A stretch of DNA of 64,000 bases from a bacterium (GTDB taxonomy: Bacteria > Myxococcota > UBA727 > JAUIJE01), in the NCBI GenBank assembly GCA_030431455.1, contig JAUIJE010000007.1:124001-188000 (forward strand), in the 5' to 3' direction. A program made the position numbers and the translations under genes. Below the pieces are notes generated by a model. The model searched no databases and was not told the origin of the DNA. It saw only the letters and a program-made list of their open reading frames with translations. Below, one piece after another: positions 1 through 64,000 of the stretch. Within the stretch, counting starts at the first letter, position 1. Each line of letters begins with the position of its first letter.

Positions 1-1320
1 CAAGGGCTCGGCAAAGGCGTGACCCAGTACCGCCTGCGCGACTGGCTCTTTTCCCGGCAACGCTATTGGGGAGAGCCGTTCCCCATCGTGCACAAAGAGG
101 ACGGCACCGTGGTGGCGGTGCCCGAAGACCAGCTCCCGGTGAAGCTGCCCCCCGTCGACGAGTACAAGCCCACCGCCGACGGCCGGCCGCCCTTGGCCCG
201 GGCCAGCGAGTGGCTGGAAGTGACATTGCCCGACGGCAGCAAAGCCTGGCGCGAGACCAACACCATGCCCCAGTGGGCGGGCAGCTGTTGGTACTACCTG
301 CGCTACATCGACCCGCAGAACGACAAGGCCCCCTGGGACAAAGCCCTCGAGCAGTACTGGATGCCCGTCGACCTCTACATCGGCGGGGTCGAGCACGCGG
401 TGTTGCACCTGCTCTACGCGCGGTTTTGGCACAAGGTGCTGTACGACTGCGGGCTGGTGTCGACCAAGGAGCCGTTCCAGAAGCTGTTCAACCAGGGGAT
501 GATCCTCGCGTACAGCTACCGCGACGAGGCCGGGAAGTATTACTACCCCGACCAGGTCGAGGAGCAAGACGGCGGCTGGGTGGCCAAAGACTCGGGCAAG
601 AGCGTCGAGACCCAGATCGAGAAGATGAGCAAGAGCCGCTTCAACGTGGTCAGCCCCGACGAGGTCATCGACAAGTACGGCGCGGACGCGATGCGCCTGT
701 ACGAACTGTTCATGGGCCCCCTCGAGCAGGTGAAGCCTTGGCAGATGAAAGGCGTCGAAGGCGTGTCGCGGTTTTTGCATCGGGTGTGGCGCTTGGTGGT
801 CGACGAGGAGACCGACCAGGTGCTGGACAAGGTGCAGGACGTGCCCGCGACCACCGACGAGGGACTGTTGCGCGCGCTGCACAAAACCATGCACAAGGTG
901 GGCGAAGACACCGCGCAGCTGCGGTTCAACACCGCCATCGCGCAGATGATGACCTTCGTGAACGAGGCCAACCAGGCCAAGGTTCTGCCCAAGCCGGTGC
1001 TGATCGATTTCCTCACCGTGCTGTGCCCCTACGCGCCGCACATCGCCGAGGAGCTGGCCGCCCGGCTCGGCGAGGGCGGGCTGATGTCGCGCCGGGATTG
1101 GCCCACCGTCGACGAGAAGCTGCTGGTGGACGACACAGTGACATTGGGGGTGCAGGTCAACGGCAAACGCCGGGACGAGATCACCGTGCCCCAGGACGCG
1201 GACAAGGCCGCCTGCGAAGCCGCGGCGCTGGCGAGCGACAAGGTCCAGAAGTTTATGGACGGCAAGACCCCGAAGAAGGTCATCGTCGTGCCCGGCCGGT
1301 TGGTGAACATTGTCGTTTGA
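1..1320 (+). CDS. leuS: Leucyl-tRNA synthetase, C-terminal part (gene truncated by window edge)
   Basis: Class I aminoacyl-tRNA synthetase that charges tRNA-Leu in the cytoplasm. The reading frame is open from base 1, so the start lies outside the window; 439 codons are visible. The KMSKS loop needed for adenylate formation is at 622-636, inside EKMSKSRFNVVSPDEV. Upstream are the family stretch DWLFSRQRYWGEP and, further on, GGVEHAVLHLLYARFW. The C-terminal anticodon-binding region and a compact C-terminal domain follow, ending in VVPGRLVNIVV, as in bacterial LeuRS. The lipoprotein gene downstream overlaps its end by 11 bp. The assignment is secure. Confidence 0.98.
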   Translation, partial: QGLGKGVTQYRLRDWLFSRQRYWGEPFPIVHKEDGTVVAVPEDQLPVKLPPVDEYKPTADGRPPLARASEWLEVTLPDGSKAWRETNTMPQWAGSCWYYLRYIDPQNDKAPWDKALEQYWMPVDLYIGGVEHAVLHLLYARFWHKVLYDCGLVSTKEPFQKLFNQGMILAYSYRDEAGKYYYPDQVEEQDGGWVAKDSGKSVETQIEKMSKSRFNVVSPDEVIDKYGADAMRLYELFMGPLEQVKPWQMKGVEGVSRFLHRVWRLVVDEETDQVLDKVQDVPATTDEGLLRALHKTMHKVGEDTAQLRFNTAIAQMMTFVNEANQAKVLPKPVLIDFLTVLCPYAPHIAEELAARLGEGGLMSRRDWPTVDEKLLVDDTVTLGVQVNGKRRDEITVPQDADKAACEAAALASDKVQKFMDGKTPKKVIVVPGRLVNIVV

Positions 1321-1825
1321 CCGCGCGGCGCTCCTGCTCGGCCTGTGCCTGCTCGGCCAGGCCTGCCAGACCACCTCCCGGGGCCGGGTGGTGGTGCCCC
1401 GCACCGACAAGCTCCACGTCGCGGTGTTCGTCGACCAGACCGAGACCGGCGAGGTGGGCTGGCCGCTGACCCAAGCGGTCCAAGCGGTGATGTGGCGGGA
1501 CGATCCCGACAGCTTCGCCACCAGCTTTGAGCAGTCCACCGTGACCATGGACGGCACCGTGCTGGTGCTCGAGGAAAAGCCGGTGGGCGCGGGCATCACC
1601 GAGCTGCGCTTCGTGGTCGACGCCACCCTCGTGGCCCACGACGGGCAAAAGGTGGCCGACCTCGGCCGCGCCGAGGTCACCGAGACCTTCAACGGCCGGC
1701 CCAAAGAGCGCAGCCCCGAGCGCCGCGAAGCCCTCGACCGCGGGGTGTGGCGCATGGCGCGTTATCTGGTCAGCAAGATCGACGAGGCCGGCCGCGAGGA
1801 GGCCGCCCTCGCGGCGGCAGATTAG
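1310..1825 (+). CDS. LptE-like outer-membrane lipoprotein (putative)
   Basis: A 171-aa protein starting at a TTG that overlaps the end of leuS by 11 bp. The N-terminus has a short hydrophobic stretch and a cysteine (LLGLCLLGQAC) that reads as a lipoprotein signal, although the -3 residue is Gly rather than the usual Leu. LptE, the LPS-translocon plug, commonly follows leuS in Proteobacteria. The length and the alternating strand-like pattern (VAVFVDQTETGEVGWPLT, then a basic C-terminal helix) fit LptE-type folds. Sequence identity to LptE cannot be judged by eye, so the function rests on position and architecture. It overlaps tail to tail with the next gene by 4 bp. Confidence 0.6.
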   Translation: MSFDRAALLLGLCLLGQACQTTSRGRVVVPRTDKLHVAVFVDQTETGEVGWPLTQAVQAVMWRDDPDSFATSFEQSTVTMDGTVLVLEEKPVGAGITELRFVVDATLVAHDGQKVADLGRAEVTETFNGRPKERSPERREALDRGVWRMARYLVSKIDEAGREEAALAAAD

Positions 1826-3693
1826 GCCGCGCCGTCGGCGAAGCGCATCACGCCTTTGCGCAGGACGTCTTTGACCACGCCCTCGATGAGCAACGGGGAA
1901 AAGTCGGATTCGACCATGACCGTACGCGGGCTTTTGCCCGCGAACAGGGCGTGCACGATGGGGCGCACGTTGTCGGCGCAGCTCACCATGTAGAACTTCC
2001 CGAGCTCCCCGCGGGTCACCCGCAGGGGCACGTCCCGGGCGAGCATGTCCTCTTGGCTCTCGGTCTGGCGCCGGTTGAGCGCGGCCACCAGCGCGGGCGC
2101 GGCCCGGTCGAAGGGGGTGCCGCCCGCGCCTTCGGGGAGCGCGCCCGCGTCGAAGGTGAACGGGGCGGCGTCGAACCCGAGCAGCAATGCCAATGCATTG
2201 TCACCCACCGCCACCGGGCCCCCGGGGCTGTTGACCCGGGCGAGGCTGATGTTGCCCCCCTGAAAGTGCACCTCGACCTGCAGGTCGCGGGGCCGCACCC
2301 GGAGCATCCCGGTGGCCTGGACCTCGGACAAGCGCGTGAGCGTGCCCGCGGCGCCGAGGGTGTGCAGGTCGCCGGAGAAGGTGCGGCCGGGTTTGATCGC
2401 GGCGTAGAGCTCGCGGCGGGGGCGCAGCAGGCCCTCGAGGCGCTCGACGACCTCGCTCGGGCGCAGGCCCTTTTCGAGGTACTCGTCGGCCCCGGCGTTG
2501 AAGTCCTTGAGGCTGCCCAAAAAGTCGGTGTGGCAGGACAACAGGGCGAACAGCGTCTCCCGGATGGCGTAGTCGCCGCGCACCAGGCCGAGCAGGCCCC
2601 ACCCGTCGGTGTCGGGCATCATCACGTCGGACACGATGAGGTCGGGGTGGTTTTCCCGGGCCAGGGCGTAGCCGGCGCTGCCGTTTTCGGCGGTGGACAC
2701 CTTGTAGCCCTGCCGGCTGAGCATGGTGCTGTAGAGGTTGAGCAACGACACGTCGTCGTCGACCACGAGCACGTGCGGGGGCCCGAGCGCGTCCTCGATG
2801 CTCTGGTCCGAGGCCTCGGCCGCGGGGGCGTCAAAGTCGTCGTCGAGGCTGAGGTCCACCGACCAATCGTCGCCGGACAGCTCGATGAAGTCCTCGGTCT
2901 CCTCGTCGCCCACGCCCGTGGCCTGTTCGAACGCTTCGTCGAGGTTGAACGTCTCCTCGTCCGCCCCCTCGTCGTAGAGCACGATCTCCTCTTCGTCGTC
3001 CGCCTCGATCACGGTGGGGGGCTGGACCGCGAGCTGCTCTTCGTCCTCGTCCGGGACCTCGGGAGGCCGCGCCCCGCTGTGCAGCGAAAAGCGCCACCGC
3101 GAACTGTCCCCCGACGCGAGCAACATGCCGGCCGCGCTTTGCCCGTTGGTCCCGCCGAACACCGCGTCCGCGAGCTGGCCGTCGACAAACCGCATGCCCG
3201 CGGGGGAGGGCGCGCCGTCGATGCGCACCGTGCACGTCGCCCGCTGGTGCTGGAGGTACCAGACCAGCCGGCGCAGCAGATTGGACCCGCTGTGCACGGT
3301 GGCCATCTTGGACCGGGGGTCGCCGGGCCCGGTGCCGACCGCTTCGATGAGGTCGTGGGCGACCTTGTTCGGGGGTTGGCTCTCGTCGAGCAGCGCGCTG
3401 GCCCCGCCCTGAAACACCCCCAGGGCGGTGCCCACGTCGACCGCGGGGGACACCGCCACCAGCGGGAGCGAGGACGTGCCCGGCTGCAATGTCAGCGCCC
3501 CGATCCATTCCTGGACCGCGGGCTCGGCGCAGTCGCCGAGCACCACCAGCGCGGTGGGGCGCTTGGTCCGGGCGAACGCGATGGCCTGGCCGAACTTTTC
3601 CGCCACCGTGGCTTCAAACTGCGCGCCCAGCAGCGTCTGCAGCAACGCAGGGCGCGCCGGGCTTTGACCCACCAAGAGAAAATGATGCTTCAT
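1822..3693 (-). CDS. Response regulator with central receiver and flanking DUF4388-type domains
   Basis: 623 aa, cytoplasmic. The N-terminus (about 1-125) looks like a degenerate receiver fold, without a clear phospho-acceptor Asp. Next comes a DUF4388-like segment (about 135-215) and an acidic linker of about 90 residues. A complete receiver at about 308-425 shows VLVVDDD, the acceptor motif DVMMPDTDG and the lysine in EYLEKG. A second DUF4388-like module fills the C-terminus. In Myxococcota, DUF4388 (PATAN-like) proteins are linked to signalling and motility; the actual output here is unknown. There is no DNA-binding domain. It lies 80 bp downstream of the aconitase gene on the same strand, separated by a GC-rich inverted repeat (3724-3744) with no T-tract. 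Confidence 0.8.
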   Translation of the reverse strand: MKHHFLLVGQSPARPALLQTLLGAQFEATVAEKFGQAIAFARTKRPTALVVLGDCAEPAVQEWIGALTLQPGTSSLPLVAVSPAVDVGTALGVFQGGASALLDESQPPNKVAHDLIEAVGTGPGDPRSKMATVHSGSNLLRRLVWYLQHQRATCTVRIDGAPSPAGMRFVDGQLADAVFGGTNGQSAAGMLLASGDSSRWRFSLHSGARPPEVPDEDEEQLAVQPPTVIEADDEEEIVLYDEGADEETFNLDEAFEQATGVGDEETEDFIELSGDDWSVDLSLDDDFDAPAAEASDQSIEDALGPPHVLVVDDDVSLLNLYSTMLSRQGYKVSTAENGSAGYALARENHPDLIVSDVMMPDTDGWGLLGLVRGDYAIRETLFALLSCHTDFLGSLKDFNAGADEYLEKGLRPSEVVERLEGLLRPRRELYAAIKPGRTFSGDLHTLGAAGTLTRLSEVQATGMLRVRPRDLQVEVHFQGGNISLARVNSPGGPVAVGDNALALLLGFDAAPFTFDAGALPEGAGGTPFDRAAPALVAALNRRQTESQEDMLARDVPLRVTRGELGKFYMVSCADNVRPIVHALFAGKSPRTVMVESDFSPLLIEGVVKDVLRKGVMRFADGAA

Positions 3694-3773
3694 CGGACCC
3701 TCAACGCGAGCAGTCTAGCCCGCGCGCGCCCGGCGGGGGCGCGCCTGTCCCGATTTTGCAGATGGCGCGCCGC

Positions 3774-5783
3774 TCAGCTCGCGAACAGCCGCTCGGGGGT
3801 CTCGATGTAGCCGGCGATGGCGCTGGCCGCGACCACGCGCGGGGACGCGAGGTAGACCTGGCCCGGGCCCGACCGGCCGGGGAAGTTGCGGTTGATGGCG
3901 CTGATGCTGACCTGGTCTTTGTCGTCGGACACGCCGGGGCCGGCTTTGATGCAGGCCCCGCAGCTCGGCTCGATGAGCTGGGCCCCGGCTTTTTCGAACA
4001 CGTCGATGTAGCCCTTGTCCTGCGCGTACTTTTTGATGCGCTGGCTCCCGAACTGGATGTAGAGCTGCACGTCGTCGTGCACCTTTTTGCCTTGGGCCAG
4101 GCCGCGGGACAGCACGTCGGCGTACATGTCCATGTCCGCCATCTTGCCCCCGGTGCACGAGCCGCCGTACGCGATTTGCACCACCACTTGGCCCTTGTCG
4201 TCGGCGAGCGCGTCGTGGGGCACGCCGTTGCGGGGGTCGCCGGGGGTGGCGATCATCGGGCGGATGGCGCTCAGGTCGATGTCGAACGTCGCGTCGTAGT
4301 CCGCGCCCTCGTCGCTCTTCATGAACCCTTCGTGGGCGCGCTTTTCGTCCCAGCCGCGGAACTCCATGAGGTACTTCGCGGTGACCTCGTCGGGCTCGAT
4401 GATGCCGGTGGTCGCGCCGGCCTCGACCGCCATGTTGGTCAGGGTCGCGCGCTCGTCCATGTTGAGGTGCATCAGACCTTCGCCGGAGAACTCGAGCACC
4501 TTGCCGATGGCCTTGCCGGACTTGATGTAGTCCTCGGCCATGATGAACAGGATGATGTCCTTGGCGGTGACGTCGGCCGCGGGCTTGCCGTGCAAACGGT
4601 ACTGCACCGACTCGGGGACCTTGACCTGGATGTCTTTGGCGAACCACGCGTTGGCCATGTCGGTGGTGCCAACCCCGAACGCGAAGCAGCCCAATGCCCC
4701 TGCAGTGCAGGTGTGGCTGTCGGTGCCGAGCACGATCTGACCGGGGCCGCCGAGCTCTTCCATCACCGCGTTGTGGCAGATCGCTTCGGAGCCGCCGCCA
4801 GGGACCTCGCCGAACAGCCGAATGCCCTGCTTTTCCGCAAATTTCTGCTGCACCGTGGCGAGGTTGTCGGCCAACTGGAGCAGACCCTTTTTCTTCTGCG
4901 ACTCGGGCATCACCACGTCGAGGAACGTGAGGTGATCGCGGAACGCAAACACGCTGTCCGGGTCTTTGATCTTCGCTTCCGGGCCAAAGCCCTGGAGGAA
5001 CAGCGCCTCACACATCGCGGTGGTGTAGTCGTGCGAAAAGCGCACGTCGGCCCGGCAAAAGAGCGCGTCGCCCGGCTTGACCGCGTCGATGCCCAACGTC
5101 TGGGTCTTGGCGTCGGCGATGGCCTTGGCCGCGATGATCTTCTCGGTGAGGTTCATCGGGCGCTTTTTTGTGTCCACCGGCGGGGGCGAGACTTCGCCCT
5201 TCATGCGCGCGCGGTTGTAGTTGAACAGCCCGCCGTACTCGACGATGCCCTTGGCGATGCCGTCGAGCCCCTTGGTGAACTCGGCCAGCGGAATCGCTTC
5301 CCCCGCCTCGATGCGCGGCAACAACGAGAAGTCCGTCGAGGTCAAAAGGCCGATGTTGCGGCAGTTCTGCCCGTAGATTTTTTCGATCGTCTTGGCGACC
5401 ACGAGCTCAATGCCCGCGGTCTTTTCCGAAAACGGCGCGGTCTCGCGCGAGCTGCCGCAGCCTTTGGACAGGCCGGACACAATGACTTTGGCGCCGCTCG
5501 ATTTGATCGAGTCCTTCTCGATGACCCCGCCGCGCAGGCCCACCAGGCAGTAGTCGCCGAGGGTCTCGTCGTACCAAAAGCACACCCAGCCGGGGGTGAG
5601 CTCGTCGGTGGAGATGTTGTCCACGAGTTTGCGGTTCTCGTCGAAGGTGAACACCTGGCCGTCTAGCTGGGCGCGCAGATCGTCCATGTCCTCGGTGAGG
5701 TAGAGGGCGCGCCCGTCGAACGTCACCATCGGGTCGCGTTTTTGGATCGTGGGCTGTGCGCGTTCGGCCGCCTGCGTGACCAT
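3774..5783 (-). CDS. Aconitase-superfamily hydratase with N-terminal swivel domain (permuted order)
   Basis: 669 aa. The superfamily interconverts citrate and isocitrate (or isopropylmalate isomers) using a [4Fe-4S] cluster. The LeuD-like swivel domain is first, with GLSKGCGSSRE near residue 100. The LeuC-like catalytic part starts near residue 211 (NLTEKIIAAKA). It carries GTDSHTCTAG near 356 and cluster cysteines in GGSCTGG (near 540) and PSCGACI (near 605). In standard aconitase the swivel domain is C-terminal. The start at 5783 is chosen because GAAGGAG lies just upstream, although the frame stays open much further. Aconitate hydratase is favoured because other TCA genes are nearby; an isopropylmalate or homoaconitate role is possible. 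Confidence 0.88.
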   Translation of the reverse strand: MVTQAAERAQPTIQKRDPMVTFDGRALYLTEDMDDLRAQLDGQVFTFDENRKLVDNISTDELTPGWVCFWYDETLGDYCLVGLRGGVIEKDSIKSSGAKVIVSGLSKGCGSSRETAPFSEKTAGIELVVAKTIEKIYGQNCRNIGLLTSTDFSLLPRIEAGEAIPLAEFTKGLDGIAKGIVEYGGLFNYNRARMKGEVSPPPVDTKKRPMNLTEKIIAAKAIADAKTQTLGIDAVKPGDALFCRADVRFSHDYTTAMCEALFLQGFGPEAKIKDPDSVFAFRDHLTFLDVVMPESQKKKGLLQLADNLATVQQKFAEKQGIRLFGEVPGGGSEAICHNAVMEELGGPGQIVLGTDSHTCTAGALGCFAFGVGTTDMANAWFAKDIQVKVPESVQYRLHGKPAADVTAKDIILFIMAEDYIKSGKAIGKVLEFSGEGLMHLNMDERATLTNMAVEAGATTGIIEPDEVTAKYLMEFRGWDEKRAHEGFMKSDEGADYDATFDIDLSAIRPMIATPGDPRNGVPHDALADDKGQVVVQIAYGGSCTGGKMADMDMYADVLSRGLAQGKKVHDDVQLYIQFGSQRIKKYAQDKGYIDVFEKAGAQLIEPSCGACIKAGPGVSDDKDQVSISAINRNFPGRSGPGQVYLASPRVVAASAIAGYIETPERLFAS

Positions 5784-5885
5784 TCGAGTCTCCTTCGTGT
5801 TTCGACGAGGGCGAGGGGAAGATGTGCCGCGCGCCGTCACAAGAGGCGTATTTTTTTGTCGGTCCGGACGCAATAGAGCAGGGCG

Positions 5886-7145
5886 GTGTCGAGCCCGTCT
5901 GCGCCTGTGCCTCCCCCCGCGTTTGCCGCCGCCGTGGCCGCGGCAGCAGGGCTCGATATGCCCGATTTTGTTGCATTTTCTGGCCGCGATTGGGGCCCGC
6001 CGCAGGTCCTGTTCACCACCGCAAGCGCGGTCGCGGCGCTCGGTCCGGATCGCGCCGCGACCGCGGCCGGGGTGCGGTCTGTGCTCGAGACCGCGGCGGC
6101 CTGGTCGGCCGAGGACCAGGGACCGGTCAGCGTGCTGCTCTCGTACGAAGGCGCGTGCACGCTGCACGACACCCTCGACGTGAAGCTGCGGGAGAGCCCG
6201 TGGCCCGCGGCCCGGGTGGCGCGGCATGGCGCGGGGGTGCGGTTTTGGCCCGACGGGCCCGAGCGGTTTGGCCCGGTGCCCACGTTCGACACGCCGCTCG
6301 TCGAGCCTGCGGTCCCGCAGCTCTCGGTCCCCGACGGGGCCCGGGCGCGGCACCTCGCCCGGGTGGCGCAGGCCCGCGCGGACATCGTCGAGGGGGTCTA
6401 CTACCAGACCAATCTCGCCCACCCCGTGGCCGTGGCCGAGACCGACCCGGCGGCCGCCCTCGCGTGGTGGGCGGCCCAGCCCGCGGCGCACTTCTCCGCG
6501 GCCGCGCGCCTGCCCGGGGTCGGGGCCTTGTGCAGCCTGAGCCCGGAGTGCCTGTTCACGACGACGACACGCCCGGACGAGCCCGGTGACCTGGTCTCGA
6601 CCCGGCCGATCAAAGGCACGCGCCCCCGGGGCGCCACCCCCGACGAGGACCGCGCCCGGCGCCAGGCCTTGCGCGAGAGCGACAAAGACCGCGCCGAGCA
6701 CGTGATGATCGTGGACCTGTTGCGCAACGATCTCTCGGCCCTGTGCGGCCCGGTCACGGTCGAGAGCCTGGCCCATCTCATCGAGGCCCCGGCGGTGTTT
6801 CATCTCGAGAGCACCATCACCGGACGGCTCCCGCCCGGCACGCCGTTGCCGGCGGTGCTCGCGGCCCTGTCCCCGGGGGGGAGCATCACCGGCGCGCCCA
6901 AGAGCTCGGCCACCGAGGCCATCGCGCAGCTCGAGGAGGCCGCGCGCGGGCCTTACACGGGTTCATTGGCATTGTTCGACCGGGGGCGCGCGGTGGCGTC
7001 GATCCTGATTCGAACCTGGCTCTGTCCCGACGCAGGACCGGGCCAGCTGCACGTCGGGGGCGGGATCGTGTACGACTCCGACCCGGCCGAAGAGTGGCAA
7101 GAGACCCTCGACAAGGCGGCCGCGTTCGGCCCGCTTTGGGCCTGA
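5886..7145 (+). CDS. pabB: Aminodeoxychorismate synthase component I
   Basis: 419 aa chorismate-utilising enzyme for the folate branch; it makes 4-amino-4-deoxychorismate with a glutamine amidotransferase partner. The family signature PIKGT is at about residues 241-245. Its lysine separates PabB from anthranilate synthase, which has PIAGT. Other conserved blocks are EHVMIVDLLRNDLS and GGSITGAPK. The first 100 or so residues are weakly conserved, so the GTG start at 5886 is uncertain. No pabA or pabC gene is adjacent. It is divergent from the aconitase gene with 102 bp between the two starts. Confidence 0.92.
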   Translation: MSSPSAPVPPPAFAAAVAAAAGLDMPDFVAFSGRDWGPPQVLFTTASAVAALGPDRAATAAGVRSVLETAAAWSAEDQGPVSVLLSYEGACTLHDTLDVKLRESPWPAARVARHGAGVRFWPDGPERFGPVPTFDTPLVEPAVPQLSVPDGARARHLARVAQARADIVEGVYYQTNLAHPVAVAETDPAAALAWWAAQPAAHFSAAARLPGVGALCSLSPECLFTTTTRPDEPGDLVSTRPIKGTRPRGATPDEDRARRQALRESDKDRAEHVMIVDLLRNDLSALCGPVTVESLAHLIEAPAVFHLESTITGRLPPGTPLPAVLAALSPGGSITGAPKSSATEAIAQLEEAARGPYTGSLALFDRGRAVASILIRTWLCPDAGPGQLHVGGGIVYDSDPAEEWQETLDKAAAFGPLWA

Positions 7146-7161
7146 GCGGAGCCGGGAGACC

Positions 7162-8007
7162 TCAGCGCGCGAACGGGCGGGTGCGGGAGAGCGTCCCGTC
7201 GGCGGCGAGGGCCATGACGTCGTCGCAGTCGGCGCCGTCGTCGATGCGGATTTCTTCGAACCAGCTTTCCTTTGGGTCGGGATGCGGAACGCTGGCGCCT
7301 TCGTCGCGCCGATCGAGCAAGGGGTTGTTGTTGCCGAGGTAGAGGATCTCACCGAAGTTGTGGGCAAAGCCGTAGACGCGGTCTTCGGACTTGGTGATGC
7401 CGTCGAAGTCGATGGTCTTGCGCTGGGCCACGTACTGCTCGCCCTGGACCGCGCCCTCGACGAAGGTGGTGAAGCCGGGGTTGCCGTCGTCGTCGACGTC
7501 AAAGATGCGCGAGACGTGCGGCTCCTGCATCGCCTCTTCTTCGTCGGCGGGCAGGGGGGTGGTGTAGGGGTCGGGCAGGTCCTTCAGCGCCCAGAGCTGA
7601 AGGTGGCCGGTGGAGACGTAGTGGCCCGTCTCGTGGTCCATCTCGAGCACCTCTTGGGTGCTTTTGGGCACCGCCCGGTACATGTCCTCGGGCACCACCG
7701 TGGTCACGCCCGCGACCTCGAAGTTGTTGCCCCCACACAGCCGCGACGACTGCAGGTAGGTCCCGGCGTCGGCGTCCCAGGTGCGCTCGACGAGGCGGAA
7801 GTTCTGTCCGCCGCCGATTTGGGGATCGTTGATGATGGGGATGGTGATCTGCACCGCGTTGATCGACTTGGTCGCGAACGTGCCCGCGAGGGAACCTTCC
7901 TCGACGGGCACGCCCTCTTCGCCGATGTCGTCGTCGTAGTAGGGCTCGGGCGGGGGCGGGCACGCGCAGAGCGCGAGGGACGTCCCCAGCACGAGCACCG
8001 CGCGCAT
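7162..8007 (-). CDS. Secreted lipoprotein of unknown function
   Basis: 281 aa. The N-terminus MRAVLVLGTSLALCAC has a short hydrophobic core and a possible lipobox (LCAC), followed by a Pro-rich and acidic linker. The rest is soluble with no family I recognise. It contains a two-cysteine C-terminal region (GADCDD) and several Asp/Gly-rich turns such as FDVDDDGNPGF that resemble calcium-binding loops. The ATG shares its A with the TGA stop of the upstream gene (TGATG), so the two are translationally coupled and probably act together at the cell surface. Confidence 0.7.
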   Translation of the reverse strand: MRAVLVLGTSLALCACPPPPEPYYDDDIGEEGVPVEEGSLAGTFATKSINAVQITIPIINDPQIGGGQNFRLVERTWDADAGTYLQSSRLCGGNNFEVAGVTTVVPEDMYRAVPKSTQEVLEMDHETGHYVSTGHLQLWALKDLPDPYTTPLPADEEEAMQEPHVSRIFDVDDDGNPGFTTFVEGAVQGEQYVAQRKTIDFDGITKSEDRVYGFAHNFGEILYLGNNNPLLDRRDEGASVPHPDPKESWFEEIRIDDGADCDDVMALAADGTLSRTRPFAR

Positions 8008-10343
8008 CAGAAGCTCTCGGTGGCGGTGGTGGTCACGGTGAGGGTGTAGGGCTCGCATGAGAAGTTGTCCGGGTCCCCGTCGGCGGAGCGCACGCGCACA
8101 TAGTACACCTGGCTGTCGGTGAAGGCACAGCCGTAGCCGCCCGGGTAGCAGATGTCGATGAGACCGCAGAGCACGCAGTCGAACAGGTCGCTGCTGCGCT
8201 GCCAGGGGTGCAGGATGTTGGTCCCGGTGTAGGTCGTGCCGCTGTCGCACTCGTCGTAATAGCTGGGCACGAACACGTCGAGGGTGAAGTTGGCCCCGGT
8301 GGGCGAGGTGATGGCGAACCCGGTCTCGTAGTTTTCGAAGCCGCCATCGATGCAGGGAAGGGATTCGATGGCGCAGTCGGGTGAGCCTTCGCCTTCGCGC
8401 ACGGTGAGCTTGAACCAGTCGTTGTCCCCCGTCGGGTAGATGGTGCGGCTGAACTGGTTGGTGGCGCCGTTGGTGGTGGCGTCGACGTTGCCGAGGTTGG
8501 CCGCGGTGGCGCAGCTGCCGCCGACGCCGGCCTGGTCGTTGACGTCGGGGGGCAGGCCCTCGTCGCGCTCGCCGTCGCAGTCGTCGTCGACGGTGTTGCA
8601 CAGCTCGAACCCGAGCGGGGGGTTCTGCGGGCAGAGGTACTCGCACGCGCTCCAGTTGGGGTCGGTGTAGTCGCCGGTCAGGTCGGCGTCGAGGTCGTAC
8701 CAGGCGTTCTGGCAGGTGTAGCTGCAGGCCCCGGCCACGCAGGCGGCGGTGGTGCCCACGTCGACGTAGCCGGTGCAGTCGATGCAGCTCGGGCCGCAGC
8801 TGTCGGGGCTGTCGGGCAAACATTCGTCCCCGCAAGTGTTGAACCCGGCCATGCAGACGCATTCGCCCTGCGCGTTCACCTCAGCGTTCTCCTGGCACTC
8901 GACCCCGGTGCCGGACAGCGGGATGGGGGCGTTGCTCTGGTCGGGGTCGGTGGTGTGGAGGGTGAGCACGTCGGTGTAGGCCTCGGTGGCCACCGGGGTG
9001 AACGACACATCGAAGGTGAACGTGCCCGCGGGCGGGATCGACAGCGGTGGGTGACCGTCTTGGGTCGGGACCGGGGCTTCGGGGGTCACGCCGAACGCGG
9101 CCACGGTGGGGAACACCACCTTGGTGATCAGCAACGCCCCGAGCCCGGAGTTGGTGACGGTCACGGTCTGGACCGGCGAGGCGGCGTTGACCAGAGACGC
9201 GCCGAACATCACCGAGCTGGGGGACAGCTCGAGGTTGGGTTCGGTCGCGCGGCCGAGCAGGGTGATGTCGGCTTCGTACTCGTCCCCCCCGTCGAGGTAC
9301 TCGACGGAGAGCACGGCTTGGGCGGGCAGGCCGTTGGTGACGAATTCGATGTCAAGGGGCAGGGCGGCGGTGGGCACGCCGGCGGTGGTGCACACCATGT
9401 CGGTGCACGCGTCCGCGCCCGCGGGGCAGTCGGCCACGTCGCCGGAGCTGCAGAGATGATGGGCGTTGGCCGAGAGCACGATGGGGAACTCGAGATCGTC
9501 GAGCCCGACGGCGGTGAAGCCCACGGTGGCGGGGGTGAGGGTCACGTCCGTGATCTCGAGAACGGAATCGAGCGCGCCGGTGTTGCGCACAAACAGCGTG
9601 GTGGTCGCCGGCGTGCCGGTCGCGACCTCGCCGAAGTCATATTCGGTCAACGTGGGGTCAAACACCGCGACCTCGTCGGTGACGGACAACGACGCGGCCC
9701 CTTTGAACTCCGCGAACAGGGTAAGGGTGGTGAGGTTGCCCGCGCCATCGTGCAGGATGGTGATCTCGGCTTCGTCGGGCTGGCCGTCTTCGGGGGTGTG
9801 GGAAATCGCGAGCGGCAACACGTCCCCCACGTCGAGGACCTCGTTGATGGTGCCGGCGGGCTGCGAGGAAAACTCCCCGCTGTTGTCGTCGAGCACGATG
9901 GCCACAATGGTGAGCGGGGCGTTGCCGGTGTTGGTCAGCTGTACGTCCCGGGTGACGGGCACGCCCACGAGCTGGGCCCCGAACTCGAGATCGGTCGACG
10001 GGGTCACGCTCAGGACGCCCTGGAGCACGCCGGCGTCGTCGCCGTCCCCGTCGCCATCCCCGTCCCCGTCGCCGTCACCGCCCGCGTCGGGCCCATCGGG
10101 TGGTTGGCAGATGCCCACGATGCACAAAAGCCCGTCGTCGCACTCGTTGTCGGTGGTGCACACGACGTCGCCATCCCCGTCGCCCCCCTGGCCCGCATCG
10201 GGCCCGGCGTCGACGCGCACCGGGTTGTTGCACCCGGGGCAGGCGGTGGTCAGGGAAAGAGCAGCAAGCGCGAGGGGGAAGAGCGCTGCACGGACCGCAT
10301 CGGACGGCTGACGTAGGACATGCATCGTACATGACATGCACAT
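8007..10343 (-). CDS. Choice-of-anchor-D / MopE-type cell-surface lipoprotein
   Basis: 778 aa. Three in-frame ATGs (10343, 10337, 10325) precede a hydrophobic segment ending in the lipobox LTTAC. A low-complexity Gly-Asp repeat follows (encoded near 10035-10080). Two or three immunoglobulin-like choice-of-anchor-D (HYDIN/ASPM-type) domains come next, seen as repeats of the kind LTNTGNAPLTI, VRNTGALDS and VTNSGLGALLI. A Cys-rich region (about 460-560) leads into the MopE motif CNTVDDDCDGE near residue 580, which is proposed to bind metal. A secreted C-terminal domain of the type seen in myxobacterial exported proteins completes it. Exact function is unknown; adhesion or metal capture is inference. 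Confidence 0.82.
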   Translation of the reverse strand: MCMSCTMHVLRQPSDAVRAALFPLALAALSLTTACPGCNNPVRVDAGPDAGQGGDGDGDVVCTTDNECDDGLLCIVGICQPPDGPDAGGDGDGDGDGDGDGDDAGVLQGVLSVTPSTDLEFGAQLVGVPVTRDVQLTNTGNAPLTIVAIVLDDNSGEFSSQPAGTINEVLDVGDVLPLAISHTPEDGQPDEAEITILHDGAGNLTTLTLFAEFKGAASLSVTDEVAVFDPTLTEYDFGEVATGTPATTTLFVRNTGALDSVLEITDVTLTPATVGFTAVGLDDLEFPIVLSANAHHLCSSGDVADCPAGADACTDMVCTTAGVPTAALPLDIEFVTNGLPAQAVLSVEYLDGGDEYEADITLLGRATEPNLELSPSSVMFGASLVNAASPVQTVTVTNSGLGALLITKVVFPTVAAFGVTPEAPVPTQDGHPPLSIPPAGTFTFDVSFTPVATEAYTDVLTLHTTDPDQSNAPIPLSGTGVECQENAEVNAQGECVCMAGFNTCGDECLPDSPDSCGPSCIDCTGYVDVGTTAACVAGACSYTCQNAWYDLDADLTGDYTDPNWSACEYLCPQNPPLGFELCNTVDDDCDGERDEGLPPDVNDQAGVGGSCATAANLGNVDATTNGATNQFSRTIYPTGDNDWFKLTVREGEGSPDCAIESLPCIDGGFENYETGFAITSPTGANFTLDVFVPSYYDECDSGTTYTGTNILHPWQRSSDLFDCVLCGLIDICYPGGYGCAFTDSQVYYVRVRSADGDPDNFSCEPYTLTVTTTATESF

Positions 10344-10383
10344 CGAATTCGCTTCTGGAAGGGGGTGTTGCGGTGCGGGGTAG

Positions 10384-10401
10384 ACATATTCTTGAATATG
10401 T
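10384..10401. promoter_or_regulatory. AT-rich 18-bp palindrome, candidate operator
   Basis: acatattc-tt-gaatatgt: two perfect 8-bp arms around a 2-bp centre, standing out sharply from the surrounding G+C-rich DNA. It lies between divergently transcribed genes, 41 bp upstream of the surface-lipoprotein start and 170 bp upstream of scpA. Its position and symmetry suit a dimeric repressor site. The regulator is unknown and no matching regulator gene is adjacent. Confidence 0.45.
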
Positions 10402-10417
10402 AAACTGCGCGCGGTCG

Positions 10418-10467
10418 GGTTCGCCCGTCCATCGGCGGCCGCGGCTTTTCCGCGCGCGGGGCGAACC
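10418..10467. repeat. Spaced inverted repeat in divergent intergenic region
   Basis: Arms ggttcgccc (10418-10426) and gggcgaacc (10459-10467) are perfect 9-bp complements separated by 32 bp of G+C-rich DNA. They could form a large stem in an scpA leader transcript or be a paired protein site. No T-tract follows, so it is not a typical terminator. Confidence 0.3.
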
Positions 10468-10571
10468 GGCGGTTGCGTTTTTGGGTCGTGCCTTCTACGT
10501 GCGCTCACCCACCGCGAGGTGGGGTTTGTTTTGTCCCTTGTCGCGCCGGGAGGCGCAGCAGCTGAGGCCGC

Positions 10572-11690
10572 ATGGTCAGCGACAACATGGGTGACGACAA
10601 CCAGGTCTCGGACGACGAGGACCTGGCGACGGACGCGGCCTTGGGCGAGGCGGCGGCGGCGGGCGAAGCTGCGTCCGCGGACGCGGCCCCCGACGGCGCG
10701 CCCGAGGGCAACGTCGAGCCCCCGGTCGACGGTGAAGAGGCCCGCCGCGCGCGCGTGGTCGAGGACGAACCGCGCAACGGCTACGTGAAGGCCGGCACCC
10801 AAGAGTTCTGGGTCGAGGCCCGGGGGCGGTTCGACGAGAAAGGCTTGAGCGGCTACGCCCCGAGCGTCGAGTCCGAGCGGCTGCTCGTCGACGTGCCCAT
10901 CTTCGAGGGCCCCCTCGACCTCCTGTTGCACCTCATCCGCAAACACGCGCTCGACATCCTCGACATCCCCATCGCCGTGATCACCGAGCGGTACATCAAG
11001 GTCATCGACGACATGCGCAAGCTCGACCTCGACATCGCGGGCGAGTTTTTGGTGATGGCCTCGCAGCTGGCGCACATCAAGAGCAAGATGTTGCTCCCCA
11101 AAGAGGACCAGCCGGAGGGGGAGGAAGAGGTCGAGGACCCGCGGGCGGCGCTGGTGCGCCGGCTGCTCGAGTACCAAAAGTTCAAAGACGCGGCGGAGAT
11201 GTTCGCCGAGCGGGCGTGGCTGGGGCGCGACGTGTTCACCGCCGATCCCAACCACAAGCCCTTCAATCCCGACACCGTGCCCGTCGAGGATCCCACCGCC
11301 GGGCTCGCGCGCTTTGACGTCGAAAAGCTCATCAAGCTCTTCGACAGCATTCTCAAACGCAACAAGCAACAGATCGTGCACGAGGTCGTGCTCGAACGCC
11401 TCGGGGTCGGCCAGCGCATCAACGAGCTGGTGGACTTCGCCCAGACCCGCGAAGCCTTCACCTTCACCGACATCGTCGACCACTTCGGGGGGGTGGCCGC
11501 GGGCCGGCGCAGCATCATTGTGACGTTCTTGGCCGTGCTCGAGATGACCAAGTTCAAGCTGCTCAAGATTCACCAAGCCCAGGAAGACGGCCAGATCTAC
11601 ATCTCGCCGGTCCAGGAAAACTTCAACTCCGGCGACGACTTCGCCGTGGACGACTACGACACCCAACCGTTGGCGGAGAGCGCGCCGTGA
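10572..11690 (+). CDS. scpA: Segregation and condensation protein A
   Basis: 372 aa kleisin subunit of the SMC-ScpAB condensin, which organises and segregates the chromosome. The core starts near residue 105 with the hallmark VPIFEGPLDLLLHLI and continues with LDIAGEFLVMASQLAHIKSKMLLP. The C-terminal winged-helix part (EAFTFTDIVDHFGG, VTFLAVLEMTKFKLLKIHQ) contacts the SMC head. About 95 residues of acidic, Ala-rich extension precede the core, milder than that of ScpB. The start is the first ATG with GAGG just upstream. Its stop overlaps the scpB start by 4 bp (GTGA), so translation is coupled. Confidence 0.95.
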   Translation: MVSDNMGDDNQVSDDEDLATDAALGEAAAAGEAASADAAPDGAPEGNVEPPVDGEEARRARVVEDEPRNGYVKAGTQEFWVEARGRFDEKGLSGYAPSVESERLLVDVPIFEGPLDLLLHLIRKHALDILDIPIAVITERYIKVIDDMRKLDLDIAGEFLVMASQLAHIKSKMLLPKEDQPEGEEEVEDPRAALVRRLLEYQKFKDAAEMFAERAWLGRDVFTADPNHKPFNPDTVPVEDPTAGLARFDVEKLIKLFDSILKRNKQQIVHEVVLERLGVGQRINELVDFAQTREAFTFTDIVDHFGGVAAGRRSIIVTFLAVLEMTKFKLLKIHQAQEDGQIYISPVQENFNSGDDFAVDDYDTQPLAESAP

Positions 11691-13837
11691 CCAGCCATAC
11701 CCCGACCCCCGACAAACAAAAGCCCGCCGACGAGGACGTCGCGCTCACCGCGGACACCGATGCGCTCGCCGACGGCGAAGACACCCTCGCGGCCGCGGAC
11801 GACGACGAGGAAGACGAGGCGGGGGACGAACACCAGGACGAGGACGGCGACGAAGAGGACGGGGACGAATACGAAGACGAGGACGGGGACGAAGAGGACG
11901 GCGACGAAGACGAGGACGGGGACGAAGAGGACGGCGGCGATTACGAAGACGACGACGGTGACGAAGAGGACGGTGACGAATACGAAGACGAATACGAAGA
12001 CGAGGACGACGACGGCGATGAAAACGAGGGTGACGACGGGGACGAAGAGGACGGTGACGAAGAGGACGAGGACGGGGATGAAGAGGACGGTGACGGATAC
12101 GAGGACGAAGAGGGCGATGAAGGGGACGAAGAGGACGAATACGAATACGAAGACGGGGACGAAGAGGACGGCGACGAATACGAGGACGGTGACGAAGAGG
12201 ACGGGGATGAAGAGGACGGGGATGAAGAGGACGGCGACGAAGAACGCGTGGATGATGAAGAGGTCGTGATGACCGCGGCCGACGGCGGCGGGGACGACGG
12301 CGACGCCGAGGACGCCGCTGACGTCGACGAGCCACGCGATCCGCTGGAGGACCTGCCCGCGGTGCTCGAGGCGATCGTGTTCTGTGCGCCGGAGCCGATC
12401 TCGCTCGGTCGCATCAAAGAGGTGCTCAAGGACGAGGGGCTCGACATCGACGGCAAGACCGTGCGCCAGACGTTGCGCACGCTGGTGGAGGGGACCGAAG
12501 ACGGCACCCGGCCCGGCCCCCGGGGCTTTCGTATGGTCGAGGTCGAGGACGTGTATGCCTACCGGACCGAGCCGGTGGCCGCGCCTTACCTGCGGCGCAT
12601 GTTCCAGGCCCGGCCGGCGCGGCTGTCGCGGGCCGCGCTCGAGACCTTGGCCATCGTGGCCTACCGCCAGCCCGTCACCCGGCCCCAGCTCGACGAGATT
12701 CGGGGCGTGGACTGCTCCGGCGGCCTCAAGACCCTGCTCGAACGCAAGCTGGTGCGCATCCTGGGCAAGGCCGACGACGTCGGCCGGCCGCTCATCTACG
12801 GCACCACCAAACACTTCCTGGACTTCTTTGGGTTGTCGAGCCTGCAGGAGCTCCCGACGCTGAAGGAGTACCACGCGCTCCAGGACGGGGAGCCGGTCTC
12901 CTTGCCGGAGAAAGGGGCCGAGGGCCCGGTCAAGGTAATGGACCTGTTCAACCCCGAGGGCAGCGGTGAGCTGGTCTCGGACGACACCGAGGCGGAGGGG
13001 CAAAAGGCGCTGCACGCGCTCGAGGCCGCGCTCGGGGAGGCCTCGGAGATCACCCGGGTGGCCGAGATCGTGGCCGACGGCGACATGGAGATCCCCGACG
13101 AGTTGTTGCGGCAGCCGCGCCGGGCCCGGTCGGTGATCATCGACGATGACGAGGCGGCGGGCGACAGCGAAGAAGACGGCGACGAGGAGCGCACCGCGGT
13201 GGTCGACACCAGCGGCTTGCAAGACGGCGAAGAGGACGGCGCGGCCCCGACCGAGACCGATCAGGCGCCGGTGGCGGCGGACGCGGGGGACGTGCCCACC
13301 GCGGTGGACGAGGACGATGCGGACACCTCATCGTCGTCCGTGGATGGGTCTTCGGACGACGACGAACCCCGGGCCGAGGGCGCGGGCGACGACGAGGAAG
13401 ACGACGAAGGAGACGAGGACGAGGGGGAAGACGAGGAAGGGGACGAGGAAGACGAGGAGGGGGACGAGGACGAGGACGCGGGGGAAGACGGGGTGGTGGT
13501 CGAGATGGACGCTGCCGCCCGCGACGATGACGACGACGACGAGCGATACGCCGACGAGGGGGAGGGCGGCGACGACGGGCTCGATGAAGAGCACGACGAG
13601 GACGACGACGGCGAAGCCTACGACGACGACCTGGACGACGACGACCCGGACGGCGAGGGCGTGGACGACGCCGACGAGCCCGCGCACGCGGCACACGATC
13701 CCGAGAAGAGTCAGCGCGACGCTGACCAAGCCATTGCCGCCGCCGCCGCGGCCATCACCGCCGGGGATGTCGAACTCTCCGGCGAGGGCGCGCCCGTCGA
13801 GGACGATGACGGCGGCCCCGACACGGACCGGTCATGA
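11687..13837 (+). CDS. scpB: Segregation and condensation protein B with giant acidic N- and C-terminal tails
   Basis: 716 aa, against roughly 180-250 aa for typical ScpB. Only about residues 218-400 resemble ScpB: two winged helices with AVLEAIVFCAPEPIS, LSRAALETLAIVAYRQPVTR and TKHFLDFFGL. Residues about 24-205 are almost pure Asp/Glu/Gly/Tyr repeats of the DGDEEDGDEYED kind. Residues about 485-680 are another Asp/Glu-rich tract, followed by an Ala-rich helix and an acidic end. ScpB dimers bind ScpA in the condensin complex; the tails may mimic DNA or tune binding, which is inference. The start GTG overlaps the scpA stop and the ATGA at its end couples to the pseudouridine synthase gene. 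Confidence 0.93.
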   Translation: MTSHTPTPDKQKPADEDVALTADTDALADGEDTLAAADDDEEDEAGDEHQDEDGDEEDGDEYEDEDGDEEDGDEDEDGDEEDGGDYEDDDGDEEDGDEYEDEYEDEDDDGDENEGDDGDEEDGDEEDEDGDEEDGDGYEDEEGDEGDEEDEYEYEDGDEEDGDEYEDGDEEDGDEEDGDEEDGDEERVDDEEVVMTAADGGGDDGDAEDAADVDEPRDPLEDLPAVLEAIVFCAPEPISLGRIKEVLKDEGLDIDGKTVRQTLRTLVEGTEDGTRPGPRGFRMVEVEDVYAYRTEPVAAPYLRRMFQARPARLSRAALETLAIVAYRQPVTRPQLDEIRGVDCSGGLKTLLERKLVRILGKADDVGRPLIYGTTKHFLDFFGLSSLQELPTLKEYHALQDGEPVSLPEKGAEGPVKVMDLFNPEGSGELVSDDTEAEGQKALHALEAALGEASEITRVAEIVADGDMEIPDELLRQPRRARSVIIDDDEAAGDSEEDGDEERTAVVDTSGLQDGEEDGAAPTETDQAPVAADAGDVPTAVDEDDADTSSSSVDGSSDDDEPRAEGAGDDEEDDEGDEDEGEDEEGDEEDEEGDEDEDAGEDGVVVEMDAAARDDDDDDERYADEGEGGDDGLDEEHDEDDDGEAYDDDLDDDDPDGEGVDDADEPAHAAHDPEKSQRDADQAIAAAAAAITAGDVELSGEGAPVEDDDGGPDTDRS
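11793..12245 (+). repeat. Acidic-tract minisatellite inside scpB (5' part)
   Basis: Imperfect short tandem repeats built on gacgaagaggacgg, gacgaatacgaagac and gatgaagaggacgg words. Every unit length is a multiple of three, so copy-number change would lengthen or shorten the acidic tail without breaking the frame. The complementary strand is correspondingly open in several frames, but those frames encode only Arg/Pro or Ser/Pro monotony. Confidence 0.8.
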
Positions 13838-14574
13838 CCACCAAAGAACGACTCCACCGCGCGCTGGCCCGATCCGGCGTCGCCTCCCGCCGCAAGGCCG
13901 AGACCCTCATCCGCGAAGGTCACGTGCGCGTGAACAACAAGCGCGTCACCGAGATGGGTTTTCACATCGACGTCGACACCGACAAGGTCACGGTGTCGGG
14001 CCGGCCGGTGCGGCTGGTGGCCGAACAGAAGCAGGACAAGGCCTACTTCCTGCTGCACAAGCCGCCCAACGTCCTGACCACGACGCACGACGACCGGGGA
14101 CGGCCGACGGTGATGGACCTGATCGCGGGGGACACCCCCGTGCGCATCTACCCGGTGGGGCGGCTCGACTTCGACTCCGAGGGGGCGCTGCTGCTCACCA
14201 ACGACGGGCAGCTCGCCCACAAGCTCACCCACCCGCGCTTTCACGTGCCCAAGACCTACCTGGTCAAGGTCAAAGGCGTGCCCACCGAGGACAAGCTCGA
14301 CAAGCTGCGCCGCGGCATCTACCTCGACGACGGACCGACCAAACCCGCCGACATCGAGGTCGTGCGGCACACCAAGAGCAACACCTGGGTCGAAATCACC
14401 ATCACGGAGGGGCGCAACCGGCTGGTCAAGCGCATGTTCTGGCGCATCAAGCACCCCGTGCTCCGGCTGATCCGCACCAGCTTCGCCAACCTCAACGTCG
14501 AGGATCTCGCCCCGGGCCGCTTCCGGGTGTTGAGCAAAAAAGAGGTCAAGCAGCTCCAGGACTGGACCCGCTGA
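13834..14574 (+). CDS. rluB: 23S rRNA pseudouridine synthase, RsuA/RluB family
   Basis: 246 aa. An S4 RNA-binding domain occupies about residues 1-60 (RLHRALARSGVASRRKAE). The catalytic domain has the Asp-containing motif GRLDFDSEGALLLTNDG and the family C-terminal block EGRNRLVKRMF. RluB modifies U2605 of 23S rRNA in E. coli, and scpA-scpB-rluB is a common gene order, which favours RluB over RsuA. The ATG overlaps the scpB stop by 4 bp. The specific rRNA target here is inferred. Confidence 0.92.
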   Translation: MTTKERLHRALARSGVASRRKAETLIREGHVRVNNKRVTEMGFHIDVDTDKVTVSGRPVRLVAEQKQDKAYFLLHKPPNVLTTTHDDRGRPTVMDLIAGDTPVRIYPVGRLDFDSEGALLLTNDGQLAHKLTHPRFHVPKTYLVKVKGVPTEDKLDKLRRGIYLDDGPTKPADIEVVRHTKSNTWVEITITEGRNRLVKRMFWRIKHPVLRLIRTSFANLNVEDLAPGRFRVLSKKEVKQLQDWTR

Positions 14575-14638
14575 GCGCTCCCGCCGCCGCGCATAAGCCG
14601 TTTGCCGACGGCCGCGTTCGGGGGTAGCGTCGCGCCCC

Positions 14639-15583
14639 ATGAAGGGCATCATTCCTTGGATCGTCGCCATCGGCCTGCTGAGCGCGGGTGGCTTTTTTCT
14701 GGTCAACAACCTCCAAGGTGAGCTCGACGACGCTCAGTTCATGGAGAAGGTCAACGCCCAACGGGTGAAGTTCGCCGAGCAGGCGCCGTTCACCCGGGCC
14801 GCGCCCGACGACAAAGTGAAGTTCGACCGCGGCCAGCTCATCAACTGGCACAAGTCGCAAATCGGGGCGATCCTGCGCGAGCACCCCGAGCAGAAGCGCG
14901 ACGACCGCTACATCGACGAGATCGAGGCCAAGGCCAAAGAGGGCAAAAAGGACAAGGCCAAGGTCGCCAAGGTGCGCGAGCGCTACGACTGGATGAAGAG
15001 CGTGTGGGACAACACCCTGAGCAAGGGGGCCTACGACACCGTGCTGTCCCAGTACAAAGAGGGCATCCGGTACGACATCACCAACATCCAGCCGTTCACC
15101 CCGCCCGAGGGGGGCAAGCCCACGCTCAAGATGGACGTGCTGCTGTGGGGACCGGTCAAAGACCAAATCACGTTCACCGGCATCGAGATTCAGTTCGTGC
15201 GGGAGATCGTCACCACCGACAAGCGCGGCCGCGAGACCAAAAAGCAGGCCTTGGCGAAGATCGAAGGGGGCGGTCCCCCGACGATTCTGCACCCCTCCGG
15301 CCCCAACCCCGACCCGATGGATTGGATCCTCGAGTGGCCGCCGGGGGTGATGGTCGGCTACTACGTGGGGCTGCCGCTGTTTGCCCCCGACGCGACCAAG
15401 TTCTCGATGACGCTCTCGGTGCAAATTCGCACCCAAGGGGGCACCACGTTGCCGGTGGAGTTCACCTGGAAGAACGTCGACGTGCGCCCCGAGTGGCGCG
15501 CCCCCGCGGGCGCCGAGTGGGAAGCGGACGTGATGGAAGCGTCCGAGGACGAGCTGCGCGCGGCCGGCATCGAAGTCGACTGA
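14639..15583 (+). CDS. Membrane-anchored protein of unknown function
   Basis: 314 aa. One N-terminal transmembrane segment (IIPWIVAIGLLSAGGFFLV, about residues 4-22) has no cleavage site, so it is probably a signal anchor. A basic, helical region of about 120 residues follows (coiled-coil-like, Lys/Glu-rich), then a beta-rich extracytoplasmic domain with WPPGVMVGYYVGLPLFAPD and an acidic C-terminus. I do not recognise the family. It lies 64 bp after rluB on the same strand and is followed by a good terminator, so it probably ends that operon. Confidence 0.7.
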   Translation: MKGIIPWIVAIGLLSAGGFFLVNNLQGELDDAQFMEKVNAQRVKFAEQAPFTRAAPDDKVKFDRGQLINWHKSQIGAILREHPEQKRDDRYIDEIEAKAKEGKKDKAKVAKVRERYDWMKSVWDNTLSKGAYDTVLSQYKEGIRYDITNIQPFTPPEGGKPTLKMDVLLWGPVKDQITFTGIEIQFVREIVTTDKRGRETKKQALAKIEGGGPPTILHPSGPNPDPMDWILEWPPGVMVGYYVGLPLFAPDATKFSMTLSVQIRTQGGTTLPVEFTWKNVDVRPEWRAPAGAEWEADVMEASEDELRAAGIEVD

Positions 15584-15609
15584 CCGACGCTGGTCACGAA
15601 CGAGAACCG

Positions 15610-15640
15610 GGCCGCCCTCGAGGCGGCCTTGTTCATTTTG
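15610..15640 (+). terminator. Rho-independent terminator
   Basis: Stem GGCCGCC / GGCGGCC (15610-15616 and 15622-15628) with a 5-nt loop, followed by ttgttcatttt. It lies 27 bp after the stop of the membrane-anchored protein and closes the scpA-scpB-rluB transcription unit. Confidence 0.7.
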
Positions 15641-15663
15641 GCGGGCCGCGCTGCGTTGCCGCC

Positions 15664-15969
15664 CTAGGCGTCGGCGTTGGCGCGGTCGTCGAGCACTTCG
15701 TCGATGTCGTCGAGCAGCGCGCTGATCTTTTTCGATTGGCGGCGCAGCTTGCCCGCTTGGCGGGTCAGGTCTTTGACGTCCTCGCGGCTGGGCAGCTGGC
15801 CGGCGTTGAGCAACCGGGCGGTGGTCTCGTCGACGCGCTCGCGGGCCTGTTGCACCCCTTGCACCGCCTTCATGACCTTCTCGGCGCGCTCGGGGGACTC
15901 CATGATTTTCCCCATCGCCTTCATGCCCATCTTGAGGCCTTCCGACTTCATCTTGTCCTTGATCGACAT
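15664..15969 (-). CDS. Small helical, charged protein of unknown function
   Basis: 101 aa from the ATG at 15969, chosen because GGAG lies about 11 nt upstream; an in-frame ATG at 16005 would add 12 residues. The protein is highly charged and predicted to be helical throughout (MSIKDKMKSEGLKMGMKAMG, then heptad-like ARERVDETTARLLNAG and KLRRQSKKISALLDDIDEVL), consistent with a coiled coil. It has no membrane segment and no family I recognise. It is convergent with the preceding operon. Confidence 0.6.
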   Translation of the reverse strand: MSIKDKMKSEGLKMGMKAMGKIMESPERAEKVMKAVQGVQQARERVDETTARLLNAGQLPSREDVKDLTRQAGKLRRQSKKISALLDDIDEVLDDRANADA

Positions 15970-16089
15970 CCCGCACCCCGCTCCGGATTCTGGCGCAGCG
16001 GTCATCCACGCCCGCCTTCATCCTGCCCGGCGCGGCCAGGCTCGTCCACACCGGATTGTCGGCGCCGGTCGAGGTGCTAGGCACACCGG

Positions 16090-17463
16090 ATGCGGCGCGG
16101 GGCGGGCTTGTTGTTGTGCGGGTGGGTCGTGCTCACCGCTTGCGAAGACACCGCCTCCCCCGACCCGGCCCCGGCCCCGGTCTCGACGGGGGCGGACGAG
16201 GCCCTGGCCCCCCCCTCGGCCGAGGACCGCGCGCGCGTCGAAGCGCGCCTTGTCGCCGACGACGCCTACTGTGCCCAGATCAAATCGGTCGACGACCAAG
16301 CCGAGGCCGAGCGCCTCAAGGCCGACATCGAACGCGCCCTCGGCCTGCCCGTCGACATCAAACAGAGCGTGATCAAGCGGCGCGGGACTTGGTACCGGAT
16401 CTGCGTCGGGGCGTTCGTGGACCGGGCCGCAGCGGCCGCCCAGGCCACCGCCTGGACCGCGCCGGGCGGGGCGCTCGCGGCCTACGTCGACGAGGTCAAA
16501 AAGGGCCAAGCCGCGTTCTTGGTCAAGCCCACCCGGGGCGCGCAGCGGGTGCCCACCGACCCTCAGATCGCCCGCTTGGCACAGTTGGCCGCCACCGGCC
16601 CGGTCTATGTCGAACGGGGCGCGGCCGCCGCCTATGCCCTCACCGCCACCGACGACGACGTCGTGCTCATCGGCGGCGCGGGGGGGGTGGTGGACCTCGG
16701 CGGCCTCGTCGATGACCGGGCCGACCCGTGCTTGTCCTGTGCCCGGGCCCTGCGCGGCGACGTGACCCGCGGCGACCTCCGCCTGCGGGACGTGATCAAC
16801 ACCCGGCCTGGACGCGAGGCGCTGTTCACCGAGACCGCGGGCCGCGACCGGTTCCTGACCGCGTTGTCGTTGAGCGAGGCCCGGCCGGTGATCGTGCTGC
16901 GTCTGCCGCTGCGGGTCACGCGCGAGGGCCGCCAGACCGAGACCGAGGCCGCGCCCCTCGACCACGCCCGGTGGGGGCTGTTGCTGCGCACCACCGAGCG
17001 CATCTCGTCCGGCGCGTCGTGCCGCATCGAACGCCGCGCGGCGGTCGTCGACCGCAGCGGCCAACGCGTCGCGGCCGACGCGCTCCCCCTCGACGAAGCC
17101 TTGGTCGACGAGCTTGTCGACCAAGGCGCGGGGGCGCTGCTCGCGGCCCGGGCGAACGACCCGGTGTTCGCCGAGGCCCGGGTCCGGCGGACCACCGCCA
17201 CGTCCCTGGGGCTGAGCGACCGCCTCAACCTGCTCGCGGCCGCGCCCGAGACCGCCCCGCTCGCGGCCCAGACCGCCGCCCAAGGGCCGGCGGCGGTGGT
17301 GCACCGGCCGTGCGGCGATTTTGACGACGAGGCGCCGGTCCTGACCGAGCTGAGCGACGCGGTGTTCGAAGCGGCGCCCGCCGCGGTGCGCACGACGTGG
17401 CTGGCCGCGCTCAAAGCGCAGGCCCCCGCGCGCCACGCCGCGCTCGTCGGGGGCGGGCCATGA
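16090..17463 (+). CDS. SPOR-domain-like lipoprotein
   Basis: 457 aa. Signal peptide with lipobox VLTAC at about residues 14-18, followed by a Pro/Ala linker. Residues about 60-125 match the SPOR pattern (AEAERLKADIERALG ... TWYRICVGAFVDRAAAA). SPOR domains bind peptidoglycan glycans stripped of stem peptides, usually at septa. The remaining 300 residues contain a Cys pair in DPCLSCARAL and are of unknown family. It starts a three-gene coupled set: its stop overlaps the next start as ATGA. Confidence 0.72.
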   Translation: MRRGAGLLLCGWVVLTACEDTASPDPAPAPVSTGADEALAPPSAEDRARVEARLVADDAYCAQIKSVDDQAEAERLKADIERALGLPVDIKQSVIKRRGTWYRICVGAFVDRAAAAAQATAWTAPGGALAAYVDEVKKGQAAFLVKPTRGAQRVPTDPQIARLAQLAATGPVYVERGAAAAYALTATDDDVVLIGGAGGVVDLGGLVDDRADPCLSCARALRGDVTRGDLRLRDVINTRPGREALFTETAGRDRFLTALSLSEARPVIVLRLPLRVTREGRQTETEAAPLDHARWGLLLRTTERISSGASCRIERRAAVVDRSGQRVAADALPLDEALVDELVDQGAGALLAARANDPVFAEARVRRTTATSLGLSDRLNLLAAAPETAPLAAQTAAQGPAAVVHRPCGDFDDEAPVLTELSDAVFEAAPAAVRTTWLAALKAQAPARHAALVGGGP

Positions 17464-18515
17464 AGATCACCGCCAACCAGGTGACCATCGCGCGGATGTT
17501 GTTGCTCCCCATCCCCTGCGGGCTGGTGCTGCACGGCACCGGCTGGTCGATGCTGGCCGCGCTCTGTGTGGGGGCGGTGCTCGGGTTCACCGACGCCCTC
17601 GACGGGTGGATGGCGCGGCGCGACGGGCCCACCGTGCTCGGGGGGCTGCTCGATCCGGTGGCGGACAAGATCTTCGTGGCCGCGTTTTTGTTGCCGCTGG
17701 CCGCGGCCGGCTTCACCTACTCGTGGGTGGCGGGGGGCATCTTCCTGCGGGAGCTGCTCGTGTCCGGGTTGCGCAGCTCCATGGCCGAGCGCGACGAGAA
17801 GCTGCGCACCTCGCGGCTGGCCAAGATCAAGACCATCGCCCAGATGGGGGGCCTCGGGGTGTTCTACTTCGTGGCCTTCGTCGACGAGCAGGCCATGCGG
17901 TGGGTCAACGTCGGCGGGGCGGGGCTCTTCTTGGTGTTGTTTGTGGTGTTCGGGCTGAAAAAGCGTGGCTGGCCGGCGTTCTGGATCACAGGCACATTGC
18001 CGCTGTGGACGATGATCGCGGTGGTCTCGTGGGTGTTCGGCCGGGACGTGACCATCAACGTGATCTTCGTGACCATGCTCGCGCTCACCTGGGCCTCAGG
18101 GCTCGACTATGTCGTCGGGGCCTGGCGGGTGTTGCGGCGGTCGGGCTGGCAACAGGTGGACGCCGCGCGGGTGTTTGTGTCGATCACCTACGCCGGCGTG
18201 GTCACGGTGGTGTTGATGTACGCGGGCGTCTTGGTGGTGCCGGTGTTGGTGGCGCTGTCCGGGGTGTTGCTGTTGTTCGGCATCGACAACCTCGTGGCCG
18301 CGGAGAAAAAGCGGCCCACCAAAGGCCGGTTCTGGGTGGGGGCTGCAGGGGCATTGGGCCTGTCGTTTTTGGTCGCGACCCCCGCGGCGTTGTCGGTGGC
18401 CTTGCCCCCCTGGGTGTACTGGGCGGTGGCGGTGGGGTTGGCCGTGGCCCAGACCGCGATCGCCCTGCGCGGGTTTGTGGCCGACAAAGATCTGTTCGTG
18501 GAGGAATCGGCATGA
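17460..18515 (+). CDS. CDP-alcohol phosphatidyltransferase with long C-terminal membrane extension
   Basis: 351 aa integral membrane protein. The CDP-alcohol phosphotransferase motif D-x2-D-G-x2-A-R-x8-G-x3-D-x3-D is intact at about residues 41-65 (DALDGWMARRDG, GGLLDPVADK). The family includes PgsA, which makes phosphatidylglycerol phosphate from CDP-diacylglycerol. PgsA is usually about 180-200 aa; here residues about 200-351 add four or more hydrophobic segments. The start at 17460 (ATGA overlap) is preferred over an upstream in-frame start. The substrate is not predictable by eye: PgsA-like is most likely, another head group possible. Confidence 0.85.
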   Translation: MKITANQVTIARMLLLPIPCGLVLHGTGWSMLAALCVGAVLGFTDALDGWMARRDGPTVLGGLLDPVADKIFVAAFLLPLAAAGFTYSWVAGGIFLRELLVSGLRSSMAERDEKLRTSRLAKIKTIAQMGGLGVFYFVAFVDEQAMRWVNVGGAGLFLVLFVVFGLKKRGWPAFWITGTLPLWTMIAVVSWVFGRDVTINVIFVTMLALTWASGLDYVVGAWRVLRRSGWQQVDAARVFVSITYAGVVTVVLMYAGVLVVPVLVALSGVLLLFGIDNLVAAEKKRPTKGRFWVGAAGALGLSFLVATPAALSVALPPWVYWAVAVGLAVAQTAIALRGFVADKDLFVEESA

Positions 18516-19297
18516 GCGAGCTTGTCACCGTCGAGCGCACCGACGAGGGGGTCGCGATCCTGCGGCTCAACCAAGAGAAGCGCTTGAACGCCCTCACCGT
18601 CGAGATGGGCGAAGCGTTTGCGCGGGTGGTCGAGACCCTCAGCGCCGACGAGAGCCTGCGCGCGGTGGTGCTCACCGGCGCGGGCCGCGCGTTTTCCGCG
18701 GGGGGCGATCTCGACTTTTTGCGCGACCGGGCGGACTCGTCGGCGGAGGCCAACGCCCGCGAGATGCGCGGGTTTTATGCGCGGTTTTTGTCGCTGCGAA
18801 AGCTCCCGGTGCCGGTCATCGCCGCGGTCAACGGCCACGCCATCGGGGCCGGGATGTGCCTGGCCATGGCCTGCGACCTCCGGGTCGTGGCCGACGACGC
18901 CAAGCTCGGCGCGACCTTCGTCGGGCTCGGGCTGCACCCGGGCATGGGCGCGACGGTGTTCTTCCCGGCCGCGGCCCGCGACCACGGGCGCTACCTGTTG
19001 CTCACGGGCAAGGTCATCTCCGGGACCGACGCGGTGGCGCGGGGCCTGGCGCTCTCGGCGCACCCCCAAGACACGGTCCTCGACGAGGCCCTGGCCATCG
19101 CCCGCGACATCGCCGCCCAGGGCCCGATCGCGGTGCGGACCTGTGTGCGGTCCTTGCGGCTGTTTGACGAGGCCGCGCTCGAGCGAGCGCTCTGGCGCGA
19201 AGCCGACGCCCAAGCCCAATGTTACAGCAGCGAAGATCTGCGCGCGGGCATCGACGCGGTGGCGAACAAACAAAAGCCGACCTTCGCCGGGCGCTAG
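18512..19297 (+). CDS. Enoyl-CoA hydratase/isomerase (crotonase) family protein
   Basis: 261 aa. The crotonase fold is clear: LTGAGRAFSAGGDLDFL (oxyanion-hole loop) and AAVNGHAIGAGMCLAMACDLRVV. At the positions of the two catalytic glutamates of rat mitochondrial hydratase (GQPEI and AMEMVLTG motifs), this protein has FVGLGLHPG and GRYLLLTG, so both appear replaced. It may therefore catalyse another acyl-CoA reaction (isomerase, thioesterase or decarboxylase). Its ATG overlaps the phosphatidyltransferase stop (ATGA), which suggests a lipid or acyl-chain role. Confidence 0.87.
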   Translation: MSELVTVERTDEGVAILRLNQEKRLNALTVEMGEAFARVVETLSADESLRAVVLTGAGRAFSAGGDLDFLRDRADSSAEANAREMRGFYARFLSLRKLPVPVIAAVNGHAIGAGMCLAMACDLRVVADDAKLGATFVGLGLHPGMGATVFFPAAARDHGRYLLLTGKVISGTDAVARGLALSAHPQDTVLDEALAIARDIAAQGPIAVRTCVRSLRLFDEAALERALWREADAQAQCYSSEDLRAGIDAVANKQKPTFAGR

Positions 19298-19325
19298 CCC
19301 CCGCGCCGCCGTCGACGGGGCCGCG

Positions 19326-20537
19326 TCACCTTCCGAACGGAAAGGCCGGGGCCTTTTCGGTGCGCACCGCGGCCGCGTCGGCGCACAGGGTGAGCGCATC
19401 CCCCTGGCGGAACATCTTCTGGGCGAAGCAGACCAGGCCTCCCTCGTCGCTGACCACGCGCAGGGTGTGTTCGCGCTGCGCGGTGCCAAAGGGCGCGCCG
19501 GTGGCCGCGTCGTAGACCGTCGCGCCCTCGTCGAGCACGCGGCGGGTGTCCCCCGATGCGCCCAGGCCGAGGCTCCCGAGCGCCATGTGTACCCCGTGTC
19601 GGGTCAAGGCCTGGGCCGGGGCCTTGAGGTCGGCCTCGAGGCAGCGGTCCTGCACGGTGACGATCACCGTGCCCGGGTCCGTCTCGGTCACCGCCACCAC
19701 CGGGTCAGCGGCGATGCGGGGGCCGCGGGTGGCGGGCCTGAGCAGGTTGAGCTGGGCCAGCGCCGCGGTCGCCTCCCGCCGTTTGCGCTCCTCCTCGGTC
19801 AGCTCCGCCGCGGGCTTGGCCATCAACGCCTGGTGCGCGGCCTCGGCCTCCGCCTTGCGTTGCGCGGCCTCCTCGTCGCTCACGTACCCCGTGGCCCCGG
19901 CCGCGTCCCGGGTCACCGGCTGGCCGCCGAGGGTCACGTCCCCCGCGGCGAAGGCCCAACGCTGCAGCATCTGCGTTTTGAGGGGCGCGCGTTTGTCGGC
20001 GGGGGCGGGGACAAACCAACGCCCGGTCTCGGCGGTCCCGGGCACGGTGACGCGGTAGGGGTTGCGCAACACGGTGATGCCCGCGTCGGTGACGTCGACC
20101 GGCGTGCCCGGCCGCAGCCGGATGCCGGTGCCGTCGTCGAAGGTGTGCTGCAGCGGCGCGCGCAGCACCAACTGCAGGGTGTCGCGTGGGGCGTAGAGCA
20201 CAAAATCGAAGCCAGAGAGCATCGCCATCCAATGGCAGGTGTCGGGCCGGTCATCGCCCCGCGCCACTGGGCCGAGCTCGACCCAATCGCCGACGAGGGC
20301 GCGGGCGCGAAACAGGCTGAACCCCGTCTCGTCGCTGGGGGCCGCGTGCACGCAGGTGCCGGTGGTCCGTGACGGGGCGGTGCACAGCAGGCCGTCGGCT
20401 TGGCGCACGAGCGCGTGCGCGCCTTCGGGCAGGGGCGCGGCGGCGGCGGGGGCGTCGGCCGGCGGGGCCGGGGGCGTGGACGCGCACCCGGCCAGGAGGA
20501 CCAGGGACAAACCGAGGGCGGGGAGCGCTGGATTCAT
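19326..20537 (-). CDS. Lipoprotein of unknown function
   Basis: 403 aa. Excellent lipobox LLAGC at residues 14-18, then an Ala/Pro-rich linker. The mature part has a beta-rich region, a basic/acidic helical insert (AAQRKAEAEAAHQALMAK, about 235-270) and five or six cysteines. No enzyme motif is visible. It stands alone on the minus strand, convergent with the crotonase gene and divergent from the zinc-ribbon gene. Confidence 0.7.
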   Translation of the reverse strand: MNPALPALGLSLVLLAGCASTPPAPPADAPAAAAPLPEGAHALVRQADGLLCTAPSRTTGTCVHAAPSDETGFSLFRARALVGDWVELGPVARGDDRPDTCHWMAMLSGFDFVLYAPRDTLQLVLRAPLQHTFDDGTGIRLRPGTPVDVTDAGITVLRNPYRVTVPGTAETGRWFVPAPADKRAPLKTQMLQRWAFAAGDVTLGGQPVTRDAAGATGYVSDEEAAQRKAEAEAAHQALMAKPAAELTEEERKRREATAALAQLNLLRPATRGPRIAADPVVAVTETDPGTVIVTVQDRCLEADLKAPAQALTRHGVHMALGSLGLGASGDTRRVLDEGATVYDAATGAPFGTAQREHTLRVVSDEGGLVCFAQKMFRQGDALTLCADAAAVRTEKAPAFPFGR

Positions 20538-20619
20538 GCCGCTCGATAGTACGGGTCCGCCGCCCCGTCGAGGTGGGTGGGAACCCGAACGAGAACAGTG
20601 ACATAGGGCTTCACGTTGA

Positions 20620-20635
20620 AAGCTCGACGGAGCTT
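20620..20635. repeat. Short inverted repeat upstream of zinc-ribbon gene
   Basis: aagctc-gacg-gagctt (20620-20635), a 6-bp stem with a 4-nt loop, in the 189-bp divergent region between the lipoprotein gene and the zinc-ribbon/GYF gene. It could be part of an operator or leader hairpin. Nothing else is recognisable in this stretch except the strong Shine-Dalgarno AGGAGGT at about 20715. Confidence 0.25.
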
Positions 20636-20726
20636 GAGGTCGGGGCGTGGACGGAAAAAGTGCGGTCGTTTTTTTGGAGCCGGCGGTCGCCAGCGGTAGC
20701 CATAAGGGGCCAACAGGAGGTCCCCG

Positions 20727-21410
20727 ATGAAAGTGACGTGTGATTCGTGCCAGCAGCGCTACCAAATCCCTGACGAGAAGTGCCAAGGCAAGGTCCTGCG
20801 GGTGCGGTGCAGCCGTTGCCAATACGTCATGAAGGTGGTGGGCCCGACCCGCGCGTTCCAAGAGGACATGCGCCGTCCTCCCACGTTGACCAACGCCAAG
20901 GCCTACCGCGCGATGAACGCCCCCCAGACGGAAAAGCCCATCTGGTGGTGCGGCATCCAAGGCAAGCGGCACGGGCCGTACACCAAGCGCGAGGTGCAAA
21001 AGCTCGCCGAGCGCGGGGACATCAACGGCCGCACGTACATGTGGTGCAAAGGCATGGCGGGGTGGGCGCGCATCTGTGAATCGCCCGGGCTCGCGTTCGC
21101 CCTCGAGATGGTGCTCGATGCGGCGATGAACCAACCGGTGCCCGACGTGTTCGAGCAGGTGCCCATCCTCGGCGACGGCCACGGCTACTTCGCGGACCCC
21201 ACGATGAAGAGCGGGTTTCTGATCCTCGACGCGCGCACCCAGGCGCACCTCGAGACCATCGCCCGCGACATCGAGGCGCGGGAAAAGCCGGTGCCGCCGA
21301 AGAAGAGCTCGGCGCCGGCGATCTTCGTGGCCGCGAGCGGTCTGGCCTTCGGGGTCATGGGCGTGTTGCTGATGAGCCACGAGACGCTGGCGCGCATCGC
21401 GGGCGCCTGA
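20727..21410 (+). CDS. Zinc-ribbon (MJ0042-type) and GYF_2 domain protein with C-terminal membrane segment
   Basis: 227 aa. Residues 1-36 form a four-Cys finger (CDSCQQRYQIP ... VRCSRCQYVM). Residues about 72-120 match GYF_2 (WWCGIQGKRHGPYTKREVQK ... MAGWARI), a peptide-binding module. A hydrophobic segment near the C-terminus (AIFVAASGLAFGVMGVLLM) should anchor it in the inner membrane. The ZnR plus GYF combination occurs in the Myxococcus motility protein GltJ, where these domains contact the polarity GTPase; whether this shorter protein does the same is inference. A strong AGGAGGT ribosome-binding site fixes the start. Confidence 0.8.
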   Translation: MKVTCDSCQQRYQIPDEKCQGKVLRVRCSRCQYVMKVVGPTRAFQEDMRRPPTLTNAKAYRAMNAPQTEKPIWWCGIQGKRHGPYTKREVQKLAERGDINGRTYMWCKGMAGWARICESPGLAFALEMVLDAAMNQPVPDVFEQVPILGDGHGYFADPTMKSGFLILDARTQAHLETIARDIEAREKPVPPKKSSAPAIFVAASGLAFGVMGVLLMSHETLARIAGA

Positions 21411-21551
21411 GCCGGACGAAGGCGCGCGCGGGCGGGGGCGTTTTGCGATTGAAGGCCCGCGCGTTGGCCACCGTCTGAACCGGGCGCGTGGTCGCGCACG
21501 TGCCCCTTTGGTCTTTGGCAAGGACGCGCTATCGGGGGCCAAGGAGTCCCC

Positions 21552-22430
21552 ATGACCAAACGTATTGCCCTCTGGAGTGTTTGCCTCGTCGTCGTGCTCA
21601 GCGCGCTGCCGGCGTGGGCAGGGTTTTACACCGAACACCAGACGGTGGTGCCCAACCCGATCACCCAACAGACCATCACCAAGACGGTGCGGGCGTGGCA
21701 CGACGGGAAGAAGTTCAAAAAAGAGAATCCGCTCAATGGCGAGACCATCATCATCGACCTCGACTCCGACATGGTCTACGGCGTCAACTACAACGCCAAG
21801 ACGTTCTGGCAGCTCAAGAGCGATGAGTACCAGCGGCTCGCGACCATTCAGCTGTTCGCCATGGGCGTGACCGCCAACCCCGACGGGACCATCACCGTCA
21901 GCGACAACCTCTTCACCCCCACGGGCAAGACCAAGACGGTGGAAGGCAAGAACGCCTACGAGGTCAACATCAACTACCCCCCCGTCCCCAATGTGCCTGC
22001 GGGGCAGGGCATGAAGACCTCGATCTGGATGAGCGAAGACGTCAAGCTCCCCAAAGAGAAGCTCATCGACGAGCTGCGCATCTCGCTCAACAACCCGAAG
22101 GGGCCCGAGTACAAAAAGTTCTTCGCCCAGTGGCGCAAGCTCGACGGGTACCCGGTGCAGACCGAGACCACGCTCTCCACCCCCAAAGGCGAGATCAAGT
22201 CCACCGAGACCCTCAAGGTCTACCGGAAGGAAAAGATCCCCGCGTCGGCGTTCAAGGTGCCCAAGGGGTACAAAAAGACCGTCGACCCCATCACCCGCCT
22301 GCAACAAATGCAGCGCCAGATGATGGAGCGCCGGCAGCAACAGCAGCAGGGGGGCACCGCCGGGGGCCTCGGCGCGCCGCCGCCGCAGGGGGGCAAGGAA
22401 AAGCGCGTGAAGAAGGCGGGGGCAAAGTAG
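21552..22430 (+). CDS. Secreted DUF4412-like protein
   Basis: 292 aa. A cleavable signal peptide ends at about residue 23 (LSALPAWA/GFYTEHQ). The mature part is a beta-rich domain of alternating short strands (IIIDLDSDMVYGVNYNAKTFW, then KNAYEVNINYP), fitting the DUF4412/LolA-like class of periplasmic proteins. The C-terminus is Gln-rich and basic (MQRQMMERRQQQQQGG, KEKRVKKAG). AAGGAG precedes the ATG. Function unknown; a carrier-like fold is inference. Confidence 0.7.
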   Translation: MTKRIALWSVCLVVVLSALPAWAGFYTEHQTVVPNPITQQTITKTVRAWHDGKKFKKENPLNGETIIIDLDSDMVYGVNYNAKTFWQLKSDEYQRLATIQLFAMGVTANPDGTITVSDNLFTPTGKTKTVEGKNAYEVNINYPPVPNVPAGQGMKTSIWMSEDVKLPKEKLIDELRISLNNPKGPEYKKFFAQWRKLDGYPVQTETTLSTPKGEIKSTETLKVYRKEKIPASAFKVPKGYKKTVDPITRLQQMQRQMMERRQQQQQGGTAGGLGAPPPQGGKEKRVKKAGAK

Positions 22431-22497
22431 CCCCACGACCGCAGACGCCCCTCGAAAACCGACGAGCAATGGCCTATGGCGGCCCCGGGAGGTCGTC

Positions 22498-24195
22498 GTG
22501 AAGGGCAAGCAGACCATCGTCGTCATCGGGGGAGCGCAGGGGGGGCCCATCGCCGCGGCACGGGCCCGCGAGTTCGACGAGCACGCCCGCATCATCCTGC
22601 TTGAAAAAGCCGGTCACGTGTCCTGGGTGCAAGCCGGGCTCAAGGCCCATCTCACCGGGGACATCCAAGGCGACCTGCAAGAGCTCGACACCCAGCGCAG
22701 CAGCTTTTTTGAACGGCGCTACCGCATCGAGGTCCGGACCCACGCCGAGGTGGTCGGGCTCGACAACGACGCCCGGCGTGTGCTGGTCCAGACCCCCGAC
22801 GGGCCCGAGCGCGTCCGCTACGACGCGGTGATCTTCGCCGGCGGGGCCAAGACCTCGCGGCCCGCGCACCTCGACCTCGGCGGTCCCGGGGTCACCGGCT
22901 TCAAGAACCTCGACGACCTCAACGCCATCCGCGGCTTGATCAAAGCCGGGGCCAAACGCGCGGTGATCCTCGGCGGGGGTGGGTACGGGGTGGACGCGGC
23001 CGGCGGCCTGCTCGCCCAAGGCCTGGACGTGACCGTGGTCGAGGCCAAAAGCCGCATCCTGCCCGGCTACTCCATCACCGCCGCCCGGGCCGCGGCCCGC
23101 GCCCTCACCGACGCGGGCGCCACCCTCTACACCGGGGACCCGGTCGAACGGGTCGAGCGCACGTCCGAGACCGGCCGCACCCTCACGCTCAAATCCGGCC
23201 GAAGCCTCGAGGCCGATCTGGTGGTGCTCGCCACCGGGCTGACCCCGCGCAGCCAGCTGCTCAAGGAGGCCGGGGCCTCGCTGCACCGCGACGGCACCAT
23301 CCGCGTCGACCGCCACATGCAAACGACATTGGCGCGGGTCTACGCCTGCGGGACCGCCGTGTCCGTGCCCCACGCGGTCACCGGGGGCGCGACCTGGCTC
23401 GCCCAGGACGCGATCATCGACCGCACGGCCCAAATCGCGGGCCGCTCGGCCGCGGTGGGGCCACAGGGCGTGCGCGAAGAGCTCTCGCCGGTGGCGGGGA
23501 CCGAGCTGCTCGACGTGGGCGGTCACTGGTTTGGCCGCACCGGGCTCTCCGACGCGCAGGCCCGCTCCGCCCTCGGCGACGAGCGGGTGTGTGTGGTCAC
23601 CGTGCACAGCTGGTCGAGCGAAATCTGGCTCGGCGGGGACGTGGTCACCGTGCGCATCGTCGTCGACAAGCGCCACCACCGCGTGGTGGGGGGCGAGGTC
23701 TGGGGCAAGCGCGGCACCGGTGTGCCCCGGCGCATCGACATCCTCGCCGCGGCCGTGCTCGAGGGCTGGTCGCCGTCGCGGGTGGCCGACCTCGACGTGG
23801 CCTACCACCCGTCCACCGGGCCGGCCTATGACCCGGTCAACGCTGCAGGCACATTGGCGGCGATGACCATCGCGGGCGAGACCACGGCCATGGACCCCGA
23901 GGTGCTCACCCTCAAGATCGCGCAGGGCGAGCCCATCCAGCTCGTCGACGTGGGCAAAGGCGATCGCGGGGACGCCGACATCTGGCCGGGCGGCACCGTG
24001 CACATGCCCCTCGAGGACCTGCGCGAACACATCGGCGAGCTTGACCCGGAAAGGCCCGCCGTGCTCCTGAGCCACACCGGGCGCCGGGCCCACATCGCCT
24101 CGCGCATCCTCGCCCAGCGCGGTTTCGCCGAGGTCTACTTCCTCGACGGGGGCGCGCTCACCTGGCGCCTGATGCGCGACGGGAGGTCGTCGTGA
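22498..24195 (+). CDS. CoA-disulfide-reductase-like FAD oxidoreductase fused to a rhodanese domain, both lacking the thiol cysteine
   Basis: 565 aa. The N-terminal FAD domain has VIGGAQGGPIAAARARE, then a NAD domain (ILGGGGYGVDAAGGLLAQGL), a dimerisation domain (GKRGTGVPRRIDILAAAV) and a rhodanese domain from about 475 onward. The redox Cys of the family motif SFANCGLPY is replaced: the protein has VSWVQAGLKAH. The rhodanese active-site Cys is a Ser (LLSHTGRR). The FAD-binding GD of the family's C-terminal signature reads GT. It looks like a non-thiol derivative of this family. The GTG start is supported by GGGAGG. The following gene starts on its stop (GTGA). Confidence 0.85.
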   Translation: MKGKQTIVVIGGAQGGPIAAARAREFDEHARIILLEKAGHVSWVQAGLKAHLTGDIQGDLQELDTQRSSFFERRYRIEVRTHAEVVGLDNDARRVLVQTPDGPERVRYDAVIFAGGAKTSRPAHLDLGGPGVTGFKNLDDLNAIRGLIKAGAKRAVILGGGGYGVDAAGGLLAQGLDVTVVEAKSRILPGYSITAARAAARALTDAGATLYTGDPVERVERTSETGRTLTLKSGRSLEADLVVLATGLTPRSQLLKEAGASLHRDGTIRVDRHMQTTLARVYACGTAVSVPHAVTGGATWLAQDAIIDRTAQIAGRSAAVGPQGVREELSPVAGTELLDVGGHWFGRTGLSDAQARSALGDERVCVVTVHSWSSEIWLGGDVVTVRIVVDKRHHRVVGGEVWGKRGTGVPRRIDILAAAVLEGWSPSRVADLDVAYHPSTGPAYDPVNAAGTLAAMTIAGETTAMDPEVLTLKIAQGEPIQLVDVGKGDRGDADIWPGGTVHMPLEDLREHIGELDPERPAVLLSHTGRRAHIASRILAQRGFAEVYFLDGGALTWRLMRDGRSS

Positions 24196-24788
24196 CCCGC
24201 CTTTTGTTTTGTCTGTTGCTGCTCGGCAGCGCGGCGCTCCCCGCGGGGGCCCGCGCGATCTACGCCGAACAGATCCCGGCCGCCCCCAACGCGTGCCAGA
24301 CCTGCCACCAAGGGGAGGTCGACGGCCTGCGCAATGCGTTTGGACTGGACGTCGAGACCACCCTGCTCAGCGATGGGGTCGTCGACTGGACCGAGGTGTA
24401 CAACGTCGACTCCGACGGGGACGGCCAGACCAACGGCGCCGAGCTCGGCGACCCCTGCGGCGCGTGGGTGAGCGGGCCCACCCTGCGGCCGTACGACCTC
24501 ACCGACCCCGCGGACGAGCACCACACCACCGTCAGCGGGGCCGCCGGCTGTCCCGAAGGGTTTACGCCCCCCGAGACCGCCGACCCGCGGCCCTACGAGG
24601 TGCTCGGTCTCATCCCCGACCAGCAGCAGCGCAACACCAACTTCTTCAACAGCTGCGGCGGCTGCGGGGGGGGCACCACCGGGACGGGGACCGGCACGGG
24701 CACGGGCACCTCGGGCACCATCCTCAACCTGTTCATCCCCGCCTATGGCCTGTGGCGGCTGCGCCGCCGCAAGAACCGCGGCGCGTAA
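24192..24788 (+). CDS. Temptin-like secreted protein with C-terminal anchoring tail
   Basis: 198 aa. Signal peptide (LLFCLLLLGSAALPAGARA) followed by a temptin-type Cys/Cys domain: NACQTCHQGEVDGLRNAFG, an EF-hand-like loop NVDSDGDGQTNGAELGDPCG, and more cysteines. The C-terminus has SCGGCGGG, a Thr-Gly repeat linker, a hydrophobic segment (ILNLFIPAYGLW) and a basic end RLRRRKNRGA. This is the layout of CTERM sorting signals such as MYXO-CTERM. CQTCH formally matches a c-type haem motif, but the context favours a disulfide. It is coupled to the oxidoreductase gene through GTGA. Confidence 0.75.
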   Translation: MTRLLFCLLLLGSAALPAGARAIYAEQIPAAPNACQTCHQGEVDGLRNAFGLDVETTLLSDGVVDWTEVYNVDSDGDGQTNGAELGDPCGAWVSGPTLRPYDLTDPADEHHTTVSGAAGCPEGFTPPETADPRPYEVLGLIPDQQQRNTNFFNSCGGCGGGTTGTGTGTGTGTSGTILNLFIPAYGLWRLRRRKNRGA

Positions 24789-24915
24789 GCCCCGGCGGAT
24801 CCGGCCAAACGCAACTGGCCCGCGCGGTTTTCGGAACCAGTACACGACGTCGTCACAGAGCAGCTGCAACAAAACACGCGGCGCGGGAGAGGTTCATCTC
24901 CCGTGTGCGGGGGTG

Positions 24916-25312
24916 GGGGTGGGCAAGCCCACCCAACTGAGGGCGGGCCTGCGTCCGAAATGGCCACCAGGGCGCGTGTCTTGTCGTCCGCTGCGCGGAC
25001 TCGGGGTGGCAAGCCCACCCCACTGAGGGCGGGCCTGCGTCCGAAAATGGCCACCAGGCCGAGTGTCTTGTCGTCCGCTGCGCGGACGTGGGGTGGCAAG
25101 CCCACCCCACTGAGGACGGGCCTGCGTCCGAAAATGGCCACCAAGGTGAGTGTCTTGTCGTCCGCTGCGCGGACTCGGGGTGGCAAGCCCACCCCACTGA
25201 GGGCGGGCCTGCGTCCGAAAATGGCCACCAAGGTGAGTGTCTTGTCGTCCGCTGCGCGGACTCGGGGGACGCAGGCCCACCCCACTGAGGGCGGGCCTGC
25301 GGCAAAAACCGT
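24916..25312. repeat. Array of five 87-bp tandem repeats with two stem-loops each
   Basis: Units begin at 24916, 25003, 25090, 25177 and 25264 (the last diverged and shortened). Each contains GGGGTGG-caagc-CCACCCC and GTCCGC-tgc-GCGGAC inverted repeats and the shared words gcgggcctgcgtccg and aatggccaccag/a. The period of 87 is 29 codons, so frames on both strands stay open without being genes. The array fills the 606-bp gap between the temptin-like gene and the thiolase gene. The first 125 bp of the gap (24789-24913) hold only a small gggaga/tctccc stem near 24885. Confidence 0.9.
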
Positions 25313-25318
25313 GGCGGA

Positions 25319-25356
25319 TTGACACGCGTGTCAACCCACATTGACATGGATGTCAA
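25319..25356. promoter_or_regulatory. Two palindromic operators 22 bp apart
   Basis: TTGACACGCGTGTCAA at 25319-25334 is a perfect 16-bp palindrome. TTGACATGGATGTCAA at 25341-25356 has perfect 7-bp arms. The shared consensus is TTGACA-N4-TGTCAA, and the centres lie exactly 22 bp (two helical turns) apart. The second overlaps a -35 box. This is what a dimeric repressor, for example of the TetR class, controlling acyl-CoA metabolism could bind; the regulator's identity is not known. Confidence 0.75.
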
Positions 25357-25368
25357 CATCGCTACGAT
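25341..25368 (+). promoter_or_regulatory. Promoter of the thiolase gene
   Basis: Consensus -35 TTGACA (25341-25346), 16-bp spacer and -10 TACGAT (25363-25368), 26 bp before the thiolase ATG. The -35 is embedded in the second palindrome, so operator occupancy would block polymerase. Confidence 0.6.
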
Positions 25369-25394
25369 GGGGGCATCACCCAAAGGAGTCCGCC

Positions 25395-26567
25395 ATGTCC
25401 GAGGCTTTCATCATCGATTGTGTCCGCACCGCCCGGGGCAAAAAGAAGGGCGGCGTGTTCAACGACACCCACCCGATGAATCTCGGGGCCCACGTCATCG
25501 CGCAGCTGACGTCCCGCCTGGACGTGCCCGGCGAGAAGGTCGACGACGTGATCATGGGGTGCGTGACCCAGCTCGGCGAGCAGGGCTTCAACATCGCGCG
25601 CGGCGCGGTGCTCGCCGCGGGTTTGCCGATCACTGTGCCCGGCGTGACCATCAACCGGTTCTGCGGCAGCGGGCAGCAGGCGGTGCACTTCGCCGCGCAA
25701 GCGGTGCAATCGGGGGCCATGGGCCTGGTCTATGCCGGCGGCGTGGAGAGCATGAGCCGGGTGGCGATGGGCTCGGACGCGATGGGCACCAGCGACCGCA
25801 ATACCCAAGGGCCGGCTTCCGACCGCCTGCAGGAGCGCTTCCCCGGCCTGGTGCCGCAAGGGGTGTCCGCGGAGATGGTGGCGGAGAAGTGGGGCGTGAC
25901 CCGCGCGGAGTGCGACGCGTTTGCCCTCGAGAGCCAGCGGCGCGGGGCGGCGGCCAAAGAGCGGGGGAGTTTCAGCAATGAAATTGTCCCCATGGAGGTC
26001 ACGCTCAACGGCGAGACCAAAGTCGCCGACCACGACGAGCACCTCCGGCCACAGACCACGCTGGAGGCGTTGGCCGGGCTGCCCGCGGTGTTCAAAGAAA
26101 ATGGCGTGGTCACCGCCGGCAATGCCTCTGGAATCGTGGACGGCGCGTCGATGGTGGCGGTGGCCAACGCCGAGACGGTCAAGGCCTTGGGGCTCACCCC
26201 CCGCGCGCGCATCAAGACCATGAAGGTCACCGGCACCGACCCGGTGTTGATGCTCTCGGGCCCCATCCCCGCCACCCGCATGGCCCTCGAGGCCGCGGGC
26301 ATGGACAAGGGCGACGTCGACCTGTTCGAGGTCAACGAGGCGTTCGCGTCGGTCCCGCTCGCGTTCATGAAGGACCTCGGCATTCCCCACGACAAGGTCA
26401 ACGTGAACGGCGGGGCCATCGCGCTCGGTCATCCCCTCGGCGCCACCGGTGGCATCTTGTTCGGCACCCTGCTCAACGAGCTCGAGCGCCAAGACAAGCA
26501 GGTCGGCCTGGTCACGATGTGCATCGGCTACGGCATGGGCACCGCGACCATCATCGAACGGGTCTGA
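25395..26567 (+). CDS. Acetyl-CoA C-acyltransferase (thiolase)
   Basis: 390 aa thiolase, catalysing reversible thiolytic cleavage or condensation of acyl-CoAs (beta-oxidation or acetoacetyl-CoA synthesis). Active-site cysteine in [15 protein letters not shown] (about residue 90), catalytic His in [14 protein letters not shown] (about 350) and second Cys in [11 protein letters not shown] near the C-terminus. AAAGGAG precedes the ATG at 25395; earlier in-frame starts fall inside the promoter and are rejected. FadA-type and AtoB-type roles cannot be separated by eye. Regulation through the paired operators upstream is likely. Confidence 0.94.
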
Positions 26568-26590
26568 GCCAGACGTGATATTCCGCTCGG

Positions 26591-28096
26591 GTGTCGCTTC
26601 TCGACGACGCCCAGGCGGTGGCGAACGCGCTCGAGGCCCGTTTCGGCGGTGCCTTCGGGGTGTTTGATCGCAGCGGGGGCGGGCGCACGGTCCGCCGCAA
26701 GGCCGGCGACCGCCGGTTTGGGCCGGAGGTGGACCTGACCGCGGCCGGTCTTGCGCTGACCGTGGCCACCCCGGTGGTGCGCTGGCCGGCGTGGGGCCTG
26801 GGGCGCGGAAGCGAGGTCCTCGACGAGCAACGCGTCGACGTGACCGGCGGGCGCGCGCGGGTGCGGCTCTATTGCAACGACGCGCGGCTCGACGTGCACA
26901 CCGTCGAGGGCTGGTGGAAAGACCCGCGGCTCGCCGCCTGGCGGGGCGCGCTGGTCAAGTCACATTGGGAGGGGGCCACGTTGCGGTGCCAGCTCTCGCG
27001 GGCGGACGCGGCAGGGCCCGCCCGCGAGCAGCTGGACGCGACCTTGCTGTTTGTGGACCGGGTGCTCGGGGCGTACACGCACGAGGCGGACGGGGAGGGC
27101 CCCCCGCTGCTCGTCGTCGGGCCGGCGGCCGCGTGGCCCGAAGCCGGGGGTGCGTCGGCGGTGCGGCCGGTGGCGTCGGCCCGAGACGAACGGTACGCGC
27201 GCCACTGGGTCGAGGTCGACCTGCTCACCGCGGGCACCTGGGCGGGGGTCGTGACCACCACCGAGCGACGGGTGTGGTGTTCGCTGGCCATGCCCCCGGT
27301 GGCCGGTCACTTGCGGCTCGAGAGCCAACGGGGGTTGTCGGGGGCGTGGGCGTCGCTGTTCGAAGACATCCTGCGCGACCCGCCGCTCGATGACGCCTAC
27401 GTCGTGGCCGAGGAAGGCGGGGCCCGGGTGGGGTGGGCGCGGGCGGTGCAAGCTGAGCTGCTCGCGTTGGCCCGCGACGGCGTGCAGCTTCATTGGTCGC
27501 GGGCGGCGCTGCGGATCGTGCTCGACGTGGCGCGGCCGGGCATGGCCTTCGAGAGCGTGGGGCGCGTCTTTCGGTTGTGGGCGCGCTTGCTCACGATCGT
27601 GACCACCCCCCGGCAGCGGCTGCTCACCGAGGCGCTCGACGACCCCATCGCCCAGGCGCAGCTGGAGACGGTCGCGGCGCCGTACGGCGGGGCGGTGTAC
27701 GCGCGCGGGAACGAGCTGGTGGCGCGGGTTCACCTCGGCGGGGTCGTCGACGACGCGCTGCAGGGCTGGTTGCGCTGGGACGGGCGCCGGCTGTTGCTGG
27801 CGGCGTCGATCCCGTACACGGGGAACGAGCTGCGCTTGTCGCCCCGCGGACAGGTGCCGGACGCGCCGGGCGGGTTGGCCGAGTTGTTCGTCGTCGAGGG
27901 ACGGGGCGCGTTGCCCGCCGCCGACCACGTGGGGCTGTGGGCGGCGGTGGCCCGGGCGAAAGCAACCGTGGTGGTGCGCGACGGCAACTTGCTCGTTCGC
28001 TATGCTCCATTGTCCTCCGGCAAACTCGCCGAGCGGGCCGCGCCGGGGCTGCAGTTGTGGGGTCAGGTCGCGCGGGCCCTGGTGGGCCTTTGTTGA
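26591..28096 (+). CDS. Protein of unknown family with internal repeats, paralogue of its neighbour
   Basis: 501 aa from a GTG start, soluble, Trp/Arg/Leu-rich, with no signal peptide. No known family recognised. A module of the form (V/A)xGxLRL-x3-RG-x6-W-x-SLFEDxLxDPxLDDAxVV occurs at about residues 235-275 and matches the next gene's product (GRLQLLPQRG ... SLFENTLGDPALDEAFVV). A second copy of its first half lies near 380-415 (ARVHLGGVVDDAL ... LRLSPRG), so the protein is internally repetitive. It lies 23 bp after the thiolase and probably shares its transcript. Confidence 0.65.
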   Translation: MSLLDDAQAVANALEARFGGAFGVFDRSGGGRTVRRKAGDRRFGPEVDLTAAGLALTVATPVVRWPAWGLGRGSEVLDEQRVDVTGGRARVRLYCNDARLDVHTVEGWWKDPRLAAWRGALVKSHWEGATLRCQLSRADAAGPAREQLDATLLFVDRVLGAYTHEADGEGPPLLVVGPAAAWPEAGGASAVRPVASARDERYARHWVEVDLLTAGTWAGVVTTTERRVWCSLAMPPVAGHLRLESQRGLSGAWASLFEDILRDPPLDDAYVVAEEGGARVGWARAVQAELLALARDGVQLHWSRAALRIVLDVARPGMAFESVGRVFRLWARLLTIVTTPRQRLLTEALDDPIAQAQLETVAAPYGGAVYARGNELVARVHLGGVVDDALQGWLRWDGRRLLLAASIPYTGNELRLSPRGQVPDAPGGLAELFVVEGRGALPAADHVGLWAAVARAKATVVVRDGNLLVRYAPLSSGKLAERAAPGLQLWGQVARALVGLC

Positions 28097-28106
28097 CGAG
28101 GACGTG

Positions 28107-29165
28107 ATGAAATCTCCCGCCATCGCCGATGACTACCTTCACGCGGCCCGGGCCGCGATGGTCGAGATCTTCGGCGGGGATTTTGTGGTCCGCGGGCGCC
28201 AGGTCGAACGCCCCCGGGGGCGGCCCGGCGCGGACCACGGGCCCACGCTGCGGGTGCGCGACGAGGTGCCCGCGACGTTGGCGCTGGGGTTGGCGATGCC
28301 GTTTTCGCCCGCCGAGCCCACCTGGGTGCAGCAGCTCGCCGACGACGTCGAGCGGGTCCGCTACACCCGGACGATGGCGTTCGATCAGGGTCCGGACTTC
28401 GCCCTCCGGGCGCGCTGGCTGGAGCTCGGGCCGCTCCGCCGGTTGTTGGCCCAGGTCCCGGGCCGAACCGCGCTGCTCGAGGCCACGTGGGACGGGTGGC
28501 GGCTCCAGGCCCGGTTCAAGTTCCTGCCCGCGATGCCGCCGTTCGAGGTGTGGCGCACGGCGGTCGCCCTGCGGGCGGGCTTGGTCGCGGCGCTGCCCGC
28601 CGACTTGCGGCAACGGGTGGAGCGCCCGGGGGGCCGGGTCGACGCGGTGCAGATCGAGGACAGCGCACGGGCGTGGCTGGACGATCGGCTCGGGCCGTAC
28701 AATGGCATTGTTGAGCGCACCGTTCGCGGGGTGGAGGGGCGTGTCCACCTCGGGGGGCTCGTCGACGAGGCGTTCACCGGGGAAGTGCGGCTGACCCCAC
28801 AGACGGTGTCGCTGCGCGCGCTGTTGCCGCCCACCGCGGGCCGTTTGCAGCTGCTGCCCCAGCGCGGGTGGCGGGCGCGGTGGTTGAGCCTGTTCGAAAA
28901 CACCTTGGGCGATCCCGCCCTCGACGAGGCCTTCGTGGTGACCCGCCACGGGGACGACAAGCCACGCTGGGCCGGCCGGGTGCGGCCGCTGCTGCTCCGC
29001 CTGGCCGCGCTCGGGGCGCAGATCGACTGGGACGAGGACGTGCTTCACGTGGCGTTCGGGGACGTCGCCGGCGCCGCCCGCGGGGACGCGGTGGACGGGG
29101 GCTTGGCCCTCTGGGCGGGGCTGTGCGCATCCCTTTGTGGTCTGGGCGGGGAGGATCCGGTTTGA
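28107..29165 (+). CDS. Protein of unknown family, paralogue of the preceding gene
   Basis: 352 aa. The ATG at 28107 follows the previous stop by 10 bp with GAGG upstream. The C-terminal half (about 205-350) aligns with the preceding protein: GRVHLGGLVDEAF, LQLLPQRGWRARWLSLFEN, GDPALDEAFVV, then LAALGAQIDWDEDVLHVAF against LARDGVQLHWSRAALRIVL. The N-terminal half begins DDYLHAARAAMVEIFGGDF, comparable to the other protein's ALEARFGGAFGVF. There is no signal peptide, membrane segment or known catalytic motif. A tandem duplication with later divergence is the simplest origin. Confidence 0.65.
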   Translation: MKSPAIADDYLHAARAAMVEIFGGDFVVRGRQVERPRGRPGADHGPTLRVRDEVPATLALGLAMPFSPAEPTWVQQLADDVERVRYTRTMAFDQGPDFALRARWLELGPLRRLLAQVPGRTALLEATWDGWRLQARFKFLPAMPPFEVWRTAVALRAGLVAALPADLRQRVERPGGRVDAVQIEDSARAWLDDRLGPYNGIVERTVRGVEGRVHLGGLVDEAFTGEVRLTPQTVSLRALLPPTAGRLQLLPQRGWRARWLSLFENTLGDPALDEAFVVTRHGDDKPRWAGRVRPLLLRLAALGAQIDWDEDVLHVAFGDVAGAARGDAVDGGLALWAGLCASLCGLGGEDPV

Positions 29166-29204
29166 ACATCGAAACCGCGTCGGGGCCTGTGTAAGCTTCC
29201 GCCC

Positions 29205-31856
29205 ATGAGACGTGGGATGCGGAGCGTGGTGGTGGCGGCCAGCTTGATGCTTGGCGGTTTGCAGGTGACGTGGGCGGACCCGGGCTGGGCCCAAGGCTCG
29301 GACGGGCGCGCCCTGCTCGATCAGGGCAAGGCGGCGTACAAGGCGGGGGCGTACGACAAGGCGGCCACGTTGTTCGACCAGGCGTACGCGGCGGACAAGT
29401 CGTTGGTGCAGGCGCTGTACAACAAGGCGTTCGCCCTCCGCAAAACGAAGGCGTACCCCGCGGCCCGCGACGCCTACCGGGCGTACCTGCGCGCGGTGCC
29501 CGGCGACAAAGACGGATTGTTTGGCCTCGCCGAGACCGAGCGGCTCCTGGGCAACGCGGGCGAAGCCAGTCGGCTGTTCGCCGACTACATCGAAAAAGAG
29601 GACCGAAGCGACAAGGCCAAATACGTCGATTACGCCAAGCGGCGCGTGGCCGAGCTCGGGGCCGCGGCCCCGGCGAAGCCCGCGGCCCCCGCGCCACCGG
29701 CGGCCGCGGCGCCGGCGTCGGGTGAGTCGGTGGGCGCGCTCCTCGAGCGGGGCAAAGAAGAATACAAGCGCAAAGAGTTCAAAAAAAGTGCAGAGACATT
29801 TGCGCAGGCCGCGGCCCAAGACCCCAAGAACAAAGAGGCGCTCTACCGCCGCGCCCTGAGCCTGCGCAAGGCCAAGGACTACCCGGCCGCGATCAAAGCG
29901 TACGGGGCTTTTCGCCAAGAGGACCCGAACGACCTCGATGGGTTGTTTGGCCTGGCCGAGACCTACCGGCTCAACGGAGACAACGACCTCGCCCAGCAGC
30001 TGTTTGGCCAGTACGTCAAGGTCGAGCAGCGCCCGGACCGGGCCAAATACCGCGCCTACGCCGAGCGCCAGATCGCCAAGCTCAAGGACGCTCCCCCGAC
30101 GACCGCCGCCGCCCCCGCGCCGGCCGCGGCGACCACTGGCGCCCCCAAAGTGTCTGCATCCGCCATCGCCGCGTCCGCCCGCCGCATCGCCGAGGGGGAC
30201 GCGCTGATGAAGCAGAAGAAGTACAAAGAGGCCGCGGCGATGTACGCGGCCGCCCATGACAAAAACCCCACCGAGCCCCTCGCGCTGTACCGCCGGGCCC
30301 TGGCCTTGCGCAAAGCCGGGGACCTCGCGGGGGCGAAGGCCGCCTACGAAGCGTTCCGACGAGAACGCCCCGACGACATCGACGCCCTCTATGGCCTGGC
30401 CAAGACCGAGGCCGCGCTGGGGAACAGCGCCGCCGCGCGCGCCCTCTACCAACAATACGTCGCGCAGGAAAAACGCGAGAGCGAACAAAAGTACGTCGAC
30501 AAAGCCAAGGCTTGGCTCGCCGATCACGGGGGCGGCACCGCGGGCGAAAAGACCGCCGCGGCCCCCTCCGCGGCCCCCCCCGCGGCCGACAAGCCCGCGG
30601 CGACCGAAGCGCCGCCCCCCGCCGCGGCCGACAAGCCGCCGGTCAAGGTCTCGGCCCAGGACCGCCGCCGGGCTGAGCAGCTCGCCACCAAAGCCAAGAT
30701 CGCCTACGGCCAAAAGAAGTTTGGCAAGGCCGCGGACCTCTACCGCGACGCCCACAAACTCGATCCCAATCGTGACAAGCTGCTGTACCGCCGGGCCCTG
30801 GCGTTGCGCAAAGCCGGTGATCACGAGGGGGCCAAAGGCGCCTACGAGGCGTACCTGGCCGCGGTCCCCGACGACGTGGACGCCCTGTACGGCCTCGCCA
30901 CCACCTACAAGCTGCTCGACGACACCGACAACGCCCGCCGCTATTTTGCCCTCTACGCGGACAAAGAGACGCGCCCCAGCGAGCAGCGCTACGTCGACAA
31001 GGCCAAGGCCTACCTGGCCGAGACCGCCCCCGCCGAGGGCGCGATGCCCTCGACCCTCGACGTCGCGGATGTGCCGCCCGCCCCCGCGGCCCACGCCGAC
31101 GGCAGCGACGAGCGGCTCGCCCGGCACGTGATCGAGCCGCACCCCGAGGCCGGCCCGCAACCCGGCCACGTCGCCCCCCACGCCCGCATCTTGTCCGTCG
31201 ACGCCTTGTTGCGCGACGGCACCCGGGCCCTCGACGCCGACCCCGCGGTCGCGGCCGAACACGCGATGCTCGCCACCACCCTCGAGCCCGCCGACCCCCG
31301 CGGCCATCTCTTGCTCGGCCGGGCCTACGACGCCCAGGGGTATAAAAAGGACGCCGAGGCCGCCTACACCCGCGCCTCCCAGCTCGGATTGGACAAAGAC
31401 ATTGGGCGCGCCGCCCGCGCGATGATCACCGACGGCGGCCCCCGGCCAGGCCGCGGCCGGGCCAAGGCCCCCCCGGTGTCCGAGCGCAGCCAGGCCCGGG
31501 CCAATGGCCTCGCCACCACCGCCCAAGAGCTCGTGGGGCAGGGCGATCTCGCCGGCGCCCAGGAGACCTACCTGGCCGCCCTCGACGAGGACCCCAAGCA
31601 GTACGACGCGTTGCTCGGCCTCGCCGAGCTCCACATGCTGTCCCGCAGCCACGTCAAAGCCATCGCCGCCTACCGGCGTGCGCTGGCCGCCGCCCCCGAC
31701 CACGCCGCGCCGCTGTTTGGGTTGGCCCAGGCGTTCGAGCGCATCGGCAACCAACGCCAGGCGCTGCACCACTACAAGCTGTACCGCCAAAGCACCGCCG
31801 AAGACCGCGACCCCGAAAAGGCGCAGCTCGCCTGGCGCCGGCTCGAGGGGCTGTGA
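29205..31856 (+). CDS. Large secreted TPR-repeat protein
   Basis: 883 aa. N-terminal signal-like segment (SVVVAASLMLGGLQVTWA). Four long homologous blocks (about residues 30-150, 178-292, 330-448 and 490-610) each carry three tetratricopeptide-like helical pairs. Typical words are GKAAYKAGAYDKAATLF, ALYNKAFALRKTKAYPAARDAY and LFGLAETERLLGN. They are joined by Ala/Pro linkers. A last TPR region spans about 670-880. TPRs are protein-interaction scaffolds; periplasmic placement is inferred from the signal. The modular duplication is clear at protein and DNA level. It lies 39 bp after the unknown paralogue pair. Confidence 0.85.
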   Translation: MRRGMRSVVVAASLMLGGLQVTWADPGWAQGSDGRALLDQGKAAYKAGAYDKAATLFDQAYAADKSLVQALYNKAFALRKTKAYPAARDAYRAYLRAVPGDKDGLFGLAETERLLGNAGEASRLFADYIEKEDRSDKAKYVDYAKRRVAELGAAAPAKPAAPAPPAAAAPASGESVGALLERGKEEYKRKEFKKSAETFAQAAAQDPKNKEALYRRALSLRKAKDYPAAIKAYGAFRQEDPNDLDGLFGLAETYRLNGDNDLAQQLFGQYVKVEQRPDRAKYRAYAERQIAKLKDAPPTTAAAPAPAAATTGAPKVSASAIAASARRIAEGDALMKQKKYKEAAAMYAAAHDKNPTEPLALYRRALALRKAGDLAGAKAAYEAFRRERPDDIDALYGLAKTEAALGNSAAARALYQQYVAQEKRESEQKYVDKAKAWLADHGGGTAGEKTAAAPSAAPPAADKPAATEAPPPAAADKPPVKVSAQDRRRAEQLATKAKIAYGQKKFGKAADLYRDAHKLDPNRDKLLYRRALALRKAGDHEGAKGAYEAYLAAVPDDVDALYGLATTYKLLDDTDNARRYFALYADKETRPSEQRYVDKAKAYLAETAPAEGAMPSTLDVADVPPAPAAHADGSDERLARHVIEPHPEAGPQPGHVAPHARILSVDALLRDGTRALDADPAVAAEHAMLATTLEPADPRGHLLLGRAYDAQGYKKDAEAAYTRASQLGLDKDIGRAARAMITDGGPRPGRGRAKAPPVSERSQARANGLATTAQELVGQGDLAGAQETYLAALDEDPKQYDALLGLAELHMLSRSHVKAIAAYRRALAAAPDHAAPLFGLAQAFERIGNQRQALHHYKLYRQSTAEDRDPEKAQLAWRRLEGL

Positions 31857-31906
31857 TCGCGCGGCTCGTGGATGCACCGGCCGCGCTTTTGCGGTAAGCC
31901 GTGCCC

Positions 31907-32383
31907 ATGTGGCGTGCGTGGTTTGTCTCGGCGGGTGTGGCGGTGGTTGTGGCCGGGGCCACCGGGTGTGGTCCCCAATGCCGTGACATCCAGACAACCC
32001 CGTTGAATCTCACCTGTGAGTCGCCGCCCTTGTTCACCGGCGAAGCGCACTTCGATTCGCCCGCGACCTACGAGACGTTTTTGTCCCAACAATGTCTCTA
32101 CACCGCCGGCGATGACGCGGTGCAAGCGCGCATCGACGACGTCAACTTCGACGAGGAAGCGGTGTTTGTGGCCGTGGGGCCCGCGGCGCTCGACAACTCC
32201 CGGTGTCTCGAGACGCGCACCCTCGACAAGGCCCAGGTGTGCACCGATGGGTTGAAGGTCTACTTCGCCGACGTGTTTCAGCGCGCCGACGACGGCTGCC
32301 CGGGCCCCCGCTGGACGGTGGCGTTTTCGTTGCTGCGCGAAGACCTCAGGGCCGCGCTCGAAGCCGGCGACAGCGCCCCTTAG
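31907..32383 (+). CDS. Small Cys-containing lipoprotein
   Basis: 158 aa from the ATG at 31907 (a GTG two codons earlier is equally possible). The signal peptide ends in AGATGC, a usable lipobox. The mature protein has six further cysteines and no known motif. It is convergent with the oxidoreductase gene, with their stops overlapping by 4 bp. Function unknown. Confidence 0.65.
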   Translation: MWRAWFVSAGVAVVVAGATGCGPQCRDIQTTPLNLTCESPPLFTGEAHFDSPATYETFLSQQCLYTAGDDAVQARIDDVNFDEEAVFVAVGPAALDNSRCLETRTLDKAQVCTDGLKVYFADVFQRADDGCPGPRWTVAFSLLREDLRAALEAGDSAP

Positions 32384-33054
32384 GGGTTCGCCGGGGACAA
32401 CGCGGGCACGCCGGGGGCGTGTCGCGCGGTCACCCGCCGGGCATCCTCGCGCGCCGCGCGCTCGACGGTGGCAAAGATTTTGGTCGCGCGCGCTGGGTCG
32501 ACGTGATCGGCGTTGCCAAATGCAGTGACATGGACGGGGGCCATCCCGCAAAACCCCAGCGTGCCCCGCGCCACCTGACGCCGCGCGCTCCGGTGGTAGA
32601 CGAGGGTGTCGTACCAGAGCGGCGCCCCCATGGTGGTGAGCACGCGGGCGCTGCGACCGGTCAGACCGCCCACCGGCAGCCCATGCTTGCCATAGCGAAA
32701 GGCCCAGCCGGGCAAGAGCACCCGATCGAAGAGGCCCTTGAGCGGGCCGGGCACGCTCGCCCACCATGTCGGGTGCACGACGACGAGATGGGCGGCGGCG
32801 GCGAGGGCGTCGCGCACCCGGACCAGGTCGGGCTCGAGCGGTTGGTCGCCGCGGTAGGCGACGTGCAGCGCCGGGTCGAACGACAGGTCCGCCACCCGGA
32901 TGACCTCGGTGGGCAGACCAGCGGTCTCGGCCGCCTGCGCGTACCGCAGCGCGAGGTGGTGGTTGAGGCTGTCCTCTTGGGGGTGGGCGCTCAGCACGAG
33001 CGCGCGTGCGGACGAGGGAGCGGGGGGAAACGTGCGGCGGGTGGGGTCGGTCAT
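32380..33054 (-). CDS. NAD(P)H-dependent flavin oxidoreductase (flavodoxin_2/NQO1-like)
   Basis: 224 aa. Flavodoxin-like fold: RALVLSAHPQEDSLNHHLA at the N-terminus binds FMN/FAD phosphate. Family motifs HPTWWASVPGPLKGLFDRVLLPGWAF and LTTMGAPLWYDTLVYH follow. Such proteins carry out two-electron reduction of quinones or nitro compounds. The ATG at 33054 is divergent from a LysR regulator 102 bp away, the classic layout of a quinone- or electrophile-inducible reductase with its own activator. The physiological substrate is not evident. Confidence 0.88.
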   Translation of the reverse strand: MTDPTRRTFPPAPSSARALVLSAHPQEDSLNHHLALRYAQAAETAGLPTEVIRVADLSFDPALHVAYRGDQPLEPDLVRVRDALAAAAHLVVVHPTWWASVPGPLKGLFDRVLLPGWAFRYGKHGLPVGGLTGRSARVLTTMGAPLWYDTLVYHRSARRQVARGTLGFCGMAPVHVTAFGNADHVDPARATKIFATVERAAREDARRVTARHAPGVPALSPANP

Positions 33055-33102
33055 GGCGGCTCCAGTGAGGGTGGTCCGTGCACTGTCACCATTCCGAAGA
33101 TG

Positions 33103-33118
33103 ACGGGAAAGTGCCCGT
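33103..33118. promoter_or_regulatory. Candidate LysR-type binding site
   Basis: ACGGG-N6-CCCGT dyad at 33103-33118 in the 102-bp divergent region between the oxidoreductase and LysR genes. It is flanked by direct repeats ttccgaa at 33092-33098 and 33134-33140 (42 bp, four turns apart). Placement fits an autoregulatory LysR region. Confidence 0.4.
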
Positions 33119-33156
33119 TTCTGCCACATGGCGTTCCGAAAACGGTACGATGCGGG

Positions 33157-34032
33157 ATGGACGGAACCGGCATTGAGGGGGTGGCGTGGGAGGACCTGCA
33201 GGTGCTGCTCGCGGGGCTGCGCACCGGGTCTCTGAATCAGGTGGCGAGGACCCTGGGCGTGAGTGTGTCCACCGCGTCCCGGCGCCTGGCCCGGCTGGAG
33301 GGGGCCCTGGACCGGCCGCTGTTCGACCGGGTGCCCGAGGGGCTGTTGCCCACCGCGCTGGCCCGATCGCTGGAGCCGCACGCGCTCATGATCGAAGGCC
33401 AGATGGCCGACATCGAGCGGCTCGCGCTCGCCACCCGGGGGCCCCCGCGGGGCACGGTGCGGCTGGCGCTGCCCGATGGCATCGCCAGCAAGCTGTTGGT
33501 GCCGCGCCTGGGGGCGTTTTTTGCCCAGTATCCCGACGTCGACCTCGAGCTGTTGATCGGGCACGCGGTGGTCGACCTGGTGCGCCGGGAAGCGGATGTC
33601 GCCCTGCGGTTTGTGCCCCCCACCGCGCCGGACCTGGTGCGCAAGGCCCTGGGGCCGATCCCCATGGGATTGTATGGCCGGGCGGCCTTGCGCGGGCGCC
33701 CGCTCGATGAGCTGCGGTGGGTGATGTTCATCGACCCCGAGGCGCGGCTGCTCGAGACCCAATGGGTGCAGCAACATGTGCGGCCGGCGCACACCCTGTG
33801 CTGCTCCTCGTGGAACACGCTGTTCGCGGCGGTGGAGCAGGGCATCGGGCCCGCGTTGCTGTCGCCGCTGGTGGCGGAGGCGGCCGGCCTGGTGCCGCTC
33901 GGGGCGGGCTTGCCGTTGCCCCCGGCGCGCACCCTCTGGCTCGTCCACCACCAGGCGTTGCGGCACGTGCCCACCATCGCGGCGTTGCGCGGTTGGTTGT
34001 CGACGCTGGGGGCGGAGATCCTGGCCGGCTGA
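33157..34032 (+). CDS. LysR-family transcriptional regulator
   Basis: 291 aa. The N-terminal winged helix-turn-helix spans about residues 10-70 (LLAGLRTGSLNQVARTLGVS, TASRRLARLEGALDRPLFDR). The effector-binding domain follows (PRGTVRLALPDGIASKLLVP, ending LRGWLSTLGAEILAG). The ATG at 33157 is the likely start. By position it should regulate the divergent flavin oxidoreductase gene. The effector is unknown; a quinone or electrophile is a guess from the target. Confidence 0.92.
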   Translation: MDGTGIEGVAWEDLQVLLAGLRTGSLNQVARTLGVSVSTASRRLARLEGALDRPLFDRVPEGLLPTALARSLEPHALMIEGQMADIERLALATRGPPRGTVRLALPDGIASKLLVPRLGAFFAQYPDVDLELLIGHAVVDLVRREADVALRFVPPTAPDLVRKALGPIPMGLYGRAALRGRPLDELRWVMFIDPEARLLETQWVQQHVRPAHTLCCSSWNTLFAAVEQGIGPALLSPLVAEAAGLVPLGAGLPLPPARTLWLVHHQALRHVPTIAALRGWLSTLGAEILAG

Positions 34033-34034
34033 GC

Positions 34035-34343
34035 TCAGCGGGTGGCGTCGACCCCGAGGCAGTCGAGCACCGGCGCCTGGCATTCATTGGGGTCGCCGAC
34101 CTCGACCTGGTCGATGCAACGGGCGCTGTCCACGTCGACGAGCGGGCTCGCCTCGCAGCCAAACGCGCACGACCGCAACTCGGTGCGTTCGCCGGATGCG
34201 ATCTTCTCGTCGTCGGGGTCGTCGGGGGCCACGAACGTGACCTCACAAGCGAGCGTGCGGTTGCACAGGGCCTCGCAGTCGACGGTGGGACCGCACGCGA
34301 GGGCGCACACAAACGGGGCGAGGACGAACACGAACCGCATCAT
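34035..34343 (-). CDS. Small Cys-rich lipoprotein
   Basis: 102 aa from the first of two adjacent ATGs (34343 and 34340), with GAGGG upstream. The signal peptide FVFVLAPFVCALAC is followed directly by GPTVDCEALCNRTLACE. The mature part has about nine cysteines, suggesting a disulfide-stabilised fold. Lone lipoproteins of this type are frequent in myxobacteria-like genomes; no function can be assigned. It is convergent with the LysR gene. Confidence 0.65.
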   Translation of the reverse strand: MMRFVFVLAPFVCALACGPTVDCEALCNRTLACEVTFVAPDDPDDEKIASGERTELRSCAFGCEASPLVDVDSARCIDQVEVGDPNECQAPVLDCLGVDATR

Positions 34344-34732
34344 GCCCTCGGTATAGGCGGGGGCGGGCCGACCTGCCACCGGGGGCGCGACCGGGCAGGG
34401 AGGTTTCAAAAGGTTTCGGAGGGTGGCCCAAAGGCGAGGGCGAAGCCGACGCTTGGGCCGTGGCATGGTGTTGGCTAACTATACAGTTCACGCCCACCTC
34501 CGGCCCCCCACCCCTTTTTTGGGTGGGGCAAAAATTGCACACCACCCGTCGGAGGGTGCACCCCTCCCGGTGACCGCTTGTCGCGGCAAAATCAAACTGG
34601 CCTGGAGCGCTTTCTCGACTGATTCCGAACGCCGCGGCCGGCACTTGCGGCAGATCTCGCGGGCGCGGCAGGACAGCGCATCCCCGCGCCGATTTTTTCC
34701 CCCCAGGTCCCCGCCCGGCTACGCTTGTCGCC
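34344..34732. other. 389-bp intergenic region with hairpin and AT-rich patch
   Basis: No convincing coding frame. It holds an AT-richer patch around 34467-34490 (ttggctaactatacagttca) that could be a promoter. A strong stem CCCCACCC-cttttttt-type loop-GGGTGGGG lies at 34506-34528, then gcaaaaattgcac and further short G/C-rich inverted segments up to 34690. Such density of structure could mark a small RNA or a structured leader of the gene at 34733, but I recognise no known RNA family. Confidence 0.4.
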
Positions 34733-35614
34733 ATGTGGGGCCTCCTGTTCCTGCTCGCGACCAACCCCGGCTTCGGCGGGACCGAGGCGGCCCCGTCGTG
34801 CACCCTGCAAGACGAGACCGGCCGCTGGGTGGACTGCGACCGCTACCTCGCCGCCCCCGCGTCCCCGCCGCCCGCGGCCACGCCCGCGCCTGCGCCCCGC
34901 CGCGCGCCCCCGCCAACGCCGCCGCCGACCCCCGCCGAACCGACCATCGTCGAGAGCCACATCGAGCGCGGCGTGGTCGAGGCCGACATCCCGGGGCCGC
35001 TCGGCCAGATGGTCAAAGACCTGACCCCCAAAGCGCGCGTCACCCCCCTGTCGACGCTGCGCGAAGAGGTCGCGGCCCTCGACGAAGACGTCGCCGCCGC
35101 GCGCAAGGGCCTGCAGTCCATCGAGCCCGCGGTGCGCGACCGGGCGCGCGAGACCCTCTCCACCGTCGAGCCCCGGCGCGCCCGGCGGCGGGCCATGCTC
35201 GAGGACGCGGAGATCTGGGCCCTGCGCAAACGCGAAATGTGTATGCACCGGCTCGGCCGCCCGCTGGCCTTGCCCCAGCTCCCGGTGGGCGTGCGCCTCA
35301 CCCGCGCCACCCCTGGGGTCGAGGACCACGTGCGGTTTCACGATGTCGAGGTCTGCCGCCGGGACACGCTCATCACCCACGCGGACTTGGCCCGGCTCGA
35401 CCGGCTCTTCACCATTGAGCAAGAGCTGTCCGGCCCGGGCAACTACTTCGCCCGGGCCCGCCGCAAAAAGCTCGAGCGCGAGCGCGAGCAGCTCCTCGCG
35501 CCCTTGCTGGGCACGCACAGTCTCGCCCCCGCCCAGGTCATGACCGGGCAGGGGCCGCGGGTCATCGCGCCCTTGTCGTCGTCGGGCATCCAGACCTACA
35601 GCTCCGCCGACTGA
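34733..35614 (+). CDS. Secreted protein with Pro-rich linker and coiled coil
   Basis: 293 aa. The short hydrophobic N-terminus (MWGLLFLLATNPGFGG) is probably a signal peptide. A Pro/Ala-rich linker occupies about residues 40-68. A charged helical region (STLREEVAALDEDVAAARKG, about 105-160) looks like a coiled coil. A basic C-terminal part contains ARARRKKLEREREQLLAPLL. Four cysteines are scattered through it. The family is not recognised. It is convergent with recG. Confidence 0.6.
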   Translation: MWGLLFLLATNPGFGGTEAAPSCTLQDETGRWVDCDRYLAAPASPPPAATPAPAPRRAPPPTPPPTPAEPTIVESHIERGVVEADIPGPLGQMVKDLTPKARVTPLSTLREEVAALDEDVAAARKGLQSIEPAVRDRARETLSTVEPRRARRRAMLEDAEIWALRKREMCMHRLGRPLALPQLPVGVRLTRATPGVEDHVRFHDVEVCRRDTLITHADLARLDRLFTIEQELSGPGNYFARARRKKLEREREQLLAPLLGTHSLAPAQVMTGQGPRVIAPLSSSGIQTYSSAD

Positions 35615-35621
35615 CCCGCGC

Positions 35622-38132
35622 TCAGCCCACCGCGACCAGCTCGAGCCGGTCCTTGAACCGGTGAAACACCAGGTCCCGCAGGTCGCGGTGCACCGGCGCG
35701 GACAGGGTCGGGTCTTGGGCCAGGACCTCGTCGGCGAGCTCGCGGGCGAGCTCGATGAGGTCCCGGTTGCGGGTGAGGTCGGCGAAGGCGAGCGTGGGCA
35801 GCCCCGACTGCCGGGTGCCGAGGAAGTCGCCGGGCCCCCGGATGCGCAGGTCCTCCTCGGCGATGCGGAACCCGTCGGTGGTCTGCTCCATGATGCGCAG
35901 CCGCTGAATCGCGTCTTTGCCCGCGCCGCTTTTGCCCACCACGAGAAAACAATGGCTCTTGCGATCGCTGCGTCCGACCCGGCCCCGCAGCTGATGCAAC
36001 TGTGACAAGCCAAACCGCTCGGCGTGCATCACGATCATGCAGGTGGCCTCGGGCACGTCCACCCCCACCTCGATCACGGTGGTGGCGACGAGAATCTGGG
36101 TGTCGCCCCCGATGAAGCGGGCCATGGCCGCTTCGCGTTCTTCGGTGCTCATGCGCCCGTGCACCAGCCCCACTTTGTCATCGCCAAACTGCTCGGCGAA
36201 GGTCTGGGCCCCCTGGGTCGCGTCCTTGAGGTCGAGCTTCTCGCTCTCCTCGATGAGCGGGTACACGACGTACACGCGTTCGCCCCGGCCAAGGGCCGCG
36301 CCGACGTGGTCGAACACGCCCTTCATGCCCCGTTCGGTCTTGACCTTGGTCGTGACCGGGGTGCGGCCGGGGGGCAGCTCGTCGAGCACGCTCACGGTCA
36401 GATCGCCGTAGACGGTCAGCGCCAGGCTGCGCGGGATGGGGGTGGCGGTCATCACCAGGACGTGGGGGGACTGGCGTTCGCCGTCGACCAGCGGCCCCTT
36501 TTGTTTGAGCGCCACCCGCTGGGCGACCCCGAAGCGGTGTTGCTCGTCGATGACGCAGAGGGCGAGCCGGGCGAACTCCACGTCGTCGCTGAACAGCGCG
36601 TGGGTGCCCACCGCAATGTCAATGACACGGTTCTTGAGTTTGCCCACCGCCAGCGCGCGGGCTTTGCCCTTTTGTTGCCCGGTGAACAGCTCCACCCGAA
36701 TGCCCAAGGGGTGAAACAACCGCCGGAAGGTCTCGTAGTGCTGCTCGGCGAGGATCTCCGTCGGGGCCATGATCGCGGCCTGGGCCTTGGCCCGGACCGC
36801 GAACAGCGCGGCCACCGCCGCCACCGCGGTCTTGCCCGCGCCCACGTCGCCCTGGAGCAGGCGGTTCATGGGGCGGGGCGCGGCCAGGTCGCGCAAAATC
36901 TCCTCGATGGAGCGGGCCTGGGCCGAGGTGGGGGCGAAGGGGAGCAGCTCCGCGGACAGGCTCGCGCCGTCGGGACCGGACAGGGCGGGGGCGGGCTCGG
37001 CGGTGGTGTGCTGCTGCTTCATCAGCATCGCGAGCTGAAGCACGAACAGCTCTTCGAAGCAGAGCCGCCGGTGGGCGGGGGCGCGGCGGAAGTTCAGCGC
37101 GTTGAGTTCGTCGTCGGTGAGGTCTTCACTCGGCGCGTGCACATCGAGGAGCGCGTCGTGAAAGGAAATGACATTGGCGGCGGCCATGATGTGGGGGGGC
37201 AGGAGGTCGCGCGGGGGCTGGCGGTGCAGAATCGAGAGCGCGCCCTTGACCGCCTTTTCGATCTCGTAGGTGTGCAGGCCCTTGAGCTCGGGGTAGAGCG
37301 GCACGATGCCCGCGAGGTCGTCGGTGCGGTCGCCCATCATCACCGAGGGGTGCACGAGCTGGAGCCCGGTGCGGTACCGCTGGACCGACCCGGTGGCGGT
37401 CACGTCTTGGTCCATGGCGAAGCGGCGGCTCATGTCCCAGGATCGGAAGCGGAAAAACACGAGTTTGATCCGCCCGGTGCCGTCGTCGAGCACCACCTCG
37501 TAGCGGCCGCCGCGACCGCGCCCCACTTGGCCCGAGGCCACGATGCGGCCCTTGATCACCGCGGTCATGCCCGGGGACAAATGGCCGATGGGCATCACCC
37601 GGCGGCGGTCCTCGTAGGCCCGGGGCAACAGCGCGAGCACATCGCCAATGGTGGCAAGCCCCCGCGCGGCCAACGCCTCCCGGCGGGCGGGGCCGATGCC
37701 GCGCAGCAGAGACGTCGGCTGTTCGAGCACGTCCTTGGCCACGGTCGTGGCGTCCGGGCGGGGGGCCCGCGGCGCGACGGGGCGGGAGGGTCTTCGCACC
37801 CCGGGGGGGGGACTTTGGGCCGCGACAGACCGGTCCTCGGCGACGGCGGGGGGCGGGCCCGAGGCCGGGGCGGGGCCTTTGTCGTCGTCGAGCACCCGCA
37901 GGAGGGTGATGATGCGCGCCTTGCGCTGCTCGCGATCGAGGCCCTCGAAGCCTTGGGACGCTTTCAGCAACGAAGCGCCCAGCTCGTCGTCGAGGCCGGC
38001 GCTTTGTACCGCGCGCTCGACGAGGGAAGAAAAGCCCACCAGCCGGTCGGCCCGGGCGAAGTCATCGCGCGCGGCGAACTTGAGCGGAGGCAGCAGGGTC
38101 TTGCGAACGGGGTCGAGCTTTTCGCTATCCAT
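35622..38132 (-). CDS. recG: ATP-dependent DNA helicase RecG
   Basis: 836 aa, somewhat longer than the typical ~700 aa. A non-standard N-terminus of about 145 residues precedes the wedge/OB domain (LLRGIGPARREALAARGLATIGD). SF2 helicase motifs are present: Walker A LQGDVGAGKTAVAAVA, the DEQH box CVIDEQHRFGVAQR, VMTATPIPRSLALT, and the C-terminal QLRGRVGRSDRKSHC. RecG remodels stalled replication forks and Holliday junctions. Its ATG is 12 bp after the stop of the PEGA-domain gene, so the two are co-transcribed. Confidence 0.97.
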   Translation of the reverse strand: MDSEKLDPVRKTLLPPLKFAARDDFARADRLVGFSSLVERAVQSAGLDDELGASLLKASQGFEGLDREQRKARIITLLRVLDDDKGPAPASGPPPAVAEDRSVAAQSPPPGVRRPSRPVAPRAPRPDATTVAKDVLEQPTSLLRGIGPARREALAARGLATIGDVLALLPRAYEDRRRVMPIGHLSPGMTAVIKGRIVASGQVGRGRGGRYEVVLDDGTGRIKLVFFRFRSWDMSRRFAMDQDVTATGSVQRYRTGLQLVHPSVMMGDRTDDLAGIVPLYPELKGLHTYEIEKAVKGALSILHRQPPRDLLPPHIMAAANVISFHDALLDVHAPSEDLTDDELNALNFRRAPAHRRLCFEELFVLQLAMLMKQQHTTAEPAPALSGPDGASLSAELLPFAPTSAQARSIEEILRDLAAPRPMNRLLQGDVGAGKTAVAAVAALFAVRAKAQAAIMAPTEILAEQHYETFRRLFHPLGIRVELFTGQQKGKARALAVGKLKNRVIDIAVGTHALFSDDVEFARLALCVIDEQHRFGVAQRVALKQKGPLVDGERQSPHVLVMTATPIPRSLALTVYGDLTVSVLDELPPGRTPVTTKVKTERGMKGVFDHVGAALGRGERVYVVYPLIEESEKLDLKDATQGAQTFAEQFGDDKVGLVHGRMSTEEREAAMARFIGGDTQILVATTVIEVGVDVPEATCMIVMHAERFGLSQLHQLRGRVGRSDRKSHCFLVVGKSGAGKDAIQRLRIMEQTTDGFRIAEEDLRIRGPGDFLGTRQSGLPTLAFADLTRNRDLIELARELADEVLAQDPTLSAPVHRDLRDLVFHRFKDRLELVAVG

Positions 38133-38144
38133 GTTGCTGCGTCG

Positions 38145-39530
38145 CTACTCCGCGTTTTGCTCGAGCCAGTTGCGCACTTTGAGGTCGGGGTCGGGGCCCC
38201 CGAGGCGCAGGTAGCGACCCAGGTGATAGCGGGCTTTTTTGAGGTTGCCCTCGCGTTGGAAGATGCGCGCGATGGAGCGGTGGGGGAAATAGAACTTGCT
38301 GTTGAGCTGAATCGCCTCTTGGAACTTGCGCTTGGCTTGGCTCAGTTGGTTGTTGCGGAACAGCCGCTCGCCCTCTTGGTAGGCGGCCTTGGCCGCGGCC
38401 TTGCGCTCTTCGGGATCTTTGGGGGCGATGACCCGGACGCGCTCATCGCCCCCGTCGTCGTCGTCGCGCCCCGCCCGCCGGCCGTCGCGTTTGCCCCGCT
38501 TGCCGTGCTTGCCCCGGCCGGTCTTGCCCGACGACGAGGCCCGCCCCCCGGCTTTGGCGTCGGCGAGGTCGTCGAGCAGGTCCTCCCCCCGGCTGTCGTC
38601 GGGGGCGATCTTGATCAGGTCTTTGATCTTGCTGAGCGCGTCGTCGTACTTGCCATCGTCGATGAGCCGCTGGGCCGCGCCCGCGAGCAGGTCGGCCTGG
38701 ACCTGGGGATCGCCCGCCGCGGGGGGGGCATCGGGGCCGCCGTCCGCGGGTTCGGCCTCGGCCGCGGCGCCTCCGTCGGCGGCGGCCGGGGCGGGCGGGG
38801 TGTAGCCCTCGAGGGCCTTGAGCGGCTGCAAGAACTGCAGCCCGTCCTCGGGCACGTTGACCACCTCTTTGAATGGCTCGTAGCCGTCGAGCTTCAGCTC
38901 GATGGTGTGGGTCCCGAGCTTGACCCGCGTCTGCAAGGGGGCCTTGCCCTCGTCTTTGCCGTCGACGAGCACGACCGCCTCGGGGGGCACGCTGGTCACG
39001 GTGAGCAGGGGCCCGCGGGACGGCCCGAACACGAAGTAGAGCACGACGATGAGGATGGTCAGGGTGAACAGCGCGCCGGCGATGATGCCGGCGATGACCG
39101 CGATGTTCGGGCCTTTTTTGGGCGGGGCGATCACGTCGGTGCGCGACGGGCGCCGGGTGATCTGGGTGCGCTCGGCCGCGGGCATCGGCCCGGTGGTGGA
39201 CTGATCGCCGATGATCGCGGCCACGTCGTCGAGGTGCAGGGTGCCGGTGGCGTCGGGGTCGAGCTTGGCGAGGTTTTGTTCGCGTTCGGCCTGTTGGGCG
39301 GCCTCTTCTTGCTCGCGCTCGGCCGCGCGCGCCTTGAACTGTTCTTCCATCGCCTCGAGGTCGACGATGGAGGTGGCCTCGTTGGGGCTGACCTTGACCA
39401 CCTCGCGCTCGGGGACCGCGGCCGCGGGCTCGCTGTCGACCTCGGCGGCGTCGAGCAGGGCGGTGCCGTCGGCGGCGCAGACTTCGGCGTCGTCGTCGTA
39501 GGTGGCGTGGCAGTCGGGACAAATCTTCAT
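38145..39530 (-). CDS. Zinc-ribbon, PEGA and TPR domain membrane protein
   Basis: 461 aa. The N-terminal cysteines (CPDCHATYDDDAEVC) form a small cytoplasmic zinc ribbon. A charged linker leads to one transmembrane segment at about 147-172 (IAVIAGIIAGALFTLTILIVVLYFVF). A PEGA domain follows at about 178-240 (LLTVTSVPPEAVVLVDGKDEG). After a Lys/Arg/Asp-rich linker, TPR-like repeats end the protein (YQEGERLFRNNQLSQAKRKF). This layout is typical of myxobacterial envelope-signalling proteins. The start has AGAGGAG; a TATAAG just upstream may be a -10 box. It sits upstream of recG and divergent from a Ser/Thr kinase gene. Confidence 0.82.
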   Translation of the reverse strand: MKICPDCHATYDDDAEVCAADGTALLDAAEVDSEPAAAVPEREVVKVSPNEATSIVDLEAMEEQFKARAAEREQEEAAQQAEREQNLAKLDPDATGTLHLDDVAAIIGDQSTTGPMPAAERTQITRRPSRTDVIAPPKKGPNIAVIAGIIAGALFTLTILIVVLYFVFGPSRGPLLTVTSVPPEAVVLVDGKDEGKAPLQTRVKLGTHTIELKLDGYEPFKEVVNVPEDGLQFLQPLKALEGYTPPAPAAADGGAAAEAEPADGGPDAPPAAGDPQVQADLLAGAAQRLIDDGKYDDALSKIKDLIKIAPDDSRGEDLLDDLADAKAGGRASSSGKTGRGKHGKRGKRDGRRAGRDDDDGGDERVRVIAPKDPEERKAAAKAAYQEGERLFRNNQLSQAKRKFQEAIQLNSKFYFPHRSIARIFQREGNLKKARYHLGRYLRLGGPDPDLKVRNWLEQNAE

Positions 39531-39709
39531 CGGCGCTCCTCTCTTATAAAAACGAGCGCCGCAGCCCTAGGGCCTTTCTCGGCCTGGATCTCGGCCCCCC
39601 GCCGTCGAGCGGCGGCCCCCGGTCAGGAGGATCTGGCCCCGACCGCGGTCACGGCCCGCAAATGGCGTCTGCTCGGGCCTTCGCGCTATCGTGCCCGCGG
39701 AGATCGAGC

Positions 39710-41785
39710 GTGGCCAAAGACCCCGACACCATCAAAAACGACCCCCTGCTCGGCCGCGTGATCGCCACGCGGTACGAGCTGATGCGTTGCGTGGGCAAGG
39801 GGGGCATGGGCTCGGTGTACGAGGCCCGCCACGTCACCACCGAGAAGCGGGTCGCGCTGAAGATCCTCGCCCCCCATCTGTCCAAAGACCTCAAGCTCAT
39901 CGCCCGGTTCCGCCGCGAAGCGCTGGCCGCGAGCCGCCTGGACCACGAGAACTGCGTGAGCGTGTACGACTTCGGCGAGGACGAGGACGGCACGTTCTAC
40001 ATCGCGATGGAGTACGTCGACGGCACCGGGCTGGGCCAAGAAATCCGTTCGCAGGGCCCGATGAGCCAAGCCCGGGTCGCCCACATCGGGGTGCAGCTGC
40101 TCTCCGCCCTCGACGCGGCCCACGCCACCGGCATTTTGCACCGCGACCTCAAGCCGCAGAACATCATGCTCACCCAGCGGGGCGGCAAGCGCGACATCGT
40201 CAAGGTCGTCGACTTTGGCATCGCGAAGTTCATCAACAACTCCAAGGCCGACCAGGCCGCGCTCACCGTGCCGGGCACAATCTTCGGCACCCCCGAGTAC
40301 ATGTCGCCCGAGCAAGCCCGGGGTGAGCCGCTGGGTCCGCGCAGTGACATTTATTCGGCCGCGGTCGTGCTGTGGCATTTGCTGCTCGGGCGGTCGCCGT
40401 TTCGGGGCAAGACGGTGCGCGACACGTTGGTCAAGGTGTTCTCCGACCGTCCGCCATCGCCTCGCCAGGAGCGGCCGGGCAGTGACATTGCGGAGCCCTT
40501 CGAGGAGGCCCTCCGGGTCGCCCTGCACAAGGACGCCCCCCAGCGGTACCCCGACGCGGCCACGTTCTTGGCCGCGCTGCAGCCCTACATGGACCCCGGC
40601 TACGTCGACCCCACGCCCCAGCGCGCGTCGGTGCCGGGCCTCGCCCCCGACGGGTCAGCCCCCGAGACGTTGGGCGACGAGTCGCCCAAAGCGACCCTCA
40701 TCGGGCACATGGGGGGCGGGGATGCGCCCATCGCCGTCGGCGAAGGGCAGCGGGGCGTGGTCGTGGGGGGCGGCGACCGCACCGGCACCGCGCTCTTTTA
40801 CGAACCCACCGACCTGTCCCAGAAGTCCGCCCTCGGCCGCGATCCGAGCGACCCATCGGCCGAGTCGCCGTCGAGCAAGACCGAACCCGCCACCGCGCGC
40901 TCCCCGTTGTCGCCCACCCCCGTGGCCGAGCCCGACGACGCCCCCACCGCGGCGCTGGAGCCACAAGACCTCGTGTCCCTCGAGCAGGCGGCCGAACAGG
41001 CGGAGGCCGACGCGGCCGGCGATGACCTGTCCGACGCCGGGCCCCGCCAGACCTTGACCGCGGCCATGCCCGCCGACGCCGGGTTGCTCGACGAGGACCT
41101 GACCAAGACGCTCAAAAAACCCGCGCCCACCAAGTCCAACACCACGTCGGTGCTGCGCGCCGCGGACATCGACTCGGTGGCGCGCAAGGCCGCGCCCCGG
41201 GGGGGCGTGGGCCGGGCGGTGGCCGTCGGCGGCCTGGTCGGCCTGGTGCTCATCGGCGGCTTGGCCCTGTTTTTGTTCCGTGCGCCCCTCGCGGCCCTGT
41301 TCGCGGGTGACCCGTCTGGCGACGGACCGGCCGAGCCCGAAGCCGCCCCCGAGCCCGAGGCCGCGCCCGAGGCCGACCTGCTCGAGCGGCCGGGCCCGGG
41401 CTACGAACCGGACGCGGTGGCGCTGCGCCGCAACCTGCGCGGGGTGGACTTCAACTACGACACCGCCCACAGCGTGCTCGCGGGCGAAGACGGCCTGTCC
41501 GACGAAGAAATCCAAACCGAGTACGACCGGTATATGACATTGGCGCTCAAACACGCGCGCTTGGCGGTGATGGCGGACAAAAACAGCGTCGACGCCCACC
41601 GCCGCTTGGCCCAAATCAGCTTCGAGCTCAAAGACTTCCCCACCATGGGCAAGCACTACGAGCGGGTGCTCGAGCTGTCGCCGGACATGCCCAAAGACGC
41701 CCGCAAGCAGCTCGAGCGCTTCATCGCGCTGGGGCAGCGAAGCGCGGCCCGCGACGACGAGGGGGAGGGCACCGATGGCGAATGA
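39710..41785 (+). CDS. Transmembrane serine/threonine protein kinase with TPR-like sensor part
   Basis: 691 aa from a GTG with GGAG upstream; an in-frame start 16 codons earlier is possible. The cytoplasmic Hanks-type kinase domain (about 15-285) has the glycine loop GKGGMGSVYEA, VALKIL, the catalytic loop HRDLKPQNIML and DFGIAKF, so it should be active. A long acidic, Pro/Ser-rich juxtamembrane region follows. The single membrane segment lies near 500-523 (VAVGGLVGLVLIGGLALFLF). A Pro/Glu linker leads to an extracytoplasmic helical, TPR-like region (KNSVDAHRRLAQISFELKD). The next gene overlaps its end by 11 bp. Confidence 0.93.
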   Translation: MAKDPDTIKNDPLLGRVIATRYELMRCVGKGGMGSVYEARHVTTEKRVALKILAPHLSKDLKLIARFRREALAASRLDHENCVSVYDFGEDEDGTFYIAMEYVDGTGLGQEIRSQGPMSQARVAHIGVQLLSALDAAHATGILHRDLKPQNIMLTQRGGKRDIVKVVDFGIAKFINNSKADQAALTVPGTIFGTPEYMSPEQARGEPLGPRSDIYSAAVVLWHLLLGRSPFRGKTVRDTLVKVFSDRPPSPRQERPGSDIAEPFEEALRVALHKDAPQRYPDAATFLAALQPYMDPGYVDPTPQRASVPGLAPDGSAPETLGDESPKATLIGHMGGGDAPIAVGEGQRGVVVGGGDRTGTALFYEPTDLSQKSALGRDPSDPSAESPSSKTEPATARSPLSPTPVAEPDDAPTAALEPQDLVSLEQAAEQAEADAAGDDLSDAGPRQTLTAAMPADAGLLDEDLTKTLKKPAPTKSNTTSVLRAADIDSVARKAAPRGGVGRAVAVGGLVGLVLIGGLALFLFRAPLAALFAGDPSGDGPAEPEAAPEPEAAPEADLLERPGPGYEPDAVALRRNLRGVDFNYDTAHSVLAGEDGLSDEEIQTEYDRYMTLALKHARLAVMADKNSVDAHRRLAQISFELKDFPTMGKHYERVLELSPDMPKDARKQLERFIALGQRSAARDDEGEGTDGE

Positions 41786-42593
41786 CCCGACCAACCAAGT
41801 GACATTGCCAAGCTGGGTCATCGGGGCCGGCTTGGTGGTGATCGCCGGCCTCGGCGCGGGCCTGGTGGTGGCGATGTCCGACGACCGCCCCCCCGCGAGG
41901 TACGCCCCCGCGGCCGACCCGTCGCCCGCCCCGCCCGCGCCCGACGCGCCCGCCCCCGGCGCTCCGGTGGTCGAGGCCGCGGCCGACCCGACGCCCCTGG
42001 ACCAGGACACCGCGGGGGTGCCGGCCCGGTTGTTCACCACCACCGGGGACGCGGACGAGGACGAAGCCCGCATCGCCCAGGCCAAGCTCATGGGACTGGG
42101 GCACACCGCGGGCGAGGGCGCCGCCGACCCATCGCCGGCGCGGGCCCCGGCCGAGGACCCGGCACCGGCCGCGGACGACGAGCCAGACGAGCCACGCCCC
42201 GCCAATCCTGTGGGGCACTACCTCGACCAGCTCGACAAGCTCTCCGCCGGCCTCTCGGTCGACGACCCCGATGCGTTCGGCCAGGCCGCGGTCGAGGCCG
42301 CGCAAAAGGGCGACACCAGCCGGCTCGAGGCGCTCAAGAAAAAGTACGAACAGGCGAGCCGCGACTTGCTCGCGCTTCACGCCCCCGCGGCCGCCAGCGA
42401 ACACAAAGCCGCGACCCTGGCCGCGTTCAGCGCGGCCACGGGCATGCTCGGGCGGCTGATCGTGGCCCTGTCCGCGGGGGACGTGGCCGCGATCGCGACA
42501 ATCGGGGACGACGCCAAAGCGCTGCAGGCCACGTCGGAGAAGGTCGACGAACTGACCGCGGCCCTCGAGGCCCAGGCCCGCGACGACGGCTGA
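41775..42593 (+). CDS. Membrane-anchored partner protein of unknown function
   Basis: 272 aa, starting 11 bp inside the kinase gene. One N-terminal signal-anchor helix (WVIGAGLVVIAGLGAGLVV, about residues 13-32) precedes an Ala/Pro/Asp-rich disordered stretch to about 140. A helical domain with LDQLDKLSAGLSVDD and LEALKKKYEQASRDLLALHA (140-272) follows. There are no cysteines and no catalytic motif. The overlap suggests it works with the kinase, perhaps as a sensory or scaffolding partner in the periplasm. Confidence 0.68.
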   Translation: MANDPTNQVTLPSWVIGAGLVVIAGLGAGLVVAMSDDRPPARYAPAADPSPAPPAPDAPAPGAPVVEAAADPTPLDQDTAGVPARLFTTTGDADEDEARIAQAKLMGLGHTAGEGAADPSPARAPAEDPAPAADDEPDEPRPANPVGHYLDQLDKLSAGLSVDDPDAFGQAAVEAAQKGDTSRLEALKKKYEQASRDLLALHAPAAASEHKAATLAAFSAATGMLGRLIVALSAGDVAAIATIGDDAKALQATSEKVDELTAALEAQARDDG

Positions 42594-42605
42594 GCCCGCG
42601 CCGGC

Positions 42606-43367
<762 letters not shown>

Positions 43368-43392
43368 GGTCGTCCTCCGCGCGCAAACGGCG

Positions 43393-45408
<2,016 letters not shown>

Positions 45409-45462
45409 GGCGAAATCCTTTGCGTACGTCTCTGATGCCGAAAAAGGCGAGCGGGTTGCGCG

Positions 45463-46212
45463 TCAGGGGGCGATGGGCGGGTAGCTCATGACCACAAACG
45501 GAATCGAGAGGTTGCCGGCGGCGATGGCGGCGACGAGCAGCCAGCCGAGGGTGCGGGCGATGGGCGTCCAGCTTTTGTGATTCAGCCCCAGGGTCTGCCA
45601 AACGCTCTGGGTGCCGTGCACGAGGTGCATGAGCAGGAGCAGGTTGCAGATGGTGTAGAGGGCCACGAACCCGACCTGGCCAAAGGACACGCGCAGCATC
45701 TTGTACACGTCGTGGTGGCCGGCCTGGTCTTGGTACTGGAGAATGTCATTGCTCACGCCCATGACCTCGACGGGCAGGCCGATGGTGAAGTGAAACAGAT
45801 GAAAGAGGATGAACAGCCCGACCACGATGCCGGACACGGGCATGATCTTGCCGAACACCGTGGACTTCTGCGAACGCTTCATCGCGTACCGGGACGGGCG
45901 CGCGGCTTTGTTCTTCATGGTCAGGCGGAACGCGAACCCGATGTGCAAAAACACCGCCCCGATGAGGGTGATGCGCGTGCCCCAGAGCAGGGCGGGGGTG
46001 CTCTTCAGAAAGTGCCCATAGTCATTGATTTGTTGTCCCCAGTACCCGTCCGGGGGCGCGGGCAAGAACACCTGGAGGTTGCCGGCCATGTGGCCGATGA
46101 CGAACCCCCACATGATGACCCCGGTGAGGGCCACGAGGATCTTCGCCCCGATGGACGAGCCAAAGAAGTCGAGGACCAACCGGAAGGGATTGAACGAAGT
46201 CTGGGTGCTCAT
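45463..46212 (-). CDS. sdhC: Succinate dehydrogenase cytochrome b558 subunit
   Basis: 249 aa integral membrane protein with five hydrophobic segments (from about VALTGVIMWGFVIGHMAGNL to LLVAAIAAGNLSIPFVVM), as in single-subunit type-B anchors of the b558 class. Conserved histidines that could ligate haem are in GHMAGNLQ, VFLHIGFAF, FHLFHF and LMHLVHGTQS. It receives electrons from SdhB and reduces quinone. CAGGAGG precedes the ATG. Confidence 0.94.
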   Translation of the reverse strand: MSTQTSFNPFRLVLDFFGSSIGAKILVALTGVIMWGFVIGHMAGNLQVFLPAPPDGYWGQQINDYGHFLKSTPALLWGTRITLIGAVFLHIGFAFRLTMKNKAARPSRYAMKRSQKSTVFGKIMPVSGIVVGLFILFHLFHFTIGLPVEVMGVSNDILQYQDQAGHHDVYKMLRVSFGQVGFVALYTICNLLLLMHLVHGTQSVWQTLGLNHKSWTPIARTLGWLLVAAIAAGNLSIPFVVMSYPPIAP

Positions 46213-46248
46213 CCGCGCCTCCTGAGGGCTTTTGTGGCATCAAGCAAA

Positions 46249-46266
46249 GGCCCCCGCGAGGGGGGC
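46249..46266 (-). terminator. Hairpin between mdh and sdhC
   Basis: GGCCCCC-gcga-GGGGGCC stem at 46249-46266, 11 bp after the mdh stop on the minus strand, followed on that strand by tttgctt. It could be a weak or partial terminator that lowers sdh expression relative to mdh, or a processing/stability hairpin. Confidence 0.45.
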
Positions 46267-46276
46267 CGGTTGCCGA

Positions 46277-48047
<1,771 letters not shown>

Positions 48048-48054
48048 CCAGCCG

Positions 48055-49116
48055 TCAGTCCGAGACTTTTTCGCCCGCGGCGGCGGCGACTTTGTGGGCC
48101 CGGCCGCTGTCGCGGGTCAGCAGCCCGAAGCCGACAAGCTTGGCCAAAAGCCGCGCCCCGACGTTGGCGTCGATCGAGTCGGGTCCCTCGGGGCCCGGCG
48201 CGACCTCGCACAGGTCCGCCCCGATGATGCGCCGGCCGGAATGGTGCAAGGCCTCGAGCAACAGGACCGCCTCGTCGAACGACATGCCGCCCGGCACCGG
48301 CGTGCCCGTGTGGGGGCACTCGGTGGGGGACATGCCGTCGATGTCAAAGGTGACGTACACCGAGGGCGGGAGGTGGCCGACGGCCTCGTCGAAGAGCGCG
48401 CGCACGCGGCCCTCCGCCCGGGCGTGCCGCAGCTGGCGGTCGAACACCGGGTGCAAGTGATCGTGTTCCGTGAGCATCCGGTGCTCGGCCGCGCACAGGT
48501 CGCGCAGGCCCACCGACACCGTCGGCACCGGGCCCGCCCGATGCAAAAACTCGTACAAGAACGACGCGTGGGAGTGCACGAAGCCCTCGTAGGCGACGCG
48601 CAGGTCGGCGTGGGCGTCGACGTGCAGCACCCCCATGTCGGGGTGCGCCTTCTTCGCGGCCAACAGCGGGCCGAGGGCGATCGAGTGGTCACCGCCGACC
48701 ACGGCCACAAACGCGCCCCTGGCGTGCCAGGCCGCGCAGCGCTTCTGCAGGTCCGCGCACAGCTCGGCGCCGGCCGCATCGACGAGGGCGATGTCGGCGG
48801 GGTCGGGGTCGAGCTCGTTTTCCAAGGCCGCGATCACCCGGCGCGCGGCGGGGCGGACGTCATCGGAGCGCGCGCCCCAGTCGTACAGAATCTCGCTCGC
48901 GATCGCGTGCCGGCCGAGGTCGCCCACGTCGAGGTCGAACAGATCGATCTGGTGGCTGGCGCGCCGCATCGCCTCGGGGCCGTCCCGGGTCCCGGTGCGA
49001 AAAGACACCGTGGCCTCGTAGGGCGCGCCGAGGATCACGGCGTCGGCCTCAGACAGGTCCGCGTCGAGGCCAAAAAAGCCGCTGTCGGGAGAAGGGGGGC
49101 CGTCTTGGTCGGGCAT
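48055..49116 (-). CDS. Agmatinase/arginase-family ureohydrolase
   Basis: 353 aa binuclear manganese enzyme. Metal-ligand motifs are complete: GGDHSIALG, DAHADLR, SHASFL and FDIDGMSP. Family members release urea from agmatine, arginine or related guanidino compounds. Agmatinase (SpeB) is the usual match for this length, but formiminoglutamase or guanidinobutyrase activity cannot be excluded. It is convergent with the LeuA-domain gene, 7 bp apart. Confidence 0.88.
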   Translation of the reverse strand: MPDQDGPPSPDSGFFGLDADLSEADAVILGAPYEATVSFRTGTRDGPEAMRRASHQIDLFDLDVGDLGRHAIASEILYDWGARSDDVRPAARRVIAALENELDPDPADIALVDAAGAELCADLQKRCAAWHARGAFVAVVGGDHSIALGPLLAAKKAHPDMGVLHVDAHADLRVAYEGFVHSHASFLYEFLHRAGPVPTVSVGLRDLCAAEHRMLTEHDHLHPVFDRQLRHARAEGRVRALFDEAVGHLPPSVYVTFDIDGMSPTECPHTGTPVPGGMSFDEAVLLLEALHHSGRRIIGADLCEVAPGPEGPDSIDANVGARLLAKLVGFGLLTRDSGRAHKVAAAAGEKVSD

Positions 49117-49169
49117 ACAGGGGGTAAAGCGGGTTTGCGGTTTTTCGGCAAGGCCGGCAAGTTGCGGGA

Positions 49170-49745
49170 GTGAACCGCGTTTGGCTGGTCGTCTTGTCCA
49201 TGGGTCTGGCCGGGTGCCAGACGGTGACGGTGCGCGCCCCCGCGGGCACGGTGGTCAAGGTGGACGACAAGGAGCACGAGGTGGCCGACGGCGAGCGGGA
49301 CATCGAGGTCGCGCCCGGCTTCGCGCCGGTGCCCTATGAGGTGTTTCGCGCCGATGGCAAGGCCCCGCGGTACGAGGGCACGATCGAGCGCAGCGAGTTT
49401 TCGGTGTGGTGGGCGGTGGGGGCGTTGGCGTTGACCGCGTGTACGCTGCCGACGTGTGTGTTGTGCGCGGTGTCGGTGGCCAACCCGGGCTTGTTTGTGG
49501 CCCCGGTGTTCGCGGTGACCTCGGTCAGCTTCGCCCCGATTTCTGCGATCATCCTGGCCCCCTCGTGGTTCACCCTGCCGTTGGTCGGGGCCGGGACCGT
49601 GGCCGGGGCCCAGCCCCTGTGGCTGCTCGGCTTTGCCGAGCGCCTGCCCGACCAGGTCGAGCTCACCGCCGAGGGCGCGGTGCCTCTCGCGCCCGACGAG
49701 CGCGGTCGGCGGGGCCCGGCTTCGGCCACCGGGGTGCGGTTTTGA
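49170..49745 (+). CDS. Polytopic lipoprotein of unknown function
   Basis: 191 aa from a GTG. The signal peptide ends at lipobox GLAGC. A short soluble part with a PEGA-like strand pattern (VRAPAGTVVKVDDKEHEV) follows. Two or three hydrophobic segments lie at about 78-150 (WWAVGALALTACTLPTCVLC, VAPVFAVTSVSF, LPLVGAGTVAGAQPLWLLG). The combination suggests an inner-membrane lipoprotein. Its TGA overlaps the TTG of the following protease gene (TTGA), so it belongs to that cluster. Confidence 0.68.
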   Translation: MNRVWLVVLSMGLAGCQTVTVRAPAGTVVKVDDKEHEVADGERDIEVAPGFAPVPYEVFRADGKAPRYEGTIERSEFSVWWAVGALALTACTLPTCVLCAVSVANPGLFVAPVFAVTSVSFAPISAIILAPSWFTLPLVGAGTVAGAQPLWLLGFAERLPDQVELTAEGAVPLAPDERGRRGPASATGVRF

Positions 49746-51070
49746 ACGGGGCGGCCCGTGGCCTGGTGTTCGGGTGCCTGGCGGTGGCCGCGGCCACCGG
49801 CTGTGTGGTCCAGGGCCCGGTCGAGGTCGAGGCGTTGGTCGCCGACGGGCAGGGCAGCATGGAGCGCGGGGTGACGACCTTACAGACGGTGACCGACCTG
49901 TACGCGGGCACCGGCTCCGAGTTCGACGTCGTGGGCGGGCTGATGCTCACGTTCGATTTTGTGTTCACCACCATGACCACCGGCGACTACACCTATCCCC
50001 AGATGGTCGAGGAAGGCCGGCGCGGTGCCCGCAACGCGCTCAACCTGCGCCTGAGCGCCAACCCCTTGACCGGGGTGTACGAGAGCGAAGACTTCGACAC
50101 GTTTTTGTACCTGACGGTGTTTTCCAACGTCGAGAAGGCCTGGGCGTTCTTCCGCGACGACCTCGGGGACGACAGCGGCGCGACCCAGGACCACGGCCTG
50201 GTGGGGCTGTACGGCAGCCAGGTGTTGTCCTCGCTGCTGCCGGTGCCGATCACCCCGGGCAACGACAACGCCGCCTACGTGTCCATCGGCGATGTCTTTT
50301 ACACCCTGCGGGTGCACGACCAGGAGGGCATTCCCTTGGCCATGAGCCAGGGCGTGATCGCCCACGAGTTCGGCCACCGCATCTTTTTTCACAATGTGAT
50401 TGTGGACAATGCCTTTGAGGCCTGGAAAACGATCTTCGCCAATGTCGAGGTCGACCAACAAAATCCCCAGGCCGCGACCCAACAGAACTCCCGGGGGCAG
50501 ATCATCATGCGCGGCCTCGACGAGGGGCTCGCGGACGTGTTCGCGGTGTCGATGGTGGGCACCGGGCACTTCACCGAAGACTCGTTCATCGACTCCGCCT
50601 CCTCGCTGACCGGGGGCTGGAGCGACCAGGCCGCGTTCCGCGACCTCGAAGGCGACTTCGCGACGTTCGTCACCTTCGAACAGATGCAGGACGACGTCGA
50701 CAACGACCTCCCGTTCCAGTGCGGCCGCATCCCCGCGGTGGGCGAGGAGATCGACGGCCTCGCCAACGAGGTGTTCAATCCCTACTGCCTCGGCGTGCTC
50801 CTCGCGCGCACGGTGTACGAGGCCGCGGGCCGGTCCCCCGAGGTGATGCGCCGCGACTTCGCCCCCCGCATCCTGCCGGCCCTGCAGGAGACCGGGCGCC
50901 GGGTGGCGGCGGAGAGCGCCGCCCAGGAGGTGTTCAAGTTCGAACCCGAGTATCTCCTGGACGCGATCGCCCAGCAGCTCGCGGCCGACGACCGCGCGTC
51001 GTTCTGCGCGGTGGTCAAAGACCGGTTCTCGTCGCTGACCTCGGCGGGGGTGATCCCAACGTGTCCCTGA
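49742..51070 (+). CDS. Lipoprotein metalloprotease, thermolysin-like (gluzincin) motif
   Basis: 442 aa. The TTG start overlaps the preceding stop; lipobox AATGC near residue 21. The zinc motif H208-E-F-G-H212 is followed by DEGLADVFA with Glu at 261, which mirrors the NExxSDIFG third-ligand motif of thermolysin-type M4 enzymes. All expected catalytic residues are therefore present. Beyond these motifs the sequence is not a familiar M4 enzyme and lacks its propeptide layout. It is a paralogue of the gene at 51855 (same EDFDT, EQEGIPLA, RFSSL-type blocks). It is probably a surface or periplasmic protease. Confidence 0.75.
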   Translation: MNGAARGLVFGCLAVAAATGCVVQGPVEVEALVADGQGSMERGVTTLQTVTDLYAGTGSEFDVVGGLMLTFDFVFTTMTTGDYTYPQMVEEGRRGARNALNLRLSANPLTGVYESEDFDTFLYLTVFSNVEKAWAFFRDDLGDDSGATQDHGLVGLYGSQVLSSLLPVPITPGNDNAAYVSIGDVFYTLRVHDQEGIPLAMSQGVIAHEFGHRIFFHNVIVDNAFEAWKTIFANVEVDQQNPQAATQQNSRGQIIMRGLDEGLADVFAVSMVGTGHFTEDSFIDSASSLTGGWSDQAAFRDLEGDFATFVTFEQMQDDVDNDLPFQCGRIPAVGEEIDGLANEVFNPYCLGVLLARTVYEAAGRSPEVMRRDFAPRILPALQETGRRVAAESAAQEVFKFEPEYLLDAIAQQLAADDRASFCAVVKDRFSSLTSAGVIPTCP

Positions 51071-51762
51071 CCAGCCTGGTCCTGTTGTGGGCCCTCACCG
51101 GCGCGGGCCCCGACGACGCCCCCGACGGCCTCGTCGACGACGGCGCGCCCGCCGCGGCCGAAGACCGTACGCCCGCCGCCGCCCCCGCGGACCCGCCCGC
51201 CGACGCCCTCGACGAGGACGCCGCCACCTCTGCAGACGAGGCCGCGCCCACCCCCGCGGTGCCCGACGAGTGGACCTTCCGCGTGGACACCGGCGTCAAC
51301 TGGCTCGCCACCGGCGCGGCCACCGGGGTGGGCACCAACGTGCTCCCGGTCTACGAACTCGGCTTCGGCTTTCGCCGGCAGGTGGGCGTGCCCGGCTTGG
51401 TGCTCGGGGGCATCACCTCGGTGGGGTTTGCCCAGGAGTCGGCCGGCAACCGCACCGTCCGGGTGGGGGCGGCGTACCTGGCCGCCGACCTCCGCGGGTT
51501 CTGCGGGTACGAGCTGCTCGACTCCCAGCGGTTCGGGCTGCTGCCGTACGCGTACGCAGGCACATTGGTCGGCGGGGGACCGGGCGCGACCAAGGTCAAC
51601 GCCGACGTCGCCTACCGCGTGGCCGTGCTCAGCGGGCTGATGGCCGGCGTGGGGGTCGAGCTCAGCCTGTGGCAGGTGGTGTTCGCCCTCGATCTCGGCG
51701 CCGGCGTCGCCAACTTCCGCGTGGCCTTACAAAGCCGCGCCACCGTCGGCGTACGCTTCTAG
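51061..51762 (+). CDS. Outer-membrane beta-barrel-like protein
   Basis: 233 aa from a GTG overlapping the protease stop by 10 bp. A weak signal sequence (SLTSLVLLWALTGAG) precedes a 60-residue acidic Ala/Pro/Asp linker. The rest is alternating short strands rich in Gly, Val and aromatic residues (WTFRVDTGVNWLATGAATGV, LLPYAYAGTLVGG), ending in the typical outer-membrane C-terminal Phe (TVGVRF). About eight strands would make a small barrel. It is sandwiched between two paralogous protease genes, suggesting a shared envelope function. Confidence 0.62.
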   Translation: MSLTSLVLLWALTGAGPDDAPDGLVDDGAPAAAEDRTPAAAPADPPADALDEDAATSADEAAPTPAVPDEWTFRVDTGVNWLATGAATGVGTNVLPVYELGFGFRRQVGVPGLVLGGITSVGFAQESAGNRTVRVGAAYLAADLRGFCGYELLDSQRFGLLPYAYAGTLVGGGPGATKVNADVAYRVAVLSGLMAGVGVELSLWQVVFALDLGAGVANFRVALQSRATVGVRF

Positions 51763-51854
51763 GGCCACGCTTCCAGAGGCCACCCGGCGCGTGTGGGGGG
51801 GTGTCGCCTGTCCCGTCGGGGCCGGGGCCGACCCGGCGTCGATACAATGGTCCC

Positions 51855-53177
51855 ATGCCCAACCACGCGGTCCGGGGAATGTGCCTGAGCGTCCTGCTCG
51901 GGGCCGGCTGTGCCCCCATCGTGGGCCCGGTCGACGTCGAGGCCGCGGTCCCGCAGAGCCTGCTCGCGGCCGATTACCGGCTGGAGACGGTGCGCCTCGA
52001 GACCGTGACCGAGCTCGGGGCGGGCCGGGGCACGCACTTCGACATCGTCGGGTACTTCAACATCACCAACGACTTCTTGCAGGCCAACATCGACTTCGAC
52101 GACAAGGACGCGCAGTCGTCGATGAAGCGCGAATCGCGCGCCTACGGGTCGTCGGGACCGCTGGCCCCGCGCCTGCGCTACAACCCGGTGGCCGATCGCT
52201 ACGAGGCGGAGGACTTCGACACGCTGGTGTACCTGTCGGCCTTCCACGCCTTTGAGAACATCTGGCGCTACTACGAAGACACCATCGGGGACGGCACCCG
52301 CGCGACCCGCGAAAAGACCATCGTCTCGTTGTACGGGGGCGCGGTGGCCAGCGCCCAAGTGCCGATCACCATCACCGCCACCCACGACAACGCCGAGTAC
52401 CTGCCCACCGGCGACGTGTTCGCGATCAAACGCGTGGAGGAACAAGAGGGCATTCCCCTCGCGGTGAACTGGGCGGTGTTGGCGCATGAGTTTTTCCACC
52501 GGGTGTTTTTCCACCACGTGCAAAGCGAGGGCGGGGCCCTCAAGTACGTGATCGACGTGATTTGGCCGGGGGAGGTCGCCGGGGGCCGGAGCCCGGGCGA
52601 CAACGACAACCCGCGGGCCTACCAGGTCTACCGGGGGGTCAACGAGGGCCTGGCCGACATCTTCGCCATCGGCATGACCGGCCGCACCTCGATTTTTGTG
52701 GGCTCGGACCAGGATCCCACCTTCCATTTGCACAGCCGCTACCGGGACCTGACCGGCGACTTCGCCGACGAGCTCACCTACGAAGCGCTCACCAATGCCA
52801 TTGAGGATGACACCGGCCGTAAAAAATGTGGCAAGCTGCCGGTCGATGACGAGGACGAGAGCTTCATCAATGTGTACTGCCTGGGCACCCTGGTGGCGCG
52901 GGTCATCTACGACACCGCGGACAAGGACTTCGAGCTTCTGCAGAGCCGGGTCTTGCCCCAGGTGCTCAAGGTGTTGCGCCCCCTGGGCGAGGACATCGCG
53001 GTGCGCAGCGAAGAGGACGAAGGCCGGCTGAGCTTCGAGGTCCCGATGCTGTTCAACCGGGTGTTTGACGGGCTCGATCCCGACCTGCGCGAAGGGTTCT
53101 GCGACTCCCTGCGGGGACGCTTCTCGTCGGTGTACAGTGACATTGTGGGCTGCGCGGCGCTGCTGCCGCTGCCCTGA
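51855..53177 (+). CDS. Lipoprotein metalloprotease, thermolysin-like, paralogue
   Basis: 440 aa. Lipobox LLGAGC near residue 19. Zinc motif H211-E-F-F-H215 and NEGLADIFAIGM with Glu at 264 repeat the pattern of the gene at 49742. Aligned blocks include YEAEDFDTLVYLSAFHAFEN, EEQEGIPLAVNWAVLAHEFF and the C-terminal GFCDSLRGRFSSVYSD. Two Cys pairs (KKCGKLP, NVYCLGTL) occupy the same places as in the first copy. It is separated from the beta-barrel gene by 92 bp, so it may have its own promoter. Confidence 0.75.
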   Translation: MPNHAVRGMCLSVLLGAGCAPIVGPVDVEAAVPQSLLAADYRLETVRLETVTELGAGRGTHFDIVGYFNITNDFLQANIDFDDKDAQSSMKRESRAYGSSGPLAPRLRYNPVADRYEAEDFDTLVYLSAFHAFENIWRYYEDTIGDGTRATREKTIVSLYGGAVASAQVPITITATHDNAEYLPTGDVFAIKRVEEQEGIPLAVNWAVLAHEFFHRVFFHHVQSEGGALKYVIDVIWPGEVAGGRSPGDNDNPRAYQVYRGVNEGLADIFAIGMTGRTSIFVGSDQDPTFHLHSRYRDLTGDFADELTYEALTNAIEDDTGRKKCGKLPVDDEDESFINVYCLGTLVARVIYDTADKDFELLQSRVLPQVLKVLRPLGEDIAVRSEEDEGRLSFEVPMLFNRVFDGLDPDLREGFCDSLRGRFSSVYSDIVGCAALLPLP

Positions 53178-53182
53178 GCCGG

Positions 53183-53530
53183 TCAGAACCGCATCAGCAT
53201 CGCGCCCACGCCGCCTTTGGCCGCGGGCATGAGCAGGTTGCCCACCTTCTCGACGAGGGCGGTGTCGCCCATGGCCACGGGCACGAGCTCTTCGGCGGAC
53301 GAAAAGGTGCCGGACACCAAGGACTCGAACACGTCTTGGCTCCAGGTGAGCACGAGGTCGGCCTCCAGGCTCAGCTCGGCGGACAGCGCATCCGGCGCGG
53401 CGTGGTCCCCGAAGCGCAGGGTCCACGCCCCGACCCCGTGCACGATGATGCACACCGACCCGCGGTTGCGATCGAACAGCAGGCTGCGCTTTTCGATCAC
53501 CGCGGGCAGGGCCCGTTCAAAGAATGTCAT
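53183..53530 (-). CDS. SCP2-like lipid-carrier domain protein
   Basis: 115 aa. The pattern (RNRGSVCIIVHGVGAWTLRF, AELSLEADLVLTWSQDVFES, then LVPVAMGDTALVEKVGNLL) fits the sterol-carrier-protein-2 fold, a lipid-binding pocket protein, at about the normal domain length. There is no signal peptide, so it should be cytoplasmic. The ligand is unknown. The start at 53530 is chosen at MTFFERALPAV. It is convergent with the second protease gene, with 5 bp between stops. Confidence 0.68.
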   Translation of the reverse strand: MTFFERALPAVIEKRSLLFDRNRGSVCIIVHGVGAWTLRFGDHAAPDALSAELSLEADLVLTWSQDVFESLVSGTFSSAEELVPVAMGDTALVEKVGNLLMPAAKGGVGAMLMRF

Positions 53531-53553
53531 CGTGTCCACACCGCCCGTTACGG

Positions 53554-53588
53554 GGCGCGGCCGCACAAAAAAAGCCCCGCGCCGCGGG
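53554..53588 (-). terminator. Terminator-like hairpin upstream of the SCP2-like gene
   Basis: On the minus strand CCCGC-ggc-GCGGG (53576-53588) is followed by GC and seven Ts (53567-53573), which looks like an intrinsic terminator. It lies 37 bp before the ATG of the SCP2-like gene and no minus-strand gene ends there. A competing stem ggcgcgg/ccgcgcc (53554-53560 with 53577-53583) spans the T-tract. It may be an attenuator or a chance structure. Confidence 0.35.
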
Positions 53589-53812
53589 CCGGGCCGGCAC
53601 CGTCCGCGCCTGCGGACGCCACCCCCGGCGCGCTCACCGGTGCCGAAGTACCCGCCGGGACTTGCCGTGACCATCCGGAAACAACCTGTAACCATATGAA
53701 TTGACGAGCATTTTTCTTTTCCGCGGCCGGCGCCAAAGTCGGCTGATCCGGGCTATAGCTTGCACAACCTCAGGCCCCCCGGGGCCCCGATTTTCAACAA
53801 GAGGAGACATCC

Positions 53813-54583
53813 ATGGCCCGCATTTCCCACTCGACCCCCATGACCGCCTACGACCACATCGCGAAGATGCTCGAGGACAAAGCTGGCCCGGACGGCATCG
53901 TCTCCCGCGCCGACGCCGAAGCCCTCGTGACCGAGCTGCGCAAGGACGGCCGCGGCACCGAGGCGCTCGCCGCCAACAACCTGTTCAAGATGATCGACGC
54001 CTTCGACAACAAAGAAGGCGCCCGCGTCACCGGCTTCGACCTCAAAATCAGCCGCAAGTTCGTCGAAGAGAAAATGCTCGAGAACCGTGACGTCAACCGC
54101 AACGGCTTCTCCCACGCCGAGATCGAGAAGATGTCGCCCACCGCGCGCGCCCTCGTCGAGCTCGGCCAGACCCTCGAGATCGCCAGCAAGGGCGGCCGCA
54201 TCGCCCACAGCGTGCCCGAGCAGGGCGCGGAGCACATCGCCTCGCTGATCCTCAAGTCGGCCGGCGCCGACGGCATCATCAGCCGCAAGGACGCGGACGC
54301 GCTCTTCGACAGCCTGTACGCCGAAGGCCGGGGCACCGAGAAGATCGCCGCCGAGTACTTCTTCTCGTTCATTGACCACCGCGACCACGAAAAAGGCGCC
54401 CGGGTGACCAGCGCGGACGTGGACAAGGCGCTCGCCTACGCCAAAGAGAAGCTCCTCGAGAACAAAGACAAGAACAACAACGGCTACAGCAAAGACGAAG
54501 TGGCCAAGTTCTCGACCACCGCCAAGGCGTTCTTGCTCGTCGGCCAGATGATCGAGGCCGGCATCATCAAGATGGAAGCCTGA
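53813..54583 (+). CDS. Duplicated EF-hand-type calcium-binding protein
   Basis: 256 aa, no signal peptide or membrane segment. Two homologous halves (about 10-120 and 138-248) each begin with a helical region (SRADAEALVTELRKDGRGTE and SRKDADALFDSLYAEGRGTE). Each ends in a canonical 12-residue EF-hand loop, DVNRNGFSHAEI and DKNNNGYSKDEV, with acidic residues at the first and last ligand positions. Weaker DGI(V/I)SR loops near 25 and 155 may be partner hands. AAGAGGAG precedes the ATG and a strong terminator follows. It is probably a calcium buffer or sensor. Confidence 0.78.
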   Translation: MARISHSTPMTAYDHIAKMLEDKAGPDGIVSRADAEALVTELRKDGRGTEALAANNLFKMIDAFDNKEGARVTGFDLKISRKFVEEKMLENRDVNRNGFSHAEIEKMSPTARALVELGQTLEIASKGGRIAHSVPEQGAEHIASLILKSAGADGIISRKDADALFDSLYAEGRGTEKIAAEYFFSFIDHRDHEKGARVTSADVDKALAYAKEKLLENKDKNNNGYSKDEVAKFSTTAKAFLLVGQMIEAGIIKMEA

Positions 54584-54637
54584 TGGGCCGCCCGCCGCCC
54601 CTGGGCGTCGGCTGATGCCTACGGGCATCACAAAATC

Positions 54638-54662
54638 GCCCCGCCACGTGCGGGGCTTTTTT
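54638..54662 (+). terminator. Rho-independent terminator
   Basis: GCCCCGC-cacgt-GCGGGGC (54638-54656) followed by six Ts, 54 bp after the EF-hand gene. It is a textbook intrinsic terminator. Confidence 0.92.
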
Positions 54663-54686
54663 GTCGGCGGGAGCGCGCGGCGGGAG

Positions 54687-54715
54687 TTGACCCTGTCGTC
54701 GCAAGCGGTTAGCAA
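54687..54715 (+). promoter_or_regulatory. Probable promoter of tRNA-Cys
   Basis: TTGACC (-35, 54687-54692), 17-bp spacer and TAGCAA (-10, 54710-54715). The start point would fall a few bases before the mature tRNA 5' end at 54729. The -35 is good, the -10 weak. Confidence 0.45.
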
Positions 54716-54728
54716 ATCGCTTGCTGAC

Positions 54729-54802
54729 GGCGTCGTGCCAGAGTGGCTATGGAGTGGTCTGCAAAACCATCTACACCGGTTCGATTCCGGTCGACGCCTC
54801 CA
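54729..54802 (+). tRNA. tRNA-Cys (GCA anticodon)
   Basis: 74 nt with encoded CCA. The acceptor stem GGCGTCG pairs with CGACGCC (54792-54798), and TCCA ends the gene. The anticodon stem GTGGT/ACCAT encloses loop CTGCAAA with anticodon GCA at 54761-54763. The T stem ACCGG/CCGGT has loop TTCGATT. Confidence 0.97.
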
Positions 54803-54832
54803 ACCCATCCGATAAGGATGGGTTTTTCGTTT
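54802..54832 (+). terminator. Rho-independent terminator after tRNA-Cys
   Basis: aacccatcc-gataa-ggatgggtt (54802-54824) followed by tttcgtttt. It ends the monocistronic tRNA transcript and separates it from the dehydrogenase gene. Confidence 0.9.
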
Positions 54833-54878
54833 TGCACGCGCAGCAAGGACGGGCGGCGCCCGACGTGAGGTTTTGAAC

Positions 54879-55952
54879 ATGGCAGAGCGGCGGCGCATCG
54901 CGGTGGTCCCCGGCGACGGCATCGGCAAGGAAGTGATCGCGGAGGGGCGCGCGTTGCTCGTCGAGCTCGACCGGGCGATGTCGCTCGGGCTCGAGCTCGT
55001 GGACAAAGACTGGGGCGCCGACCGCTACCTCGAGACCGGGCGGGGCATGCCCGAGGACGCCCTCGACGATCTGCGCGACAACTACGACGCGGTCTATTTT
55101 GGGGCCCTCGGCGACGACCGCATCCCCGACATGGCCCACGGTCGCGAGATTCTCCTCGGCATGCGCTTTGGGCTCGATCTGTGGGCCAACGTGCGGCCGG
55201 TGAAGGTGCTCGACCCCGCGCTCTGTCCCCTCAAGGACAAGGGCCCGGACGACGTGGACATGGTGATCTTCCGGGAGAACACCGAGGACCTCTACGTGGC
55301 GGTGGGGGGCACGTTCAAAGAGGGCACCCCCGACGAGGTCGCGGTCGACCAATCTGTGAACAGCCGAAAAGGGGTGGAGCGCATCGTGCGCCACGCCTTC
55401 GACTATGCCCAAAAGACCGGGCGCAAAAAGGTGACCATGTCCGACAAGTCCAACGCCGTGCGGTACGGGGGCGGGCTGTGGCAGCGGGTGTTCCAAGAGG
55501 TGCAAAAGGACTTTCCCGACATCGCCGCCGACCACCTGTTCGTCGACGTGGCGGCGATGGAGATGGTCCGCGCCCCCGAGCGCTTCGACGTGGTGGTGTG
55601 CAACAACCTGTTCGGCGACATTTTGTCCGACCTCGGGGCGGCCCTCATCGGCAGCCTCGGCTTGGCCGCGTCGGGCAACATCCACCCCGGCCGGATCGGC
55701 CTGTTTGAGCCCGTGCACGGCTCGGCGCCGGACATCGCGGGCCAAGGCGTGGCCAACCCCATGGCCGCGTTCTTGACCGCGGCGATGATGCTCGAGTTCC
55801 TCGAGGTGCAACCCGCGGCCGATGCCATCCGCCAAGCGGTGCAGGGCGCGATCGAACAGCGCCAGGTCACGCCCGACCTCGGCGGGCAGGGCACCACCCA
55901 ATCCGTGTCCGCCCACGTGCGCGAGGCCTGCCTCGCCATCGTGGCCGGCTAG
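54879..55952 (+). CDS. NAD-type isocitrate/isopropylmalate dehydrogenase family protein
   Basis: 357 aa beta-decarboxylating dehydrogenase. The family motifs PGDGIGKEV, FRENTEDLYV, NNLFGDILSDLGAALIGSLG and EPVHGSAPDIAGQG are present. The ENTEDLY block is closer to isocitrate-type than to classical LeuB enzymes. The Asp-Ile after GSAP is the pattern associated with NAD+ rather than NADP+. Given aconitase, mdh and sdh in the same window, NAD-isocitrate dehydrogenase is the favoured role; isopropylmalate or tartrate dehydrogenase is possible. The ATG at 54879 has GAGG upstream. Confidence 0.85.
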   Translation: MAERRRIAVVPGDGIGKEVIAEGRALLVELDRAMSLGLELVDKDWGADRYLETGRGMPEDALDDLRDNYDAVYFGALGDDRIPDMAHGREILLGMRFGLDLWANVRPVKVLDPALCPLKDKGPDDVDMVIFRENTEDLYVAVGGTFKEGTPDEVAVDQSVNSRKGVERIVRHAFDYAQKTGRKKVTMSDKSNAVRYGGGLWQRVFQEVQKDFPDIAADHLFVDVAAMEMVRAPERFDVVVCNNLFGDILSDLGAALIGSLGLAASGNIHPGRIGLFEPVHGSAPDIAGQGVANPMAAFLTAAMMLEFLEVQPAADAIRQAVQGAIEQRQVTPDLGGQGTTQSVSAHVREACLAIVAG

Positions 55953-55955
55953 TCA

Positions 55956-56129
55956 CTATTTCTTGGGAGCCTTTTTGGTCTTCGTGCTGCCGTACTTTTC
56001 CGCGATCTGGGCCAACGCTTGGTCCTCTTTGCGCGTGCCGCGGATGAGCTTGAACACGATGCCGATGATGGCGCCCCCGACGAGAACCACCACGCTCCCG
56101 GCGATGATGTCTTCGACCAACGCGCCCAT
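55956..56129 (-). CDS. 57-aa single-pass membrane protein
   Basis: A short open frame of 57 codons with an excellent ribosome-binding site, GAGGAGGG, 4 bp before the ATG. The product has one hydrophobic helix (IIAGSVVVLVGGAIIGIVF), then a charged segment (KLIRGTRKEDQALAQIAEKY) and a Lys-rich tail (STKTKKAPKK). It fills the gap between the dehydrogenase and era genes on the opposite strand. No family is known to me. The strong Shine-Dalgarno and clean layout argue that it is real. Confidence 0.7.
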   Translation of the reverse strand: MGALVEDIIAGSVVVLVGGAIIGIVFKLIRGTRKEDQALAQIAEKYGSTKTKKAPKK

Positions 56130-56186
56130 TCACCCTCCTCGGTTCGGCCTCAACCTACGACCGATCCTTAGCACAGGCAAATCACC

Positions 56187-57119
56187 ATGACCCGGACCGG
56201 CACCATCGCCCTGGTCGGCCGCCCCAACGTGGGCAAGAGCACCCTGCTCAACGCCCTGCTCGGCGAGAAGATCGCGGCCACCACCCACAAGCCACAAACC
56301 ACCCGGCGCAGCCTGCGCGGGGTGCTGACCCAAGGCGAGGACCAGTTTGTGTTCATCGATACGCCGGGGCTGCACAAGGAGCACGGGCCGCTGCACGCGT
56401 TCATGATCGAGGAGGCCCTCGACGCCGCGCGCTCGGTCGACGTGGTGGTGCTGGTGGTCGAGGCGTTTTTGAAAAAGACCCCCCAGGGCCCGGTGGCCGA
56501 CGTCGACCGGCGCGACCTCATCGCCCTCGAAGCGCTGGCCAAAGAGGGCCGCGACAACATCGTGTTGGTGGTCAACAAGATCGACAGGTTCGCGGACAAG
56601 GCCATGGTCCTGCCCCTGCTCCAGGCGTGGTCGGGGCAGGGCTCGTTCGCCGCGCTGGTCCCCGTGTCCGCCCAGGACAAGGAGGGGCTCGACGTGTTCC
56701 TCGAGGCCCTCGGCGAGAACCTGCAGGAGGGGCCGTTTTTGTTCGACCCCGACGCGCTCACCGACGCGTCCGAGCGCGACATCGCGGCCGAGATCATCCG
56801 CGAAAAGGCCATGCTCGAGCTGACCGACGAGCTGCCCTACCGGGTCGCGGTGCGGGTCGAGGAGTTTGACGAGGCCCGGCGCGACGACGCCAAAAAACCG
56901 CTGGTGCACATCGAGGCGGTCCTGTTCGTCGAGCGCGAAGGCCAAAAACGCATCGTGGTCGGCAAAGGCGGCGAGCGCATCAAGACCATCGGCATGCGCG
57001 CGCGCAAAGACCTGCAGCGCCTGCTCGGCTGCCAGGTCATGCTGCAGCTGTTCGTGAAGGTCGAGCCCGGCTGGTCGGAGTCCGACAAAGGCCTCGCCAA
57101 GGTCGGCTACAGCCGCTGA
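56187..57119 (+). CDS. era: GTPase Era
   Basis: 310 aa. G1 GRPNVGKST (residues 11-19), G3 DTPGLHKEHG, G4 NKID, and a C-terminal KH domain (IVVGKGGERIKTIGMRARKD, about 250-270). Era binds the 3' end of 16S rRNA and is needed for 30S maturation. Length and motifs are standard for bacterial Era. Confidence 0.97.
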   Translation: MTRTGTIALVGRPNVGKSTLLNALLGEKIAATTHKPQTTRRSLRGVLTQGEDQFVFIDTPGLHKEHGPLHAFMIEEALDAARSVDVVVLVVEAFLKKTPQGPVADVDRRDLIALEALAKEGRDNIVLVVNKIDRFADKAMVLPLLQAWSGQGSFAALVPVSAQDKEGLDVFLEALGENLQEGPFLFDPDALTDASERDIAAEIIREKAMLELTDELPYRVAVRVEEFDEARRDDAKKPLVHIEAVLFVEREGQKRIVVGKGGERIKTIGMRARKDLQRLLGCQVMLQLFVKVEPGWSESDKGLAKVGYSR

Positions 57120-57328
57120 CCGCCGCGCGGATTCCTCTTTGAGAACAACCGGTTGCGCAGGTTTTAAGAGGCACCAGACGAGGCCGTCCGGTCGGTCCCA
57201 CCGCCCCTCGACGCGATGCCCCTCCGTCCGGGGGGCGAGCCTTACGGCGCAAGGGTTTGAATCAGGTGAGGCGGCCTGGACGCCGAACGAGCAGAACCCC
57301 ATCGAAACCAGGGTGCACGAAGAAGGCA

Positions 57329-57361
57329 CGGCTCAAAAGCGGCGCAGCCGATTTTGAGCCG
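57329..57361. terminator. Bidirectional terminator-like inverted repeat
   Basis: cggctcaaaa (57329-57338) and ttttgagccg (57352-57361) are perfect 10-bp complements with a 13-bp spacer, placed between the convergent era and Pro-rich protein genes. The A-tract in one arm and T-tract in the other suit termination from both sides. The 209 bp between the era stop and this element show no gene; a weak cctctt/aagagg pair frames an aaccggtt palindrome at 57135-57171. Confidence 0.6.
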
Positions 57362-57365
57362 GAGG

Positions 57366-59279
57366 CTAGTTGCGGCGCCGGTCGTCGAGGGCGCGCAGGT
57401 GCCGGGCCACGCAGCCGGTGCGGCCGCGCGAGTATTGGCGCAGCATCCACGCGTTGCGTTTGCCCGCGGTCTTGTACAGGCCGTACAGGGCGATGGCCGA
57501 GGTGATGTCATCGCCGGAGCCGAGCAGCTCTTGCAGGCGGTAGCTCAGCCGGTGGTCGGCGAGCTCCGACGCGATGTACGCGCGCTCGTCGAGGGGCAGG
57601 TGGTTGGCGTAGGTGAGCTTGGCCGCGAGGGTCCGCTCTTTGGTCACGATCGCGCTGAGCGCGCCCAGCACACGCTCCTCTCGGCCGTAGACCGCGTCCT
57701 CGGCCGAGCTGAACCGCGAGAGGTACTCGTCGCGCTGCCACGGCTTGCCCGCGCGCAGCTTGCCCCAGGCCGCGAGCAGCGGGTCGAAGTGGGTCTCTTT
57801 GGGCGTGCGCGCGACCACGGCGAGGGCCGCATCGAATCGCGCGTCCTTGGGGTCGGCGAGAATCTTGAGCATCAGCTCGTCGGGGGGCGCGGTCCCGCTT
57901 TGGGCCAGCGCGATGAACGACCACGCGCCGGTGCTCGTCAAAAACGCCGCCTTCTGGTCCGGCCCGAGCACGGCCCAGGCCTCGGTCTTGTCGACGGTGC
58001 GCCACCGTCCGGCCTCGAACCGCTCAAAGCCCCCGCGCCGGGCGCGGATCGCGCCGGTGGGAATCGCGGTCGGGCGTTGCAGCGCGCCGAAGACCGGCTC
58101 GTCCTCGGCGCGGAACGCTTCGTGCGCCTTTCGGATGTCCTCTTGCAGCGCCGCGTCCCCGAGCGCATGGGCCCGGGTGGCGGCCACCCGAAACAGGCTG
58201 TTGATTTCGCGGGCCCACGAGCCTTTGCGCGACAGCGGGCCGGGGGCGGGGAGCGGCTCGGTGTTGGGCAGCGCGAACGGCGAGGGCACGGTCAGCCCGC
58301 GGAAGCTCGACGGGGGCCGCGCGACGGCGCTCTCGTAGGCCCACGCGGACAGCTTCGCGAGTTTGGTCAGGGCCTGGGTGGCCCAGGGCTCGGCCCGCGA
58401 ATCGATCACCGCGCGGTAGGCCGCGCTCGCGGCGTTGACGCGCTCGCGGGTCCATTCGGCTTCGAACGCTCTGAGCTGGCTGAGACCGAGCGCGGTCCCG
58501 CACGGCTCGTCCGCGCGCAGGTCGGTCTCGATGAGCTGGCCGCGCAGGAGCTGGATGCGGGCTTTGAGCGTGTCGTCGTACAGGATGAGCGCGGCCTTTT
58601 CGGCCACGTCGAGCCGGGCCTTGGCGTCGTCGGCGCGCTCGAGGGCGAACGACACATGGGCGAGGCACAAAAAGCGCCGCGCCTGCTCGCCGGGGTAGTT
58701 GTCCCGCACGACGCTGGACGGGCGCTGTTGGCAGACGGCTTCGGCGCGCCCCGCGTTGTTCGGCAGGTCGGCCTCGAGCTGGTCAAGCTCGGCTTGGTAG
58801 GCGGCGACCTCGGCGAGCGCCGCCTCCCCGGGGGACGGCGGCGGGGCCGCCGGGGTCGGGGCAGCGACCGGCGCCGGGGGAGGCGGTGGGGCGGGGGCCG
58901 GCTTCGGGGCGGGCGCCGGCTTGGGGGCGGGCGCGGGCTTGGCCACGGGGGCCGGCGCCGGCTTGGCCGCGGGGGGGGCCTCCGGGGGCGGCTTTTGGGC
59001 ACGTGGTGCCGGTGCGGGCTCCGCGGGGGGCTTTTTTTCCGCGGGCGCGGGCGCGGCGGGCTTTTTCTCCGCCGGGGCGGGCGCGGGGGCGGCGGGCGCC
59101 TTTTTCTCTTCGGGCGCGGGTTGCTCTTGGGGCGCGGCCGGCGCCGGCTTTTTGCGCACCGGCGGGGGCGCGGGGTCGGGGGGCGTGGTGTTGGGCTCGG
59201 GCTCGTCGAACGACTGCGCGAGGGCGGGCGCGGTCAGAAGCGACCACGCGAAAAGCCAACGGACGAACGACCGGCGCAT
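57366..59279 (-). CDS. Secreted Pro/Ala-rich protein with helical-repeat C-terminus
   Basis: 637 aa. A signal peptide ends at LLTAPALAQ (about residue 22). Residues about 30-150 are Pro/Ala/Lys tracts (PAPAPKPAPAPKPAPAP) like the periplasm-spanning linkers of TonB-type proteins. The rest is alpha-helical, resembling TPR/HEAT-like repeats (CLAHVSFALERADDAKARLD, VVARTPKETHFDPLLAAWGK). Four cysteines are scattered. No enzyme motif. Periplasmic scaffold is the best description; homology was not determined. Confidence 0.68.
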   Translation of the reverse strand: MRRSFVRWLFAWSLLTAPALAQSFDEPEPNTTPPDPAPPPVRKKPAPAAPQEQPAPEEKKAPAAPAPAPAEKKPAAPAPAEKKPPAEPAPAPRAQKPPPEAPPAAKPAPAPVAKPAPAPKPAPAPKPAPAPPPPPAPVAAPTPAAPPPSPGEAALAEVAAYQAELDQLEADLPNNAGRAEAVCQQRPSSVVRDNYPGEQARRFLCLAHVSFALERADDAKARLDVAEKAALILYDDTLKARIQLLRGQLIETDLRADEPCGTALGLSQLRAFEAEWTRERVNAASAAYRAVIDSRAEPWATQALTKLAKLSAWAYESAVARPPSSFRGLTVPSPFALPNTEPLPAPGPLSRKGSWAREINSLFRVAATRAHALGDAALQEDIRKAHEAFRAEDEPVFGALQRPTAIPTGAIRARRGGFERFEAGRWRTVDKTEAWAVLGPDQKAAFLTSTGAWSFIALAQSGTAPPDELMLKILADPKDARFDAALAVVARTPKETHFDPLLAAWGKLRAGKPWQRDEYLSRFSSAEDAVYGREERVLGALSAIVTKERTLAAKLTYANHLPLDERAYIASELADHRLSYRLQELLGSGDDITSAIALYGLYKTAGKRNAWMLRQYSRGRTGCVARHLRALDDRRRN

Positions 59280-59298
59280 CGGTCAGCCCCGCCCTGAA

Positions 59299-60399
59299 TC
59301 AGTTCTCGACTTTGGCTTCGCCCGGGCGCAGGCGGTAAATCTTGTACGCCGCCTGTTTGCCTTTGACCTTGAGCACGCCGGCCATGCCCAGCGACTCGGT
59401 GCCGTCGAGCATCGCCCAGCGCACGGCGTCGATGGGACCGGGGTTGAGGTAGAGGCTGTCGGCGTACACGTCTTGTTTGATGCGGTTTTCGCCGGACAGG
59501 TCGGTGGCGTAGCCGCCGGCCTCTTGGATGTTGCCGAACAGCCCGAACGGGAACTCGCCCTTCTCGAGCAGCTTGGTCAACTCGGGGTCACCGACGTTGA
59601 CGTCCTCGTGAATGCGGTCGAGGCCGGTGGGCCCCTTCATCTTGGGCGGTCCGTGGGAGACCAGCACGCGCGCGGGGGCGGTGGTCTTCTTGGCGATCGC
59701 GGACAGCGCGGCCACATCGGCGGGGGTGTATTCACAACCCTCGGCGCAGTGGATGTAGCTCTTGTTGTAGTAGCCGGGCAACGACACGATCGACACGTCG
59801 TCGGTGTTGACCACACGAACCACGTTCATGTTGATGACGTTTTTGTGTTTGGCCTGGGCGGCCTTGAGGGCGGTGGTGAAGTGCGCGCGGCACTCGCGGT
59901 TGCCCGCGATCGCCATCACCGGCACGCCGGTCTCGGCCACCATGTTGACCACGCCCTCGATGCTCTCGGGCTTCTCGCCGAGGTCGCCGGTGATCACGAT
60001 CGCGTCGACCTTTTCCCCTTTGACCATCCAGTCGATCGCGACCTTCACGTTCGCGCGGTTCTCGGGGGTGAAGTCTTTGACGTCGGTGAGCTGGCCGAGC
60101 ACAAACTCGTCGTCGGCGTCTTCGCCTTCGATGGTCAGCACCGCGCCCTTGCGCACAAACTTTTTGCCCCCGACCTCGAACGTCTCTTCGGGCTTGTCGG
60201 TGAGCGGTCCGACACACTCGGGGTGCGAGGCCCCTTCGTCGGCGACGGCGGCGGGCTCATCGGTGGCCGGCTCGTCGGTCTTCGCCACCGGCTCCTCTTT
60301 CTTGGGATCGGTCTTTGCGGGACCATCGTCCTTTTTCTCTTCGGGACAGCCCGAGAGAACCACGGCGAACACCAAGCACAACGACGACAGTCTCACCAT
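59299..60399 (-). CDS. Calcineurin-like metallophosphoesterase lipoprotein
   Basis: 366 aa. Lipobox VLSGC near residue 18, then a Lys/Asp/Pro/Glu-rich linker to about 60. The phosphoesterase fold shows DAIVITGDLGEKPES, IAGNRECRAHF (in place of the usual GNHE) and LVSHGPPKMKG, which correspond to metal-binding motifs. The usual N-terminal D-x-H is not obvious and the His of GNHE is Arg, so activity is uncertain. GGAGGA precedes the ATG. It lies 19 bp upstream of the Pro-rich protein gene, so co-transcription is likely. Confidence 0.75.
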   Translation of the reverse strand: MVRLSSLCLVFAVVLSGCPEEKKDDGPAKTDPKKEEPVAKTDEPATDEPAAVADEGASHPECVGPLTDKPEETFEVGGKKFVRKGAVLTIEGEDADDEFVLGQLTDVKDFTPENRANVKVAIDWMVKGEKVDAIVITGDLGEKPESIEGVVNMVAETGVPVMAIAGNRECRAHFTTALKAAQAKHKNVINMNVVRVVNTDDVSIVSLPGYYNKSYIHCAEGCEYTPADVAALSAIAKKTTAPARVLVSHGPPKMKGPTGLDRIHEDVNVGDPELTKLLEKGEFPFGLFGNIQEAGGYATDLSGENRIKQDVYADSLYLNPGPIDAVRWAMLDGTESLGMAGVLKVKGKQAAYKIYRLRPGEAKVEN

Positions 60400-60469
60400 C
60401 GATTCCTCCAAATCCTGACCGCGCGTATCCCACTGTACGCCGCGTCCGACAAGCACCTATCGAGGCAGC

Positions 60470-60814
60470 TCAGGCCGCTTCTTCGTCGTCCTCTTCGCCG
60501 TCGGTCACCTCGTAGGCGCCCAACGCTTCGAGGACCTCGCCCACGATGCCGACCGATTCGCCGCCCTCCGAGGACAGCGTGACCTGCACCGTGGCCCCGC
60601 TGGCGTACGCCCGCGGCGTATCGTCCCAGTCCAACTCGGTGTCGCGGTCGAACGCGTAGTCTTCCGTGCTCAACCCAAAGTCTTCGAACAGCTCGGGCAT
60701 GTCGTCGAGGTCGCCCTCCATCAGCCATTGAAACCACGCGTTCATGACCTTGGCGACGCCTTCGGCCGTGTCCTCGCTGTCGAACCGCGCGATGATCTCG
60801 ATCGTGTCGTCCAT
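60470..60814 (-). CDS. Small acidic protein of unknown function
   Basis: 114 aa with GGAGGGG just before the ATG. No signal peptide or membrane segment. It begins MDDTIEIIARFDSEDTAEGV, reminiscent of a small ferredoxin-like alpha/beta fold, and ends in a run of acidic residues (TDGEEDDEEAA). No cysteines. Function not recognised. It is on the same strand as the metallophosphoesterase gene, 70 bp upstream. Confidence 0.62.
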   Translation of the reverse strand: MDDTIEIIARFDSEDTAEGVAKVMNAWFQWLMEGDLDDMPELFEDFGLSTEDYAFDRDTELDWDDTPRAYASGATVQVTLSSEGGESVGIVGEVLEALGAYEVTDGEEDDEEAA

Positions 60815-60909
60815 CTGACCCCTCCTGCGGAGCGTCCTCGGTGAGCGAGGTGAACAAAACATGGCCGGGCGCCTTCCGTAAAGCCCGATCTGCACCTGGG
60901 GCGGTCCCC

Positions 60910-60941
60910 GCTGCGCAAGCCCGGTGGTAGACTTGCGCAGC
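60910..60941. repeat. Perfect 10-bp inverted repeat in a divergent promoter region
   Basis: gctgcgcaag (60910-60919) and cttgcgcagc (60932-60941), separated by 12 bp. It lies 96 bp before the small acidic protein and 108 bp before the VWA lipoprotein, which are divergently transcribed. No T-run follows, so an operator or leader hairpin is more likely than a terminator. Confidence 0.5.
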
Positions 60942-61048
60942 AGAGGCGGTGGCCCCGGGCCGCGGGGTCAAAAAGTGCTGCGTTCTTCGGCGGGTCGGCC
61001 CGGCACGCCCCGTGCTCAGCGGGGCCCAAGGGCCGAAAGGTGGTGTGG

Positions 61049-63901
61049 GTGACGCGACTGTGGATCGTCTTGATGGCCGCCGTCGGCTTGGCCGGCTGCT
61101 TGGACGAGCCGCTCGAGACCGTCGTCATCGAGCTGCGGTTGGAGCCGGGCGCGCTCGATTTCGGCACCGTCGGGTTGTTCGCGAGCGAGACCCGGGAGGG
61201 CAACGCGATCAACGACGGCAACACCTTGCTGTCGTTGGCCGAGCCGCCGCGCATCGATGGCGGCGACGGGGCGTTCAGCGTCGACCTCGAGACCTTGGAG
61301 CTGACCACGGGAGGGTTCGCGTCGTTCGCGGTGACGTTCACCCCGACGCGATCGGGTCCGCACGACGCGGTGCTGGTCATGACCCCCATCGCCCCCGGCG
61401 AGCCGGTGTCGATGCAGCTGCGGGGCGAAGGCGAACCCGCCGACGTGCGTTTTGACCCCCCCGCGCTCGACTTCGGCGAGGTCTGGGCGGGCCAGAGCGA
61501 GGACGGGGCGGCGGCGGTGCACAACGACGGCGCCACCACCACCACGGTGACGTTCGCGTTCGAGGGGCCAGGGTTTCGGTCCGACGGGCGCGATCGGTTC
61601 GCGGTGACCCTGGGGCCGGGCGCATCCGAGACCATCCCGATCACGTTTTTGCCCGCCCGCGGGGGCGTGCACGAAGCCGCGCTCATCGCCGAGACCTGCG
61701 GCCCCGGCTGCGGCCCCCGGGTGGCGCTCACCGGCCTCGGCAAGGCCCCGCGCATCGACGTGACCCCGCGCCCCCTCGAGCTCGGAGAGGTGTCGGTGGG
61801 CGCGACGGTGACCGAGACCGTGACCGTGACCAACACCGGCGCGGGTGCATTGGCATTGTCGGCGACCGGGGTGCTCGACGGCGCGGGCGCGCTCACCCTC
61901 GAGGCGGTCCCGGTCGACGGCGTGACCCTCGAAGAGGGCGAGAGCGTCCCGCTGGCGGTGACGTTTGCGCCCACCGGCGCCGCGGGTGCGTTTCAGGCCA
62001 CGTTGGTGTTCGACAGCTCCGACCCCCTCTCGCCCCGGGTGTTGGTCCCGGTCACCGCCACCGTGCCCGGGCGGGGGCTGCGGGTGTTGCCCGCGGCGGT
62101 CCATTTCGGGGTCCTCGACGAGGGGGACACCAAGGCGGCCGACGTCGTGCTGCTCTCGACCGGGACCGAACCGGTGACGATCCAATCCCTCGCCGTCACC
62201 GGGGCGGGCTTTTCGTTGATCACCCCCGCGAGCAACCTGCCGCTCGCCCTCGCGCCCCAGCAGAGCATCATTTACACCGTCGAGGCCGCCGCCGACCTCG
62301 GCCTGGTCACCGCGGGAGGGAGCGCGGGGGAGGTCACGGTCACCGCCGACGCCGACGACGTCACCGTCCCGCTCACGTTCGCCGCCGGCACCGAAGGGTG
62401 CCAAGCGCGGGCCGACCCCGACAACGCCAACATCGGGTATGTGCGCCTCGGGGACGGCGGCCACCAGAGCGTGGTCGTCGAGAACATCGGCACCGAAGAC
62501 TGTGTGCTGCTGAGCGCGGGCCCGCGCGATGGGCTGCCGTTCGACACCGGGTTCACCTATGACCTCGACGTGGACGTGCTCGTCCCCGGGCAGAGCGGCA
62601 CGGTCACGTTCGCGTTTCAAGCCTCGGCCCCGGGCGCGGCCTCCGCCTTCTTGGAGCTCGTGTTCGACCAGACCCCCGCGCCGGTCCTGGTCAGCAGCAC
62701 CGCGGTGGCGGTCAGTGGCTCGATGGTGCCCGAGCCCCCCTCGCTCAGCTTCGGCCCCGCGCAGGAAAGCTGCGCCGGCGACAGCCGGGTCATGAACTTC
62801 GTCAACGACGGGGCGGGCCCGGTCACGGTGGAGTCGATCACCCTCTCCCCGGCGAGCGCCAACGCCGAGTTCGCGCTGCTGTGGACCAAGTCTTTGCCCT
62901 ACGAGGTGGCCCCGGGCGAGGGCTTCGAGGTCACGGTTCAGCCGCAGGCCAACGCCCTCGGGCTGTTCACCGGGTCGGTGGAGGTCGCCACCGTCGAGCT
63001 CGGCACCATCACCGGCGCGGTCAGCTCCGAGGTGGTGCCCGCGGGCCAGCCGGTGTCCGAGAGCTTCACCGTGGGGGAAGCGGTCAACAAGGTGGACGTG
63101 CTCTTCGTCGTCGACAACTCCGGCTCGATGTACGACGACCAGCAGTTGCTCGCGGACAACTTCGACAGCTTCATCGCCGCGGCCGAGACCACCGACATCG
63201 ACTTTCACCTCGGCGTGACCAGCACCGACGTGCTCTCCGACGGCGCGCTCAAAGGCGCGCTGCGCGGCCCGCCCACCGTGCTCGACGAGAACACCGGCGA
63301 CCTCGCCGGCACCTTCGCCGACCATGTGACCCTCGGGGTCTACGGCACCGCCCTCGAGCTCGGTCTGGAGGCCATGCGCCTGTGCCTGTCCGAACCCCTG
63401 GCCTCGACGTCCAACCTCGGCTTTCACCGCACCGACGCCGCCCTCTCGGTGGTGGTGGTCAGCGACGAGGACGACTCGGGCCCCTTGGCCTCGCAGGTCG
63501 GTTTTCCCCAGTACGACAAGTCGGTGGACGCCTACGAGACCTTCTTGCTCGGGCTCAAAGGCGGCGTGCTCACCGACACCAACGTCATCTTCAACGCCGT
63601 GGTGCACCCCAGCGCGTCCCCCCGCTACCTCGACCTCGTCGACCGCTTCGGGGGCGTGGCCCTCGACATCAGCACCGCCACCTGGGGCCAGCAGCTGTCC
63701 ACCATTGGCGCGGCCACCTTCGCCCTCCCGCGGTCCTTCACCTTGGAAAACCCCGCGGTGATGGGCTCGCTGCAGGTCACCGTCGACGGCGTGACCACCA
63801 CCGATTACGTGTATGACCCCCAGCTCAACGCGGTGGTCCTCGACGACACCCCCGACGAGGGCGCGGTCATCGAAGTGAGCTACGTGCCCCAATGCGGCTG
63901 A
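61049..63901 (+). CDS. Choice-of-anchor-D and VWA domain surface lipoprotein
   Basis: 950 aa from GTG 61049, preferred because AAAGG lies 8 bp upstream; starts at 61040 and 61043 are in frame. The signal peptide ends at VGLAGC. Six or so immunoglobulin-like choice-of-anchor-D modules occupy about residues 25-650, each with a pattern like LDFGEVWAGQ ... NDGATTTTVTF or LELGEVSVGAT ... NTGAGALAL. A von Willebrand factor A domain starts near 680 with the MIDAS motif VVDNSGSM, followed by VVVSDEDDSG. VWA domains bind ligands through a divalent metal. It is probably a large surface adhesin. The next gene overlaps its end by 10 bp. Confidence 0.85.
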   Translation: MTRLWIVLMAAVGLAGCLDEPLETVVIELRLEPGALDFGTVGLFASETREGNAINDGNTLLSLAEPPRIDGGDGAFSVDLETLELTTGGFASFAVTFTPTRSGPHDAVLVMTPIAPGEPVSMQLRGEGEPADVRFDPPALDFGEVWAGQSEDGAAAVHNDGATTTTVTFAFEGPGFRSDGRDRFAVTLGPGASETIPITFLPARGGVHEAALIAETCGPGCGPRVALTGLGKAPRIDVTPRPLELGEVSVGATVTETVTVTNTGAGALALSATGVLDGAGALTLEAVPVDGVTLEEGESVPLAVTFAPTGAAGAFQATLVFDSSDPLSPRVLVPVTATVPGRGLRVLPAAVHFGVLDEGDTKAADVVLLSTGTEPVTIQSLAVTGAGFSLITPASNLPLALAPQQSIIYTVEAAADLGLVTAGGSAGEVTVTADADDVTVPLTFAAGTEGCQARADPDNANIGYVRLGDGGHQSVVVENIGTEDCVLLSAGPRDGLPFDTGFTYDLDVDVLVPGQSGTVTFAFQASAPGAASAFLELVFDQTPAPVLVSSTAVAVSGSMVPEPPSLSFGPAQESCAGDSRVMNFVNDGAGPVTVESITLSPASANAEFALLWTKSLPYEVAPGEGFEVTVQPQANALGLFTGSVEVATVELGTITGAVSSEVVPAGQPVSESFTVGEAVNKVDVLFVVDNSGSMYDDQQLLADNFDSFIAAAETTDIDFHLGVTSTDVLSDGALKGALRGPPTVLDENTGDLAGTFADHVTLGVYGTALELGLEAMRLCLSEPLASTSNLGFHRTDAALSVVVVSDEDDSGPLASQVGFPQYDKSVDAYETFLLGLKGGVLTDTNVIFNAVVHPSASPRYLDLVDRFGGVALDISTATWGQQLSTIGAATFALPRSFTLENPAVMGSLQVTVDGVTTTDYVYDPQLNAVVLDDTPDEGAVIEVSYVPQCG

Positions 63902-64000
63902 CCGTCGCCGGCGTGGGCGCGGCCCTGGTGGTGCTCGCGGGGGCGGGCGCGGCGTGCTTGCCCCCCTGCGAAGCCCAGGTCGATTGCCCCGAGCGCTCCT
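63892..64000 (+). CDS. Lipoprotein, N-terminal fragment (cut by window edge)
   Basis: ATG at 63892 overlaps the preceding stop by 10 bp. The visible 36 codons give a signal peptide with core GAALVVLAGAGAAC and then LPPCEAQVDCPERS, a Cys-rich start typical of secreted proteins in this window. The rest lies outside the window. Confidence 0.6.
   Translation, partial: MRLTVAGVGAALVVLAGAGAACLPPCEAQVDCPERS

Follow-up and report, generated by a model that had tools for sequence, protein, structure and literature searches.

A lipobox zinc protease of predicted thermolysin-like fold encoded with a small, probable outer-membrane barrel in Myxococcota and Bdellovibrio relatives: a probable envelope protease unit

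Introduction

Among thermolysin-like enzymes, a propeptide that serves both to fold and to inhibit the protease is the norm, and thermolysin is the precedent for the roles of the Glu, Asn, Arg and His positions in catalysis. BepA, of the M48 family, is an HExxH-type zinc protease working on outer-membrane proteins, for which we know of no lipid anchor and no dedicated adjoining barrel gene. In Myxococcus xanthus, PMC3222651 describes FibA (Mxan_6106) as a lipoprotein, and PMC3236237 gives it 744 aa, with an FTP propeptide, the Pfam domains M4/M4_C and two PPC domains.

The locus shown here lies in a stretch of 64,000 nucleotides from a Myxococcota genome (GCA_030431455.1, contig JAUIJE010000007.1, positions 124,001 to 188,000; hereafter the window). 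Its proteases are like FibA in being thermolysin-like metalloproteases of a myxobacterium, but their family lacks the FTP, M4_C and PPC domains, and unlike BepA they belong to a family other than M48. Among open-licence papers, mostly represented by abstract openings, no description of such a protease-barrel pair was recognised, which is weak evidence.

Results

Gene organization of the cluster

The cluster contains the following genes and catalytic motifs.

49170-49745, + strand: small lipobox protein, 191 aa; GTG start; lipobox LAGC
49742-51070, + strand: protease 1, 442 aa; TTG start; lipobox Cys is residue 21
50363-50377, + strand: HEFGH of protease 1, with zinc ligands His208 and His212 and catalytic Glu209
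50522-50524, + strand: Glu261 in DEGLAD of protease 1, third zinc ligand
51061-51762, + strand: probable small outer-membrane beta-barrel, 233 aa; GTG start; C-terminus ..VGVRF
51855-53177, + strand: protease 2, 440 aa, lipobox protein; ATG start; paralogue of protease 1
52485-52499, + strand: HEFFH of protease 2, from sequence
52644-52646, + strand: Glu in NEGLAD of protease 2, third ligand, from sequence

The reading frames confirm the four-gene + strand cluster of the initial annotation, with its first three genes overlapping. The TTG start of protease 1, which is our choice of start codon, has four bases (TTGA) in common with the stop of the preceding lipobox gene, the barrel gene start overlaps the protease 1 gene end by 10 bases, and the protease 2 gene begins 92 bases past the barrel gene. 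The proposed paralogy of both proteases is borne out by 36% identity over 442 columns (E 2e-82), and in a protease tree made by a quick method they join sequences of the same order at an open fork. The same genome holds a third protease copy (L025), which shows a long branch in the tree and no barrel, one copy of the small lipobox gene and, by a single-protein search, one clear barrel copy. This search gave two further matches (E 2.8e-4 and 0.0015) in frames of >1100 aa; both span barrel residues 26-122 only, which contain the Ala/Asp/Pro-rich tail and the first strands, and they were judged to be composition matches. A profile of barrel alignment A6 did not recover the window's own barrel from this genome. 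No sigma-70-like promoter was found between 48900 and 53800, which says little in a high-GC genome, and a tRNA at 54729 is the sole Rfam match of the window.

The small lipobox protein shows a long hydrophobic stretch after the lipobox, probably with 2-3 spans as read by eye, and an N-terminal part similar to the PEGA domain. Its homologues adjoin the protease in genomes G002, G006, G008 and G032; the Pfam PEGA model is passed by the G032 homologue (E 2.3e-7), and by neither the window protein nor the two other homologues tested. This PEGA-like gene is the third gene of the protease-barrel unit in the order to which the window's genome belongs.

Fold, catalytic residues and family assignment of the proteases

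Both window proteases contain the clan MA(E)/gluzincin signature, HExxH with a more C-terminal Glu ligand, which is invariant across the 53 rows of protease alignment A5, and the sequence thus agrees with the earlier claim that all zinc ligands are kept. Among 100 aligned homologues, some of them near-identical or repeated sequences, His208 is present in 100, Glu209 in 96, His212 in 99 and Glu261 in 99, Asn176 and Arg300 in 95 each, and position 348 is Tyr in 74 and His in 22. Asn176, Arg300 and position 348 correspond to Asn112, Arg203 and His231 of thermolysin. The model of protease 1 (pLDDT 83.8, pTM 0.88), on which the two-lobe fold result rests, shows a thermolysin/fungalysin fold along its full length. 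For this model the VIA Z score is 22.7 to 7qp3 of M36 (rmsd 3.5, 300 aligned) and 22.1 to thermolysin 4tln (rmsd 3.3, 278 aligned), and the next fold group is M1, with Z 11.3.

As in M4 enzymes (thermolysin, aureolysin, ProA, LasB), the whole catalytic fold is predicted, HExxH is followed by a Glu about 50 residues on, an Asp lies four residues past this third-ligand Glu, and equivalents of Asn112-Ala113 and Arg203 are found together with a Tyr or His at the His231 position (thermolysin numbering). Unlike in M4 enzymes, Tyr is the prevailing residue at that last position, in the proportion given above, and the family shows few and weak Pfam M4 matches, a lipobox, a barrel partner and no propeptide. 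Fungalysin (M36) is the top structural match, tied with M4, but the family differs from it too in its few weak Pfam matches, its lipobox and its missing propeptide.

At the lipobox position, Cys21, each of the 94 rows that have a letter shows Cys, the other six of the 100 homologues showing gaps. In the window the lipoboxes are AATGC and GAGC, which lack the usual Leu and are not of the textbook Leu-led form; the proteases are probably lipoproteins by this motif, with a predicted lipid anchor. The proteases have no propeptide: at E<=1 the 53 members match 16 Pfam families, of which none is FTP or PepSY, and the alignment of the protease 1 model with 4tln starts at the lipobox Cys (residue 21), opposite residue 2 of the 4tln chain.

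Neither window protease passes any Pfam or NCBIfam cut-off. Against Pfam M4 they have no match up to E 1, and seven of the 53 members match weakly at E<=1 (best E 0.001), M4 being the only part of the FibA-type domain set (FTP, M4/M4_C and PPC) that appears. Pfam and NCBIfam M36 models likewise leave both window proteases without a match; Pfam M36 is matched by 6/53 members at E<=1 (best E 0.002), and two NCBIfam M36 models by 3/53 and 1/53 (best E 0.0083 and 0.058). Pfam M48 is absent from the families found in the 53 members. The best solved-structure match of the protease profile is again 7qp3, at a non-significant E of 0.3, in an alignment covering HEYxH, EG..D and GTV.A..LYE. Assignment to a known peptidase family had been proposed as a check, and Pfam and NCBIfam give these proteases no named family. 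The statement that they do not look like classical M4 enzymes holds by sequence, but not by the predicted fold of protease 1, which is that of M4/M36 over the full length. They are best read as a branch of thermolysin-like enzymes not described before.

The predicted barrel protein

The window barrel shows a signal peptide, an Asp/Ala/Pro-rich tail (about residues 17-70), about eight strands and a final Phe. Its model is of moderate quality (pLDDT 66.6, pTM 0.50) and gives Z values of 13.0 to PagL, 11.7 to OmpW and 11.6 to OmpA; Foldseek with this model found nothing that reached E 0.001, the best match being OmpA at 0.0015. The barrels are like the OmpA domain, OmpW, OmpX and PagL in length, signal peptide, mostly aromatic C-terminus and predicted fold. 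They differ from these small 8-stranded barrels in their fixed place behind a protease gene, in having no invariant column (35-row alignment) and in an N-terminal tail that varies from almost none to >400 residues; in L128 the barrel part begins at about residue 467 of 631. Many barrels have, close to the start of the mature protein, a short Pro/aromatic or Pro/Leu stretch, such as APIPYDD, PYAYPDEE, TPFWLPPP and VPLLPPRD, in different lineages. Pfam OMP_b-brl is found in 15 of the 35 aligned barrels (best E 1.7e-7) and Pfam PagL in seven (best E 5.7e-4), the window barrel matching neither. A PagL-like enzyme was considered and rejected, as the 35 barrels show no conserved active-site column, although they are poorly aligned.

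An HMM built from Myxococcaceae barrels and iterated found 41 loci, all of Myxococcaceae type; it missed the window barrel and those of the other lineages tested. This HMM, which stayed within the 41 loci, gives no support for a homology of all barrels. A tblastn search of 18 loci with the window barrel gave one other locus, at only E 0.017. Across lineages the barrels are alike in kind, common descent being without sequence support.

Conservation of the protease-barrel pair

The conserved unit is a protease gene followed by a barrel gene, and not the protease-barrel-protease order whose conservation the initial annotation proposed to survey: among the matches listed in 113 genomes and in 89 genomes, two separate genes of the family are adjacent only in the window's genome, and the other genomes with several listed matches show copies on different contigs, copies far apart or pieces of one frame. 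The same annotation had asked whether homologues occur with the barrel, and a barrel-like gene is present in almost every uncut locus read. It lies behind the protease in 52 of 55 pattern-scan loci (41 by HMM and 11 by reading). In loci other than these 41, barrels were recognised by reading, from their length, a signal peptide, strand-like sequence and a C-terminus that is usually aromatic. Of the three misses, L056 and L064 are contig ends; L071 has no aligned protease yet matches the barrel HMM. In further uncut loci it is next door in 17 of 18, a count that leaves out L142 and L143, both truncated at a contig end (L143 also repeats L056). In another set of 18 loci, L025 has no barrel, and a barrel was identified by reading in L021, L023, L024, L026 and L029; L022 is a repeat of L039, and others are repeats of pattern-scan loci. 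In the best-scoring loci of the Bdellovibrio side it adjoins the protease in 20 of 20. The three surveys overlap partly, and L139 (the same as L069) and L144-L146 (the same as L092, L091 and L093) are repeats kept in their own counts. Three uncut protease copies, L025, L074 and L135, have no barrel of their own and are extra paralogues.

In 43 of 51 loci the protease stop has four bases in common with a start codon that lies in the barrel's own frame; this count omits L056, L064, L071 and L074 from the 55. By a crude rule, a barrel-like frame follows 39/47 proteases as against 8/458 other genes of the same loci and 1/23 other lipobox genes. This rule used the 47 of 55 loci that are longer than 9000 bases, many of them related by descent, and among its eight failures is L049, which has a true barrel by HMM. 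A chance neighbourhood was rejected as unlikely, given that the pair recurs in many families and in two phyla and that the baseline is 8/458.

Taxonomic spread

The two-gene unit is found in many myxobacteria and Bdellovibrio relatives, that is, in two phyla. A pattern scan of genome contigs, which may miss distant members in other phyla, returned Myxococcota, Bdellovibrionaceae and unplaced 'Deltaproteobacteria' records; the profile search covered the two phyla. One record titled Comamonas was also returned and looks mislabelled. In the phylum of one Bdellovibrionaceae record, 89 of 290 genomes contain matches, and small genomes (2.1-3.0 Mb) have the unit too. The 9 f8, 8 f5 and 3 f18 genomes searched gave no protease match. 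The protease is widespread in Myxococcaceae. In family f13, to which M. xanthus belongs by matching coordinates, 81 of the 89 genomes with a listed match have it in single copy, so that deletion in a laboratory strain would be straightforward, and the M. xanthus genome has one match to the protease family at E<=1e-5, the L049 copy. At L049 the pair is located between aspS and recJ, and other Myxococcaceae loci show the same inherited site next to aspS; most of them are thus one inherited neighbourhood and not independent. PMC12288472 gives the M. xanthus RecJ as 3580 and a RecJ-like protein as 2984; the L049 neighbourhood could be matched to neither.

In f24, a myxobacterial family, the catalytic Glu is lost, the protease gene is under purifying selection (dN/dS 0.2-0.4), and the barrel is kept in all four loci that reach past the protease gene. 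That the pair is kept without the Glu argues for a non-catalytic use of the fold and for an additional structural or binding role of the complex.

Discussion

The best explanation, to which we give a probability of roughly 0.57, is that a zinc endopeptidase with a thermolysin/fungalysin fold and a lipid anchor, encoded with a small outer-membrane barrel and most likely in complex with it, processes envelope or surface proteins. The envelope-processing role suggested at first for the cluster is supported in this form, as a probable envelope protease unit. The lipid would hold the protease at the outer membrane, where the barrel may place or hold it, with the N-terminal tail of the barrel in the periplasm. 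By analogy with thermolysin, Glu209 would activate the zinc-bound water, Tyr/His348 would stabilise the transition state and Asn176 and Arg300 would hold the substrate backbone, and the protease would trim or remove envelope or surface proteins. In the f24 lineage the complex without the catalytic Glu may serve structurally or in binding. In the window's genome, a second protease gene lies beside the single barrel gene, and the small PEGA-like protein may be a further component. A more specific form of this reading is doubtful: the barrel and its periplasmic tail might stand in for the absent propeptide by helping the protease to fold, inhibiting it or anchoring it, docking through the short Pro/aromatic or Pro/Leu stretch, and the fold could become a non-catalytic subunit, in two phyla.

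The protease could instead be secreted or displayed for feeding or predation, as a FibA-kind enzyme whose barrel replaces the propeptide as export, folding or display helper, which we regard as unlikely. The absence of a propeptide domain and the wide occurrence in Myxococcaceae and in the phylum of the Bdellovibrionaceae record are in keeping with it, and the M. xanthus L049 protein carries Ala at position +7 from the lipobox Cys, a residue without which, as PMC3222651 reports, FibA is not moved to the matrix. However, the window proteases have no Ala at +7, the rule was tested on one protein and the residue may be merely structural, and the unit occurs in small genomes too. To our knowledge, an 8-stranded barrel offers no pore for a folded protein.

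A BepA-like periplasmic quality-control protease, acting on outer-membrane proteins and having the barrel as client or regulator and not as stable partner, is quite improbable. Outer-membrane proteins do surround the protease, some Myxococcaceae show a larger barrel-like gene directly upstream, and there is a precedent in the M48 protease BepA of E. coli (PMC7950410). But nothing requires a client gene to remain beside that of its enzyme throughout two phyla, the pair outlives the loss of the catalytic Glu, and no M48 match was found among the Pfam families of the members. That protease and barrel are neighbours by inheritance alone is very unlikely: the single inherited place next to aspS in Myxococcaceae and the lack of sequence support for barrel homology between lineages would fit, but the same arrangement occurs at unrelated sites in many families of two phyla, with the start/stop overlap and far above the baseline for barrel-like neighbours.

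The favoured reading, an envelope-processing protease held with its barrel, bears on two groups, the Myxococcota and the Bdellovibrio side, that contain many bacterial predators and whose envelope proteases are poorly known. Through both travels a protease branch with a lipobox and without a propeptide, together with a barrel gene, and the lineage whose active site has been lost in nature is a ready test of the non-cutting role of the pair.

Organization of the four-gene cluster

The initial annotation described twin thermolysin-like lipoproteases around an outer-membrane barrel; reading frames and sequence confirm that its four genes are real and correctly delimited:

49170-49745, + strand: reading frame of a lipobox protein of 191 aa
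49742-51070, + strand: protease 1, whose likely TTG start overlaps the preceding stop by four bases
51061-51762, + strand: barrel, starting ten bases inside the end of protease 1
51855-53177, + strand: protease 2, starting 92 bases past the barrel

The two proteases show 36% identity over their full length in a pairwise alignment, and a third, more distant copy (28% identity) is found elsewhere in the same genome (G000:C18). Searches of this genome found one clear copy of the barrel gene, adjoined by the second protease gene, and one copy of the small lipobox protein. The tree does not date the arrival of the second protease beside the barrel. Between the cluster and a downstream tRNA-Cys gene (54729-54802), positions 53813-54583 (+) encode a 256-aa protein with repeated acidic EF-hand-like loops, recognized by eye. 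The ARAGORN tRNA at window 30517-30609 (-), of unknown kind and with a two-base anticodon, is probably false, because Rfam finds no tRNA there.

Fold and active site of the proteases

Neither window protease has a Pfam or NCBIfam match at cut-off, and no named peptidase family could be assigned. Protease 1 shows no match by sequence to solved structures at E<=1. Among 53 homologues, seven match Pfam M4 (best E 0.001), six match Pfam M36 (best E 0.002) and none shows a propeptide domain in the Pfam search. A profile compared with solved structures places fungalysins first at an insignificant E of 0.3, aligned at HEYxH, EG..D and GTV.A..LYE. AlphaFold, given 53 rows, models protease 1 well (pLDDT 83.8, pTM 0.88); along its whole chain the model resembles M36 (Z 22.7) and M4 (Z 22.1) enzymes, M1 enzymes being next (11.3). 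On the best reading, the proteases are an unnamed branch of thermolysin-like enzymes close to M4 and M36. The catalytic fold of the model starts at the lipobox Cys, and therefore there is no room for a propeptide.

Across 100 aligned homologues, which include some repeats, the active site (protease 1 numbering) is conserved: all 100 have His208, 96 have Glu209, 99 have His212, Glu261 and Asp265 in each case, and 95 have Asn176 and likewise 95 Arg300; position 348 holds Tyr in 74 and His in 22. We take Asn176-Ala177, Asp265, Arg300 and residue 348 to correspond to thermolysin Asn112-Ala113, Asp170, Arg203 and His231, a correspondence made by eye from position and motif rather than by residue-level superposition. 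Tyr or His at 348 fits equivalence with His231.

Pairing of protease and barrel genes

Scanning a single genome for each species yielded 55 named loci, from Myxococcus, Corallococcus, Pyxidicoccus, Archangium, Hyalangium, Citreicoccus, several metagenome-assembled myxobacteria, unplaced 'Deltaproteobacteria' and one Bdellovibrionaceae record. A small barrel-like gene is next on the same strand in 52 of the 55 (41 by HMM, 11 by reading the neighbour); two of the others (L056 and L064) lie at a contig edge and L074 has no barrel. As a prediction test, 20 further loci from other Myxococcota families and second copies were read: two are cut by the contig end and 17 of the remaining 18 show a barrel, the exception being L135. 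On the Bdellovibrio side, the 20 best-scoring loci read all have HExxH and a barrel. The uncut loci without a barrel (L025, L074 and L135) are extra copies, and the genomes G000 (that of the window), G046 and G097 each have another copy with a barrel. A barrel-like gene recurs beside homologues in both groups, and the interpretation in the initial annotation is partly supported; protease-barrel-protease as a conserved order was not upheld, the window's genome being the only one among the matches listed with two such protease genes adjacent. A start codon in the barrel frame overlaps the protease stop by four bases in 43 of 51 loci of the scan, part of which is expected at a fixed frame because TGA after A, G or T always yields such an overlap; the other eight have a possible barrel start within 20 bases of the protease stop or overlapping it. 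L059 is a protease-barrel locus of the Myxococcus type whose record bears the name Comamonas sp. KCTC 72670; this genome is probably mislabelled.

The window barrel protein combines a signal peptide, an Asp/Ala/Pro-rich tail and about eight strands, and it ends in Phe. The model is of moderate quality (pLDDT 66.6, pTM 0.50); by VIA it resembles the small outer-membrane barrels PagL (Z 13.0), OmpW (11.7) and OmpA (11.6), and in Foldseek OmpA comes first with E 0.0015, which does not reach 0.001. Pfam OMP_b-brl matches 15 of 35 aligned barrels and does not match that of the window. Tail length ranges from almost nothing to >400 residues across loci; the barrel of L128 has 631 residues, with the barrel portion from about residue 467. 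The HMM of 41 Myxococcaceae-type barrels misses the window barrel and the barrels of other lineages tested, and tblastn of 18 loci with the window barrel matches a sole other locus, at E 0.017. The barrels are thus very diverse; the barrel-like neighbour is alike in kind throughout, but these searches do not establish a common origin of all barrels. In barrels of different lineages (L049, L092, L126, L127 and others) the mature N-terminus, right behind the signal peptide, repeatedly carries a few residues rich in Pro and either aromatic residues or Leu (PYAYPDEE, VPLLPPRE, TPFWIP, TPFWLPPP), a possible docking peptide.

Distribution and neighbouring genes

The protease is found in 113 of 195 genomes of the window's phylum and in 89 of 290 genomes of the phylum of the Bdellovibrionaceae record (G196). 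Family f13, which contains M. xanthus as judged from identical match coordinates, accounts for 89 genomes among the matches listed, 81 of them with one copy. The single-protein search gave no match in the f13 genome G056, nor in nine f8, eight f5 and three f18 genomes. In M. xanthus (L049) aspS and recJ flank the pair, and the other Myxococcaceae loci inspected for this gene have aspS upstream. A larger barrel-like gene, of about 360-450 aa, immediately precedes the protease in several loci of Corallococcus and Myxococcus and in some others (L044 6714-7970; L045 6621-7970; L086 6789-7970; L052 6884-7963), with no Pfam match in the two tested. In the metagenome locus L047, and by length in several others, two large proteins come after the pair, the first in L047 with a Lamin Tail domain. 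The small lipobox protein accompanies the protease, upstream and overlapping, in all three other genomes of the same order that have the protease; in genome G032 it is placed after the barrel. The G032 protein passes Pfam PEGA, and the other small lipobox proteins tested do not.

Members without the catalytic glutamate and proposed function

Family f24 has the protein in five of 12 genomes (G063, G064, G066, G067 and G059; loci L124-L127 and L173). None of the five keeps the catalytic Glu: four read HALGH and one reads HAVGL. The four members in the alignment further differ at Asn176 and Ala177. Their frames are open and three comparisons give dN/dS of 0.21, 0.31 and 0.37, showing purifying selection. 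The barrel gene is next in all four loci reaching past the protease gene. This family speaks against a reading as protease only and gives the best indication of a barrel-linked task for which the protein need not cut.

Judged by its lipobox and its barrel neighbour, the protease probably sits in the outer membrane. The M. xanthus protein has Ala at +7, a residue reported in PMC3222651 to be required for the lipoprotein protease FibA to reach the matrix; the window proteases have no Ala at +7. FibA itself differs in architecture, having an FTP propeptide, two PPC domains and the domains M4 and M4_C (PMC3236237). Most likely, the thermolysin-fold protein would be an outer-membrane lipoprotein, encoded in step with the small barrel, its probable binding partner, and would cut envelope or surface proteins via the usual zinc-water mechanism. 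Sequence and model show the fold, the active-site residues, the lipobox and the pairing of the genes; we infer the complex with the barrel, the membrane face and the substrate. The proteases form a thermolysin-fold branch that has a lipobox, lacks a propeptide and in two phyla is encoded next to a barrel.
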